From Oscillospiraceae bacterium (GTDB lineage: Bacteria > Bacillota > Clostridia > Saccharofermentanales > Saccharofermentanaceae): DNA of 50,634 nucleotides. The notes beneath the pieces were generated by a model. The model did no database searches. It was not told where the DNA came from and saw nothing but the letters and a program-made list of their open reading frames with translations. Positions 1 through 50,634 of the stretch are shown piece by piece (positions within the stretch are counted from its first letter, which is position 1; each line of letters starts with the position of its first letter). Made by a program: the position numbers and the translations under genes. The stretch is taken from positions 1 through 50,634 of the forward strand of contig SVJC01000002.1 in the NCBI GenBank assembly GCA_015069215.1, in the 5' to 3' direction.

Positions 1-31
1 CTGGCTGAAGACCACATAAGCACTGAAGCTC

Positions 32-1108
32 ATGCCCACGATCTTCACCAATGCCGGCTTTGACGCTACCATCATCAACCCCAAGTACGCAGGCTATCAG
101 TGGTATCCGGATCTTTCCGTTTTCAATGACCTCAAGAATACAAAGGCATACAGCACCAAGTATTCCTACCTCCCCGATGCGATGAGGGAAGGCTATAAGG
201 AAGAGCAGACAACGGCTTTCAGATTTAACCTTTTCGGCTATTCGCTCTTCAGATCCGCTCCCGTAGCGCTCCACAAGGCTCTCTACGACGGCGGCAACTA
301 CAACGAGACAAGAGTCATCGATCCTTCGCGCCTCATGGATCAGAGACGTTCAGGCAATTCAAAGGCTGAAGGTCACGAGCAGGTCTTCATGTGGGACTAT
401 TACGCGCTCAAGTCCATGAACGAGATGACAAAGGTGGAAGACGGTGACGGCAACCATTTCGTCTACATCGGCTTCGATACTTGCCACGACTCTGAGTTCC
501 TTCAGGAGCCCCAGTATGAGCCTTCTGACAAGGTCAATAACACCAAGTTCGACAATTCTCCCCAGGGCCAGGCAAGGTTCATGCTCAAGGGCGAGATGAT
601 GTGGATGAGAGACGCCAAGGACTACAGAAACTATCAGTGCGACCTCGCCACATTGAGAGAACTCGGCAACTGGCTGAACTACCTCAAGGAGATCGGCTGC
701 TACGACAATACAAGGATCATCATTGTCGCAGACCACGGCTACTACATCGAGAATTTCCCTAACCTCATTCAGTACGATATCGGCGCACAGCTCGACGGAG
801 AGGCTTTTGCCCCGCTCCTTCTGGTCAAGGACTTTAACAGCAGGGGAGAGCTCAAGACTTCCGAGGAGTTCATGACGAACGCCGATACTCCTTATCTTGC
901 AACAAAGGACGTTATCGAAAATCCGGTAAATCCTTTCACGGGCAAGGCCATCACTGATGAGGGCAAGAAGAACGGGATCACCGTATTCCATTCTGAATAT
1001 TGGAAAGTACGTTACAACAACGGAACGGCATATAAGCCCGGAGACTGGTACACCGTTAAGGACAGTATCTGGAAGAAGGAAAACTGGAAGTTCCTCGGAC
1101 ACTATTAA
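32..1108 (+). CDS. C-terminal part of a sulfatase/alkaline-phosphatase-superfamily membrane protein (paralogue of the next gene; 5' part outside window or frame-disrupted)
   Basis: Collinear along its whole length with the C-terminal ~360 aa of ORF 1126..3723 (MPTIFTNAGFDATIINPKYAGY vs MPVMFAKEGFKSTVINPSYAGY; DNTRIIIVADHGY vs DNTRIILVSDHGF). The ATG is probably not the true start. Confidence 0.75.
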   Translation: MPTIFTNAGFDATIINPKYAGYQWYPDLSVFNDLKNTKAYSTKYSYLPDAMREGYKEEQTTAFRFNLFGYSLFRSAPVALHKALYDGGNYNETRVIDPSRLMDQRRSGNSKAEGHEQVFMWDYYALKSMNEMTKVEDGDGNHFVYIGFDTCHDSEFLQEPQYEPSDKVNNTKFDNSPQGQARFMLKGEMMWMRDAKDYRNYQCDLATLRELGNWLNYLKEIGCYDNTRIIIVADHGYYIENFPNLIQYDIGAQLDGEAFAPLLLVKDFNSRGELKTSEEFMTNADTPYLATKDVIENPVNPFTGKAITDEGKKNGITVFHSEYWKVRYNNGTAYKPGDWYTVKDSIWKKENWKFLGHY

Positions 1109-1125
1109 GGAGTACTTGAACGGGC

Positions 1126-3723
1126 ATGCAATTCTTTTCGGAACTTTACGCTTTGATATTCGGACCGATACAGCTGGTATTCGAGATAATATTCTCGGTG
1201 CTTAATAAGCACATCCACATTTCCGGTCTGAACATCATGCTGCTCAGCCTCGTGTTCAGCCTTATCGTCCTGCCTTTGTACATGAGGGCGGACAAGATCC
1301 AGGAAGAGGCAAGGGAAGCTGAGGAGCGTTTAGGTCCCGTCATCAAGCACATCAAGAAGTATTTCAAGGGCGACGAGCGCTTCATGATACTTCAGACATA
1401 TTACCGCCAGAATGACTACAGTCCTCTGTCAGTCCTCAAGAGCTCGGTCTCACTGCTTTTGCAGATCCCGTTCTTCCTTGCGGCTTACAGGATGCTCTCC
1501 AACAACATATATCTCGTCGGACGCTCATTCGGTCCCATCCAGAACCTGGGCGCACCTGACGCAATACTCGCAATGGGTTCTGTTACGATCAACGTCCTGC
1601 CTTTCGTCATGACCGCGATCAACCTCATCTCCGGCGCGATCTATGCAAACAAGATGCCCGCGAAGTCAAAGATCCAGCTCTTCATCATGGCTGCGCTCTT
1701 CCTGGTATTGCTCTACAATTCGCCTTCGGGCATGGTCCTTTACTGGACATGCAACAACCTTTTCTCGCTCATCAAGAACATCGTGATGAAGCTCATCTCA
1801 AAGAAGAAGTCCGCTCCCAAGGTCGAAAAGAAGGCCAGGGAAGAGAAGGCCGTTAAGAATTACAAGGGACTTTTCGTATTCTCCTGCATCGCATGCGCCG
1901 TACTCGCAGGCATCTACCTGCCCATGACGGTCCTTGCATCTGCACCTGAGGAATTCGTTGACATGCAGTCGCTTGCAAATCCGATGATCTACGTCGTCGA
2001 TTCGGCCGTAAAGGCAGCAGGACTCTTCATTCTCTGGCCCTCGGTGTTCTATGCGATGGCTGCGAAAAAGGGCAAGAAGCTCATAGCTTACGTAATGTTC
2101 GCGCTCTCGGTCAGCATCGTCGTCAACGCTCACTGCTTCAGCAACGGCTTCGGCACGATGTCCGATGTCCTCGTTTATGACGTCGCTCCGGTCTTCAAGA
2201 CAAATACCGGTCTCATCAGCCTCGGCGTTACGGCCGGCGCGGTAGTTGCCGCAGTCGTCCTTGCAAAGTTCGGAAGCAGCGTTGCAACAGTCATCGCGCT
2301 TTCGATGGCACTTGTTTTCGCAGGCCTCGGAATTTCCAAGACCGGCGCGATCAACCAGGGATATGCTGACGCGAAGAAGGCATGCACCGACAAGGACCCT
2401 GAGTTCACGCTTTCAAAGAACGGCAAGAATGTCGTTGTAATAATGCTCGACAGAGCTTTGGGACCGATGGTGCCTTACCTCTTCGGCGAAAACGCACAGC
2501 TCGGCAAGTCCTTTGACGGTTTTACCTACTACCGCAACACCGTGTCCTACGGCGCTTATACGAATTTCGCAACGCCTTCGATGTATGGCGGATACGAGTA
2601 CACTCCCGAGAAGATCAACGAGCGTGCAAACGAGACCCTCGCAGAAAAGCAGAACGAGGCGATCAAGGTCATGCCTGTGATGTTCGCAAAAGAGGGCTTC
2701 AAGTCCACCGTGATCAATCCGTCCTATGCGGGCTACAAGTGGAATTCAGACCTGACCGTATTTGACGGCATCGAAAACGTTTCGGCATACAACACGCTCT
2801 TCCGCTACGTCCCTGTCGATTACGGCAAGGCGTACAAGGCGACGATCATGAGGAACCTTTTCTGCTACTCGCTCTACAAGGGCGCACCGGTCCTCGTTCA
2901 GAAGTATCTGTACGACAACGGAAGCTACAACGACACGCAGATCCCCGACTGGTCGACAGCTCCCCAGGTAAGGAGCGGCATGTCTGTCTCCTACGGCCAC
3001 AACAAGGAGTTTGAGGCTGAATACTGGGCAGTCAATTCACTCGACAAGATGACGAAGATCGACGACGGAAACAGCAACAACTACATGTTCTACTGCTCCA
3101 GGATCACGCATGAGGACTCTTACCTCAAAGAGCCTGAGTACGCTCCCGCCGATTACGTTGACAATACGCTTTTCGACAAGGCAAACCAGAAGAGGTTCAG
3201 GAGCAATGGCAAGATGATGCTCATGCTGGACGACCTCGATTACTGCCACTACCATATCAACATGGCCGGCCTGATGGCTGTCGCGAAATGGCTCGATTAC
3301 CTCAAGGCAAATGACTGCTACGACAACACGAGGATCATCCTCGTTTCAGACCACGGCTTTGGTCTGGCGAACTTCCCCGATCTCATGGAGTACGGCTCTG
3401 CTGCTCCGATCGATGCGGAGTGGTTCACGCCACTTCTCATGGTCAAGGATTTTAACAGCCACGGAGAACTCAAGACCAACGAGGATTTCATGACGAATGC
3501 TGACACTGCGCTGCTTGCGGCACAGGGCGTAATAGACAACCCGACGAATCCCTTCACCGGAAACAAGCTTACTTTCGACCCCAAGCAGGGCGAGCAGAAG
3601 ATCTTCTACTCCGGCGACTGGAACGTCAGCAAGAACAACGGCAATACCTTCAAGCCCGGTCAGTGGTATTCCGTTAAGGACAACATCTGGAAAAAAGAAA
3701 ATTGGAAATATCTGGGAGGTTAA
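1126..3723 (+). CDS. YidC/Oxa1-like domain fused to a multi-TM linker and a sulfatase/LtaS-superfamily domain
   Basis: aa ~1-235 resemble the YidC core (LLSLVFSLIVLPLY, SPLSVLKSSVSLLLQIPFFLAAYRML, PSGMVLYWTCNNLFSLIKNIV). C-terminal domain has NVVVIMLDRA and DNTRIILVSDHG metal-site motifs. Confidence 0.85.
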   Translation: MQFFSELYALIFGPIQLVFEIIFSVLNKHIHISGLNIMLLSLVFSLIVLPLYMRADKIQEEAREAEERLGPVIKHIKKYFKGDERFMILQTYYRQNDYSPLSVLKSSVSLLLQIPFFLAAYRMLSNNIYLVGRSFGPIQNLGAPDAILAMGSVTINVLPFVMTAINLISGAIYANKMPAKSKIQLFIMAALFLVLLYNSPSGMVLYWTCNNLFSLIKNIVMKLISKKKSAPKVEKKAREEKAVKNYKGLFVFSCIACAVLAGIYLPMTVLASAPEEFVDMQSLANPMIYVVDSAVKAAGLFILWPSVFYAMAAKKGKKLIAYVMFALSVSIVVNAHCFSNGFGTMSDVLVYDVAPVFKTNTGLISLGVTAGAVVAAVVLAKFGSSVATVIALSMALVFAGLGISKTGAINQGYADAKKACTDKDPEFTLSKNGKNVVVIMLDRALGPMVPYLFGENAQLGKSFDGFTYYRNTVSYGAYTNFATPSMYGGYEYTPEKINERANETLAEKQNEAIKVMPVMFAKEGFKSTVINPSYAGYKWNSDLTVFDGIENVSAYNTLFRYVPVDYGKAYKATIMRNLFCYSLYKGAPVLVQKYLYDNGSYNDTQIPDWSTAPQVRSGMSVSYGHNKEFEAEYWAVNSLDKMTKIDDGNSNNYMFYCSRITHEDSYLKEPEYAPADYVDNTLFDKANQKRFRSNGKMMLMLDDLDYCHYHINMAGLMAVAKWLDYLKANDCYDNTRIILVSDHGFGLANFPDLMEYGSAAPIDAEWFTPLLMVKDFNSHGELKTNEDFMTNADTALLAAQGVIDNPTNPFTGNKLTFDPKQGEQKIFYSGDWNVSKNNGNTFKPGQWYSVKDNIWKKENWKYLGG

Positions 3724-5738
3724 TGATGAAAGCATTGATCCTTAATTCAGGTCTCGGCAAGAGAATGGGAACCCTTACGAGCGAGCACCCCAAGTGCATG
3801 ACGGAGCTCTCGGTCGGTGAGACGATCGTAAGCCGCCAGTTAAAGCAGCTTGCGGAAGTCGGCATCACCGACATCGTAATGACCACGGGACCCTTCGTGG
3901 ACGTTCTTGAGGGCTACATCAAGTCCCTGAACCTTGATCTAGACATCAAGTTCGTGAACAACCCGATCTATGACAAGACGAATTACATCTATTCGATCTA
4001 CATGGCAAGAGAGCTCCTTAAGGGTGACGACATCATCCTGATGCACGGCGATCTTGTTTTCGAGAACGCGGTACTTGACGGCATCCTTGCACAGCAGTCC
4101 GCAATGACCGTATCTTCCACGGTTGCCCTGCCCGAAAAGGATTTCAAGGCAGTCATCGCTGACGGTGAGATCAGGAAGGTCGGCATCGAGTTCTTCGATG
4201 ACGCGCTCGCTGCACAGCCCCTCTACAGGCTCACGAAAGAAGACTGGGAGACATGGCTCGATTCCATCTGCAAGTTCTGCGAAGAGGGCACCACAGGATG
4301 CTACGCCGAGAATGCATTGAACGTTGTCTCAGACAATACGCACATCATTCCTTACGACGTCAAGGACGCTCTCTGCGGCGAAGTTGATAACCCTGAGGAT
4401 CTCGCGGTCATGAGCAAGAGGCTTGAAGAGGTCAAGTCCCGTAAGGTCTATGTCTGCTTCTCAACGGACATCCTCCATTCAGGCCACCTCAACATCTTGA
4501 GAAGAGCTGCAAGACTGGGCCACCTCATCGTAGGCGTAATGAGTGACGAGGCAGTTGCTTCCTACAAGAGGTTCCCTCTCGTACCCTGCGAAGAGCGTAA
4601 GGCAATGTTCAAGTCCATCAAGGGCGTATGGCAGGTCGTAGAACAGAAGACACTGAGCTACAAGGATGCAATCGAACAGTATCACCCTGACATCATCGTT
4701 CACGGCGACAACTGGAAGGAAGGCTTCCAGAAGCCGATCAGGGACGAGGTAATCGGGCTTCTCGGTGCATACGGCGGACAGCTCGTCGAGTTCCCTTATT
4801 CGTCAGATCCCAAGTACAAGGAAGTTGACACAAGGAGCAGACTTGAGCTCTCACTCCCTGACAACAGGAGAGGGAGACTCAGAAAGCTCATCGCAATGAA
4901 GGGCCTTGTCACCATGATGGAAGCTCACGACGGCATCTCCGGCCTGATCGTTGAGAACACGGTAGTTCACGATGACACCGGCGCTTCCTACCAGTTCGAC
5001 GGCATGTGGGTATCTTCCCTCTGCGACTCGACTGCAAAGGGCAAGCCTGACATCGAGCTCGTTGACATGACATCAAGATTCAGAACGATCGACGATATCA
5101 CTGAGGTTACGACCAAGCCGATCATTTTTGACGGCGACACCGGCGGACTTACCGAGCACTTCGTTTATACGGTCCGTTCACTCGAGAAGCTCGGCGTATC
5201 AGCCGTCATCATCGAGGACAAAAAGGGCCTCAAGAAGAACTCGCTTTTCGGAACCGAAGTTAAGCAGACTCAGGCCACGATCGAGGAGATGAGCGAAAAG
5301 ATCGCTGCAGGAAAGAGGGCACAGAAGTCTTCTGATTTCATGATCATCGCACGTATCGAATCCCTCATCCTCGAGCAGGGAATGGAGGACGCTCTTACAA
5401 GGGCATTCGCATTCGTAAAGGCAGGCGCTGACGGCATCATGATCCACTCACGCCGCACCGAACCTGATGAGATCATCGAGTTCATCAACAAGTTCAGGGA
5501 GCAGGACAAGATCACACCGATCGTGATCGTTCCCACATCATTCCACTCCGTCAAGGAAGAGGAATGGAAGAAGATCGGCGTTAACGTCGTTATCTATGCA
5601 AACCAGCTCATGAGGGCTGAGGTTCCCGCAATGCAGCAGACTGCAGAAGAGATCCTCAAGAATCACAGGGCACAGGAAGCAGACGAGCACCTGATGGGCT
5701 TCAAGCAGATCATCAGGCTCATTCCCGACCAGCTTTGA
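3723..5738 (+). CDS. pepM: Trifunctional protein: NTP-transferase (LicC/PntC-like), cytidylyltransferase (HxGH type), phosphoenolpyruvate mutase
   Basis: N-term MKALILNSGLGKRMGTLTSEHPKCM; middle STDILHSGHLNIL; C-term PEP mutase with EDKKGLKKNS (EDKX5NS). ATG overlaps previous stop (TAATG). Confidence 0.93.
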   Translation: MMKALILNSGLGKRMGTLTSEHPKCMTELSVGETIVSRQLKQLAEVGITDIVMTTGPFVDVLEGYIKSLNLDLDIKFVNNPIYDKTNYIYSIYMARELLKGDDIILMHGDLVFENAVLDGILAQQSAMTVSSTVALPEKDFKAVIADGEIRKVGIEFFDDALAAQPLYRLTKEDWETWLDSICKFCEEGTTGCYAENALNVVSDNTHIIPYDVKDALCGEVDNPEDLAVMSKRLEEVKSRKVYVCFSTDILHSGHLNILRRAARLGHLIVGVMSDEAVASYKRFPLVPCEERKAMFKSIKGVWQVVEQKTLSYKDAIEQYHPDIIVHGDNWKEGFQKPIRDEVIGLLGAYGGQLVEFPYSSDPKYKEVDTRSRLELSLPDNRRGRLRKLIAMKGLVTMMEAHDGISGLIVENTVVHDDTGASYQFDGMWVSSLCDSTAKGKPDIELVDMTSRFRTIDDITEVTTKPIIFDGDTGGLTEHFVYTVRSLEKLGVSAVIIEDKKGLKKNSLFGTEVKQTQATIEEMSEKIAAGKRAQKSSDFMIIARIESLILEQGMEDALTRAFAFVKAGADGIMIHSRRTEPDEIIEFINKFREQDKITPIVIVPTSFHSVKEEEWKKIGVNVVIYANQLMRAEVPAMQQTAEEILKNHRAQEADEHLMGFKQIIRLIPDQL

Positions 5739-5748
5739 GGAAAGAAAA

Positions 5749-6858
5749 ATGGAACAGCTGATATTAAGCAGTGAAAACGAATACGCCGAGCTGAACGGAT
5801 ATCTTGCGGATAACAACATCTGCAACATATTCCTGGTATGCGACAGTGCTTACGGCTTCCTTAAGATCAAGGATTATTTCGACGAGCTTGAGGACCTTGG
5901 AGTTGAGATCACGAAGTTCTCGGACTTCCAGCCGAACCCGCTCTATGAGTCCGTAGTCGAAGGCGTAAGGCTCTTCAAGGAATCCGGCGCAAAGATCATC
6001 GTCGCAGTCGGAGGCGGCTCTGCCATGGACGTTGCGAAATGCATCAAGCTATACAGCAACATGGATCCTTCGAAGAATTACCTTGAGCAGGAGATCGTAC
6101 CCAACGACGTAACTCTCCTCGCCATCCCGACTACTGCAGGCACGGGTTCCGAGGCAACAAGGTTCGCCGTCATCTACTACGAGGGCAAGAAGCAGAGCGT
6201 AGCTGACTATTCGATAATCCCGTCAGTGGTGCTTTTCGATGAGTCATCGCTCAAGACGCTTCCGCTCTATCAGAAGAAGTCCACGATGCTCGATGCGTTC
6301 TGCCACGCCATCGAATCCTACTGGTCGGTCAACAGCAACGACGAGAGCAAGGAATATTCGAAAAAGGCGGTAAAGGGCATCCTTGATAATCTTTCCGCTT
6401 ACCTCGCAAACGACGAGGCCGCAAACCGCGAGATGATGAACGCCGCGCATTACGCAGGCAAGGCGATAAACATCACGCAGACGACGGCGGGCCACGCAAT
6501 GTGCTACAAGCTCACGAGCCTTTACCACGTTGCCCACGGACACGCTGCGGCGCTCGTTGACGTTAAGCTTTTCCCTTACATGGTCTCGCACACCGAAGAC
6601 TGCGTTGACCCCAGGGGAGAGAAATATCTTAAGAAGACTTTCGAAGAGATCGCTGAAATGCTCGGCTGCAAGACAACAGGCGAAGCATGCGTTAAGCTTC
6701 AGGAGTTCTTCAACTCATTGGAACTTCAGGTTCCCGAGGCCGCTGAGGAAGACTACGCGGAGCTCAGGACATCAGTCAATCCGGTAAGGCTCAAGAACAA
6801 TCCGGTCAAACTGGACGAGGAAAACATAGAGTCACTCTACAGACTCATTTTGAAATAA
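5749..6858 (+). CDS. Iron-containing alcohol dehydrogenase, probable phosphonoacetaldehyde reductase
   Basis: GGGSAMDVAK, TTAGTGSEAT, DAFCHAIESYWS motifs of Fe-ADH family; sits between pepM and the decarboxylase gene. Confidence 0.88.
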   Translation: MEQLILSSENEYAELNGYLADNNICNIFLVCDSAYGFLKIKDYFDELEDLGVEITKFSDFQPNPLYESVVEGVRLFKESGAKIIVAVGGGSAMDVAKCIKLYSNMDPSKNYLEQEIVPNDVTLLAIPTTAGTGSEATRFAVIYYEGKKQSVADYSIIPSVVLFDESSLKTLPLYQKKSTMLDAFCHAIESYWSVNSNDESKEYSKKAVKGILDNLSAYLANDEAANREMMNAAHYAGKAINITQTTAGHAMCYKLTSLYHVAHGHAAALVDVKLFPYMVSHTEDCVDPRGEKYLKKTFEEIAEMLGCKTTGEACVKLQEFFNSLELQVPEAAEEDYAELRTSVNPVRLKNNPVKLDEENIESLYRLILK

Positions 6859-6878
6859 AAGGCAAAGGAAGACGTTTT

Positions 6879-8003
6879 ATGAAAGTTGAAAGCCTGATCG
6901 AAATCTTAGGTGCGGACTTCTACACGGGAGTTCCTGATTCCCAGCTCAAAGCTCTCTGCAATTTCCTGATGAGCAAGTACGGGATCGACAGCAAACATCA
7001 CATGATCGCTGCCAATGAGGGCAACTGCTGCGCTCTTGCGGCAGGTTACCACATGGCGACCAAAAAGGTACCTGTCGTTTACATGCAGAACTCCGGCGAG
7101 GGCAACATAATCAATCCTCTCGCATCTCTCGTTAACGACAAGGTCTATGCGATCCCCATGATCTTCATTGTCGGCTGGAGAGGCGAGCCCGGCACAAAGG
7201 ACGAGCCGCAGCATGTCTATCAGGGCATCGTTACCAGAACGCTCCTGGACGACATGGACGTAAAGAATTTCGTCATCACAAAGGAGACGACAGAAGATGA
7301 GCTCAAGGCTGCAATGGCTGAGTTCGCTCCTATCCTTGCTTCAGGCAAGCAGGTCGCTTTCGTTGTTTCCAAGGGTGCGCTTTCATTCGACGGCAAGGTC
7401 GATTACACGAATTCCTACAAGCTCAACCGTGAGGAAGTCATAGGTCACATCGCAAAGGCCGCAGGCGAGGATCCGATCGTTTCCACAACGGGCAAGATCT
7501 CACGTGAGCTTTTCGAATACAGAACAAATAACGGCATGAGCCACAAGTATGATTTCCTCACTGTAGGTTCAATGGGCCACTGTTCATCGATCGCGCTCGG
7601 CGTTGCGATCAACAAGCCTAACCTTACCGTATGGTGCATCGACGGTGACGGCGCCGCTCTCATGCACATGGGCGCGATGGCCGTAACAGGTTCCAACAAG
7701 CCTTCCAACATGATCCACATCGTGATCAACAACGGTGCGCACGAGACCGTCGGAGGAATGCCTACGGTCGCATCCGATTCCTGTGTTGATCTTCCCGCAG
7801 TCGCAAAGGCATGCGGTTATCCTTACACCGTATCCGTTGATAATTTCGAAGACCTGGACAAAGAGCTTGCCGCTGCCAAGACCAGAGGCGCTCTTTCGTT
7901 CATTGAAATAAAGTGTCAGGTAGGAGCAAGAGACGACTTGGGCAGGCCGACAACGACCGCGCTTGAGAACAAGAACAATTTCATGGAGTACATCAATGGT
8001 TAA
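6879..8003 (+). CDS. aepY: Phosphonopyruvate decarboxylase (ThDP-dependent)
   Basis: FYTGVPDSQLKALCNFL, AANEGNCCALAAGYHMAT, GDGAALMHMG...INN ThDP motif. Confidence 0.93.
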   Translation: MKVESLIEILGADFYTGVPDSQLKALCNFLMSKYGIDSKHHMIAANEGNCCALAAGYHMATKKVPVVYMQNSGEGNIINPLASLVNDKVYAIPMIFIVGWRGEPGTKDEPQHVYQGIVTRTLLDDMDVKNFVITKETTEDELKAAMAEFAPILASGKQVAFVVSKGALSFDGKVDYTNSYKLNREEVIGHIAKAAGEDPIVSTTGKISRELFEYRTNNGMSHKYDFLTVGSMGHCSSIALGVAINKPNLTVWCIDGDGAALMHMGAMAVTGSNKPSNMIHIVINNGAHETVGGMPTVASDSCVDLPAVAKACGYPYTVSVDNFEDLDKELAAAKTRGALSFIEIKCQVGARDDLGRPTTTALENKNNFMEYING

Positions 8004-9303
8004 TCTTTACATCGACCCGGGCACGGGAAGCATGCTTTTCACAGTACTTATCGGTGTTTTGAGCGCCGCTGTCTACGGAGCAAGGACCCTGTTCATCAGG
8101 CTTCGTACCGGTGCAGGAAGAAAGGCGGATAAGAACAAGATCCCGCTCGTCATCTATTCCGACTCAAAGAGATACTGGAACACGTTTGAGCCCATCTGCG
8201 ACGAGCTCGAAAAGCGCGGCCAGGACGCAGTCTTCATGACGGCATCCCCTGACGATCCGGCTCTCAAGAAGGAGTATAAGCACATCAAGACCGAGTTCAT
8301 CGGCGAGGGCAACAAGTCCTTCACAAGACTCAACATGCTCAACGCAAGACTCGTGTTTTGCACGACTCCGGGCCTTGATGTTCTCCAGTGGAAGAGATCG
8401 AGATCCGTCGATTACTATACGCACATCATGCACGCTCCCAGAGACGCTGCATCCTACAGAATGTTCGAGCTCGACTACTTCGATTCGATCCTTTTCTCAG
8501 GCCAGGTCCAGATCGACCAGATCAGGGAGCTTGAAGAATTAAGAGGGCTTCCGGCAAAGGAACTCACACTGGTCGGCATCCCTTACATGGACGAGATGAT
8601 GAAGCGCGCCCAGGCACTTCCTCCCGCACCCAAGTCTGACAAGACGACGGTCCTTCTTGCACCTTCATGGGGCAAGTCATCACTGCTCGTAAAGTACGGT
8701 TCCTCATTCATCGCAAACCTTTTGAAAACAGGCTATCACGTAATAATCAGGCCTCACCCGCAGTCTTTCACGGCTGACAAGGAAGTCATCGAAAAGCTTC
8801 AGGCTGAGTATCCGAACAGCGACGATCTCGAGTGGAACAGAGACAACGACAACTTTGATGTACTGAACCGCTCAGACATCATGATCTCCGACTTCTCCGG
8901 CGTCATGCTCGATTTCGCGTTCATCTTCAACAAGCCTGTCATCTACGCAGACATCAATTTCGACAAGGGCCAGTACGACTACTACTTCCTCAAGGAAGAA
9001 CCGTGGTCACTCACCATGCTCCCCAAGATCGGCATGGCTCTCACGATGGAGAACGTTGAGAACGTTAAGGACCTGATCGAAGAGTGCCTTACGAACCCGA
9101 AGTTCAAGGAGACCCGTGAGCAGGCAAGAGACGAGATCTGGCAGCACAGGGGCGAGGGCGCAGTACGCGTAGCCGATTACCTCTGCAATAAGCTCAAGGA
9201 GCTCGAGGAAAAGGAAGCTGCCGAGATCAAGGCAGCTGAGGAAAAGTCTTCCAAGAAGGGCAAGAAGGCCAAGAGCGGAAAGACGACTGCAGCAAAGGCT
9301 TAA
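7996..9303 (+). CDS. CDP-glycerol glycerophosphotransferase family protein (TagB/TagF-like)
   Basis: HAPRDAASYRMFELDYFDSILFSG, LLAPSWGKSS, VIIRPHPQS, DIMISDFSGVMLDFAF. Start ATG 7996 overlaps the upstream stop. Confidence 0.88.
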   Translation: MVNLYIDPGTGSMLFTVLIGVLSAAVYGARTLFIRLRTGAGRKADKNKIPLVIYSDSKRYWNTFEPICDELEKRGQDAVFMTASPDDPALKKEYKHIKTEFIGEGNKSFTRLNMLNARLVFCTTPGLDVLQWKRSRSVDYYTHIMHAPRDAASYRMFELDYFDSILFSGQVQIDQIRELEELRGLPAKELTLVGIPYMDEMMKRAQALPPAPKSDKTTVLLAPSWGKSSLLVKYGSSFIANLLKTGYHVIIRPHPQSFTADKEVIEKLQAEYPNSDDLEWNRDNDNFDVLNRSDIMISDFSGVMLDFAFIFNKPVIYADINFDKGQYDYYFLKEEPWSLTMLPKIGMALTMENVENVKDLIEECLTNPKFKETREQARDEIWQHRGEGAVRVADYLCNKLKELEEKEAAEIKAAEEKSSKKGKKAKSGKTTAAKA

Positions 9304-9306
9304 CCG

Positions 9307-10113
9307 ATGGCAGAAAACGAAGCACCCGTTTCCAAAAAGCAGAGGGTCTTAGGCATAATTCTCTGCATCCTGATCTTTGCCGCAGTCGGCGTTATCTCAT
9401 ATTTCATATGCAAGCCGATGCTCGAAATGAGCAAGGACCCCGCAGCTTTCCGCGCTTACATCGATGAGCAGGGAGTAAAGGGCTACCTGATGCTCATGGC
9501 GGCAATGTTCCTGCAGGTCGTTGCAGCCGTAATCCCCGGCGGACCTTTCGAGATCGCCGCGGGCTATGCTTTCGGCGTATGGAAAGGTGCACTCGTAGCC
9601 GATGTCGCAATGACTCTGGGAAGCCTTTTCGTATTCCTGATGGTAAGAAGATTCGGCACGAAATTCGCATGCCTATTCATCTCAAAGAAGAAGCTTGATT
9701 CCGTCAAGTTCTTCCACTATTCATCCAAGAGGGACCTTCTCGCATTCGTATTCTTCCTGATCCCGGGAACGCCCAAGGACATCTTCACTTACGTCATGGG
9801 CTTCACCGACATGAAGATACCCGTATGGATCTTCATCACGTTCGTAGGAAGATTCCCCGCGATACTTCTGTCTGCGATGAGCGGCGATTCGCTCGGCGCG
9901 AAGAATTACACGACGTTCATCATCATGATCGTCCTCATCGTGATCGTATGCATCGCAGGCAGCATCATATATTCCGTCTGGAAAAAAAAGCACGACGCGG
10001 CTGAAGCGGCAAAACTTGCTGACGAGGGCGCTGCAGGTGATGAGAAAGGACCTGCTGCTGTTGCTGTTGAGGCTGAGGCTTCTGCCGCTGAAGATCCTCC
10101 GGAAGGGAAATGA
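9307..10113 (+). CDS. TVP38/TMEM64 (VTT/DedA-like) membrane protein
   Basis: Multi-TM with PGGPFEIAAGYAFG and FFLIPGTPKDIFTYVMG motifs; 3 bp after the upstream gene. Confidence 0.82.
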   Translation: MAENEAPVSKKQRVLGIILCILIFAAVGVISYFICKPMLEMSKDPAAFRAYIDEQGVKGYLMLMAAMFLQVVAAVIPGGPFEIAAGYAFGVWKGALVADVAMTLGSLFVFLMVRRFGTKFACLFISKKKLDSVKFFHYSSKRDLLAFVFFLIPGTPKDIFTYVMGFTDMKIPVWIFITFVGRFPAILLSAMSGDSLGAKNYTTFIIMIVLIVIVCIAGSIIYSVWKKKHDAAEAAKLADEGAAGDEKGPAAVAVEAEASAAEDPPEGK

Positions 10114-10194
10114 ACTTTTGCTTAAGCGTTTGCCAGAAATGTATTATCCTATAGACAGATAAGAGGCACCTCTGACAACAAGGGAGGCATTAAC

Positions 10195-10797
10195 ATGGAC
10201 GCTAAAACTTCTAAGATAATCTCCATCGGAAGATCCTTCGGTGCAGGCGGAAAGACCATCGGCAAAATGGTTTCCGAGATGCTTTCCATTCCGTATTACG
10301 ATTCGGAGATCTTAAGCGAGACTGCGAAAAACTGCGCCCTCGACGAGAAATATCTTGCGAGTGTTGACGAAAAAGAGATCAACGACGCGATCCTTTATAT
10401 GTCCGTCGGATTCATGACTCCCGAATATACTTCGATCCGTCAGATCGCCGCAAATGCCCAGAGGGAGGTCATTGAGAAGATCGCTTCCGAAGGACCCTGC
10501 GTCATCGTAGGACGCCGCGCAAACGAGATCCTGAAGGATAAGAAGAACTTAGTCAGCGTCTTTGTAACTGCATCCCTCGATTACAGGGCGGGCAGGATCG
10601 CAGAGCGCGAAGGGATCGACCTTAAGGCTGCAAAAAAGAGAGTCCAGAAAGCCGACAAGGAGCGCGCCGCTTACTATAACCAGTTCGGCGGTTCTGCGTG
10701 GGGTTATGCTTCAACTTACGATCTGTGCATCAACACGGAGACATTCGGCGATGACAAAGCCGCCGAGATGATAGTACGCCTCGTTACGAATAACTGA
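10195..10797 (+). CDS. Cytidylate kinase-like family protein
   Basis: IISIGRSFGAGGKTIGKMVSEMLSIPYYD, GPCVIVGRRANEIL; preceded by AGGGAGG. Confidence 0.88.
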   Translation: MDAKTSKIISIGRSFGAGGKTIGKMVSEMLSIPYYDSEILSETAKNCALDEKYLASVDEKEINDAILYMSVGFMTPEYTSIRQIAANAQREVIEKIASEGPCVIVGRRANEILKDKKNLVSVFVTASLDYRAGRIAEREGIDLKAAKKRVQKADKERAAYYNQFGGSAWGYASTYDLCINTETFGDDKAAEMIVRLVTNN

Positions 10798-12606
10798 TCA
10801 ATCCTGATTCTTGATGAAATCTGCCAGGGCTTCCGCACGCATGATGTTGCCCAGATACTTGCCCTGGAAAGTGTCGCAGCCGTAGCCTGCGAGTATCTCA
10901 AACTGTTCTTTTTCGCCAACGCCCGTGGCGCATACCTTGATGTCGGTATCGTGCATCAGGTCGATCGCTGATGCGGTGAGGATCCTGACGTCGGAATTGG
11001 ACGCGAGGTCAGAAGTGAAATGGCCGTCAAGCTTCAATACGGATACAGGCAGGAGCGGTATCGCGTTGAACGATGAATAGCCTCTGCCGAAGTTATCCAA
11101 TGCGATCCTTACGCCGGTGGAATCGAGGAGCTCGATCACCGAACGGATGTCTGCAAGTTCAGTGATGAGGCTCTCTTCGGGAAGGTCAAGGATGAGGTTT
11201 CTGATCTCGCATTCCGTAGCGGCGACAGTGCTCGAGAATGACCTGACGAAGTTCTCTTCCTTGAGCTGGTTAGCCGAAATGTTAACGGTCATTGTAAGAT
11301 CGGGACGGAGCTTGTTGATGTCCGCAAGAGTTTTCAATGCTTCGATCAGCGAGAGCTTTCCGATGCGGCGGATGTAGCCGGAATTCTCGGCTGCCGCGAT
11401 GAAGTCCTGAGGACTTATGAAGGTATCGTTATGCTTGAAACGCATGAATGCCTCAAAGCCTATGAGTTCGCGGTCTGACGAGTAGCAGGGCTGATAGACC
11501 ATGTAGATGTCCTTGTTGCGGATCGCATCATCGAAAATGGCGGTGATCTCTTCTCTCGTCTTGCCGTCGAAGATCGTGTCGTTGTCTTCCGTACTCGTGG
11601 AGATCGGTGTCTGTGTACCGATCATTGATTCTTCAGCCTTTATGATGAGCTCGCCCGCGATCCTGCTGTCCTTGGGGTAATCCGCAATGCCGCAGGAAAT
11701 GTGCACGTCCATTGAATCCGAACCTGCCTCGAAAGCCCTGGCGCCTGCACGGCGGAGTTTCTCTGCGTATTCCTTGAGATCGTCACCTTTAAGTTTTCTT
11801 CTTTCGAGTATGAGGAAATCAGCATCTACGATCCTTGCGACCATGTCTGAAGGATCTGCTGCTTCACGGACCTTGTGTGCCATGTTCTGGATGAAGAGGT
11901 CCATGGAATTGTGGCCGATCCTTCGGGAGATCAGCTCGGAATTATCGAGTGAGAGATATATGACAGTGAACGGCTTGCATTCATTGTCGGGGATGTTGGA
12001 TTCGCGCTGTGAATTGATGTCCTCTGCGATGAGACGTGAGATCCTCTCGGTTATCATGTCCCTGCCGGGGAGGGTGGTGAGAGGGTCAAGGGAAGATGCG
12101 ATGTTGCGTCCGATAGCATCGTTGACCTCGTTGCTCGAGCCGGATCTCTGATGGCTTACGATGAGGCTCGTACGCTTGAACATCTCTTCTTCGAGTTCCT
12201 TGTTGATGCGTCTGCCGCGCTCTTCCTTCTGCTCTTTTTCGATCCTGCTGATCTTGGCAGCGATCCTCGTGATGTAATACTGCATCAGAAGGATGATCAT
12301 CATGGCGGTAAATGCCATGCCGCCCAGAAGGATCGCATCCCTGTTGCCAAGCCTGAAATACTCGTACGTATATACGAGGCACAGCATGATGTTCAAAACA
12401 AACGAGATATAGAAACCGAATTTGCCTAATGCGACACAGATGAGGAATGACAGGAGCATCAGTGCGATGCCGATCATGAACTTAGTCTCGGTGACCACCA
12501 TCAGCTGGAGCGCCACGAGTGCCATGAACAGAAAAACGCCCAAGATAAGGACGGTCATGTACGCCGCGCCGGATTTTAAAAAGATCCTGTCCGTTTTAGT
12601 ATCCAT
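10798..12606 (-). CDS. Membrane GGDEF/EAL-type protein, both domains apparently degenerate
   Basis: N-terminal TMs, GGDEF-like fold region, EAL-like region (NISANQL, LDNFGRGYSSFN, QGKYLGN); signature residues deviate from active consensus. Confidence 0.85.
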   Translation of the reverse strand: MDTKTDRIFLKSGAAYMTVLILGVFLFMALVALQLMVVTETKFMIGIALMLLSFLICVALGKFGFYISFVLNIMLCLVYTYEYFRLGNRDAILLGGMAFTAMMIILLMQYYITRIAAKISRIEKEQKEERGRRINKELEEEMFKRTSLIVSHQRSGSSNEVNDAIGRNIASSLDPLTTLPGRDMITERISRLIAEDINSQRESNIPDNECKPFTVIYLSLDNSELISRRIGHNSMDLFIQNMAHKVREAADPSDMVARIVDADFLILERRKLKGDDLKEYAEKLRRAGARAFEAGSDSMDVHISCGIADYPKDSRIAGELIIKAEESMIGTQTPISTSTEDNDTIFDGKTREEITAIFDDAIRNKDIYMVYQPCYSSDRELIGFEAFMRFKHNDTFISPQDFIAAAENSGYIRRIGKLSLIEALKTLADINKLRPDLTMTVNISANQLKEENFVRSFSSTVAATECEIRNLILDLPEESLITELADIRSVIELLDSTGVRIALDNFGRGYSSFNAIPLLPVSVLKLDGHFTSDLASNSDVRILTASAIDLMHDTDIKVCATGVGEKEQFEILAGYGCDTFQGKYLGNIMRAEALADFIKNQD

Positions 12607-12690
12607 ACAGATATATTATGTAGGGAACAGTGCTAATTATGTATTAAATAAAAGTTAAATTTCTGGGACATTACATCACATTGATGTAAT

Positions 12691-13353
12691 TCAAGCACCG
12701 TCTGCGCCGTCATCAGGCTCTTCTTCATCATCGCCGTCACTGTTGTCTTCACCTTCGAAATCATCATCTTCAGACTCGTCGTAGTAATCGTCGTCGTCTT
12801 CATCGTCATCGTCGACGTGGCCCGCGGGAGGCTCCTTTTCGCCAATGTCCTTGGGCTTCTGATTGATCTTGAAGATCGAATAATCGACCTCGGGTTTTCC
12901 GTTCCTGATGTTAAGTCCCCATGAAGCGACAACGTAACCTACATTGTCCGTGTCGCAAAGGACCATTGAATATTCGCCGTCCTCGATGTCTTCGACGGAC
13001 ACCTTGAAATAGTAGTCGGATGAATCCGACAATCCCTCATCGAAAAAGGCATATGTGTACTGGTTGTCGTCAGCATCCTCTTCATAGACATAGTCGCCCT
13101 TGAGGCAGACGCCTAGCCAGGCATCGGTCTCGAGAGCTATTTTCTTGCTCACTTTGAATACGATGAATTTACCGTCGACCGCGAATCTGATCTGGTCGGG
13201 GACCGCAGTGTTTTCGGTGGAGGAAGGACCTGATCCGGCCGAGCTCCCGGAGGCGCCTGATACGCCGGCGTCACCTGAAGGAGCCTTTTTGCAGGCCGCC
13301 ATGGAAAAAGTCATCGTCATGGCGAGGATCAATGTCAGTATCTTCTTTTTCAT
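12691..13353 (-). CDS. Putative lipoprotein with poly-acidic C-terminus
   Basis: MKKKILTLILAMTMTFSMAACKK lipobox; C-term DDDDEDDDDYYDESEDDD. Confidence 0.75.
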   Translation of the reverse strand: MKKKILTLILAMTMTFSMAACKKAPSGDAGVSGASGSSAGSGPSSTENTAVPDQIRFAVDGKFIVFKVSKKIALETDAWLGVCLKGDYVYEEDADDNQYTYAFFDEGLSDSSDYYFKVSVEDIEDGEYSMVLCDTDNVGYVVASWGLNIRNGKPEVDYSIFKINQKPKDIGEKEPPAGHVDDDDEDDDDYYDESEDDDFEGEDNSDGDDEEEPDDGADGA

Positions 13354-13517
13354 ATTTAGCAATTCTAACACCTGTTTTCGAAAAAGCATACAACGGGCAT
13401 CCGGGGCCCCGATTAAAAAAGATTGATATAATAGTCTCCGCGGTTATAATCTTAAGTGCAACATTATTGTCCGCTCATCTGTATATAGTGCAGAAGCGGA
13501 AGAAAACAGGAGACGTC

Positions 13518-14189
13518 ATGATATTCGGCTTAACTCTCAGATTTCCGCTTTGGAACTTCTTCTCCGTGTTCGCACGGGGCGGAAGCGAAAGCAAAAACAT
13601 GAGACCCGCACCGGCAGTTCCGGGCGGCCTTGCCGGTGAAGCACGTTCTTCTGATGAGAATATGAATGCCGCAAGAAGGCAGTGTTCCAAAGAGGAGATC
13701 GAGGCCGCAGCCGAAGAGGTGCTGAACACGTTGGGAGACGCGATCTTAAGGCTCGCTTTCTCCTACCTGCACAACAGGGAGGATGCCGAAGACATCCTTC
13801 AGGAGACGATGATAAAGCTCGTCACGCAGATGCCGGTCTTCGAAAATGAGAAACACCGCAAGGCGTGGCTCATGACGGTTGCAGCGAACCTGGCCAAGAA
13901 CAGGATCGAATACAACAAGGTAAGGGACTGCGCCGAGCTCAACGAAGAGCTCGCCGGAGCCGAGGAAGAGGACAGGAATGTGAGCGATGACCTGTCCGCA
14001 ATATGGAAAGCTGTCGAGCAGCTGCCGGTGAACCAGCGTGAAGCGATCCACCTGTTCTATCAGGAAGGATACAAGACCGCTGAGATCGCTGAGATACTTG
14101 GACGCTCGGAAGCTACAGTCCGTTCCGACTTAAAGCGCGGAAGGGACAAGCTCAAAATACTGTTAAAGGAGGCAGCCGACTTTGAATAA
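13518..14189 (+). CDS. RNA polymerase sigma factor, ECF type
   Basis: YLHNREDAEDILQETMIKL (region 2), LPVNQREAIHLFYQEGYKTAEIAEILGRSEATVRSDLKRGRDKLK (region 4). Confidence 0.88.
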   Translation: MIFGLTLRFPLWNFFSVFARGGSESKNMRPAPAVPGGLAGEARSSDENMNAARRQCSKEEIEAAAEEVLNTLGDAILRLAFSYLHNREDAEDILQETMIKLVTQMPVFENEKHRKAWLMTVAANLAKNRIEYNKVRDCAELNEELAGAEEEDRNVSDDLSAIWKAVEQLPVNQREAIHLFYQEGYKTAEIAEILGRSEATVRSDLKRGRDKLKILLKEAADFE

Positions 14190-15057
14190 GTATAACGAGA
14201 TAATGAGTCATGTCAGAGTCGACGACGATATGCACCGTCGTGTAATGGCAGCTGTCTCCAAGGCTCTTGACGAGCCCGCAGCCGTTTCGAAGATAGAAAG
14301 AAACGATGGAAATGAGTACTCAGGGCCCGTCAGGAAGAAGGCAAAGATATCCGTCCTGAGGATCTTTTCGATCGCTGCATGCGCCGTACTCGTTGCAGGC
14401 GGTGCGATAGTACTTGCGAGAAACTTCTCCGGTTCAACAAAGAGCGCGAATTACAATGCATTGTCAACTGCTGCAGCCGTGGAGGAAGACGCAGGTCATG
14501 TAAAGTCAGATAAATCCGTTGAAGGCATCCGGAGCAATGGCAAAGAGCGTGACAACGCAACCGTTGCCGCAGGTGAGACCGAAGCCCTTGAAGAAGAGAC
14601 CACATCGGCAGAGGTCAATGCTGCGCTCGGAGGCGACAAAGACAACAAGAATAAGACTTTCATGGCCGGAACAAACAATGACTATTCCTCCATCAAGAAG
14701 CTCATGCCTTTCAGGGTCAAGACCGTAGGCTCATCAACCTATGGCGAAATGAACATCAGCTCATTGGTCTTCACCGGAGAAAACGGTGAGAAGGCTGTAT
14801 TGTTCTTTGCCAAGGAAGGCACTGATCTCGTGAAGAATTACTATCCGAAGTTCAAGGGCGAGGCAGCTCTCCTCCAGAGCGAAGGAGGCCAGGTATTCTA
14901 CGCGATCGACACCTCTGTCGGAGCAAAGCAGCAGGTTGGCACCACCGGACCTTATGACGCCGTTACATGGACAAAGAACGGCACGGTCTACATGCTGTCA
15001 TTCAACACCAAGACTGACGTTGCCGTATTCATTTCCCTGATGGAAAAGATTGGTTAA
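14182..15057 (+). CDS. Putative anti-sigma factor / single-TM regulator partner of the upstream sigma factor
   Basis: Overlaps sigma gene by 8 bp; TTG start preceded by AAAGGAGG; one TM segment after a short cytosolic N-terminus. Confidence 0.7.
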   Translation: MNKYNEIMSHVRVDDDMHRRVMAAVSKALDEPAAVSKIERNDGNEYSGPVRKKAKISVLRIFSIAACAVLVAGGAIVLARNFSGSTKSANYNALSTAAAVEEDAGHVKSDKSVEGIRSNGKERDNATVAAGETEALEEETTSAEVNAALGGDKDNKNKTFMAGTNNDYSSIKKLMPFRVKTVGSSTYGEMNISSLVFTGENGEKAVLFFAKEGTDLVKNYYPKFKGEAALLQSEGGQVFYAIDTSVGAKQQVGTTGPYDAVTWTKNGTVYMLSFNTKTDVAVFISLMEKIG

Positions 15058-15140
15058 ATAAAATATTAAAGTTATAGTGTATAATCTGCTTATACTTGGC
15101 CGGGCATCTCTACGTTCCCGGAGAAAGGCAGAAATACATT

Positions 15141-16010
15141 ATGATTTGTCCCATTTGTGGTAAAGAAAATCCGGACGGCTCGACATTCTGTGCCGGATGC
15201 GGCAACTCCATGGTTCCCCAGGCGCCTGTAGCTCCTGCAGCTCCCATCATCCCGCAGCAGCCCGCTCCTCAGGCCCAGCCTCAGCAGCAGTACGCACAGC
15301 CCCATCAGCAGTATGCCCAGCCCCAGTATGCTCAGCCTCAGCAGCAGTATGCGGCCCCGGCAGCAGCTCCTGCAAACAGGCCTGCCGGCCCTTCTTTCGG
15401 CGACTATTTCAAGTCGCTCTTCAATGCTGCCATTAAGCCTGCCACAGGCTGCAGCGAAGAAGTAAAGAAGTATGAAAGGATCGGCCATGCGCTCATCCTT
15501 ACGGCGATCGTAGTCGGCATCCTTACGATCCTGAGCTTCACGTCTTCAGTCATCACGACCACCATAGGCCAATACTGGCCCTCAACAAACGTGGGAGTAA
15601 TGATCAGACTTATCACCAGATTCTTCTCACCTTTGGTCCACTATGCACTCAGGACAGCAGGTTTTGCAGGCATCATGGTGCTTATCGGTCTCATCACGAA
15701 GGAGAAGTGGTCATTCCCCAGAATGCTTGCGATCAGCTCCATGGCAATCTTCCCTGCAGAAGTTGTCGATCTTGTTCTTTATGACATCCTCTCAAGCATT
15801 TCGATCGCATCTACCGTTTTCAACACATTGATGAAGATCTTCCCGCTTACGACGATCCTTTCTTCAGCAGCTTCCATCTATGCATTCATCATCATGTATG
15901 AGGGAATCACGCAGGAGTCAAAGCTTACGGGAAACAAGAAGGTGTTCGTCTACGTCATCGCATACGTTGTCCTCGCATTTGTTTCACGTTACATCTCACT
16001 CGTTCTCTGA
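15141..16010 (+). CDS. Zinc-ribbon, Gln/Pro-rich linker, YIP1-like membrane domain protein
   Basis: MICPICGKENPDGSTFCAGCGNS; QPQQQYAQP repeats; C-terminal multi-TM. Confidence 0.8.
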   Translation: MICPICGKENPDGSTFCAGCGNSMVPQAPVAPAAPIIPQQPAPQAQPQQQYAQPHQQYAQPQYAQPQQQYAAPAAAPANRPAGPSFGDYFKSLFNAAIKPATGCSEEVKKYERIGHALILTAIVVGILTILSFTSSVITTTIGQYWPSTNVGVMIRLITRFFSPLVHYALRTAGFAGIMVLIGLITKEKWSFPRMLAISSMAIFPAEVVDLVLYDILSSISIASTVFNTLMKIFPLTTILSSAASIYAFIIMYEGITQESKLTGNKKVFVYVIAYVVLAFVSRYISLVL

Positions 16011-16034
16011 GTAACCCCGGATCTTTCCGGTTCA

Positions 16035-16061
16035 AGGGACTGCCTTGTGCAGTCCTTTTTT
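16035..16061 (+). terminator. Rho-independent terminator
   Basis: GGACTGC-CTTGT-GCAGTCC followed by TTTTTT. Confidence 0.8.
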
Positions 16062-16140
16062 ATGCTCTTTTCCCGCACTGCAACAAAACCCGCTGCTGCA
16101 CTGTATATATGGCATAAGCGAAAAACGGAGGAAAAGAATA

Positions 16141-17436
16141 ATGAAAAAGTTTATCGGAAAAAGAGCTGTTGTCGCAGGACTTACTGCAACCATGCTCCTC
16201 ACCGGATGCGCAAAAACCGCACCCGCACCTGCTGAAAAGCCCCTCAAGAATGACCCGCAGGTGAAAGCCGAGATCAATCTTGAGGCAGTCGGAAACCACA
16301 AGTTCGACGAAGAAAAGTTAAATGACGGCTACGGCGAATTCACTTTCAAGATGCTCGCAATGGCGGCCGCCAAGGCACAAGAGGCAAACATCATGATCTC
16401 GCCCGCCTCGATAATGATGGCGCTCGACATGTGTGCCGCAGGTGCAAAAGGGGAGACCTTAAAGCAGATCAACGATCTTTTCGCGAAGAACACGGATCCT
16501 TTAGATCAGCAGGCTTTTGCAGCCGAAATGATGAAGAGGATAAACAACGCCAAGAAGGTTGATTTCGCCTGCGCAAATGCCATCTGGAACAACGAGAACA
16601 TGCTTGGCGACAAGGTCAACGCAACTTATATCAACTACATCAAGAAGACATTTGAAGCTGAATTCCATTCGGGCAAATTCGACGGAAGGACTCATGAGCA
16701 GATCAACAAGTGGGTAGATGACAAGACACATCACATGATCCCGGACATCATCAACGAGCCGTTAGATCCCACGACCGTCATGGTCCTGGTCAACGCGATC
16801 CGTTTTGAAGGAGAGTGGAAGAAAGGTTATTCCGACGGAGATGTTTCCGATCAGGATTTCAAGGGCACCAACGGGACAAAGAAGGCAAAGATGCTTTCCG
16901 GCACCGAAAAGGGTTATTTCTCCACATCCAAGGCAACAGGCTTCATCAAGTACTATGAAGGCGACGAATATGCCTTCATCGCCATCCTTCCAAACGACCA
17001 GAAGGTCAGTGCTAACGATTTCCTCAAGGACTTCTCACACGACGATTACAAGGAGTTCATCAAGAGCCGCAAGTTAGTCGATGTAAACACTCTCATGCCC
17101 GAATTCAAGTCTGACTACATGGTCCGGTGCAATGATCTGCTCAAGGCACTTGGCGTAAAGGACGCATTCGATCCTGATCTCGCAAACTTCAAAGGGATCG
17201 CTGACACAAAACCTGAGAACATATATATTTCGAACGTCCTTCACAAGACCCACATTGAGGTCGACCGCAAGGGCACCAAGGCAGCCGCGGCCACGGCGAT
17301 CCAGACGGAAGCAAATTGCGCAATGCCTTCTGACATGCCGAAATCCGTCATCTGCGACAGACCTTATGTTTATGCGATCGTTGATACGCTGAACATGAAC
17401 CCGATCTTCATCGGCACGGTCAACAACGTCGACTGA
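16141..17436 (+). CDS. Serpin family protein, predicted lipoprotein
   Basis: Lipobox LLTGCAKT; serpin hinge HKTHIEVDRKGTKAAAATAI and distal RPYVYAIVDTLNMNPIFIGTVNN. Confidence 0.9.
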   Translation: MKKFIGKRAVVAGLTATMLLTGCAKTAPAPAEKPLKNDPQVKAEINLEAVGNHKFDEEKLNDGYGEFTFKMLAMAAAKAQEANIMISPASIMMALDMCAAGAKGETLKQINDLFAKNTDPLDQQAFAAEMMKRINNAKKVDFACANAIWNNENMLGDKVNATYINYIKKTFEAEFHSGKFDGRTHEQINKWVDDKTHHMIPDIINEPLDPTTVMVLVNAIRFEGEWKKGYSDGDVSDQDFKGTNGTKKAKMLSGTEKGYFSTSKATGFIKYYEGDEYAFIAILPNDQKVSANDFLKDFSHDDYKEFIKSRKLVDVNTLMPEFKSDYMVRCNDLLKALGVKDAFDPDLANFKGIADTKPENIYISNVLHKTHIEVDRKGTKAAAATAIQTEANCAMPSDMPKSVICDRPYVYAIVDTLNMNPIFIGTVNNVD

Positions 17437-17461
17437 CGCTTCTATTACTTGTCATTCCCAC

Positions 17462-17515
17462 TACTGCCGCATGGAGATGCCTTTTGGCGGATCCGTGCGG
17501 CAGTATTTGCGCAGG
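17462..17515. repeat. Interrupted inverted repeat, 10-bp perfect arms
   Basis: TACTGCCGCA (17462-17471) and TGCGGCAGTA (17506-17515). Confidence 0.7.
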
Positions 17516-17537
17516 TTTGCGGTGATCCTGGCGGGAT

Positions 17538-17938
17538 TCATTCCAAAAAAGATTTGGCTGCGTTTTGGAATGACAAAATCGGTCCGTTTACGCCTTTTTC
17601 CGGGTGATATTCATTCCAAATCTGATTTATCAGCATTTTGGAATGAAAAAATCGGTCTGTTTACGCCTTTTTCTGAGTGATATTCATTCCAAATCTGAAT
17701 TATCCGCGTTTTGGAATGACAAAAATGGTCTGTTTACGCCTTTTTCTGAGTGATATTCATTCCAAATCTGAATTATCCGCGTTTTGGAATGAAAATTCTG
17801 AGCCTGAGCAAGAGAATTTGCCGAAAAAGTCATTCCAAAACAGAGATTTAAGAAGATTGGAATGACAAATTCCGTTTTTGAGGGTTTTCGGGACTCAAAA
17901 GAGCATACGAAAAGGCGAGCTCCGGCATTTTTCGTATG
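17538..17938. repeat. Array of 36-bp interrupted palindromes at 73-bp period (five units plus a sixth divergent palindrome)
   Basis: TCATTCCAAA-N16-TTTGGAATGA at 17538, 17611, 17684, 17757 and a variant at 17830, all exactly 73 bp apart; CATACGAAAA-N15-TTTTCGTATG at 17904-17938. Confidence 0.92.
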
Positions 17939-18062
17939 AACATACAAAAAACCTTTAATGCCTATGTTTTGCCTGATATCAGGAAAACGTACATACTTTT
18001 ATTTTTTCTTTCATAGGATATAATATTTGGGATATCAAAACGTGGGAACGGGTTAATCTTTA

Positions 18063-19091
18063 ATGAAAATTCTGAGTGTCGCTATACCCTGCTTTAATTC
18101 ACAGGATTATATGGGCAACGCTATCGAATCATTGCTCGATGTCGGAAACGAACTCGAGATTATTATCGTTGATGACGGTTCGACCGATGATACTGCGCTT
18201 ATCGCAGATAAATATGCTGAAAAATATCCTGAAATAGTACGTACCATCCACAAGCCGAACGGCGGACACGGTTCTGCCGTTAATGCAGGCATCGACAATG
18301 CACAGGGACTTTACTTCAAGGTCTTAGACAGCGATGACAGGCTTGATCCGGAAGTCCTTACGGAAGTAATGGACACGCTGAGGTTCTATGCAAAGGAAGA
18401 GCAGCCTTTGGACATGCTCGTTACAAACTTCGTTTACGACAAGCTCGGCGTACCCGACTGCAAAAAGAAGGTCATGAGCTATGAGGGTGAGCTCCCCGAA
18501 AAGTTCGTGTTCTCCTGGGAGCTTGCGAAATTCGGCAAGGGCGACTATCTGCTCATGCACTCGGTCATCTTCAGGACACAGCTTCTCAGGGACTGCGGCT
18601 TAAGGCTTCCCGAGCACACATTCTACGTTGACAACATCTATGTTTTCGAGCCGCTCCTGAAGGTTCAGCGCATGTATTACATGAACGTCAACCTTTACTA
18701 TTATTTCATCGGACGTGAGGACCAGTCGGTCAATGAAGCCGTCATGATCAAGCGCGTTGACCAGCAGCTCAAGGTCAATTATCTGATGATCGACTACTAC
18801 GTTGAGAACAGGAAGCATTTCAGGGAAAACAAGAACTGCGGACAGTACATGTATAACTATCTCGAGATCATCACTACCGTTTCCGCGATCCTCCTGCTCC
18901 TTGACGGAAGCCCTGAGGCTCTTGCAAAGCGCAAGGATCTTCTGGACTACATTTACAAAAAGAGCAAGAGGCTATACGTAAGGTTCAAGTACGGAATCCT
19001 CGGTACTGTTGTTACGCTCCCGTTAAAGACCGGCAGACTCGCGGCTTTGGAAGCGTATAAGCTCTTCCAGAAGTTCTATGGCTTCAACTGA
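18063..19091 (+). CDS. Glycosyltransferase family 2
   Basis: LSVAIPCFNSQDYMGNAIESLL, EIIIVDDGSTDDT, VLDSDDRLDPE. Confidence 0.92.
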   Translation: MKILSVAIPCFNSQDYMGNAIESLLDVGNELEIIIVDDGSTDDTALIADKYAEKYPEIVRTIHKPNGGHGSAVNAGIDNAQGLYFKVLDSDDRLDPEVLTEVMDTLRFYAKEEQPLDMLVTNFVYDKLGVPDCKKKVMSYEGELPEKFVFSWELAKFGKGDYLLMHSVIFRTQLLRDCGLRLPEHTFYVDNIYVFEPLLKVQRMYYMNVNLYYYFIGREDQSVNEAVMIKRVDQQLKVNYLMIDYYVENRKHFRENKNCGQYMYNYLEIITTVSAILLLLDGSPEALAKRKDLLDYIYKKSKRLYVRFKYGILGTVVTLPLKTGRLAALEAYKLFQKFYGFN

Positions 19092-20769
19092 TCCGAAAGG
19101 CTCTGACAGATCAATTTACCAATTCCTCTCGGAAATACCTCCGATAAGTTATGTGCGCAGGTTCAACCGTGCAAGATCGACCGCCCCGGCTGTCGTTGTC
19201 ACGGTCCTTTATGCCGCGCTGATAATCTGGATCACCGTTTTTCACGAGCTTTGGTTTGATGAGGCGCAGGCCTGGACCATCGCGAAAGACGCTTCCGTTT
19301 TTGACATCATTTTCAGGATCCCGCACTATGAGACCCATCCGCCTCTCTGGCATCTGATACTCAGCATTCCTGCCAAAGCGGGGCTCCCTTATGAATTGTC
19401 GATGAAGGTGATCCAGATACTGACTGCGGTCCTCATGATCGCTGTCCTTGAATTCAAGTCGCCTTTGCCGAACATTATCAAGGTCATTCTGCCTTTCACA
19501 TACTGGACCGCATATCAGTACGGTGTGATCTCAAGGCCTTACGCATTGTTCGCCGCGCTCTTGTTCATTTGCGCATCGCTTTACATGGAAAGGGACAAAA
19601 AGCCGGTCCTTTACTGTCTGTTCCTGGGGCTCTTATGCCTCACGTCGCTCTACGGCGTGATCACCGCCGCCACGATCGCCGCGGCCTGGATATTGAAGCT
19701 GATATTTAAGTACAAAGGAAGTTTCTTCAAAAAGTTCTTCGGGGAAGACAGGGCACGGCTCATATCGCTGGCGGCGCTTCTGGTCTTCGGGGTCACTACG
19801 GTCCTCATTGTCTGGCCCGAGAGCGATACCGCGGGGATGCTCGCGTCCGGAATGAATGCCGGAAAGCTTGTGAGGATCGCCCTGAATGCGGTTTTCGCGA
19901 TGCCTTCTGAGACGTTCTTCACGACAGAGCTCTATCCCAATTCCTTATTGTCGTCCTTTGAAGTGGAACCTTCCGTATTTATCCTGATGGCCCTGAGGTC
20001 AGTGATCATCTACGTCGTGATCCTTGCGCTCCCGGCCGGGAAAAAGCGTCTTACGGACTGCATCCTTCCTCTGGTGGGATTCATGGCCATCGCAGGTCTT
20101 TATTCCATGGCGCATCATTTCGGCCTGTTCTTCATCCTTTCCGTCTACTGCTTCTGGCTTGGCCTTTACGGGCGCGAAAAGAAGGAGGAAGAGGAATCCG
20201 GCGCTTGGGGAGGCCTTGTTACCGCAGGCTTCGTTTACCTGCTGATCCTGCCGCTTGTATGGACTGTCATGTCCTCAAGGAACGAGATCATCCATAATTA
20301 CGACTACGGCAAGGATACGGCGGCCTGGATCACCGAAAACAATTTGCAGGACTACGCATGGCTTTCTGCGTGGCAGCCCGTTGACCTGACTTATTCAAGC
20401 TACAACATTTCGCTGACGACTTCCGCTTATCTCGGAAAGAGCATTAACTACAATCTCCATCACGGCCTTTCTTACTGCGTCCGTGACACGGGTGACTATG
20501 AGGCCGCTCTGAAGGAGGCCAAAGAGCTCTCTAAGTTTGGTGCGCCTGATTTCATAATTGCCAACAGGAGAAGCCAGTTTAAGTCTGATCTGACGGCCAT
20601 CGGCGTGTCGGGCGACTATGAACTCGTTTGCGTAACCGAAGGCGGAAACATCGACAGGGGACGCATCTACAGGAGCGTCCTCGGAATCTGGATCAATAAG
20701 GACAATAAAAAACTTCCGCCTGTGAAAGTACAGACGGAAGTTCCTGAAGGTTTTGTTCTTGAAGACTGA
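19078..20769 (+). CDS. Multi-TM glycosyltransferase (GT39/ArnT-like)
   Basis: HELWFDEAQAWTIAKD and HYETHPPLWHLIL motifs, multiple TMs; overlaps GT2 gene by 14 bp. Confidence 0.78.
   Translation: MASTDPKGSDRSIYQFLSEIPPISYVRRFNRARSTAPAVVVTVLYAALIIWITVFHELWFDEAQAWTIAKDASVFDIIFRIPHYETHPPLWHLILSIPAKAGLPYELSMKVIQILTAVLMIAVLEFKSPLPNIIKVILPFTYWTAYQYGVISRPYALFAALLFICASLYMERDKKPVLYCLFLGLLCLTSLYGVITAATIAAAWILKLIFKYKGSFFKKFFGEDRARLISLAALLVFGVTTVLIVWPESDTAGMLASGMNAGKLVRIALNAVFAMPSETFFTTELYPNSLLSSFEVEPSVFILMALRSVIIYVVILALPAGKKRLTDCILPLVGFMAIAGLYSMAHHFGLFFILSVYCFWLGLYGREKKEEEESGAWGGLVTAGFVYLLILPLVWTVMSSRNEIIHNYDYGKDTAAWITENNLQDYAWLSAWQPVDLTYSSYNISLTTSAYLGKSINYNLHHGLSYCVRDTGDYEAALKEAKELSKFGAPDFIIANRRSQFKSDLTAIGVSGDYELVCVTEGGNIDRGRIYRSVLGIWINKDNKKLPPVKVQTEVPEGFVLED
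20711..20742 (-). terminator. Rho-independent terminator for pntB, located inside the 3' coding end of the convergent gene
   Basis: Minus strand AACTTCCGTCTGT-ACTTTC-ACAGGCGGAAGTT followed by TTTT; 13-bp stem with one G-U. Confidence 0.85.
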
Positions 20770-20771
20770 TA

Positions 20772-22187
20772 TCAGTCGTTCTCGTATTCCACAACGAGCT
20801 GAGATACTGTCTGCTTTGCGTCGCCGTAGATCATTATGGTGTTGTCCATCGTGAACAGCGGGTTCTCGATTCCTGAGAAGCCCGTACCCTGACCTCTCTT
20901 GAGAACGAATACCGTGCGTGCCTCGTAAGCGTTTACGATAGGCATTCCGTACAGAGGTGAAGACTCGTCGTTGATGGCCGCAGGGTTAACAACGTCGTTT
21001 GCACCGATGACGATGGCAACGTCGACATTGCTCATCTGAGGATTCATTTCGTCAGAAGTCTTGAGCTGCTCATAAGGAACGTTAGCTTCAGCGAGAAGAA
21101 CGTTCATGTGGCCCGGCATACGTCCTGCAACGGGGTGGATTGCGAAATTGACTTCGCATCCGTTGTCCATGAGAACGTCAGTGAGCTCCTTGACGGCGTG
21201 CTGTGCCTGGGCAACAGCCATACCGTAACCGGGGATGATGACAACGTTCTTTGCAGCCTCAAGGATGAGATAAGCATCCTCGACGGACATGGACTTGGGT
21301 TCCTTGTGCTCGCCTGTTGCTGCAGAGGACTTCTTTTTCGCCGTCTTGAAAAGGAGAGCTGCGAAAGTCTTGTTCATGGCCTTGCACATGATGAGCGTGA
21401 GGATGACGCCGGAAGCACCTACGAGGCATCCGGAAACGATGAGTACCGTATTGCCGATAGGGAAGCCTGCGAATGCAGCAGCGAGACCTGAGAGGGCGTT
21501 GAGGAATGAGATGATGACCGGCATGTCGCCGCCGCCGATGGTGATAACGAGTGTTACACCGAGGATGAGGGAAGCGATGGTGGTGATCAGGATCCCTACG
21601 AGGCCCAAACCTCCGTCAGGTGCGAGTGTGTAAAGAACGATGCCGAGGACTGCGATAACTGCGATCGCGGCATTGATGAAGTTCTTTCCGGGAATTACGA
21701 AGTTCTTCTTGAACATCTTGAGGCCTGCAAGCTTGCCCCATGCGATGAGGGAACCCGTGAAAGCGACTGCACCGATCACGATGGTGAGACCGAGTGTGAT
21801 CGATGTGAAAGCGTCTGTGCCGATCCTGAAGGATCCGCCGCAGAGAGCGCAGTACTGTGAAATTGCAACGAGCATTGAGGACAGACCGCCGAAGCCGTTA
21901 AAGAGGGCAACGAGCTGGGGCATGCCGGTCATTTCGACCTTCTTTGCCCAGATGAAACCGACGACGGTACCGGCGAGGATTGCGCATGCGATGATGCCGT
22001 AGCCTACGACGCTGCCTTCGATTACGTCCTGTGAAATGAGTACCGATACGACTGCGACAGCCATACCGATAGAGCTCATGAGGTTGCCTTTACGTGCGGT
22101 GTCAGCTTTTCCGAGCTTCTTGATGCCCATGATGAAGAACACCGCGGAGACCATATAGAGGATGATGCAGATGAGATCAGTTTCCAT
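20772..22187 (-). CDS. pntB: NAD(P) transhydrogenase subunit beta
   Basis: Multi-TM N-term; domain III VIIPGYGMAVAQAQHAVKELTDVL, GRMPGHMNVLLAEANVPYE, VVNPAA. Confidence 0.95.
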   Translation of the reverse strand: METDLICIILYMVSAVFFIMGIKKLGKADTARKGNLMSSIGMAVAVVSVLISQDVIEGSVVGYGIIACAILAGTVVGFIWAKKVEMTGMPQLVALFNGFGGLSSMLVAISQYCALCGGSFRIGTDAFTSITLGLTIVIGAVAFTGSLIAWGKLAGLKMFKKNFVIPGKNFINAAIAVIAVLGIVLYTLAPDGGLGLVGILITTIASLILGVTLVITIGGGDMPVIISFLNALSGLAAAFAGFPIGNTVLIVSGCLVGASGVILTLIMCKAMNKTFAALLFKTAKKKSSAATGEHKEPKSMSVEDAYLILEAAKNVVIIPGYGMAVAQAQHAVKELTDVLMDNGCEVNFAIHPVAGRMPGHMNVLLAEANVPYEQLKTSDEMNPQMSNVDVAIVIGANDVVNPAAINDESSPLYGMPIVNAYEARTVFVLKRGQGTGFSGIENPLFTMDNTIMIYGDAKQTVSQLVVEYEND

Positions 22188-22492
22188 TACTTCTTCTTAT
22201 CCTCCTTCTTCTTGAACATTGCGAGCATTCTGTCGGTTACGAAATAGCCGCCGATGACGTTGACCGTAGCGAAGAAGATCGCAATGCCGCCAAGGATCAT
22301 GCCGAGTACGTTGTTGTTAACGCAGATAGCGCAGGCAGCGATGGCGCCTACGATTGTAATGCCGGAGATGGCGTTGGTACCGCTCATGAGCGGGGTATGG
22401 AGCTGCGAAGGGACCTTTGAGATCAGTTCGACTCCGAGATAAGCCGATATGATGAAAACGAATATCAGCAGCATTATGGTCTTGGAATCCAT
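22187..22492 (-). CDS. pntAB: NAD(P) transhydrogenase alpha subunit, TM part
   Basis: Three TMs, ELISKVPSQLHTPLMSGTNAISGITIVGAI; between pntAA and pntB. Confidence 0.95.
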   Translation of the reverse strand: MDSKTIMLLIFVFIISAYLGVELISKVPSQLHTPLMSGTNAISGITIVGAIAACAICVNNNVLGMILGGIAIFFATVNVIGGYFVTDRMLAMFKKKEDKKK

Positions 22493-22494
22493 TT

Positions 22495-23622
22495 TTAAGC
22501 CTCCTTGAATCTTTCGTGGATGATGGCGCCGTCTTTGGTGAGAAGGCAGCCCTTCATGATCTCGTCACCGAGGTTGACCTCGAATTCCTTGCTCTCCTTG
22601 TTGTAGAAGTGAGTGAGGAATGCGGAGATGTTACCGGAGAGCATCTTGGATGCGTCCCAAGGTACCTGGCGCTGAAGTTCGTCACCCGGGAGGATGACTA
22701 CGCCGTTATCGGTAATGACTTCCTTTGTGGGGTCAGATCCCTCGACGTTGCCGCCGGTGGAAACAGCCATGTCGACTACGATCGTGCCGGGCTGCATGCG
22801 GTCGAGCACGTCCTTCTTGATGAGGACGGGAGCCTTGCGGCCGAAGACCTTTGCAGTCGTGATGACGATGTTGGATTTCTCGCAGACCTTAGCCTGGGCT
22901 TCCTGCTGCTTTGCGATCTGCTCGGGTGTGAGTTCTTTAGCGTAACCCTGAGCCGTCTGGCCCATTTCGCCAAGGTCGATCTTTACGAAGTTTGCGCCAA
23001 GGGACTTAACCTGCTCTTCGACTACCGGACGGGTATCGAAAGCATCAACTCTTGCGCCTAAACGCTTAGCCGTTGCGATCGCCTGGAGGCCTGCAACGCC
23101 TACGCCGATGACAAAGACTCTTGCCGGGTTGATGGTACCTGCAGGGGTGACCATCATCGGGAGGATCTTAGGCATTCTTGCTGCCGCATTGAGGACTGCA
23201 ACATATCCTGCGAGTGATGTCTGGGAAGACTGGACGTCCATCTTCTGGGCGAGAGTCGTTCTCGGGATCATCTCGAGAGATACTGCCTGGATCTTGTTGT
23301 CAGCAAATTCGTGGAGAAGGTCTTTCTCGTTGAAGGGGTCTAAGAAGCTGACGTGGAGTGAATCGGGCTTGAGGCCTTTAGCTGACTCCGGCTTCAGGAT
23401 CCTGACGACGATCTCAGCGTCGTCCAAAGCTTCTGTCTCGTTCTTTACGATCTTTGCGCCTGCAGCCTCGTATGCTGCATCGTCAAAACCGCTTTTGGCA
23501 CCTGCACCGCTCACGACCGTGAATTCGAATCCCATTCCGGTGAGTTTTTTAATGTCATCCGGTATGAGGGCGACACGGGTCTCGGCCGGCAGGGTTTCCT
23601 TGCAAACCAAAACTTTCTTCAT
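22495..23622 (-). CDS. pntAA: NAD(P) transhydrogenase alpha subunit, NAD-binding part
   Basis: KETLPAETRVALIPDDIKKL, VFVIGVGVAGLQAIATAKRLGARVDAFD. Confidence 0.95.
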   Translation of the reverse strand: MKKVLVCKETLPAETRVALIPDDIKKLTGMGFEFTVVSGAGAKSGFDDAAYEAAGAKIVKNETEALDDAEIVVRILKPESAKGLKPDSLHVSFLDPFNEKDLLHEFADNKIQAVSLEMIPRTTLAQKMDVQSSQTSLAGYVAVLNAAARMPKILPMMVTPAGTINPARVFVIGVGVAGLQAIATAKRLGARVDAFDTRPVVEEQVKSLGANFVKIDLGEMGQTAQGYAKELTPEQIAKQQEAQAKVCEKSNIVITTAKVFGRKAPVLIKKDVLDRMQPGTIVVDMAVSTGGNVEGSDPTKEVITDNGVVILPGDELQRQVPWDASKMLSGNISAFLTHFYNKESKEFEVNLGDEIMKGCLLTKDGAIIHERFKEA

Positions 23623-23689
23623 TTGAATAACCCCTCTTGTCTGAAATAAGCCTAAATAATAAAAAGAACTCTTTAGGCGAATAAATTAT

Positions 23690-23723
23690 AAAACATCACC
23701 CTGCAAATGCAAAGTGATGTTTT
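23690..23723 (-). terminator. Putative terminator downstream of the 23749..25248 gene
   Basis: AAAACATCAC...GTGATGTTTT, 10-bp perfect arms, A/T-rich flank. Confidence 0.6.
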
Positions 23724-23748
23724 AAAGGTTTTTAATTGTTCTTCTGAA

Positions 23749-25248
23749 TCACTGCGCCTTGAACCAGGTGTCGCTGATCTCCTTGTATGCCTTTTTGGCA
23801 TCGCTTCTGAGCGTGTTGAAATCTTCGTAGGACATCTTTGTTATCTCGGTATATCTCGGAGGATTGAATGCCCTGTCGGAACGGTCAACGGTGATCTTGA
23901 TATTGTAATCGCCGAGTGATTTGCCGATGTTCTTCTCTATGCTCTTTGCGGCTCTGCCGGTCGACTCAAGATTTTCGAGCGCGAAAACATAAGCGTCGCC
24001 CTTTCTGGTGAGCGTGCCCTCGAGGCTTACGATGCCGTTTGGCTTTTCGGAGGTGAGAGTGAAGCCGCCGGATTTCTTGTCCCACTTGAAGGACAGACCG
24101 GAAGCGGACACGGACCTGCCGTTTGTTGTCCTGACCGTATATGCGAGCGAAGCCTTGTAAGCGAGCCTGTCGTTCTGTCTTACCGAATATCTGACGTCAT
24201 AGGATCTGCCTGCGGAGGAATTGAATTCGAAAGCGATCTCCTCGGAAGTCCTTACGTTGTTGCCGAGTTCCAGGGACATCTCGTAAGCGATCCTGGTACC
24301 CTTGTTGTTGCGGCCGTCGGTATCGATGTCGATCTTTGCGATGCGCTTGCCGGACTTGGTGATGTAGATCCAGACGGTCATGTCCCCGTCGTAGTCCTTG
24401 ACTGAACGCTTGAGATTGTCGAGCTGCTCGTAGAAATCGTCGACCATGTCATCAGCATCCTTGATGCCGTAGTCGTAATTTGCATAGACCTTGAGAAGGT
24501 ATGCTTCAAGATTCTTGTCGTGCTTTGCGTACGTAACGAATTCGGAAACGGCATCGACCAGAGCCTTTCTGTCGAAGTCCAGTGTTACGACGGTGCAGTT
24601 CAGCTGCTGTCCGCCTGCAGAGATCTTGTTGGAGCTCTTTGAAATGCGGGCGTTGTCGAGGAGAGCCGTAACAAGGCGTGTCTGATAATCTCTTGAGAGC
24701 TTTTTGCCTTCGGCGGAAAGATTCCTGTCTGCAGCAACCGTCTTGGAAAGCCTGGTGAGGTACTTATAGAGATTGTTGTCGATCTCGATCTTATCCTCGG
24801 TCCTCTCAGGATTGAAGATGGACTTGGGAAGGTTATTTGAAAGATTCCTGATCGAAACGCCGTATGCCTTATTTGAGATCTGAGGGGATTCGAAGCTTAT
24901 GTCATTGCCGTTGAAAGCACCTTTGAAGCTTGCTTTTACTTCCTTGCCCTCGGTTATCTTTCCGGATACTGCGGAACGTGTGTGAGCGATATCGGTGTAG
25001 ACCTTGATCTCGGCGTCAGCGTCCTTGCCGGAAACAGGCTTCAGGCTGCCTGAGACCGTTACGGAACCGCCGTTCATGACGCGGTCTGCATAGTCGATCA
25101 GTTCGATCTTCGAAAAGTCGTTGGCTGTATTTCTGAGCGCACCTGCGACGAGGCTCTTAGGGTTGCTCGTGACTGCCGCGCAGACAATGATTATCAGCAG
25201 GAATATGGCTGCAGCACCTACACCAATGACGACTGATTTCTTTTTCAT
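23749..25248 (-). CDS. Hypothetical membrane-anchored extracytoplasmic protein
   Basis: N-terminal TM anchor MKKKSVVIGVGAAAIFLLIIIVCAAVTSN followed by a long soluble region; family not recognised. Confidence 0.75.
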   Translation of the reverse strand: MKKKSVVIGVGAAAIFLLIIIVCAAVTSNPKSLVAGALRNTANDFSKIELIDYADRVMNGGSVTVSGSLKPVSGKDADAEIKVYTDIAHTRSAVSGKITEGKEVKASFKGAFNGNDISFESPQISNKAYGVSIRNLSNNLPKSIFNPERTEDKIEIDNNLYKYLTRLSKTVAADRNLSAEGKKLSRDYQTRLVTALLDNARISKSSNKISAGGQQLNCTVVTLDFDRKALVDAVSEFVTYAKHDKNLEAYLLKVYANYDYGIKDADDMVDDFYEQLDNLKRSVKDYDGDMTVWIYITKSGKRIAKIDIDTDGRNNKGTRIAYEMSLELGNNVRTSEEIAFEFNSSAGRSYDVRYSVRQNDRLAYKASLAYTVRTTNGRSVSASGLSFKWDKKSGGFTLTSEKPNGIVSLEGTLTRKGDAYVFALENLESTGRAAKSIEKNIGKSLGDYNIKITVDRSDRAFNPPRYTEITKMSYEDFNTLRSDAKKAYKEISDTWFKAQ

Positions 25249-25403
25249 CGTAATTCTCCCCCCGGTTAAAAAGGCTGAATATCAAAAAAATTATAGCAGA
25301 AATCAGGGCCTCTTTGTATGGCGCGTGTCGGTTTAAGGTATGTTGAAAACAAAACCCTTAAAAGTTATTATTTTATTATTCTTTGGACGAAAGGCGTTTT
25401 CCG

Positions 25404-26975
25404 ATGGGCGAAAAAGGCATTACTCCTGCCTCTTCCGGCAACAAGATACAAGGGTTTCTCCTGAAATACCCGGGCGTTCCTGCGGCCGTAATCGCTCTTT
25501 TGGTGCTCATTCTGACAGGCAATAAGATCGCCAACGGTTTTGTCACTTCCGCTCTCATGATCACAGGCTTCATTGCCATCCTGGCAACGGGAGCAGTGCT
25601 CTCCAAAAAGAAAAAGCTGACTGATGACATCTTGATCCTGCTGCTCTTTGCCGCGGGATTCTGGATAAAGCTCTGCTATGTGCTCTACACGGACATCAAC
25701 GTGCGCCAGTGCGACGTGGAGGTCTTCAAGGAAGGCGACTACAGCGACTTCCATGCGGGATACATCCTTTATCTGAGGGATTTCTTAAGGCTCCCGGATT
25801 TCGACGTGGCACTTCACGGCCAGTTCTATCACCCGCCGTTCCATCACTTCATCTGCGCAATTTTCCTTCGGATATACGAGCTGTTCCTTCCCAAGGGAAC
25901 CCATAATTACGAGTGTCTCCAGACGCTGACGCTGCTCTATTCGTTCGGCGCGCAGTATTACATCTTCAAGATCATCAGGCTCATGGGAATCAAGGGAAAG
26001 GGCCTCGTTGATTCGGCGCTCCTGATCTCGGCTTTCCCGATGCTGACGCTCTTTGCCGGCTCGGTCAACAACGACATATTGTCGCTTCTTCTGTTTTTCG
26101 CGGCCTTATCCTACGGCATCGAATGGTACAGGGAAGGAAAGTTCAAGTTCATCCTGATCTCCGCGCTCTGCACGGGTTTTGGCATGATGACCAAGCTTTC
26201 CGTGGGCCTCATCGCTTTCCCGATGGGATTCCTTTTCGTAGTCAGATTCATAAAGGACATCAGGGAGAAGAAGGGCCTCAGGACCTTCGGACATCTTGCG
26301 TGTTTCGGCGTGATCGCGGCGCCTCTGGGCCTCTGGTATTCGGTAAGGAACCTCATCAGATACAACACCCCTCTGGGCTATGTGCTGAAACTCGACAACA
26401 AATACATGGACATCAGCAGGTATTCGCTGAAAGACCGCCTGTTCGGGTTCTACGGATTCCCGATCGAGGATTTTTACACCAACATCGGATCTGACGGCGA
26501 GCAGGATTACAACATCTTCATAACGCAGGTGAAGACGATGCTCTTCGGTTATGAGAACTGCAGGGACGACATGCTGATGACCCTTACCGGATATTTCCTT
26601 CTCCTGATCGCGCTGATCCTTATTCTCGTGGCATTCGGAGGGATAATCTACGTGATCGCAACCATGAGAAAACGCGGTAAGACCGTTGAAGAAATGGCCC
26701 TGATAATACTCTTCGTGACCGAGGTGGTCTCGATCATCATGTTCTCATTAAAGTTCCCCCACGTTTGCTCGCAGGACTTCAGATACGATTTCCCGGCTCT
26801 GCTGACGGGGGTATTCGGCATCGCGGCAATGGCCGGATCAAAGCGTGCGGAAGGCCTTCCCGGAAAGGGATTGAAGGCGCTCTGCATTGCGTTCTTCGTC
26901 ATGTCGACGGTCTATTACGCGATACTCTGGACTTACGTCAAAGGCGAAGTTTTGGTGGTTGAACCGACATGGTAG
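25404..26975 (+). CDS. Multi-TM glycosyltransferase-like protein (paralogue 1)
   Basis: QFYHPPFHHFICAIFLRIYEL, GSVNNDILSLLLFFAALSY, MMTKLSVGLIAFPMGFLF; start chosen at MGEKG. Confidence 0.78.
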   Translation: MGEKGITPASSGNKIQGFLLKYPGVPAAVIALLVLILTGNKIANGFVTSALMITGFIAILATGAVLSKKKKLTDDILILLLFAAGFWIKLCYVLYTDINVRQCDVEVFKEGDYSDFHAGYILYLRDFLRLPDFDVALHGQFYHPPFHHFICAIFLRIYELFLPKGTHNYECLQTLTLLYSFGAQYYIFKIIRLMGIKGKGLVDSALLISAFPMLTLFAGSVNNDILSLLLFFAALSYGIEWYREGKFKFILISALCTGFGMMTKLSVGLIAFPMGFLFVVRFIKDIREKKGLRTFGHLACFGVIAAPLGLWYSVRNLIRYNTPLGYVLKLDNKYMDISRYSLKDRLFGFYGFPIEDFYTNIGSDGEQDYNIFITQVKTMLFGYENCRDDMLMTLTGYFLLLIALILILVAFGGIIYVIATMRKRGKTVEEMALIILFVTEVVSIIMFSLKFPHVCSQDFRYDFPALLTGVFGIAAMAGSKRAEGLPGKGLKALCIAFFVMSTVYYAILWTYVKGEVLVVEPTW

Positions 26976-28723
26976 AAAAGAAGAATGACATCAGTTCCAT
27001 AGGCCCTTCGTTCCTGCTGATGACGGCGGGAGTACTCTTCATCTACTGCCTTACGGGCATGACGGCCGCGCGGTTGAGCAGCATCAAATGCGCAGTCCTT
27101 TTCGGCGTGTTCGTATCGTTCGTTGCATTTTACATGGTCAGCCGCATCAATAGCGTAAAGGCCGGATTATCAGGCCTTCTGGCGGGAATCCCCGTCGGGA
27201 TCGTCTCATATTTCGCGCTCGAAAATGCTTTCAATTCGGTGCAGCGCCTGACCATCGAATGCTTCGGGATCATGCTGAGATTCTTCTTTTTCGGATGCCT
27301 TACCGCGATAGTGCTCTGCTGCATCTCGCTGTACGCATCCAAAAAGTTCAAGACCGAAGATGCGGTATTCGCGGTGCTTGCGGCCGGGTTCACATTGAGA
27401 ACGATAATGGTATTGTTCACGCCGATGAACTTTTATCAGCACGACGTATCCTCGTTCGCGCCCGGATTCCAGGGCTTTCACGATGATTACATCATGTATA
27501 TCTACGAGAACTGGGCGCTCCCGGACGGCGACGTCAGGGACTTAGGTCAGCTCTACCATCCGCCGCTCCATTACATCCTGAGCGCATTGTTCTTCAAGCT
27601 GAATTCAGTGGTGTTCCCGGACCGCGCGGCTGCAGTGGACTGTTTAAAGACGCTGCCGTTCATCTGGAGCAGCGGCTTTGTGCTCTTCAGCCTCAAGATC
27701 TTCAGGCAGTTTAAGATCGAAGGCGTCGCGCTTGTTATGGCACTTGTCCTTGTGTGCCTCCATCCGCAGACGATATTCCTGTCGATCCAGGTAAATAACG
27801 ACGCTTTGGCCCTGATGCTCTTTGTCGCAGCGATCTATCTTGCACTCAGGTGGTATGAAAACCCCGATCTTACGACGATACTTTTCACGGCGCTTGCCAT
27901 CGGATGCGCCATGATGACCAAGCTCTCGATGGGCTTTGTCGCATTCCCGGTCGGCTTCCTGTTCCTGGCAAAACTCATTGAGACCGTCAGGAAAAAAGAG
28001 AAGAAAGGCAAGGTTTCCACGGGCGGACTCATAAAGCAGTTTGTTTGTTTCGGTGCCCTGGCATTCCCTTTGGGACTCTGGTATCCCGTAAAGAATTTCC
28101 TCGAGCACGGAACGCCTTTCACGTATGTCTTCCCGATCGATTCGTCGAGCGGGCAGGACGTCTGGATGTATTCACCGTGGCAGAGACTTTTCGCGCCTTC
28201 CATGGAATCCCTTAATAAGCCGTTCCTGGTGGAATCTTCTTCAAAACCCGGAGTTGATTACAACATATTCGTGGCGCTGCTAAAGACATCGCTTTTCGAC
28301 GAGAGGAATTTCGAATCGGATTATCTTATAAAATCCGGGTTATGTGTCTATGGGGCCGCCATAATAGTGGCGTTCGTGATCTTTATGAGCGCGCTCATAA
28401 TAACCGTCAGGTACATCAGGAAAAAGAAAATGACCGCAGGCTTCATGTCGCTCCTGATCCTTTGCGTTGTGATGCTCGGCTGCTACATAAGCTTCTGCTT
28501 CAAATACCCGGTAGTTTGCACGGAGAGCTTCAGATACATTGCGCCGGTCCTTCCCGCGGCGGGAGTTTTCCTGGGAATCTATGGCCGGGAATTTCCGAAA
28601 GGGGTCATTTGGAAGTCCGTTTTCGGGTGGCCCCTCACGTTTTTTGTCCTTGCAGTGTTCTCTTTCTACGGATCCTACGATCAATACAGGGTGGCCTGGG
28701 AGCATTTCATCAGGCCCCACTGA
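26969..28723 (+). CDS. Multi-TM glycosyltransferase-like protein (paralogue 2)
   Basis: QLYHPPLHYILSALFFKLN, QVNNDALALMLFVAAIYLALRWY, MMTKLSMGFVAFPVGFLF; ATG overlaps paralogue 1 stop. Confidence 0.78.
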   Translation: MVEKKNDISSIGPSFLLMTAGVLFIYCLTGMTAARLSSIKCAVLFGVFVSFVAFYMVSRINSVKAGLSGLLAGIPVGIVSYFALENAFNSVQRLTIECFGIMLRFFFFGCLTAIVLCCISLYASKKFKTEDAVFAVLAAGFTLRTIMVLFTPMNFYQHDVSSFAPGFQGFHDDYIMYIYENWALPDGDVRDLGQLYHPPLHYILSALFFKLNSVVFPDRAAAVDCLKTLPFIWSSGFVLFSLKIFRQFKIEGVALVMALVLVCLHPQTIFLSIQVNNDALALMLFVAAIYLALRWYENPDLTTILFTALAIGCAMMTKLSMGFVAFPVGFLFLAKLIETVRKKEKKGKVSTGGLIKQFVCFGALAFPLGLWYPVKNFLEHGTPFTYVFPIDSSSGQDVWMYSPWQRLFAPSMESLNKPFLVESSSKPGVDYNIFVALLKTSLFDERNFESDYLIKSGLCVYGAAIIVAFVIFMSALIITVRYIRKKKMTAGFMSLLILCVVMLGCYISFCFKYPVVCTESFRYIAPVLPAAGVFLGIYGREFPKGVIWKSVFGWPLTFFVLAVFSFYGSYDQYRVAWEHFIRPH

Positions 28724-28801
28724 CACATCTTTAAGGTGATGCGGTCAAATCAGGCTTGCCGTGTTATAATTCTTTTTGACTAAAAATAAAGGGGACCGGA
28801 T

Positions 28802-30202
28802 ATGGCACTTTTCGGAAAGAAAAAGAATGATGAGAATAAACCCGCGGAACAGAACGCCGAAGCGGCTTCAAGTTCCAAGGAGATGGAAATAATCCTCCAG
28901 GCACGTAAGGAGGAAGAGGAAGAACGTCAGGCGAAGATCGCGGCGCGCGAGGCTGAGCAGCAGGAATACAGGGATGCGATAGCTTCGGACATGACAAAGG
29001 CGGCTGAAGCGGCTGCCGATGTCCTTTCAATGTTTCCGGCTACGGACGGCAATGAGCGCTTCTTCATGCTGGTCGACGCAAATGTTTATACCGATCCGGT
29101 AAACGAAGGCGACGAGATCGTAACCGGCTACCTCCGCGGAAAGATCACCAAGGGTCAGGAGATCCAGGTCCTTTCAGGTCTTGACGATCTTAACACTGTT
29201 ACAGTCAACGTTATCCGCAATGATAACCGTGAAATAGTTGATGAGGCTTATAACGAGAAGGTTGAGCTTGAGCTCTCCAAGGGCGACTTCAAGGATCCCG
29301 AATCTCCGGATGAGGAGAAGGAATCCAGAGTCAGGAACTTCTCCATCCTCACGAACCTTCCCGCAGAAGAAGGCAAACTCGAAGGCATCCGTCTTCCTGC
29401 CATGCTCTGCGAGTTCTCCAGATATCAGGGCGACCAGGAATTCTTCGGTCAGCTGATGAACGCTGCGATGAAGACGGAATTCGTCGTTCCCGCAAAGGTT
29501 ACCGGCGGATCGAACAACCAGAGGAGAGTCGCTTTCGCAGGACTCCAGTCCAACAAGGAGGAAGGAAAGCCCATGCTTCCCGCTTTCTCCGGCATGAAGG
29601 CATTCGAAAAGCATAAGGGAATGCTTGCCAAGACCGGCGGCTTCAACACCGGCATCAGCATGGATTTCTCACAGATCTGCAGCGTTGCAAGAGACGAGAA
29701 TCACGGCGGATGCGTAGTCGATCCTCTCGGCCCCGTCATTTTCGCGCTTCCCAAGCCGGTCCTCGACACTGCGGTCAACACGATCCAGTTCAGTTACCTT
29801 TTCGGCGAGAACAAGAAGGCTGAGACATTCCGGGAAGCTCCGAAGGCAGAGGAAAAGCCCGCTCAGAGGCTCAGGGAATACAATGTTCAGAACCTCATTC
29901 CTGCAGGCGAGTCCAACTACATCATGGACGCCGTCAGGAAATACGGCGGTTCTCATTCAGAGATCTCCAAGATCTGCGTCGTCATGGTCGTTGCAGTTGA
30001 TGATCCTCAGGACAAGTCATATGTCTGCATCGTGGACTGCAGCAAGGAGAAGTTCGACATGAGCTGCAAGGGCCTCGAAAAGGTCATCAAGCCTTACATG
30101 AGGACCATAAAGAAACTCCAGTTCCGTCCTTATGACAAGGAACAGTTCCCCGACGAATTCATAGCGAGATACCCTTGGGCATACAACAAGCTTTCATTCT
30201 GA
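28802..30202 (+). CDS. SseB-domain protein with charged coil and possible translation-factor-domain-2-like barrel
   Basis: FSQICSVARDENHGGCVVDPLGPVIFALPK typical of SseB N-domain; FMLVDANVYTDPVNEGDEIVTGYLRGKITKGQEIQV resembles a domain-2 barrel. Confidence 0.7.
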   Translation: MALFGKKKNDENKPAEQNAEAASSSKEMEIILQARKEEEEERQAKIAAREAEQQEYRDAIASDMTKAAEAAADVLSMFPATDGNERFFMLVDANVYTDPVNEGDEIVTGYLRGKITKGQEIQVLSGLDDLNTVTVNVIRNDNREIVDEAYNEKVELELSKGDFKDPESPDEEKESRVRNFSILTNLPAEEGKLEGIRLPAMLCEFSRYQGDQEFFGQLMNAAMKTEFVVPAKVTGGSNNQRRVAFAGLQSNKEEGKPMLPAFSGMKAFEKHKGMLAKTGGFNTGISMDFSQICSVARDENHGGCVVDPLGPVIFALPKPVLDTAVNTIQFSYLFGENKKAETFREAPKAEEKPAQRLREYNVQNLIPAGESNYIMDAVRKYGGSHSEISKICVVMVVAVDDPQDKSYVCIVDCSKEKFDMSCKGLEKVIKPYMRTIKKLQFRPYDKEQFPDEFIARYPWAYNKLSF

Positions 30203-30209
30203 GGTTTTG

Positions 30210-30854
30210 ATGAATTACTACTACATTGACTTCGAAAACGTAAAGACCGCGGGACTCAAGGGAGTGGATGCGCTTCCTTCTTCTGACACCGTCAAGATCT
30301 TTGCAAAGGGCGGTTCCGACCAGATGAAGTTCAATGACATCAAGACGCTGATGGCTGCAAAGGCAACCGTGACGATCGAAGATGTTGTCACGGGCACCAA
30401 GAACGCTCTGGATTTCCAGCTCCTGACAGACCTCATGATCGACTGCGTGAAAAGGGCCGGTATGTCTCCTGCACCGAAGTTCGTGATAATCTCCGCGGAC
30501 CACGGATACGATCCCGCGATCACGCAGATGAAGAAGCGCGGCGTAAACAACGTTTACAGAGCAACCACGATAAAGGACGCGGAGAACGGCAATTTCGCCG
30601 GCAAGGAGCCAAAGCAGCCCCGCGCCAAAAAGACAACAGACGACAAGAAGGAAGAAAAGCCCCGTAAAAAGGCGGCTCCCAAGGCTGATACTCCCGCTTC
30701 CGATGCCCCCGTGGCTTCTGCCGCAAAGACAGAGCCTTCCAAGACTCAAAAACCCGAGCAGAAGCAGCCTTCATCAAGGCCTTCGAGAAGGCGCGTCCAT
30801 TCCAGAACTATCAATAAAGACGATAAGAACGCCACGGAAACTCCGAAAAAATGA
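30210..30854 (+). CDS. PIN/NYN-like domain protein with basic low-complexity C-terminal tail
   Basis: NYYYIDFENVKTAGLKG, KNALDFQLLTDLM, KFVIISADHGYDPAITQMKKRG; Lys/Ala/Pro-rich tail. Confidence 0.8.
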   Translation: MNYYYIDFENVKTAGLKGVDALPSSDTVKIFAKGGSDQMKFNDIKTLMAAKATVTIEDVVTGTKNALDFQLLTDLMIDCVKRAGMSPAPKFVIISADHGYDPAITQMKKRGVNNVYRATTIKDAENGNFAGKEPKQPRAKKTTDDKKEEKPRKKAAPKADTPASDAPVASAAKTEPSKTQKPEQKQPSSRPSRRRVHSRTINKDDKNATETPKK

Positions 30855-30937
30855 CATCTTGAATAAACAAATTCCTAAATGCGCGTGATACAATTACGCG
30901 TAGGATAGATCTATATGGCAGTTTTTCGGGGATAGAT

Positions 30938-33900
30938 ATGCTTCAGATCAAAGACATCCGCAAGGAATACAAAACGGGAAATCTTGTTCAGAAGGCGCTT
31001 GACGGCGTCTCTCTTAATCTTCGCGACAATGAATTCGTCGCGATCTTAGGTCCTTCCGGCTCAGGCAAGACAACGCTCCTCAACATAATCGGAGGTCTTG
31101 ACCGTTACGATTCGGGCGACCTTGTAATCAACGGGATCTCAACGAAGAAGTACAAAGACAGGGACTGGGACGCCTACAGAAACCACACGATCGGTTTCGT
31201 TTTCCAAAGCTATAACCTGATCCCTCATCAGACGGTCCTGGCAAACGTCGAGCTCGCTCTGACGATCTCGGGCATCAGCGGCAAGGAAAGAAAAGAGAAG
31301 GCTTTGGCAGCCCTTGATAAGGTCGGCCTTAAAGAGCAGGCTCACAAAAAGCCGAACCAGATGTCCGGCGGACAGATGCAGCGTGTTGCAATCGCGAGAG
31401 CGCTCGTAAACGACCCGGACATCCTCCTGGCAGATGAGCCCACGGGCGCGCTGGACTCCGATACGAGCGTCCAGGTCATGGACCTTCTGAAGGAAGTCGC
31501 GAAAGACAGGCTCGTAGTCATGGTCACCCATAACCCTGAGCTCGCAGAGCAGTACGCGACCAGGATCGTCAGGGTAAAAGACGGTAAGATAATCGGCGAC
31601 ACTGATCCTTACAAGCCTGAGGATTCGATGATAAAGCCGCCCGTCCATAAGCGCATCGGCAAAGCTTCAATGAGCTTTTTCACGGCTCTGGCACTGAGCT
31701 TCAACAACCTCCTGACAAAGAAGACGAGGACCATTCTCGTTGCATTTGCAGGCTCGATCGGCATCATAGGGATCGCACTTATCATGTCTCTTTCAAACGG
31801 CGTCAACAAATACATCGATGACACCGAGAAAAAGACCCTGTCGCAATATCCTTTGCAGATCGAGAGCTCGTCAGTGTCACTGATGCAGCTCATGATGGTC
31901 AACACCGATTCGTGGAAGGAAGCAGAGCCCGGCAAGATCACGGAGATCCCGAGCGTTTCGCAGATCCTTTCGACATTTAAGAGCAACGACCTGATCTCGC
32001 TTAGAAGTCATTTCGATGAGAAGACTCCCGAGATCTATGACCTCACGAACGGCATCGAGTACAGGTATTCGCTCCAGCCACAGATCTTCGATTATTCAAG
32101 CAAGACGGGCGATTTCAGACAGGTTAATCCGAACGAGGACTTCAAGTCCATGGGCATGTCCTCTTCCTCGATGTTCACATCGGCTTACACGATGAATGTA
32201 TTTTTCGAGCTGCCCGAAAACGATGACCTCTACATCAACCAGTACGACATCAAGACCGGCAGGTGGCCCCAAAATTCAAGCGAAGCGGTCCTCGTCATTT
32301 CGTCGAACGGAAGCGTGAGCGATTACATAATCTATGTTTTCGGACTCCGCGACAGAAAAGAACTCGACAAGATGATCGACGACTTCACGAACGGAAAGAC
32401 CGTCTCGTCTGATCAGGAGAAATACACCTGGCCCTACAGCGCGTTCATGGACAAGGTCTTCAAGGTCGCTCCCGCATTTGATTTCTACAAGTACGACAGC
32501 ACGCACAAGATCTATTCCGACATGAGGAAAGATTCAAAGTTCATGAACGATCTCCTCAAGAAATCGCGTGATCTCAAGATCGTCGGGATCGTCCAGCCCA
32601 AGGACGGGGAGGACATCCAGATGCTGAATTCCGGCATCTATTACGGCAAGCACCTGATCGAGGAACTGCGCGCGGAATCCGAGAATGCCGATGTCGTAAA
32701 GGCACAGCTTGCTGACCGCGAGACCAATGTTCTCACCGGCGTCAGATTCGACGATGAGAACGAAGACTTTGACATGGGAGAACTTTTCTCCGTCGACGAA
32801 GACAAGATGAAGGATGCTTTCAAGTTTGACGAGAATGCGCTGAAATTCGACAAGAACAAGCTGACGGATCTTAACGGCATCGACTTCGCGAAAGAACTTG
32901 CCAACGCGATGCCCAAGATGAACTCAAAGGACATATCCAAGCTCCTTAATAACGTTAAGCTGGACGTCAATTACGAAGAGCTGGGCAAGCTCGTTACGAA
33001 CGTAATGAACGGATATCTTGCTTATGCAGCAAAGGATCCGAAGACAGACTACGCGAAAATGCCGGATGCCTTCAATGCTTATCTGAACTCTGCAGAGGGA
33101 AAGGCACTGATCCGCGAGCAGATCATGAAGATAATCAAGGACAGCATCGGCGACGTATCGCAGAAGGCGATCAGAAAGGCCGAGACAGCCATCATGGACG
33201 GCTTTGCGGAATATGCTTCAAAGCAGGGATGGGATCTCACATCGGGTAATCTCACGCAGTACATGACACAGTACCTCAATACCGATGAAGGAAGAAAACT
33301 CGCGCAGAAGCAGTTCAATGCAGTAACCGATGAGATCGTCGGCAACGTAAAGATCACCGACAAGCAGATGTCCGCTTTTGTTAAGGCACTGACGAACGGC
33401 TATCAGAAGTATGCGAAGGAACATAACGCACCTGATCCGTCTCTGCTTGCAAAATCCTTCGCTGCTTACGCCAGCTCCAAAGAGGGTTCCAAGCTCATCA
33501 CCGACGGTGCGATGAAGGCCGTAAACACGGAAAGCATAATGAAGCAGGTCTCAAAGAACGTCAACTCTTATTCGCAGTCGATGGGAACGCAGATCGGCGG
33601 AGCTATGAAGAAGATATTCAAGAAGGTCGCGACGCAGATCGGAAAGAATGTCACGAGCGCTCTGAAGGAAACGTTCTCCAATTTCGGAGATGCCCTCATG
33701 ATCGATGAAGACGCGATCGCAGGCGCATTCAAGATGAACATGGACCAGTCGCAGATGGAATCTTTCATGGCCGAGATGATGGGCGGAAACACGACCTCCG
33801 CCGACGCAAATCTTGCCGCTTTCGGCTACCGCGAAGCAGATGACTTAAGCTCTATCACCATCTACCCGAAGGATTTCGAGAGCAAGGACAAGATCGTAAA

Positions 33901-34420
33901 GATAATCGATGACTACAACAAGGCTGCAGAAGATGCCGGTGACGAAGACAAGTCCATCACCTACACGGACATCGTAGGCGCGCTGATGAAGTCAGTCACG
34001 AAGATCATCAACACGATCTCATACGTCCTCATCGCGTTCGTCGCGATCTCGCTCGTCGTATCCTCGATCATGATCGGAGTCATCACATATATCAGCGTCT
34101 TAGAGCGCCGCAAGGAGATCGGTATCCTGCGCGCGATGGGCGCATCGAAACTGAATGTCGCCCAGGTATTTAACGCGGAGACCGTCATCACCGGCTTCCT
34201 GGCAGGTCTTTTAGGTGTTGGGATTTCGCTCCTGCTCCTGATCCCGGGCAACTACCTGATCCACAAGATAGGTGAGACGGAAGCGGTAAGCGCCGCGCTG
34301 CCTGTTCTTCCGGGAATCGCACTTGTTTTCTTAAGTGTGCTTCTTACGCTCATCGGAGGCATCATTCCTTCAAGAACGGCATCCAAGCAGGATCCCGTCA
34401 CAGCTCTCAGGACCGACTGA
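30938..34420 (+). CDS. ABC transporter, ATPase fused to FtsX/MacB-type permease with large extracytoplasmic insert
   Basis: [51 protein letters not shown]-term [23 protein letters not shown]. Confidence 0.93.
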
Positions 34421-34426
34421 CAAATA

Positions 34427-36142
34427 TCATTCGGCGAGGTTTTCTTTGATCTCCGTTTTCTTGGCGTACATGCGGTCATCGGCAAGGCGCTCTGCCATTG
34501 CGAGGCTCATTCCCGTTCCGTTCTCATAAACAGCCATGCCGCAGGGTATGAAAAGCGGGATCTCCGGCTTTTCATTTGTGTTGTATTCATCGATATAAGC
34601 ATCAAAAAGCTCCAAGGCTTTCTCGTATTCTTTTTCGACATCGGGGCCTGTCATGATGGCCATGAACTCATCGCCGCCGGTCCTGAAGCACCACGTTCCC
34701 GCAAACGTTCCGAAGGTTGACTTGATCGCTTCGGCAGCCGCAATGATGCGTCTGTCGCCTTCGAGGTGGCCGTGCCGGTCGTTGACCTTCTTGAGGTCGT
34801 TTACGTCAAACTGGACAAGGATGCATTTTCCGGATTCGCCGTTCTGAAGAACATCTTCGCACTCATTGAATGCGAGGCGGTTTGAAAGCCCCGTCAGGCC
34901 GTCTACTCTTGCGAGCCTTGCCTGGATGTCTGACTCAAGACTGCGCTTGTTGGTCTCGATCATGGAGGTGGTCTCGTAGATCAGAAGGACGATGAAGAAT
35001 ACCGTCAGACCGATCCTCGTTGCTGCAGCGTTATCTTCCTGCCAGCCGGGCAGATAGTAGCGGATCATATCGATCGTGCCTGTCGCGAAAAGAACTCCGA
35101 AAGCAAACAGCATGTAGCGGTATCTGTTGTCCCTTTCCTTGTCGAGCTTCATTTCGCGCACGAACATGAATACCATGAAGCCTATTACGATCGCGATTAT
35201 CGTGTGCGACAGGACGAGGATATTGTGGAAGTCCGTAACGTTCGTGATGAGGCACAAAAGGCTCAATATGAAATTGCCCGTAACGAGCCAGACCGTGATC
35301 TTAACGAGATGCGAATTGAGGTTCTCCGTCATGGCGGAGAAGAAGATCATCGCAGGCGCAGGAAGCAGCACGAGACACATGTGCTCAATCAGTCTTATGA
35401 CACCCGGATTGCCCGTGACCAGGAACATTATGTGCGTACCCGTATGCGTATAAAGCGCGAGGATTATGGTCATGGTCCCGAGCGCGATCGTCTCAACCAT
35501 TTTCGTAGTCCTTCTATTCTGGAACGCACCGAAAACAACGAGTGAAATGCCGAGGAACAAAGCAGAGAAGCTTAAGATGAACTTCCAGAAATTCCTGTGC
35601 AGGATACCCTTGATGAAAGAAGCGCCGCCTTCTGCGTGCATGCCGCGGAATGAAGTCCACTTGCCCTTTAGAAGTGAATCGTATTCGATCGTCAGCGTGC
35701 GGCTTCCCTCGAATTCGGGAACGTTTACGACGTGAATGTATTCGCCGTAGTAATCACCGTAGATGGGGAGAAGCTTCGGCTTGAAATCGTATATGAGTGC
35801 ATTGTCCAGATAGATCTTGAAATTGAGATTGCAGGTGGAGAAGCAGAGGTCTGCGCCGTTGAACGTTGACCATTCGATATTCTTGTACATGGAGATCGTG
35901 TTTACCGGATCGAAAACGGGATTCTCGGGATCAGCATCCTCATCCTGTCTTACGTTCGGGCTTGCGCCGCCGTTATACTTCCATTCATCGTTAACGGGAC
36001 GGTTCGGCGAATATACATTTCCGTCGGGAATGCTGAACACGAATAAAAGCCCCAGAAGGACTGCGGCTATTGCAACTATTGCCAGATTGATATATGCAAA
36101 AGTCTTATTCATTGGACGGACCGCCGGGTCAGTTGTGTGCAA
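34427..36142 (-). CDS. Membrane diguanylate cyclase with intact GGDEF motif
   Basis: RVDGLTGLSNRLAFNE, CFRTGGDEFMAIM; multi-TM N-terminal half. Confidence 0.9.
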   Translation of the reverse strand: MHTTDPAVRPMNKTFAYINLAIVAIAAVLLGLLFVFSIPDGNVYSPNRPVNDEWKYNGGASPNVRQDEDADPENPVFDPVNTISMYKNIEWSTFNGADLCFSTCNLNFKIYLDNALIYDFKPKLLPIYGDYYGEYIHVVNVPEFEGSRTLTIEYDSLLKGKWTSFRGMHAEGGASFIKGILHRNFWKFILSFSALFLGISLVVFGAFQNRRTTKMVETIALGTMTIILALYTHTGTHIMFLVTGNPGVIRLIEHMCLVLLPAPAMIFFSAMTENLNSHLVKITVWLVTGNFILSLLCLITNVTDFHNILVLSHTIIAIVIGFMVFMFVREMKLDKERDNRYRYMLFAFGVLFATGTIDMIRYYLPGWQEDNAAATRIGLTVFFIVLLIYETTSMIETNKRSLESDIQARLARVDGLTGLSNRLAFNECEDVLQNGESGKCILVQFDVNDLKKVNDRHGHLEGDRRIIAAAEAIKSTFGTFAGTWCFRTGGDEFMAIMTGPDVEKEYEKALELFDAYIDEYNTNEKPEIPLFIPCGMAVYENGTGMSLAMAERLADDRMYAKKTEIKENLAE

Positions 36143-36239
36143 TCGATATCCCTATTAAGTATATCACCTTGTTTTACATTATAAAATGCAGTTGTTTTGA
36201 TAAGAACCGCCGGAGTTTTTTGGTTGGTTTAGATGGTGA

Positions 36240-36421
36240 TGATTCCGGATTTCGAAAAAGCTGATTTTGGAATGAAAAAAACCTCGAAAAATAGGCGGTG
36301 GAGAAAGATTTTTCATTCCACAAAAACGAAAAACGATTTCTGGAATGATTTTTCGCGCTGAGATATCAAATTTGCTTGAAAAACATCATTCCAAAAATGC
36401 GGTTTTATAAATCTGGAATGA
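36240..36421. repeat. Three 36-bp interrupted palindromes at 73-bp period (same family as 17538..17938)
   Basis: Units 36240-36275 (degenerate left arm), 36313-36348, 36386-36421; arms TCATTCCA/TGGAATGA. Confidence 0.9.
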
Positions 36422-36433
36422 AGCCGGCCATAA

Positions 36434-36459
36434 AGAAAAAGGGCTGCAAAAGCAGCCCC
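36434..36459 (-). terminator. Rho-independent terminator of the XRE regulator gene
   Basis: Minus strand GGGCTGC-TTTT-GCAGCCC then TTTTTCTTT. Confidence 0.85.
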
Positions 36460-36480
36460 ATAGAAGTCCTTGTCTTTTCA

Positions 36481-36924
36481 TCAGTTCCAGTGCTTAAGCT
36501 GTGAAAGAAGCCTGTCATACTGAAGGCGTCTGTCGGAGTCTTCAAGCTTTTCGGGATTGGGCATGTGCTCCATCAGAAAGTCGAGAAGATCGTCTTTGGA
36601 CTTGTACACGAAATCGCCGTCGGTGTAGCACCATTTGCAGTAGTCTTCGTTGAAGAATCCGTCGGGTTCGCGGCTGATGTTGATGTCTTCGTTAAGAGGC
36701 ATTCCGCAGCACTGGCAGTAGAGCTGCCTGGGGCTCCCGAGGATGGTGTTGATCGAGATGTCGAATTCTCTTGAGATGATCTTCAATGTCTCTGTGTTGG
36801 GCTGTGTCTCGCCTGTTTCCCAGCGGCTTACAGCCTGTCTTGTGACCAGGACTCTTTCTGCAAACTGATCCTGTGTAAGGTTATTTGCTTCTCTTATCTT
36901 TTTCAAAATATCTTTGGTATCCAT
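36481..36924 (-). CDS. XRE-family HTH regulator with C-terminal zinc-ribbon domain
   Basis: IREANNLTQDQFAERVLVTRQAVSRWETGETQPN; YCQCCGMPLNED...NEDYCKWCYTDGDF. Confidence 0.9.
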   Translation of the reverse strand: MDTKDILKKIREANNLTQDQFAERVLVTRQAVSRWETGETQPNTETLKIISREFDISINTILGSPRQLYCQCCGMPLNEDINISREPDGFFNEDYCKWCYTDGDFVYKSKDDLLDFLMEHMPNPEKLEDSDRRLQYDRLLSQLKHWN

Positions 36925-37007
36925 GACGTGAACTCCTTTGCTTTTGATAGCTCCATTATGGATTCCGGGGCGGATGATGACAAGCAACGTGTTGTTGCAT
37001 TTTCTTG

Positions 37008-37052
37008 TTGACAAACGGGATTAATCCTGTAAAATTGAAAACGATTTTCAAT
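37008..37052 (+). promoter_or_regulatory. Promoter with overlapping Fur/Zur-type operator
   Basis: TTGACA-N16-TAAAAT; near-palindrome ATTGAAAACGATTTTCAAT (37034-37052) abutting the -10. Confidence 0.7.
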
Positions 37053-37071
37053 TTCAATTGAGGAGACGGAC

Positions 37072-38022
37072 ATGTTAAAGAAAATATTCGCAGCATTGAT
37101 GGGACTTACATTCATTGTTACTTCAGCCGGCTGTGCGGGCAGGACGGCAAACAAATACAAGGGTGTACGCGTTGTATGCGCGACTGCACCGCTCTACGAC
37201 TGGGCGCGTCAGATAACAAAGGATACCGTAGGGACCGAGCAAAAGCTGATCATAAATAACGGAACGGATCTTCATTCGTTCCAGCCCTCAACATCTGACA
37301 TAGTTGCGATCAAGAGCGCAGACGTATTGATCTTCGTCGGAGGCGAGTCCGAAGAATGGATCAGGGATGCGATCAAAGATTCGACAAATAAAGATCAGAA
37401 GGTCGTATGCCTGATGGACATTCTCAAGGATTCCATCGTTGAGGAAGAGGTTGTTGAAGGCATGCAGGGCGAAGGTGAGCACGATCACGAGGAAGGTCCT
37501 GAGTACGATGAACACATCTGGATGTCATTGAGACTTGCTTCGAAATCATGCAAGGCAATAGAAGAAGCGCTCGCTTCCGTATCAAAAGATAACGCGGAAA
37601 AGTTCAAGGACAATCTTGATGCATACCTTGCCAAGCTCGAATCACTCGACAAGCAGTATGAGGAAGGTGTAAAGGGCGCAAGGCTTGATACGATGGTAGT
37701 CGCTGACAGATTCCCTTTCAGATATCTTGCAGAAGACTACAAGCTCAAGTACAGCGCGGCTTTCGTAGGGTGCTCTGCTGAGACCGAAGCGTCTTTCGAG
37801 ACAGTGAAATTTCTTGCCGACAAGATCAAGGAGCTTGACTGCAAGACGATCCTGACGATCGAAAATTCTGACGGAAAGCTCGCTAAAACCGTTCTTGAGA
37901 CTGCCGGTAAAACAGACGTGAAGACTGAGGTCTTAGATTCAATGCAGGCCAGCGGATCAGAACTTGATTACCTTTCGGTAATGACGAGTAACCTCGCAAA
38001 ACTTAAGGCGGCTCTTGCGTAA
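37072..38022 (+). CDS. znuA: Zinc/manganese ABC transporter substrate-binding lipoprotein (ZnuA-like)
   Basis: Lipobox TSAGCAG; GTDLHSFQPSTSDIVAIKSADVLIFVGGESEEWI; His/acid loop EGEHDHEEGPEYDEHIWMS. Confidence 0.9.
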   Translation: MLKKIFAALMGLTFIVTSAGCAGRTANKYKGVRVVCATAPLYDWARQITKDTVGTEQKLIINNGTDLHSFQPSTSDIVAIKSADVLIFVGGESEEWIRDAIKDSTNKDQKVVCLMDILKDSIVEEEVVEGMQGEGEHDHEEGPEYDEHIWMSLRLASKSCKAIEEALASVSKDNAEKFKDNLDAYLAKLESLDKQYEEGVKGARLDTMVVADRFPFRYLAEDYKLKYSAAFVGCSAETEASFETVKFLADKIKELDCKTILTIENSDGKLAKTVLETAGKTDVKTEVLDSMQASGSELDYLSVMTSNLAKLKAALA

Positions 38023-38115
38023 AGGAATCTGTCGACAATACACTGACATACGATAGTTATTTCGTGACGGGAATCATATAATTGATCTATCAGATCGATC
38101 ATAAGGAGGCCTGAC

Positions 38116-38724
38116 ATGGATAAGAAAGCTATGTATAACCTGACCTACGGATTATATATCCTTACGGCAAGGGATGGTGAGAAGGACAACGGATGCATCA
38201 TAAATACCGCGTGCCAGGTCACGACTGAACCCAACCGCATCACGATCTGCGTAAACAAGAATAACTTTACGCATGACATCATACTGAAGACGGGGCTTTT
38301 CAACATCTCGATGCTCACCGAGAGATCGGAGTTTGCAACCTACAAGCATTGGGGTTTCCAGAGCGGAAGGACCGTGGATAAAGTACTGCCGATCTACTAC
38401 ATGCGCGCGGACAACGGTGTCATCTACATCAAGGACGAGTGCAACGCATACCTTTCATGCAAGGTCGTATCTTCCACTGATCTCGGAACGCACACATTGT
38501 TCCTCGCAGACGTAACGGACGGGGCTGTTTTCAATAACGATCCTTCAGCAACTTATGCTTTCTACCAGAAGAACATCAAGGAATCTTCGGCATCGAAAGC
38601 ACCCGAGCAGAAGGGATGGATCTGCACGGTCTGCGGATATGTTTACGAAGGTGAAGAGCTTCCCTCTGATTTCGTATGCCCGTGGTGCAATCACGATGCG
38701 TCATATTTCGAAAAACGCGGCTGA
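38116..38724 (+). CDS. Flavin reductase-rubredoxin fusion (high-molecular-weight rubredoxin)
   Basis: N-term flavin reductase domain; C-term GWICTVCGYVYEGEELPSDFVCPWCNHDASYFE. Confidence 0.92.
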   Translation: MDKKAMYNLTYGLYILTARDGEKDNGCIINTACQVTTEPNRITICVNKNNFTHDIILKTGLFNISMLTERSEFATYKHWGFQSGRTVDKVLPIYYMRADNGVIYIKDECNAYLSCKVVSSTDLGTHTLFLADVTDGAVFNNDPSATYAFYQKNIKESSASKAPEQKGWICTVCGYVYEGEELPSDFVCPWCNHDASYFEKRG

Positions 38725-38878
38725 GCCTGATTTTTCAGATAATATACAAAACGCTTACTGACTGTAGCTTAATCAACAGAATCCACTGAAATTGTGGATG
38801 GTGTGTCTTTTCGCTGCGTGCTTAAATGATGCCGTCAAACAACAAGCATCAAATAACCTGCAAAGGACGGACAGACCA

Positions 38879-39682
38879 ATGAACACCAAGATCAGAACTA
38901 TACTCGCTGCCGGCATGCTGCTCGCTACGGTTTTGCCCGTTGCAGCCTGCGCAAAGAAGGTACCTTCAGCAAACCCGCTTACACCCACTGCTGAGACTGT
39001 CATCACCGAGACGGCACAGACCGAACAGACCGGTGAAACGGAAACATCCGCTGAGCAGACAGAAACTTCTCAGGAGACATCTGTTGTGACACCCATAGCC
39101 GTCACGGAAAGCGAAGAGCCGGTAGAGGACAATAAGCAGACCGGAACCGTAAAGAATGTCGAGACCACAAAGAAGACCTCTTCCAAGTCTTCGAAAAAGA
39201 CAACAAAGAAGACAACCAAGCAGACCACAAAGAAGACCGTAAAAGAGACAAAGTCAACTTCTGCAGATAAGGGCAACGATAATCCGAGCAAGGAAACGGT
39301 AAAGACCCCGACTAAGAACTATCCCGAGAACTACACTCTCGGCAACAGCGTTTATACCTGCAAGGACATCACCATCAAGATCTTCATCAAGAAGAACGAC
39401 AACGCAACCATATCCGTTGTATATAAGTCCCAGGACAGAAATGACCGCAGAAGGGAAGTCTATTACACCATGAGCGGAAAGGTCGACCGTAAGACAAACA
39501 TTCTCAAATACTCGAACTGCACCAAGCAGGAACTCGTTTATACGGATCTCGGGCTTCTGTCAAACAAGGTGGATTACAAGAAGGGCACCGGCGAGATCAC
39601 ATTTAAGAAAGGTTATGAGCTTGTCTGGAAAGACGCTCAGCAGCATTTCGCAGACTCGCTGACTTTCTCGAGAACGGCATAA
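38879..39682 (+). CDS. Putative lipoprotein with Thr/Lys-rich low-complexity stalk
   Basis: Lipobox LPVAACAKK; KKTTKKTTKQTTKKTVKETK. Confidence 0.75.
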   Translation: MNTKIRTILAAGMLLATVLPVAACAKKVPSANPLTPTAETVITETAQTEQTGETETSAEQTETSQETSVVTPIAVTESEEPVEDNKQTGTVKNVETTKKTSSKSSKKTTKKTTKQTTKKTVKETKSTSADKGNDNPSKETVKTPTKNYPENYTLGNSVYTCKDITIKIFIKKNDNATISVVYKSQDRNDRRREVYYTMSGKVDRKTNILKYSNCTKQELVYTDLGLLSNKVDYKKGTGEITFKKGYELVWKDAQQHFADSLTFSRTA

Positions 39683-39703
39683 GCAGCATACACCGCGCTT
39701 GTT

Positions 39704-40249
39704 TCATAGATCCTTAAGGATGACGGAGTAATTTCCGTCATCTTTCATTTCCATAACCATATATGTTCTTGGCGACCCGCCCCTGGGCAGGGAAATGCTG
39801 CCGGGATTTAACACTCTGATGCCTGCGGAAGCGTAGGGATCGAGTTCCTTATAGCTGCGGCCGGTGTCTTTTACAGCGTCGCCCCAGCTGTCGTAAGGCA
39901 CATGCGTGTGCCCGAAAAGCGCTATGTCGCATTCGTTGGTCGCCGCCTCAATGCAAAGCCCCGTGAGGTCGTAATTCACGTATTCATTGTGTCCGTGGCA
40001 GCAGTAGAATCTGTGGCCTTTGAGCGGGAAGATCGCGACGTCTCTTAATCCATCCGAACCAGAATATCTGTCGCAGTTGCCTTTGATGAAAACGCACGGG
40101 GTCTTGGGCGCGCCGGCCCACAAGGCGACTGTTCTTTCCGCGTCTTCTATGTCGCCTAAATGGATGAGCATGTCAGGCTTTTCGCGGTCTATCGCGATCT
40201 TCAGGTTGCCGTTCATGCGGTGCGAATCACTGACTATAAGTATCTTCAT
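39704..40249 (-). CDS. YfcE-like metallophosphoesterase
   Basis: MKILIVSDSHRMNGNL, IHLGDIEDAE, FIKGNCD, LFGHTHVPYD, NPGSISLPRG. Confidence 0.93.
   Translation of the reverse strand: MKILIVSDSHRMNGNLKIAIDREKPDMLIHLGDIEDAERTVALWAGAPKTPCVFIKGNCDRYSGSDGLRDVAIFPLKGHRFYCCHGHNEYVNYDLTGLCIEAATNECDIALFGHTHVPYDSWGDAVKDTGRSYKELDPYASAGIRVLNPGSISLPRGGSPRTYMVMEMKDDGNYSVILKDL
39719..39742 (+). terminator. Possible terminator for the 38879..39682 lipoprotein gene, within the convergent CDS
   Basis: GATGACGGA-GTAATT-TCCGTCATC then TTTCATTT; T-tract weak. Confidence 0.5.
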
Positions 40250-41316
40250 AAGAAATAGTAATCTACATCCCAGCCCGGAATGCAAGGAGTATGGCGCATA
40301 TATATGCGGTAATCGTCTCTTATCTCAAAGACCTTTTCGGGTATCTCGAAAAGATCAGCACTCTTGTGATAGCACGCGATCTTCATCTGCGGCTTTAATC
40401 TTGAGATCGTGTTTCTTGCTCCTTCGATCGCGGCGAGCTCACTGCCTTCAACATCGAACTTGATGAAGCCTGCGTTAGCGCTGTCTTCAAAAGAATCAAC
40501 GGTGACTTTGTCTATCTCGCGGCCGGTGTTGACTTTAGCGGCTCTCGTTCCCCGTCCTCTTGAATCAGTCAGCGTCGCTTTGCCGCACTCATCCGAAATG
40601 AGCGCGTTTACGCACGTGACGCGGATGGAAAATGCCGATGCGCATTCGGTGAGTTTTTTGAACGAGTGGCGTTCGGGTTCGACGGCGGTCGCTGAAATAA
40701 AGCCGGGGAACATTCCGGTAAAGCGAAGGAGAGTGTCGCCCCTATACGCGCCGAGGTCGATGAAAGAGGTGTTTTTGCTAAACGGCCCTAAAAGAGAATC
40801 AGCTTCATCAGGCGTGACCTCACATGCGCGGAGATAATCAAGGCGCCCTGAAAGCTTGTAGTTTACAAGACTTCTGAAGCACTTGCGTGAAGCATCGTCA
40901 GCCAGTCTTGAATATACTTTTTCGAGACGTTCTTCATTGCGCTGAACGAATTCCATGTCAAAGACTTCGCCGCCGCAGACGGGCACGTCGGGTGCATAGA
41001 GCTCGTATTTCTCTTCGATCGAATAAACGTATGAAAGAACGTCGGGCAGGGGAGAACCGAACGCGACGAGAACGATGAAATCCGAAAGACGGGCACAGAT
41101 GCTTTCGAAAGATTCGACCTCAAAGCCTCTGAAAACGCGGCCTTCACGCACGAACCCGGGGCTCGCGAAAATGCCTCTGACGAGGTCTCCCAGTGAACGA
41201 TTTTCGAGCTCGTTGATGATCTTATCCGCGCCGTCGCCGGTCCCGTAGATCACGAGCGGGCGCTTAGCTTCCTTAAGATAAGACCAGAGATCTTTTGTGA
41301 TTTCCAAATATTCCAT
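40246..41316 (-). CDS. FkbM-family methyltransferase
   Basis: FIDLGAYRGDTLLRFTGMFPGFISATAVEPERHSF, GFIKFDVEGSELAAIEGARNTI. Confidence 0.85.
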   Translation of the reverse strand: MEYLEITKDLWSYLKEAKRPLVIYGTGDGADKIINELENRSLGDLVRGIFASPGFVREGRVFRGFEVESFESICARLSDFIVLVAFGSPLPDVLSYVYSIEEKYELYAPDVPVCGGEVFDMEFVQRNEERLEKVYSRLADDASRKCFRSLVNYKLSGRLDYLRACEVTPDEADSLLGPFSKNTSFIDLGAYRGDTLLRFTGMFPGFISATAVEPERHSFKKLTECASAFSIRVTCVNALISDECGKATLTDSRGRGTRAAKVNTGREIDKVTVDSFEDSANAGFIKFDVEGSELAAIEGARNTISRLKPQMKIACYHKSADLFEIPEKVFEIRDDYRIYMRHTPCIPGWDVDYYFL

Positions 41317-41442
41317 CGCTTGAAATATACCACAATATAAGTATGCTGATTACATGGTGAAAAAACTTTTCGCCGCGGTGCAACATTTTGCATTTTTGAT
41401 CTGTATTAAGGGTGTAACACGAATCTTATGGAGGATAGGATC

Positions 41443-42546
41443 ATGAAAAATAAAAGAATCTCAATAGTCATAGCGGCCGCTTTGGCAACGCTGTTCCTGT
41501 TTGCGGGATGCAGTAAATCAACAAGCCCCAGAGCGGTTTATGAGACGACTGCAGCCGGTTATGAATATGAAGATGCTGAAAACCGAATGTATGCCGCAAA
41601 GTCAAACTCCAACGCATCTTTGGGCGCACGCAAGGCTGCCGGTGCCGGCGATACCTTCGAGGAAGCCAGGGAGGACACCGGAGCTGATGTAAACAATCAG
41701 GCTCAGAACGGCAATCAGAACCAGGCCAATGTTGACCCGACAAAGGGAAGGCTCCTGATCAGGAACGTTGCCATGACCGCTGAGACCAAGGAGTTTGAGG
41801 CCATCCGCAAATCAGTTGAGGATAAGGTCAGAGAATTGGGCGGTTATATCGAGAATTCCGGAATCTCCGGAACAGGCAAGGCAGGAAGCCTCAGAAGGGC
41901 AAACTATACCATCAGGGTTCCCGCTGACAAGCTCGACGAACTGATCTCAACAGTCGGCGAAAACTGCACCGTTACGAGCACGAACGAGAGCACTACAGAC
42001 GTTACTCTCAGCTATGTTGATACAAAGGCAAGACTCGATTCCCTCAGAGTCGAGCAGAAGCAGCTTACAGAGCTCTTGAGCCAGGCAAAGGATCTTGATT
42101 CCATCATCGTTCTCCAGAACAGGCTTACGGAAGTCAGATACCAGATCGAGAGTGCAGAGTCCACGCTCCGCGTCCTTGAGAACCAGGTCTCCTATGCTAC
42201 ACTCAAGCTCAACGTCAAGGAAGTCCTCGAAGTTAAGCCTCAGGAAGCGCCTCACGTTGATACTTACGGCGAAAGACTCGCCAAGACATTCATGAATTCC
42301 CTCAAGGCCATCGGCGAATTCTTCAAGGGACTTCTCCTTGTCCTCGTTGCCCTGTCACCTGTCCTCGTTGCAATGATCATCATCGCAGTAATAGTTCTCT
42401 GCATCGTTTTCAACGCAAGGAAAAAGAGAAGAGCAAAGGCTGCCGCTGCCAAGGCTGCTGCCGCAAAGACAGATGCTGCAAAGCCCGCAGAACAGGCTGT
42501 TCCCGCTCAGGTTAAGTCCGAAGAGAAGAAAGAGGAGAAGGAATAA
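41443..42546 (+). CDS. DUF4349-type lipoprotein
   Basis: Lipobox LFAGCSK; YTIRVPADKLDELI, coiled-coil QLTELLSQAKDLDSIIVLQNRLTEVRYQIES, C-terminal TM. Confidence 0.85.
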   Translation: MKNKRISIVIAAALATLFLFAGCSKSTSPRAVYETTAAGYEYEDAENRMYAAKSNSNASLGARKAAGAGDTFEEAREDTGADVNNQAQNGNQNQANVDPTKGRLLIRNVAMTAETKEFEAIRKSVEDKVRELGGYIENSGISGTGKAGSLRRANYTIRVPADKLDELISTVGENCTVTSTNESTTDVTLSYVDTKARLDSLRVEQKQLTELLSQAKDLDSIIVLQNRLTEVRYQIESAESTLRVLENQVSYATLKLNVKEVLEVKPQEAPHVDTYGERLAKTFMNSLKAIGEFFKGLLLVLVALSPVLVAMIIIAVIVLCIVFNARKKRRAKAAAAKAAAAKTDAAKPAEQAVPAQVKSEEKKEEKE

Positions 42547-42551
42547 GATCC

Positions 42552-43247
42552 TTAAAACTCTCTGACTGAATAATCACACTCGGCTGCGAAGCTCTCCCAC
42601 TTCAAGGGATCTCCGCAGCCGATCTTATCATAGACCGCGCATGTCAGAAATCCGCCGCTCTTTGCGCCTCTTGCTGCTGCCTGGACGTCATCATAGACGA
42701 GCGTCCGGGAAGGCTCTGTCGAAGTGCCTCTGGCGTTAACGTAATTCAGTACTTTGAGAAAGATGTCGGGTGATGATTTGTCGATCTTTTTGCCAACGTC
42801 TTCGAGCGTGATGACCGCCTCGAACATCCCGAGGATATTGTTTTTCACAAGTGCGGAGACAGCGTTGTTCCTTGTGAGTGCCGTTGCCACGCCCAGCTGG
42901 AAGCCGAGTCTTTTCGCCTCATCAAGATATGGTCTTACATTAGGCTTGAGCTCGACTTCGTTCTTATAAAATCCGCTGACCATCCTGTCCCACTCTGCCA
43001 TTATCTCCGCAGGGGACAGGGGGATCTTGTATCTTTGCTGAGTGTAGAGCGCTGCCTCATCGACCGATACGCGCTTTACGACATCGGTGTACTCGGGCGT
43101 AACCTCATATCCGTAGCGGCCCAGAAAATCGATGTCGACCTTGTTCCACACGTTCATGGAATCAAGGAGCGTGCCGTCCAGGTCAAATATCAGGAGCTTT
43201 ACGCCGTTTGTCCTGAGGTCTTTGAGAGAAGGGTAATCAGACATCAA
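42552..43247 (-). CDS. HAD-superfamily hydrolase
   Basis: LLIFDLDGTLLDSMNVW; GVATALTRNN; DDVQAAARGAKSGG. Confidence 0.93.
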   Translation of the reverse strand: MMSDYPSLKDLRTNGVKLLIFDLDGTLLDSMNVWNKVDIDFLGRYGYEVTPEYTDVVKRVSVDEAALYTQQRYKIPLSPAEIMAEWDRMVSGFYKNEVELKPNVRPYLDEAKRLGFQLGVATALTRNNAVSALVKNNILGMFEAVITLEDVGKKIDKSSPDIFLKVLNYVNARGTSTEPSRTLVYDDVQAAARGAKSGGFLTCAVYDKIGCGDPLKWESFAAECDYSVREF

Positions 43248-43867
43248 TGCATGAAATCAAGCTTGCCCTTGAGGTTTCCGAGCGCCGCTTCCTTCTTCTC
43301 CTGAAAAGTCTTCTTGTTGTTCTCGATAAGGTTGTTGCCGTATGAATCGATGGATACGATCAAGGGTCCGAACTCCTCCGCCTTGAGCTTCCACATTGCT
43401 TCGGGCATGCCCAGATCGAGCCACTCAACGCCTTCAACGTCAACGCATTCCTCAGCAGCAACGACAGCGCAGCCGCCGGGGAAGATCGTGTGGATGGCGC
43501 AATTGTCGATGCAGCCCTGTGTAGTCTTGGGACCCATGCCGCCCTTGCCGATGATTATCTTTGCGCCGGTTGCCTTAAGGAATTCAGCCTGCGCCTTTTC
43601 CATTCTCATGGAAGTCGTGGGGCCTACGCTGATGACCTTATACTTGTCGGGCTCGCCTTCAGCAGAGATCTTTTTCATGATCGGGCCTGCGTGGAAGATC
43701 GCCTTTCCCTTGAGGTCAACGGGTGACTCCTTGCCGCCTTTGACGACCCTGATGTGGACGTCGTCGCGGCCTGTCGTGATGTCGCCGGTCAGATAGATTA
43801 CGTCTCCGATATGTACCTTCCTGATGTCTTCATCAGACACGGGAGTTGTGAAATGGAATGTGCTCAT
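43244..43867 (-). CDS. Class I fumarate hydratase / tartrate dehydratase beta subunit
   Basis: GDVIYLTGDITTGRD, SVGPTTSMRME, IIIGKGGMG, LDLGMPEAMWKLKAEEFGPLIVSIDSYGNNL. Confidence 0.92.
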   Translation of the reverse strand: MSTFHFTTPVSDEDIRKVHIGDVIYLTGDITTGRDDVHIRVVKGGKESPVDLKGKAIFHAGPIMKKISAEGEPDKYKVISVGPTTSMRMEKAQAEFLKATGAKIIIGKGGMGPKTTQGCIDNCAIHTIFPGGCAVVAAEECVDVEGVEWLDLGMPEAMWKLKAEEFGPLIVSIDSYGNNLIENNKKTFQEKKEAALGNLKGKLDFMH

Positions 43868-44766
43868 AATGTGACTCCTTTGTGCGTGAAGAAATCGTAT
43901 GTGAAGTCGGGATTGATCCTGATGCCTGCTCTTCTGTGAGCCCAGCATGCGGTCGAAAGTCCCATCGCGAGAGTTGCGGGATGTCTTGCCGCCTGCTCGA
44001 TGTTAACGCCCATGACAGAGAGCTTTCCGCCGAATCCGCCGGGGCCTAAGCCTATCGAGTTGAGGCCTTCTTCGAAATCCTTTTCCATCCGGGCAGCCTT
44101 CGGATTCTCGTTGTGGGATCCGACCGGACGGAGGAGAGCTTTCTTTGAAAGCTTTGCCGCGACTTCAGCGGAGCCTGCGATGCCGATGCCTACGAGGCAG
44201 GGAGGGCAGGCGTTTACGCCGTATGTTGTCATCTGGTCAAAGACTGCCTTGGCGATCCCGTCGTAGCCTTCGAGGGGCATTAAGACCTTTGCCATGCCGG
44301 GGAGGGAGCATCCGCCGCCCGCCATGTAGAAATAGAGCTCGAGCTGATCGCTGTCCTTGACCAGTTCCCAGTCGATCCACGGTACCTTGTGACCGACGTT
44401 GTTGCCTGTGTTGAACTCATCGAAGACCTCGACTGCGTTATGTCTGAGAGGTGCCTTGACCGTAGCCTTCTTAACGGCTTCGATAAGAGCGTCTTCGATC
44501 TCATCAAGATAAGGGAATTTAGTTCCGACCCTCGCGAAAAACTGCGGGATGCCGGTATCCTGACATGAAGGTCTGCCGAGCTTGTCGGCCATCTCCATGT
44601 TCTTTTTCATGACATTGTATATCTCGGGAGCGAAGCCCTCGTTCTCGGCTTCGGCCATCTCTGAAAGTCTCTTGCGGACGTCATCCGGGAGGTGTCCCGA
44701 AGCGTGGCAGATGAATGAGCAGACGAGATCCGAAAGCCGCTCTGCTGCAGCCGTATCGTATGACAT
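43864..44766 (-). CDS. Class I fumarate hydratase / tartrate dehydratase alpha subunit
   Basis: GRPSCQDTGIPQFF, MAGGGCSLPGMAKVLMP, CPPCLVGIGIAGSAEVAAKLSKKALLRPVGS, GLGPGGFGGKLSVMGVNIE. Confidence 0.93.
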   Translation of the reverse strand: MSYDTAAAERLSDLVCSFICHASGHLPDDVRKRLSEMAEAENEGFAPEIYNVMKKNMEMADKLGRPSCQDTGIPQFFARVGTKFPYLDEIEDALIEAVKKATVKAPLRHNAVEVFDEFNTGNNVGHKVPWIDWELVKDSDQLELYFYMAGGGCSLPGMAKVLMPLEGYDGIAKAVFDQMTTYGVNACPPCLVGIGIAGSAEVAAKLSKKALLRPVGSHNENPKAARMEKDFEEGLNSIGLGPGGFGGKLSVMGVNIEQAARHPATLAMGLSTACWAHRRAGIRINPDFTYDFFTHKGVTL

Positions 44767-44910
44767 TACAGTTGTCCTCCGTGCGTGAATTTCTTCGCCT
44801 ATTATAGCAACAGAGCCCCTGTGTTGTGGGGGTGTAATTCGAAAAGAATTTTTCTATAATTAAATGTAACGAAACCCGACCACCGGAAAGGTCAGAAGCG
44901 TGGTGATTAC

Positions 44911-45798
44911 ATGAAGAGCTTATTCCGCATAAGAGCCGAACACGAATGCAAGATATGGATCAAGAACTGTACAGAGTCCGATGCGCCGCGTCTTGCTGCG
45001 GAAGTCTACCCCGAGGACGTCACCGTCGAAGAGGATGTCATCTGGTCGGGAGAGCCCCTAAACCTAAAGCTCGATTACTACAAGCCCGTTAACGTTGAAA
45101 GCTCGAAAGAGTGTTTTCTCGTCATCCACGGCGGTGCTTTCTGCTATGGCACAAAGGTCCTGGACAAGTGCTATGGAATGCATCTTGCAAGGATGTCCGG
45201 CATGCCCGTTGCGAACATGGATTACACGCTGATGCCCGAAGCCGGACTGTCCGGGATAATCGGCCAGATATTTAAATGCATGAACTTCCTCTCCGCGAAT
45301 TACGGCATAGAGAAATTCCACCTGACGGGCGATTCCGCAGGCGGATACCTTTCTCTCATTTCCGCTCTTGCGGCGAGGAACAGCAATATAGCACACGATC
45401 TTTTGGTGTTTGAAAAGCTCAAGGGAGAAGTGGTTTCCGCAGGACTTATCTGCGGCGGATTCAGATACCCTCCGAAGGGCTTCCCGGCGATCTTTTTCGA
45501 GGAGAGCAATCCCGATGATCCGAAGGCTAAGCAGCGTCTGCCGGAATACGTTTACGATATCTCGAAGATCGCCGAAATGGATCCCGAACTCAAGGTCGCA
45601 ATGGTCACCGGCGAGGATGATTTCCTGCGCGAGGACAACCGCAGGATGAAGGAGATCTTAAGCAACGCTCTGTTCTACGACGCGGAAAACGAGGGCGAGC
45701 TCCACATGCATCATGTTTTCCCGATCGCGCATCCCGAGTGGCCGCAGTCGCAGAAGGCGATACAGCTGGTGATCGATAACGCGACGAGAGAGCTCTAA
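44911..45798 (+). CDS. Alpha/beta hydrolase fold esterase (HSL-like)
   Basis: CFLVIHGGAF (HGGG-like), FHLTGDSAGGYLSLISALAA (GDSAGG). Confidence 0.87.
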   Translation: MKSLFRIRAEHECKIWIKNCTESDAPRLAAEVYPEDVTVEEDVIWSGEPLNLKLDYYKPVNVESSKECFLVIHGGAFCYGTKVLDKCYGMHLARMSGMPVANMDYTLMPEAGLSGIIGQIFKCMNFLSANYGIEKFHLTGDSAGGYLSLISALAARNSNIAHDLLVFEKLKGEVVSAGLICGGFRYPPKGFPAIFFEESNPDDPKAKQRLPEYVYDISKIAEMDPELKVAMVTGEDDFLREDNRRMKEILSNALFYDAENEGELHMHHVFPIAHPEWPQSQKAIQLVIDNATREL

Positions 45799-45830
45799 CC
45801 GTTAGATGCGGTTTTCGAAAAGATTATTAA

Positions 45831-45942
45831 TTCACGATTTGGAACACGGAATTGATCGATTCCGTGTTCATTTTTGTGAATATCGGCTCTGATTCACGAT
45901 TTGGAACACGATTATTGGCGTTTTCGTGTTCCGTTTCGTGAA
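45831..45942. repeat. Two 50-bp palindromic units at 62-bp period
   Basis: TTCACGATTTGGAACACG-N14-CGTGTTC..GTGAA at 45831-45880 and 45893-45942. Confidence 0.9.
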
Positions 45943-45943
45943 T

Positions 45944-45989
45944 GCAAAAAAAGCTGTGATCTCTCAATTCAACATTGAGATTCACAGCC
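45944..45989 (-). terminator. Rho-independent terminator of ribU
   Basis: Minus strand GCTGTGAATCTCAAT-GTTGA-ATTGAGAGATCACAGC followed by TTTTTTT. Confidence 0.88.
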
Positions 45990-46067
45990 TTTATCTGCAA
46001 ATGCCGTTTGGGGTATATTGCCGAAAGCTTATGCCTGTTCCGGCTTAGCTTCAGGCTCAGTCTCAGC

Positions 46068-46730
46068 CTAGTCCTTGACGCCGCGGGTTACTTCGCGGGT
46101 ATCGTGGATGAGCTTGGAAACGGGCTTATAAACGAAGAACGTGATCGCTGAAACTACGATGCCCTTGAAAAGGTTGAAGGGCACGAAAGCGATGAACAGC
46201 AGCGTTGTTTTGTCCTTGATGAGAGGGTTGACCTTGGCGCTTGATCCAAGGATCGCTTCCATGGAAAAGTTCATTGCCGTACCGTAGAGCGGCAGGGTGA
46301 TGTACGCGTTGATCGGAACCGCAATGACCGCGAGCGCTATGGTACCGATCGCCATTGCGAGGGCAGCGCCCTTTCTGGTGTGGAGCTTGAGGTAAACAAG
46401 ACCTGAAACGCCGACGAAAAGTGATCCCGTGATGAAGTTGGAGAGCTCACCGATACCCATCGTGTGTGAGAAGGGAAGATGGATGAGGTTCTTTAAAAGC
46501 TCGATGACGATGCCCCAGACGGGACCCAGAGCAAATGCTCCGACAAGTACGGGGATCTCTGAGAAATCGAACTTGAGGAACGGGGGCATGAACGGGAGCG
46601 GCACTTCAAGGTACATGAGAATGAATGCCATTGCCGTGAGGATGGCTGTGACCGTGATGCGGCGGATCATTGCCTTACGGCGTGCTTTAGAATCGGCTAA
46701 GCCGACAGGTGTGGGTGTGGAAACTGACAT
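46068..46730 (-). CDS. ribU: ECF transporter S component, riboflavin (RibU)
   Basis: FLKFDFSEIPVLVGAFALGPVWGIVIELLKNLIH; directly downstream of an FMN riboswitch. Confidence 0.93.
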   Translation of the reverse strand: MSVSTPTPVGLADSKARRKAMIRRITVTAILTAMAFILMYLEVPLPFMPPFLKFDFSEIPVLVGAFALGPVWGIVIELLKNLIHLPFSHTMGIGELSNFITGSLFVGVSGLVYLKLHTRKGAALAMAIGTIALAVIAVPINAYITLPLYGTAMNFSMEAILGSSAKVNPLIKDKTTLLFIAFVPFNLFKGIVVSAITFFVYKPVSKLIHDTREVTRGVKD

Positions 46731-46737
46731 GTAAACA

Positions 46738-46868
46738 CTTCCTCTCTTCCGGACTTTACCGTCGGCCGCAGAGTCTCACTGCGTCAATCCTGCATGCGAA
46801 AATTTGACAGGACTTGCGGACTTCCCTACCCAAGGGTCACCGCCGGTCGGAGAATCACACTCCGCCTT
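46738..46868 (-). ncRNA. FMN riboswitch (RFN element)
   Basis: Minus strand GGCGGAGTGTGATTCTCCGACCGGCGGTGACCC ... GACGCAGTGAGACTCTGCGGCCGACGGTAAAGTCCGGAAGAGAGGAAG. Confidence 0.93.
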
Positions 46869-46878
46869 GGACGCCTCA

Positions 46879-46906
46879 ATTATACCCGCAGGAGCGGGTT
46901 TGTAAA
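46879..46906 (-). promoter_or_regulatory. Putative promoter of riboswitch-ribU transcript
   Basis: Minus strand TTTACA-N16-TATAAT. Confidence 0.7.
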
Positions 46907-46915
46907 GTGGGATTT

Positions 46916-48604
46916 TCAGCCTTCGGGATATTCGTCCTTGGGCTTGTTGTAGAAGATCTTGTCGATGAAGGTGAAGCAGACAAGAACGCCGTGGCTGTAG
47001 AACTTGAAGGCCTTGAAGCCGCCGTTCTTGCCGAAAGCCTTGGAAAGCTTGATGTCGGGCTCTTCGATGACGAGCTTGTCGAAAGTGGTTTCCTTTACGT
47101 CGCTGTCGAGGATGGTCTTGAGCATGCTGTGCTCGTTGTCATCGATGACTGTGAACTCGAGCTTGCTGACCATGCCCGTGAACTCGCCCCAGGGCTGCGT
47201 GCAGAATGAAAGATGCACATCTTTGCCTGAGACTGCGGGCAGTCTCGTTATCGTGAACTTGACGTGATCGCACCCGGTCCTGTGAAGCTTGAAAGTATAG
47301 ACGCTGTCGCTGTGATTGTTTACGAACGATTCGATGGGCTCGGTCGCATACTCTGTGTTGATGTCTCTCCAGCGGTCGAACGGACGCGGATAATCCTTGT
47401 CCGTGATGAGGTCTGCGCGGGCCTTTGCGAGCTCTTCGCGGATGTTGGCCTGAACCTGCTTGTCGCCGTATTCGTAGGACTTCTCGATCCTCTTCTTGAT
47501 CGCGTAATCAGCCTCGAGCATTACGGCGTAACGTCTTAAGCGCTGCGAGGGAAGGTCTGCTAAGGCTCTTCCGAGTCTCAATGCACAGTCGGCAAAATCG
47601 CAGCCGACCTCGCCGTTCTCAAAATAGAACCTCGTCTCATCGTAGAGTTTTACGTATGTCTGATATGCAAGCGGCGGGTTGGGGAGGACGTACTGGCCCT
47701 TCATGAACATGTCCGCGAGCTTGTATTTAGCTTCGATTATGTTGAAGTTCGAGGCAACCGAGAAATAGAAGAATGCCCTCTCGTAATCAGGCTTGCCGTC
47801 GATCCTTCCGTAGTAGTGGATGTAGCCCAAAGTGTTTGCGGCATAGCCGAAACTGAACTTGCGCCAGAGGATCTCCAAAAGCTTTGCCGATTCCTTGAAG
47901 TCGCTTGCATAGACTGCGTTGCCGCCGTAGCAGGCATAGGCCTTTGCCTTGAGAGCTTCGAAGATCTCCTTTTCGCAGAGCTCGTCGGTGAACGATACGA
48001 ATAAGGTCTTGATGTCTTCGGGTGCATCCTTCAGGAGAAGGTTGTTGTCCCAGTGATTGATGAATGCGGTCTTCTGGGGGACGGTGTACCTGCGCTCGGT
48101 GACGGGAAGGTCCTTATCCTCCTGAAAGAGCTCGATCATGTTGATCATGGAATCGAGATCGACGTAGTGGGACAGCGGCAGGGGCTGGTAGGGCAGCTTC
48201 TTGTCGAGGTCCGAATGGGCAATGACTGCAAGGATCGTGACGAGAACGTCCTCCTCGGTCATGGGGATCGTCGGCAGTTCGATCTTTGTCATGGCATCCG
48301 GATCAGGTCCGAAAAGCTCGTCCAGACAAAGGTTGTTGAAGAAATACACGATGACCGGATACCACCAGTCGAAAAGGAAATCGTCCAAGGGGACCTCGTC
48401 ATCCGCGAAATGGGAGAGCGCGATCCGGAGGTCTTCGAGCTGCATCGGATAATCGACTTCGCATTGAACGTCGAAACCGTTTGTGGGGTAAGCGTCGTCT
48501 TCGCTGCCGCCGACCAGGTCGAACCAGCCGATGTCATAGCGGCAGAAGTCTATGAGCTTCTGCTGGGTAACAAAGATATAAGGCTGGCTCTTGTTCTTGC
48601 TCAT
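46916..48604 (-). CDS. Hypothetical protein with Sel1-like segment
   Basis: IHYYGRIDGKPDYERAFFYFSVASNFNIIEAKYKLADMFMKGQYV resembles Sel1/TPR-like repeats; rest unrecognised. Confidence 0.72.
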   Translation of the reverse strand: MSKNKSQPYIFVTQQKLIDFCRYDIGWFDLVGGSEDDAYPTNGFDVQCEVDYPMQLEDLRIALSHFADDEVPLDDFLFDWWYPVIVYFFNNLCLDELFGPDPDAMTKIELPTIPMTEEDVLVTILAVIAHSDLDKKLPYQPLPLSHYVDLDSMINMIELFQEDKDLPVTERRYTVPQKTAFINHWDNNLLLKDAPEDIKTLFVSFTDELCEKEIFEALKAKAYACYGGNAVYASDFKESAKLLEILWRKFSFGYAANTLGYIHYYGRIDGKPDYERAFFYFSVASNFNIIEAKYKLADMFMKGQYVLPNPPLAYQTYVKLYDETRFYFENGEVGCDFADCALRLGRALADLPSQRLRRYAVMLEADYAIKKRIEKSYEYGDKQVQANIREELAKARADLITDKDYPRPFDRWRDINTEYATEPIESFVNNHSDSVYTFKLHRTGCDHVKFTITRLPAVSGKDVHLSFCTQPWGEFTGMVSKLEFTVIDDNEHSMLKTILDSDVKETTFDKLVIEEPDIKLSKAFGKNGGFKAFKFYSHGVLVCFTFIDKIFYNKPKDEYPEG

Positions 48605-48720
48605 CGATCCGTTCCTTTTTGAAATCAGTCTTCCGGAACCGCTCCCGGAGACTTCAGGTATTACCCTATATTATACATAAAGCGTATTTTATCACACGGG
48701 ACAAAAGAATACCCAAAAAG

Positions 48721-48741
48721 TTTTCCGACATATGTCGAAAA
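48721..48741. promoter_or_regulatory. Palindrome upstream of sufC, candidate operator
   Basis: TTTTCCGACATATGTCGAAAA containing perfect 12-bp CGACATATGTCG. Confidence 0.5.
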
Positions 48742-48820
48742 TGTCTATTGTTAATTTACCGCGGGCAATATATAGTATTGTAGCCTGAGGCAAAGAATTA
48801 CCAGATCAGGAGAAAAAATC

Positions 48821-49549
48821 ATGCTGGAACTTCAGAACATCTGCTTTCATGCGGATGACAAGGATATCCTTAAGAACGTAAGTCTTAAGATCGATGACAA
48901 ATTCGTCGCGATCACCGGCCCCAACGGAAGCGGCAAGTCAACGCTTCTCAAGATCATCATGGGCATCATCACACCCACTTCGGGAAAGATCATCTTCGAC
49001 GGCGAGGACATCACGGACCTTCCGGTCTATGAGCGCGCAAACCGCGGAATGAGCTTCGCTTTCCAAACGCCCGTAAGGTTCAAGGGAATCAGGGTAAGAG
49101 ACATCCTTTCGATCGCTGAAGGAAAGCCCGTCAAGATGGGAACATACTTGAGGGCCGTAGGTCTTTGCCCGAAGGATTACCTTGACCGTGAGATCAACGA
49201 CACGCTCTCCGGCGGTGAGATGAAGAGGATAGAGATCGCAACGGCTGCTGCAAGAGGCGGAAAATTAAGCCTTTTCGACGAGCCTGAGGCGGGAATCGAC
49301 CTTTGGAGCTTCCAGAACCTCATCCAGGTCTTCGAGAACTTAAGGGACGTAACAAACGGCAATATCATGATCATCTCCCACCAGGAGCGCATACTCGAGA
49401 TATCCGACAAGATCATTTATCTCAAGGACGGCGTGGTCGACAAGTTCGATGACAGCGCAAAGATCATGGATGAACTTAACATGACGCATCACGTAAACCG
49501 CAAGGGCTGCCTGATCGCGGGAGCTGAGGGGGTACACTGCAATGGATGA
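48821..49549 (+). CDS. sufC: SufC-like ATPase
   Basis: GPNGSGKSTLLKIIMGI, LSGGEMKRIEIATA, LFDEPEAGIDLWSF. Confidence 0.9.
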   Translation: MLELQNICFHADDKDILKNVSLKIDDKFVAITGPNGSGKSTLLKIIMGIITPTSGKIIFDGEDITDLPVYERANRGMSFAFQTPVRFKGIRVRDILSIAEGKPVKMGTYLRAVGLCPKDYLDREINDTLSGGEMKRIEIATAAARGGKLSLFDEPEAGIDLWSFQNLIQVFENLRDVTNGNIMIISHQERILEISDKIIYLKDGVVDKFDDSAKIMDELNMTHHVNRKGCLIAGAEGVHCNG

Positions 49550-50459
49550 TCTCGAAAAAAGGATCTTAAAGGAAGTCGCAGAACTCGATGCACTGCCCGT
49601 AGGCGCCTTCAACATACGTAATAACGGAGCGAGCGAGGCCAGGAATTCGACCGCGAACATCGAGATCGAGTCGCGCGAGGACGGCCAGGGCATCAATATC
49701 CACATCAAGGACGGAACGAAAAACGAGTCCTGCCACATCCCGGTCATCATCAGCAAATCCGGCCACAAGGAGACCGTCTTCAACGAGTTCTTCATTGGCG
49801 AGGACTGCGATGTCACGATAGTTGCGGGCTGCGGCATCAGCAACTGCGGCGGACATGACAGCCGGCACGACGGCGTTCACTCATTCCATGTCGGAAAGAA
49901 TTCGAAGGTTAAATACATCGAAAAGCATTACGGCGAGGGCACCGGAACCGGAAAGCGCTTCATGAACCCCACGACCGAGGTCGAGCTGATGGAAGGCTCC
50001 ACGATGGACATGGATACCTCGCAGATCGCAGGCATCAACGATACACACAGGGTCACGAAGGCGACCGTGGGTCCCGGCGCAACGCTTCTGCTGCATGACA
50101 AGATCCTCACGAACCTTGACCAGACTGCGTCTGCCGAGATGATCATCTCATTGGACGGCGAGGACTCCAAGTGCGACATCGTGAGCCGCGGCGTTGCAAA
50201 GGATGAATCAAAGCAGGACGTCATCATCGACATTTCTGGAAACAACAAGTGCAGCGGCCACGCCGAGTGCGATTCCATCATCATGGACCACGGCGTCATC
50301 ATCGCCACACCCAAGCTTGCGGCTACGAACGTTGACGCTTCTCTCATCCACGAGGCTGCGATCGGCAAGATCGCGGGCGAGCAGATCACAAAGCTCATGA
50401 CACTTGGTCTTAACGAGCAGCAGGCCGAGCAGAAGATCATCGAAGGGTTCCTGCGTTAA
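49542..50459 (+). CDS. sufB: SufB/SufD-family Fe-S assembly scaffold (short form)
   Basis: HVGKNSKVKYIEKHYGEGTGTGKRFMNP, EAAIGKIAGEQITKLMTLGLNEQQAEQKIIEGFL; overlaps sufC by 8 bp. Confidence 0.9.
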   Translation: MDDLEKRILKEVAELDALPVGAFNIRNNGASEARNSTANIEIESREDGQGINIHIKDGTKNESCHIPVIISKSGHKETVFNEFFIGEDCDVTIVAGCGISNCGGHDSRHDGVHSFHVGKNSKVKYIEKHYGEGTGTGKRFMNPTTEVELMEGSTMDMDTSQIAGINDTHRVTKATVGPGATLLLHDKILTNLDQTASAEMIISLDGEDSKCDIVSRGVAKDESKQDVIIDISGNNKCSGHAECDSIIMDHGVIIATPKLAATNVDASLIHEAAIGKIAGEQITKLMTLGLNEQQAEQKIIEGFLR

Positions 50460-50461
50460 AG

Positions 50462-50634
50462 ATGGCCGGAAAGAAGCTGAAGATCGGCCTCGTCTTGGAA
50501 GGCGGCGGAATGAAGTGCGCGTATGGGGCGGGCATTCTCGACTGTTTCCAGGAGGCCGGCATAGAGTTCGACTACGCGATCGGCGTATCAGCGGGCTCCG
50601 GCAACGGCATGAGCTTTCTTGCGCGCCAGCACGG
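50462..50634 (+). CDS. Patatin-like phospholipase, N-terminal fragment (truncated by window end)
   Basis: KIGLVLEGGGMKCAYGAGILDCF...IGVSAGSGNG (oxyanion GGG and GxSxG). Confidence 0.87.
   Translation, partial: MAGKKLKIGLVLEGGGMKCAYGAGILDCFQEAGIEFDYAIGVSAGSGNGMSFLARQH

Follow-up and report, generated by a model that had tools for sequence, protein, structure and literature searches.

The window analysed here, a 50,634-nucleotide stretch of the genome of an uncultured, gut-type Oscillospiraceae bacterium (assembly GCA_015069215.1, contig SVJC01000002.1), contains a short palindromic array, W2, located between the terminator-like hairpin of an XRE/zinc-ribbon regulator gene and a weak promoter-like site of a GGDEF gene (Table 1). 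The original prediction rightly placed the array beside the XRE terminator but described the interval as divergent from the GGDEF gene, which is wrong: both genes lie on the minus strand and the array occupies a co-directional, tandem gap. Its three 36-bp units, here assigned to palindrome family F1, are present as described, with starts exactly 73 bp apart. The proposed arms TCATTCCA/TGGAATGA are exact in two of the three units, while the left arm of unit 1 carries two mismatches. A second F1 array in the window, W1, has five units at the same spacing and a serpin (protease inhibitor) gene upstream. W1 is capped in register by another palindrome, F6 (CATACGAAAA-N15-TTTTCGTATG), the distance between its dyad and that of the last F1 unit being 73.5 bp. 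The palindrome at this position, CATACGAAA..TTTCGTATG, is 35 bp long and occurs in three exact copies in the genome (in the window, at C62:27494-27528 [L224] and at C100:27789-27823 [L225]), two of which cap arrays of other families in 73-bp register; palindromes resembling it are present in other species, and the loci listed for it also include L111 and L138. The window also holds a two-unit F4 palindrome and an FMN riboswitch. Elsewhere in the same genome, family F2 consists of CGTAAAC pairs 12 bp apart with a 62-bp period (L086, L087, L096 and L099:2740-2856), and its copies in L087 and L096 have near-identical flanks that resemble an insertion sequence (GGGGCTGTCTC..GAGACAACTCC).

Table 1 Features of the window discussed in the text
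Feature	Position	Strand	Remarks
Serpin (protease inhibitor) gene	16045-17436		upstream of array W1
F1 array W1	17538-17865	.	five units at 17538, 17611, 17684, 17757, 17830 (73 bp apart)
F6 palindrome	17904-17938	.	caps W1
7TM-GGDEF diguanylate cyclase gene	34427-36112	-	5' end toward array W2
Promoter-like site	36158-36185	-	between W2 and GGDEF gene; weak consensus match
W2, F1 unit 1	36240-36275	.	left arm degenerate TGATTCCG, right arm TGGAATGA
W2, spacer 1	36276-36312	.	37 bp; A/T runs in common 10.4-bp phase
W2, F1 unit 2	36313-36348	.	both arms perfect
W2, spacer 2	36349-36385	.	37 bp; A/T runs in common 10.4-bp phase
W2, F1 unit 3	36386-36421	.	both arms perfect
Intrinsic terminator-like hairpin of XRE gene	36440-36459	-	adjoins W2
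XRE (HTH_3) + zinc-ribbon regulator gene	36481-36924	-	3' end toward array W2
F4 palindrome TTCACGA..GAACACG	45830-45943	.	two units at 62-bp spacing; half-sites 11-12 bp apart; convergent gap
FMN riboswitch (RF00050)	46733-46878	-	

Each F1 unit is 36 bp long and is built from a pair of 10-bp half-sites in inverted orientation (TCATTCCARA/TYTGGAATGA), whose centres are 26 bp apart. A search of the 2.45-Mb assembly for TCATTCCA followed by TGGAATGA with a free gap of 8 to 38 bp returned 38 matches; the gap was exactly 20 bp in all 38, and every copy lay within an array. The reversed pattern, searched through the whole genome with the same free gap, gave 0 matches. Within the window the free-gap pattern matched seven times and was absent from 100 dinucleotide shuffles. 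When degenerate units are included, F1 comprises 44 units in 11 arrays, spaced at 73 bp in 31 cases and at 72 bp in two; the array number is approximate because arrays often lie at contig ends in this assembly of 192 contigs, and it takes C39/C156 once and the two ends of C61 once. Contig C61 (L020, L021) carries the same array flank at both ends in inverted orientation.

Comparison between arrays separates the arms from the remaining sequence. Identity at arm positions is mostly 0.83-1.0, whereas loops and spacers are close to the values expected from composition (0.34 vs 0.27 and 0.33 vs 0.26, respectively). All 20-bp gaps have kept their length though their sequence is near-random, which argues for selection on gap length. 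W1 and W2 had been described as largely unrelated outside the arms, and local alignment agrees (score 17, shuffled mean 16.7, z=0.1); the possibility that the two are simple diverged duplicates of one repeat was rejected on this result. Units within one array are related to each other (loop identity 0.60, spacer identity 0.62), and tandem duplication thus does build arrays. Neutral duplication of a single 73-bp unit, followed by divergence and scattering, is nevertheless a highly improbable account of the whole, as what the arrays retain in common is limited to arms, lengths and A/T phase and as the spacing persists in related species whose arms differ.

The original prediction missed one feature of these arrays, the phasing of A/T runs in spacers and loops at 10.4 bp. 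Runs of at least four A or T peak near positions 9, 18, 27, 39, 50, 60 and 70 of the 73-bp register, and the seventh harmonic (10.43 bp) accounts for 56% of the variance of this profile. The best period was 10.4-10.5 bp in nine of nine independent F1 arrays vs 12% of AT-rich background windows, and all nine resemble phased A-tract DNA in having A/T runs at about 10.5 bp. Shuffle P values for single arrays are inflated by the tandem duplication of units, and the agreement in phase across arrays serves as the independent evidence; it was measured relative to the arms on interior spacer bases only (R=0.92, n=9, Rayleigh p ~0.0005). Under an AA-wedge model, the ratio of contour to end-to-end distance was 1.10-1.30 for F1 arrays compared with about 1.06 for shuffled sequence, and it exceeded every shuffle in eight of the nine arrays. 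W2 is the least curved F1 array, its value of 1.10 falling within the shuffles (maximum 1.15). According to this model, the DNA of F1 arrays should be intrinsically curved.

Palindromes of this kind could also act as RNA, the arrays being transcribed stem-loops that terminate transcription, stabilise mRNA 3' ends or are processed into small RNAs. Most of 16 single-unit RNA folds were indeed better than shuffles (z +0.2 to -4.9), as those of any palindrome would be; a location at gene 3' ends would suit such a role, as would compensatory arm changes, which are found in only two end units (TCATTCTA/TAGAATGA and TCATACTA/TAGTATGA). Against this, palindromy stops sharply at the 10-bp arms, and pairing at loop positions 11-14 and in the outer flanks is no more than expected, with only pair 15/22 above expectation. 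Pair 9/28 is A:T in 20 units, G:T in 11, A:C in 10 and G:C in none, and a single array can contain both A:C and G:T; neither this pair nor most inner pairs show the covariation of a stem maintained beyond sequence conservation. In families with four half-sites 12 bp apart (CGTAAAC in this genome and TGTTGAC in the same-genus genome G007), complementarity is 89% in the half-sites and only 43% in the 5 bp that separate them. The pairing data are a better fit to separate DNA half-sites than to an RNA stem, nothing in an RNA role would call for an exact 73-bp spacing or for A/T phasing at 10.4 bp, and no Rfam match was found at the W2 locus. An RNA role of the F1 arrays is thus possible but unlikely, and hairpin function is an improbable explanation of them.

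A 36-bp unit alternating with a 37-bp variable spacer also has the proportions of a CRISPR array, and the stem-loop arrays of TIGR systems are tandem palindromes with variable inserts (PMC12045711). That the F1 arrays encode guides of either type is scarcely credible, however. Cas1 (PF01867) and the Nop domain of the Tas protein (PF01798) were not found in this genome, the repeat interior varies where a CRISPR repeat would be conserved over its full length, and about eleven arrays are dispersed. In 281 kb of the organism's own sequence, no 16-mer of the variable stretches was matched outside the arrays except at the C189 locus itself, their phage matches were at chance level only, and the spacers have a common structural phase. 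F1 arrays further differ from TIGR arrays in lacking a common stem pairing beyond the arms and in carrying a DNA-curvature signal instead.

Genomes of the same genus were surveyed de novo for tandem palindrome families (the genome studied here is designated G000). Other families were recovered with unit spacings of only 49-54, 61-64 and 70-74 bp, quantised at about one turn of the helix (R=0.87 for a 10-11-bp period, P<1/5000, an optimistic value because families may share ancestry and are then not fully independent). Two arrays show an internal shift of about one turn, with spacings of 74, 74 and 63 bp (G009) and 74, 74 and 64 bp (G026). AT content correlated with a cosine of 10.45-bp period around the dyad at |r|>=0.37 in 17 of 23 families (2% expected at random); two families, that of G043 and the 50-bp one of G005, lack the 10.4-bp A/T-run signal. 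Families do not agree in how A/T is phased about the dyad and appear to be of two phase types. A test for one common sign of this phase at the dyad failed (13/22, p=0.26), and half-site alternation at 2.5 and 4.5 turns, which fits F1 and not G009, was discarded as a general rule.

Orthologous loci permit the same comparison at fixed positions. Downstream of the UDG gene and before a tRNA-like sequence, arrays in G000, G026, G029 and G009 are all spaced at 73-74 bp, while their arms differ by species (TCATTCCA, TACCTATAA, ACCTACGGGTTAA and CCTACAGAT, respectively); in G002 this position holds one palindrome only, and in more distant species no array. At the rSAM locus, G029 and G009 carry other families at 74 bp and G026 an irregular one. 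The XRE locus holds a 52-bp array in G007 and no array in G026, G002, G008 or G005. Identity at fourfold sites between the compared species is about 0.34-0.67, so neutral sequence had time for strong divergence. The prediction that the spacing is selected is supported by the tests proposed with it: genomic spacings, comparison outside the arms, and related species, in which a spacing of about 73-74 bp is retained with different arms and two arrays shift it by about one helical turn. In a scan of 85,488 species, convincing arrays occurred only in the same-genus RUG12081 (G009), and others looked like chance or unrelated repeats. Two viral matches were set aside as one common repeat, apparently coding, and no plasmid match was obtained for W1.

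Both neighbouring genes could be resolved for 38 arrays, of which 24 lie in tandem, 11 in convergent and three in divergent gaps, against 155, 45 and 75 background gaps. Arrays are rarer in divergent gaps (3/38 vs 75/275, Fisher p=0.009) and are located at gene 3' ends; neighbouring genes were assigned from ORF length, and ORF calling wrongly placed at least one array in a divergent gap (G026 UDG), where it is the 3' end of UDG that faces the array. Such a location is also what would be expected of REPIN- or BIME-like selfish palindromes, non-autonomous elements dispersed by a transposase, amplified in tandem and settled at harmless gene 3' ends, with a geometry that reflects the copying mechanism or the transposase footprint. 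Families are species-specific, and arrays are present or absent between sister species, as illustrated by the empty rSAM interval of G002 and by the glycosyltransferase (GT2) locus of W1, where the orthologous interval of four sister species has no array. This pattern would be expected of mobile or dispensable elements no less than of functional ones and counts against the functional reading preferred below. In G007 (L053, L054, L055), a two-unit TGTTGAC element of about 120 bp occurs in near-identical copies at several sites across 200 kb, as would follow from recent movement. In F1 itself, a few array pairs share short segments and C62/C188 have one identical spacer, so some dispersal occurred. 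We nonetheless consider the selfish explanation rather unlikely. Conserved arms with near-random loops and spacers and a fixed 20-bp gap call for selection and not recent copying, no clean target-site duplication was recognised at the array loci, and phased A/T runs are not predicted and strict lengths left unexplained. The Y1/RAYT transposase domain (PF01797) had 0 matches in this genome, which is 92% complete, and was positive in five control genomes.

The F1 arrays share with REP and BIME elements the arrangement of extragenic palindromes in regularly spaced clusters. REPINs and GTAG/CGTC-tagged REPs are likewise short, species-specific, extragenic palindromes that are often clustered (PMC3733652), but the partners of most REP dimers are 20-100 bp apart, while F1 is always arrayed at 72-73 bp and its units, starting with TCATTCCA and ending with TGGAATGA, lack the GTAG/CGTC tag. 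Judged by this and by the transposase search, the F1 arrays are not RAYT-type REPs. E. coli BIME-2/REP elements are regularly spaced tandem clusters of palindromes, usually between genes, that bind gyrase and IHF and are thought to be topological barriers (PMC2817692, PMC6907758). By analogy, the F1 arrays may behave like BIME-2/REP arrays, from which they differ in that no RAYT was found, and in far fewer copies, strict 73-bp dyad spacing, phase-locked A/T runs and several unrelated palindrome families per genome. A literature search did not find a description of such arrays in this bacterial group.

The explanation that we favour, and regard as moderately probable, is that each array forms a lattice in which sequence-specific sites lie on phase-locked curved DNA, and that a putative protein binds these sites cooperatively and wraps the DNA. 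The low predicted curvature of W2, the two families that lack the A/T-run signal and the disagreement in A/T phase between families weigh against this. Dyad-symmetric F1 sites recur every 73 bp, or seven helical turns, with one A/T run per turn in fixed phase, and the retention of array geometry across species with changing arms suggests docking platforms for a DNA-wrapping protein. A dimeric or tetrameric sequence-specific DNA-binding protein would occupy successive dyads cooperatively on one face of the helix, and the curved DNA between dyads would be bent or wrapped on it. The resulting nucleoprotein arrays may be architectural or topological elements at the ends of transcription units that constrain supercoils or insulate neighbouring genes, by analogy with E. 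coli BIME-2 and gyrase. The genome has one AsnC/Lrp-family gene, and phased A-tract DNA with A/T once per turn is a likeness between F1 arrays and the DNA of LrpC/AsnC-type octamers and of RemA. RemA rings make AT-rich contacts once per helical turn, and DNA is proposed to be wrapped outside the ring or octamer (PMC8481266). RemA sites are poorly conserved in sequence, whereas F1 arrays add a sequence-specific palindrome at every seventh turn. A more specific version, which we put forward tentatively, is a nucleosome-like positioning lattice in which a wrapping-protein family evolves rapidly in specificity, so that species would rewrite the arms in concert while the geometry (five, six or seven turns per dyad) and the curvature code stay fixed.

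If this reading holds, many seemingly unrelated intergenic repeats in the genus would belong to one structural class that is defined by helical phase and not by sequence. It would offer a natural experiment on protein-DNA specificity that changes under constant geometry, and it would warn that repeat families can be functional without sequence conservation between species. It would also make testable whether bacterial palindrome arrays, REP/BIME included, serve DNA wrapping at gene ends.
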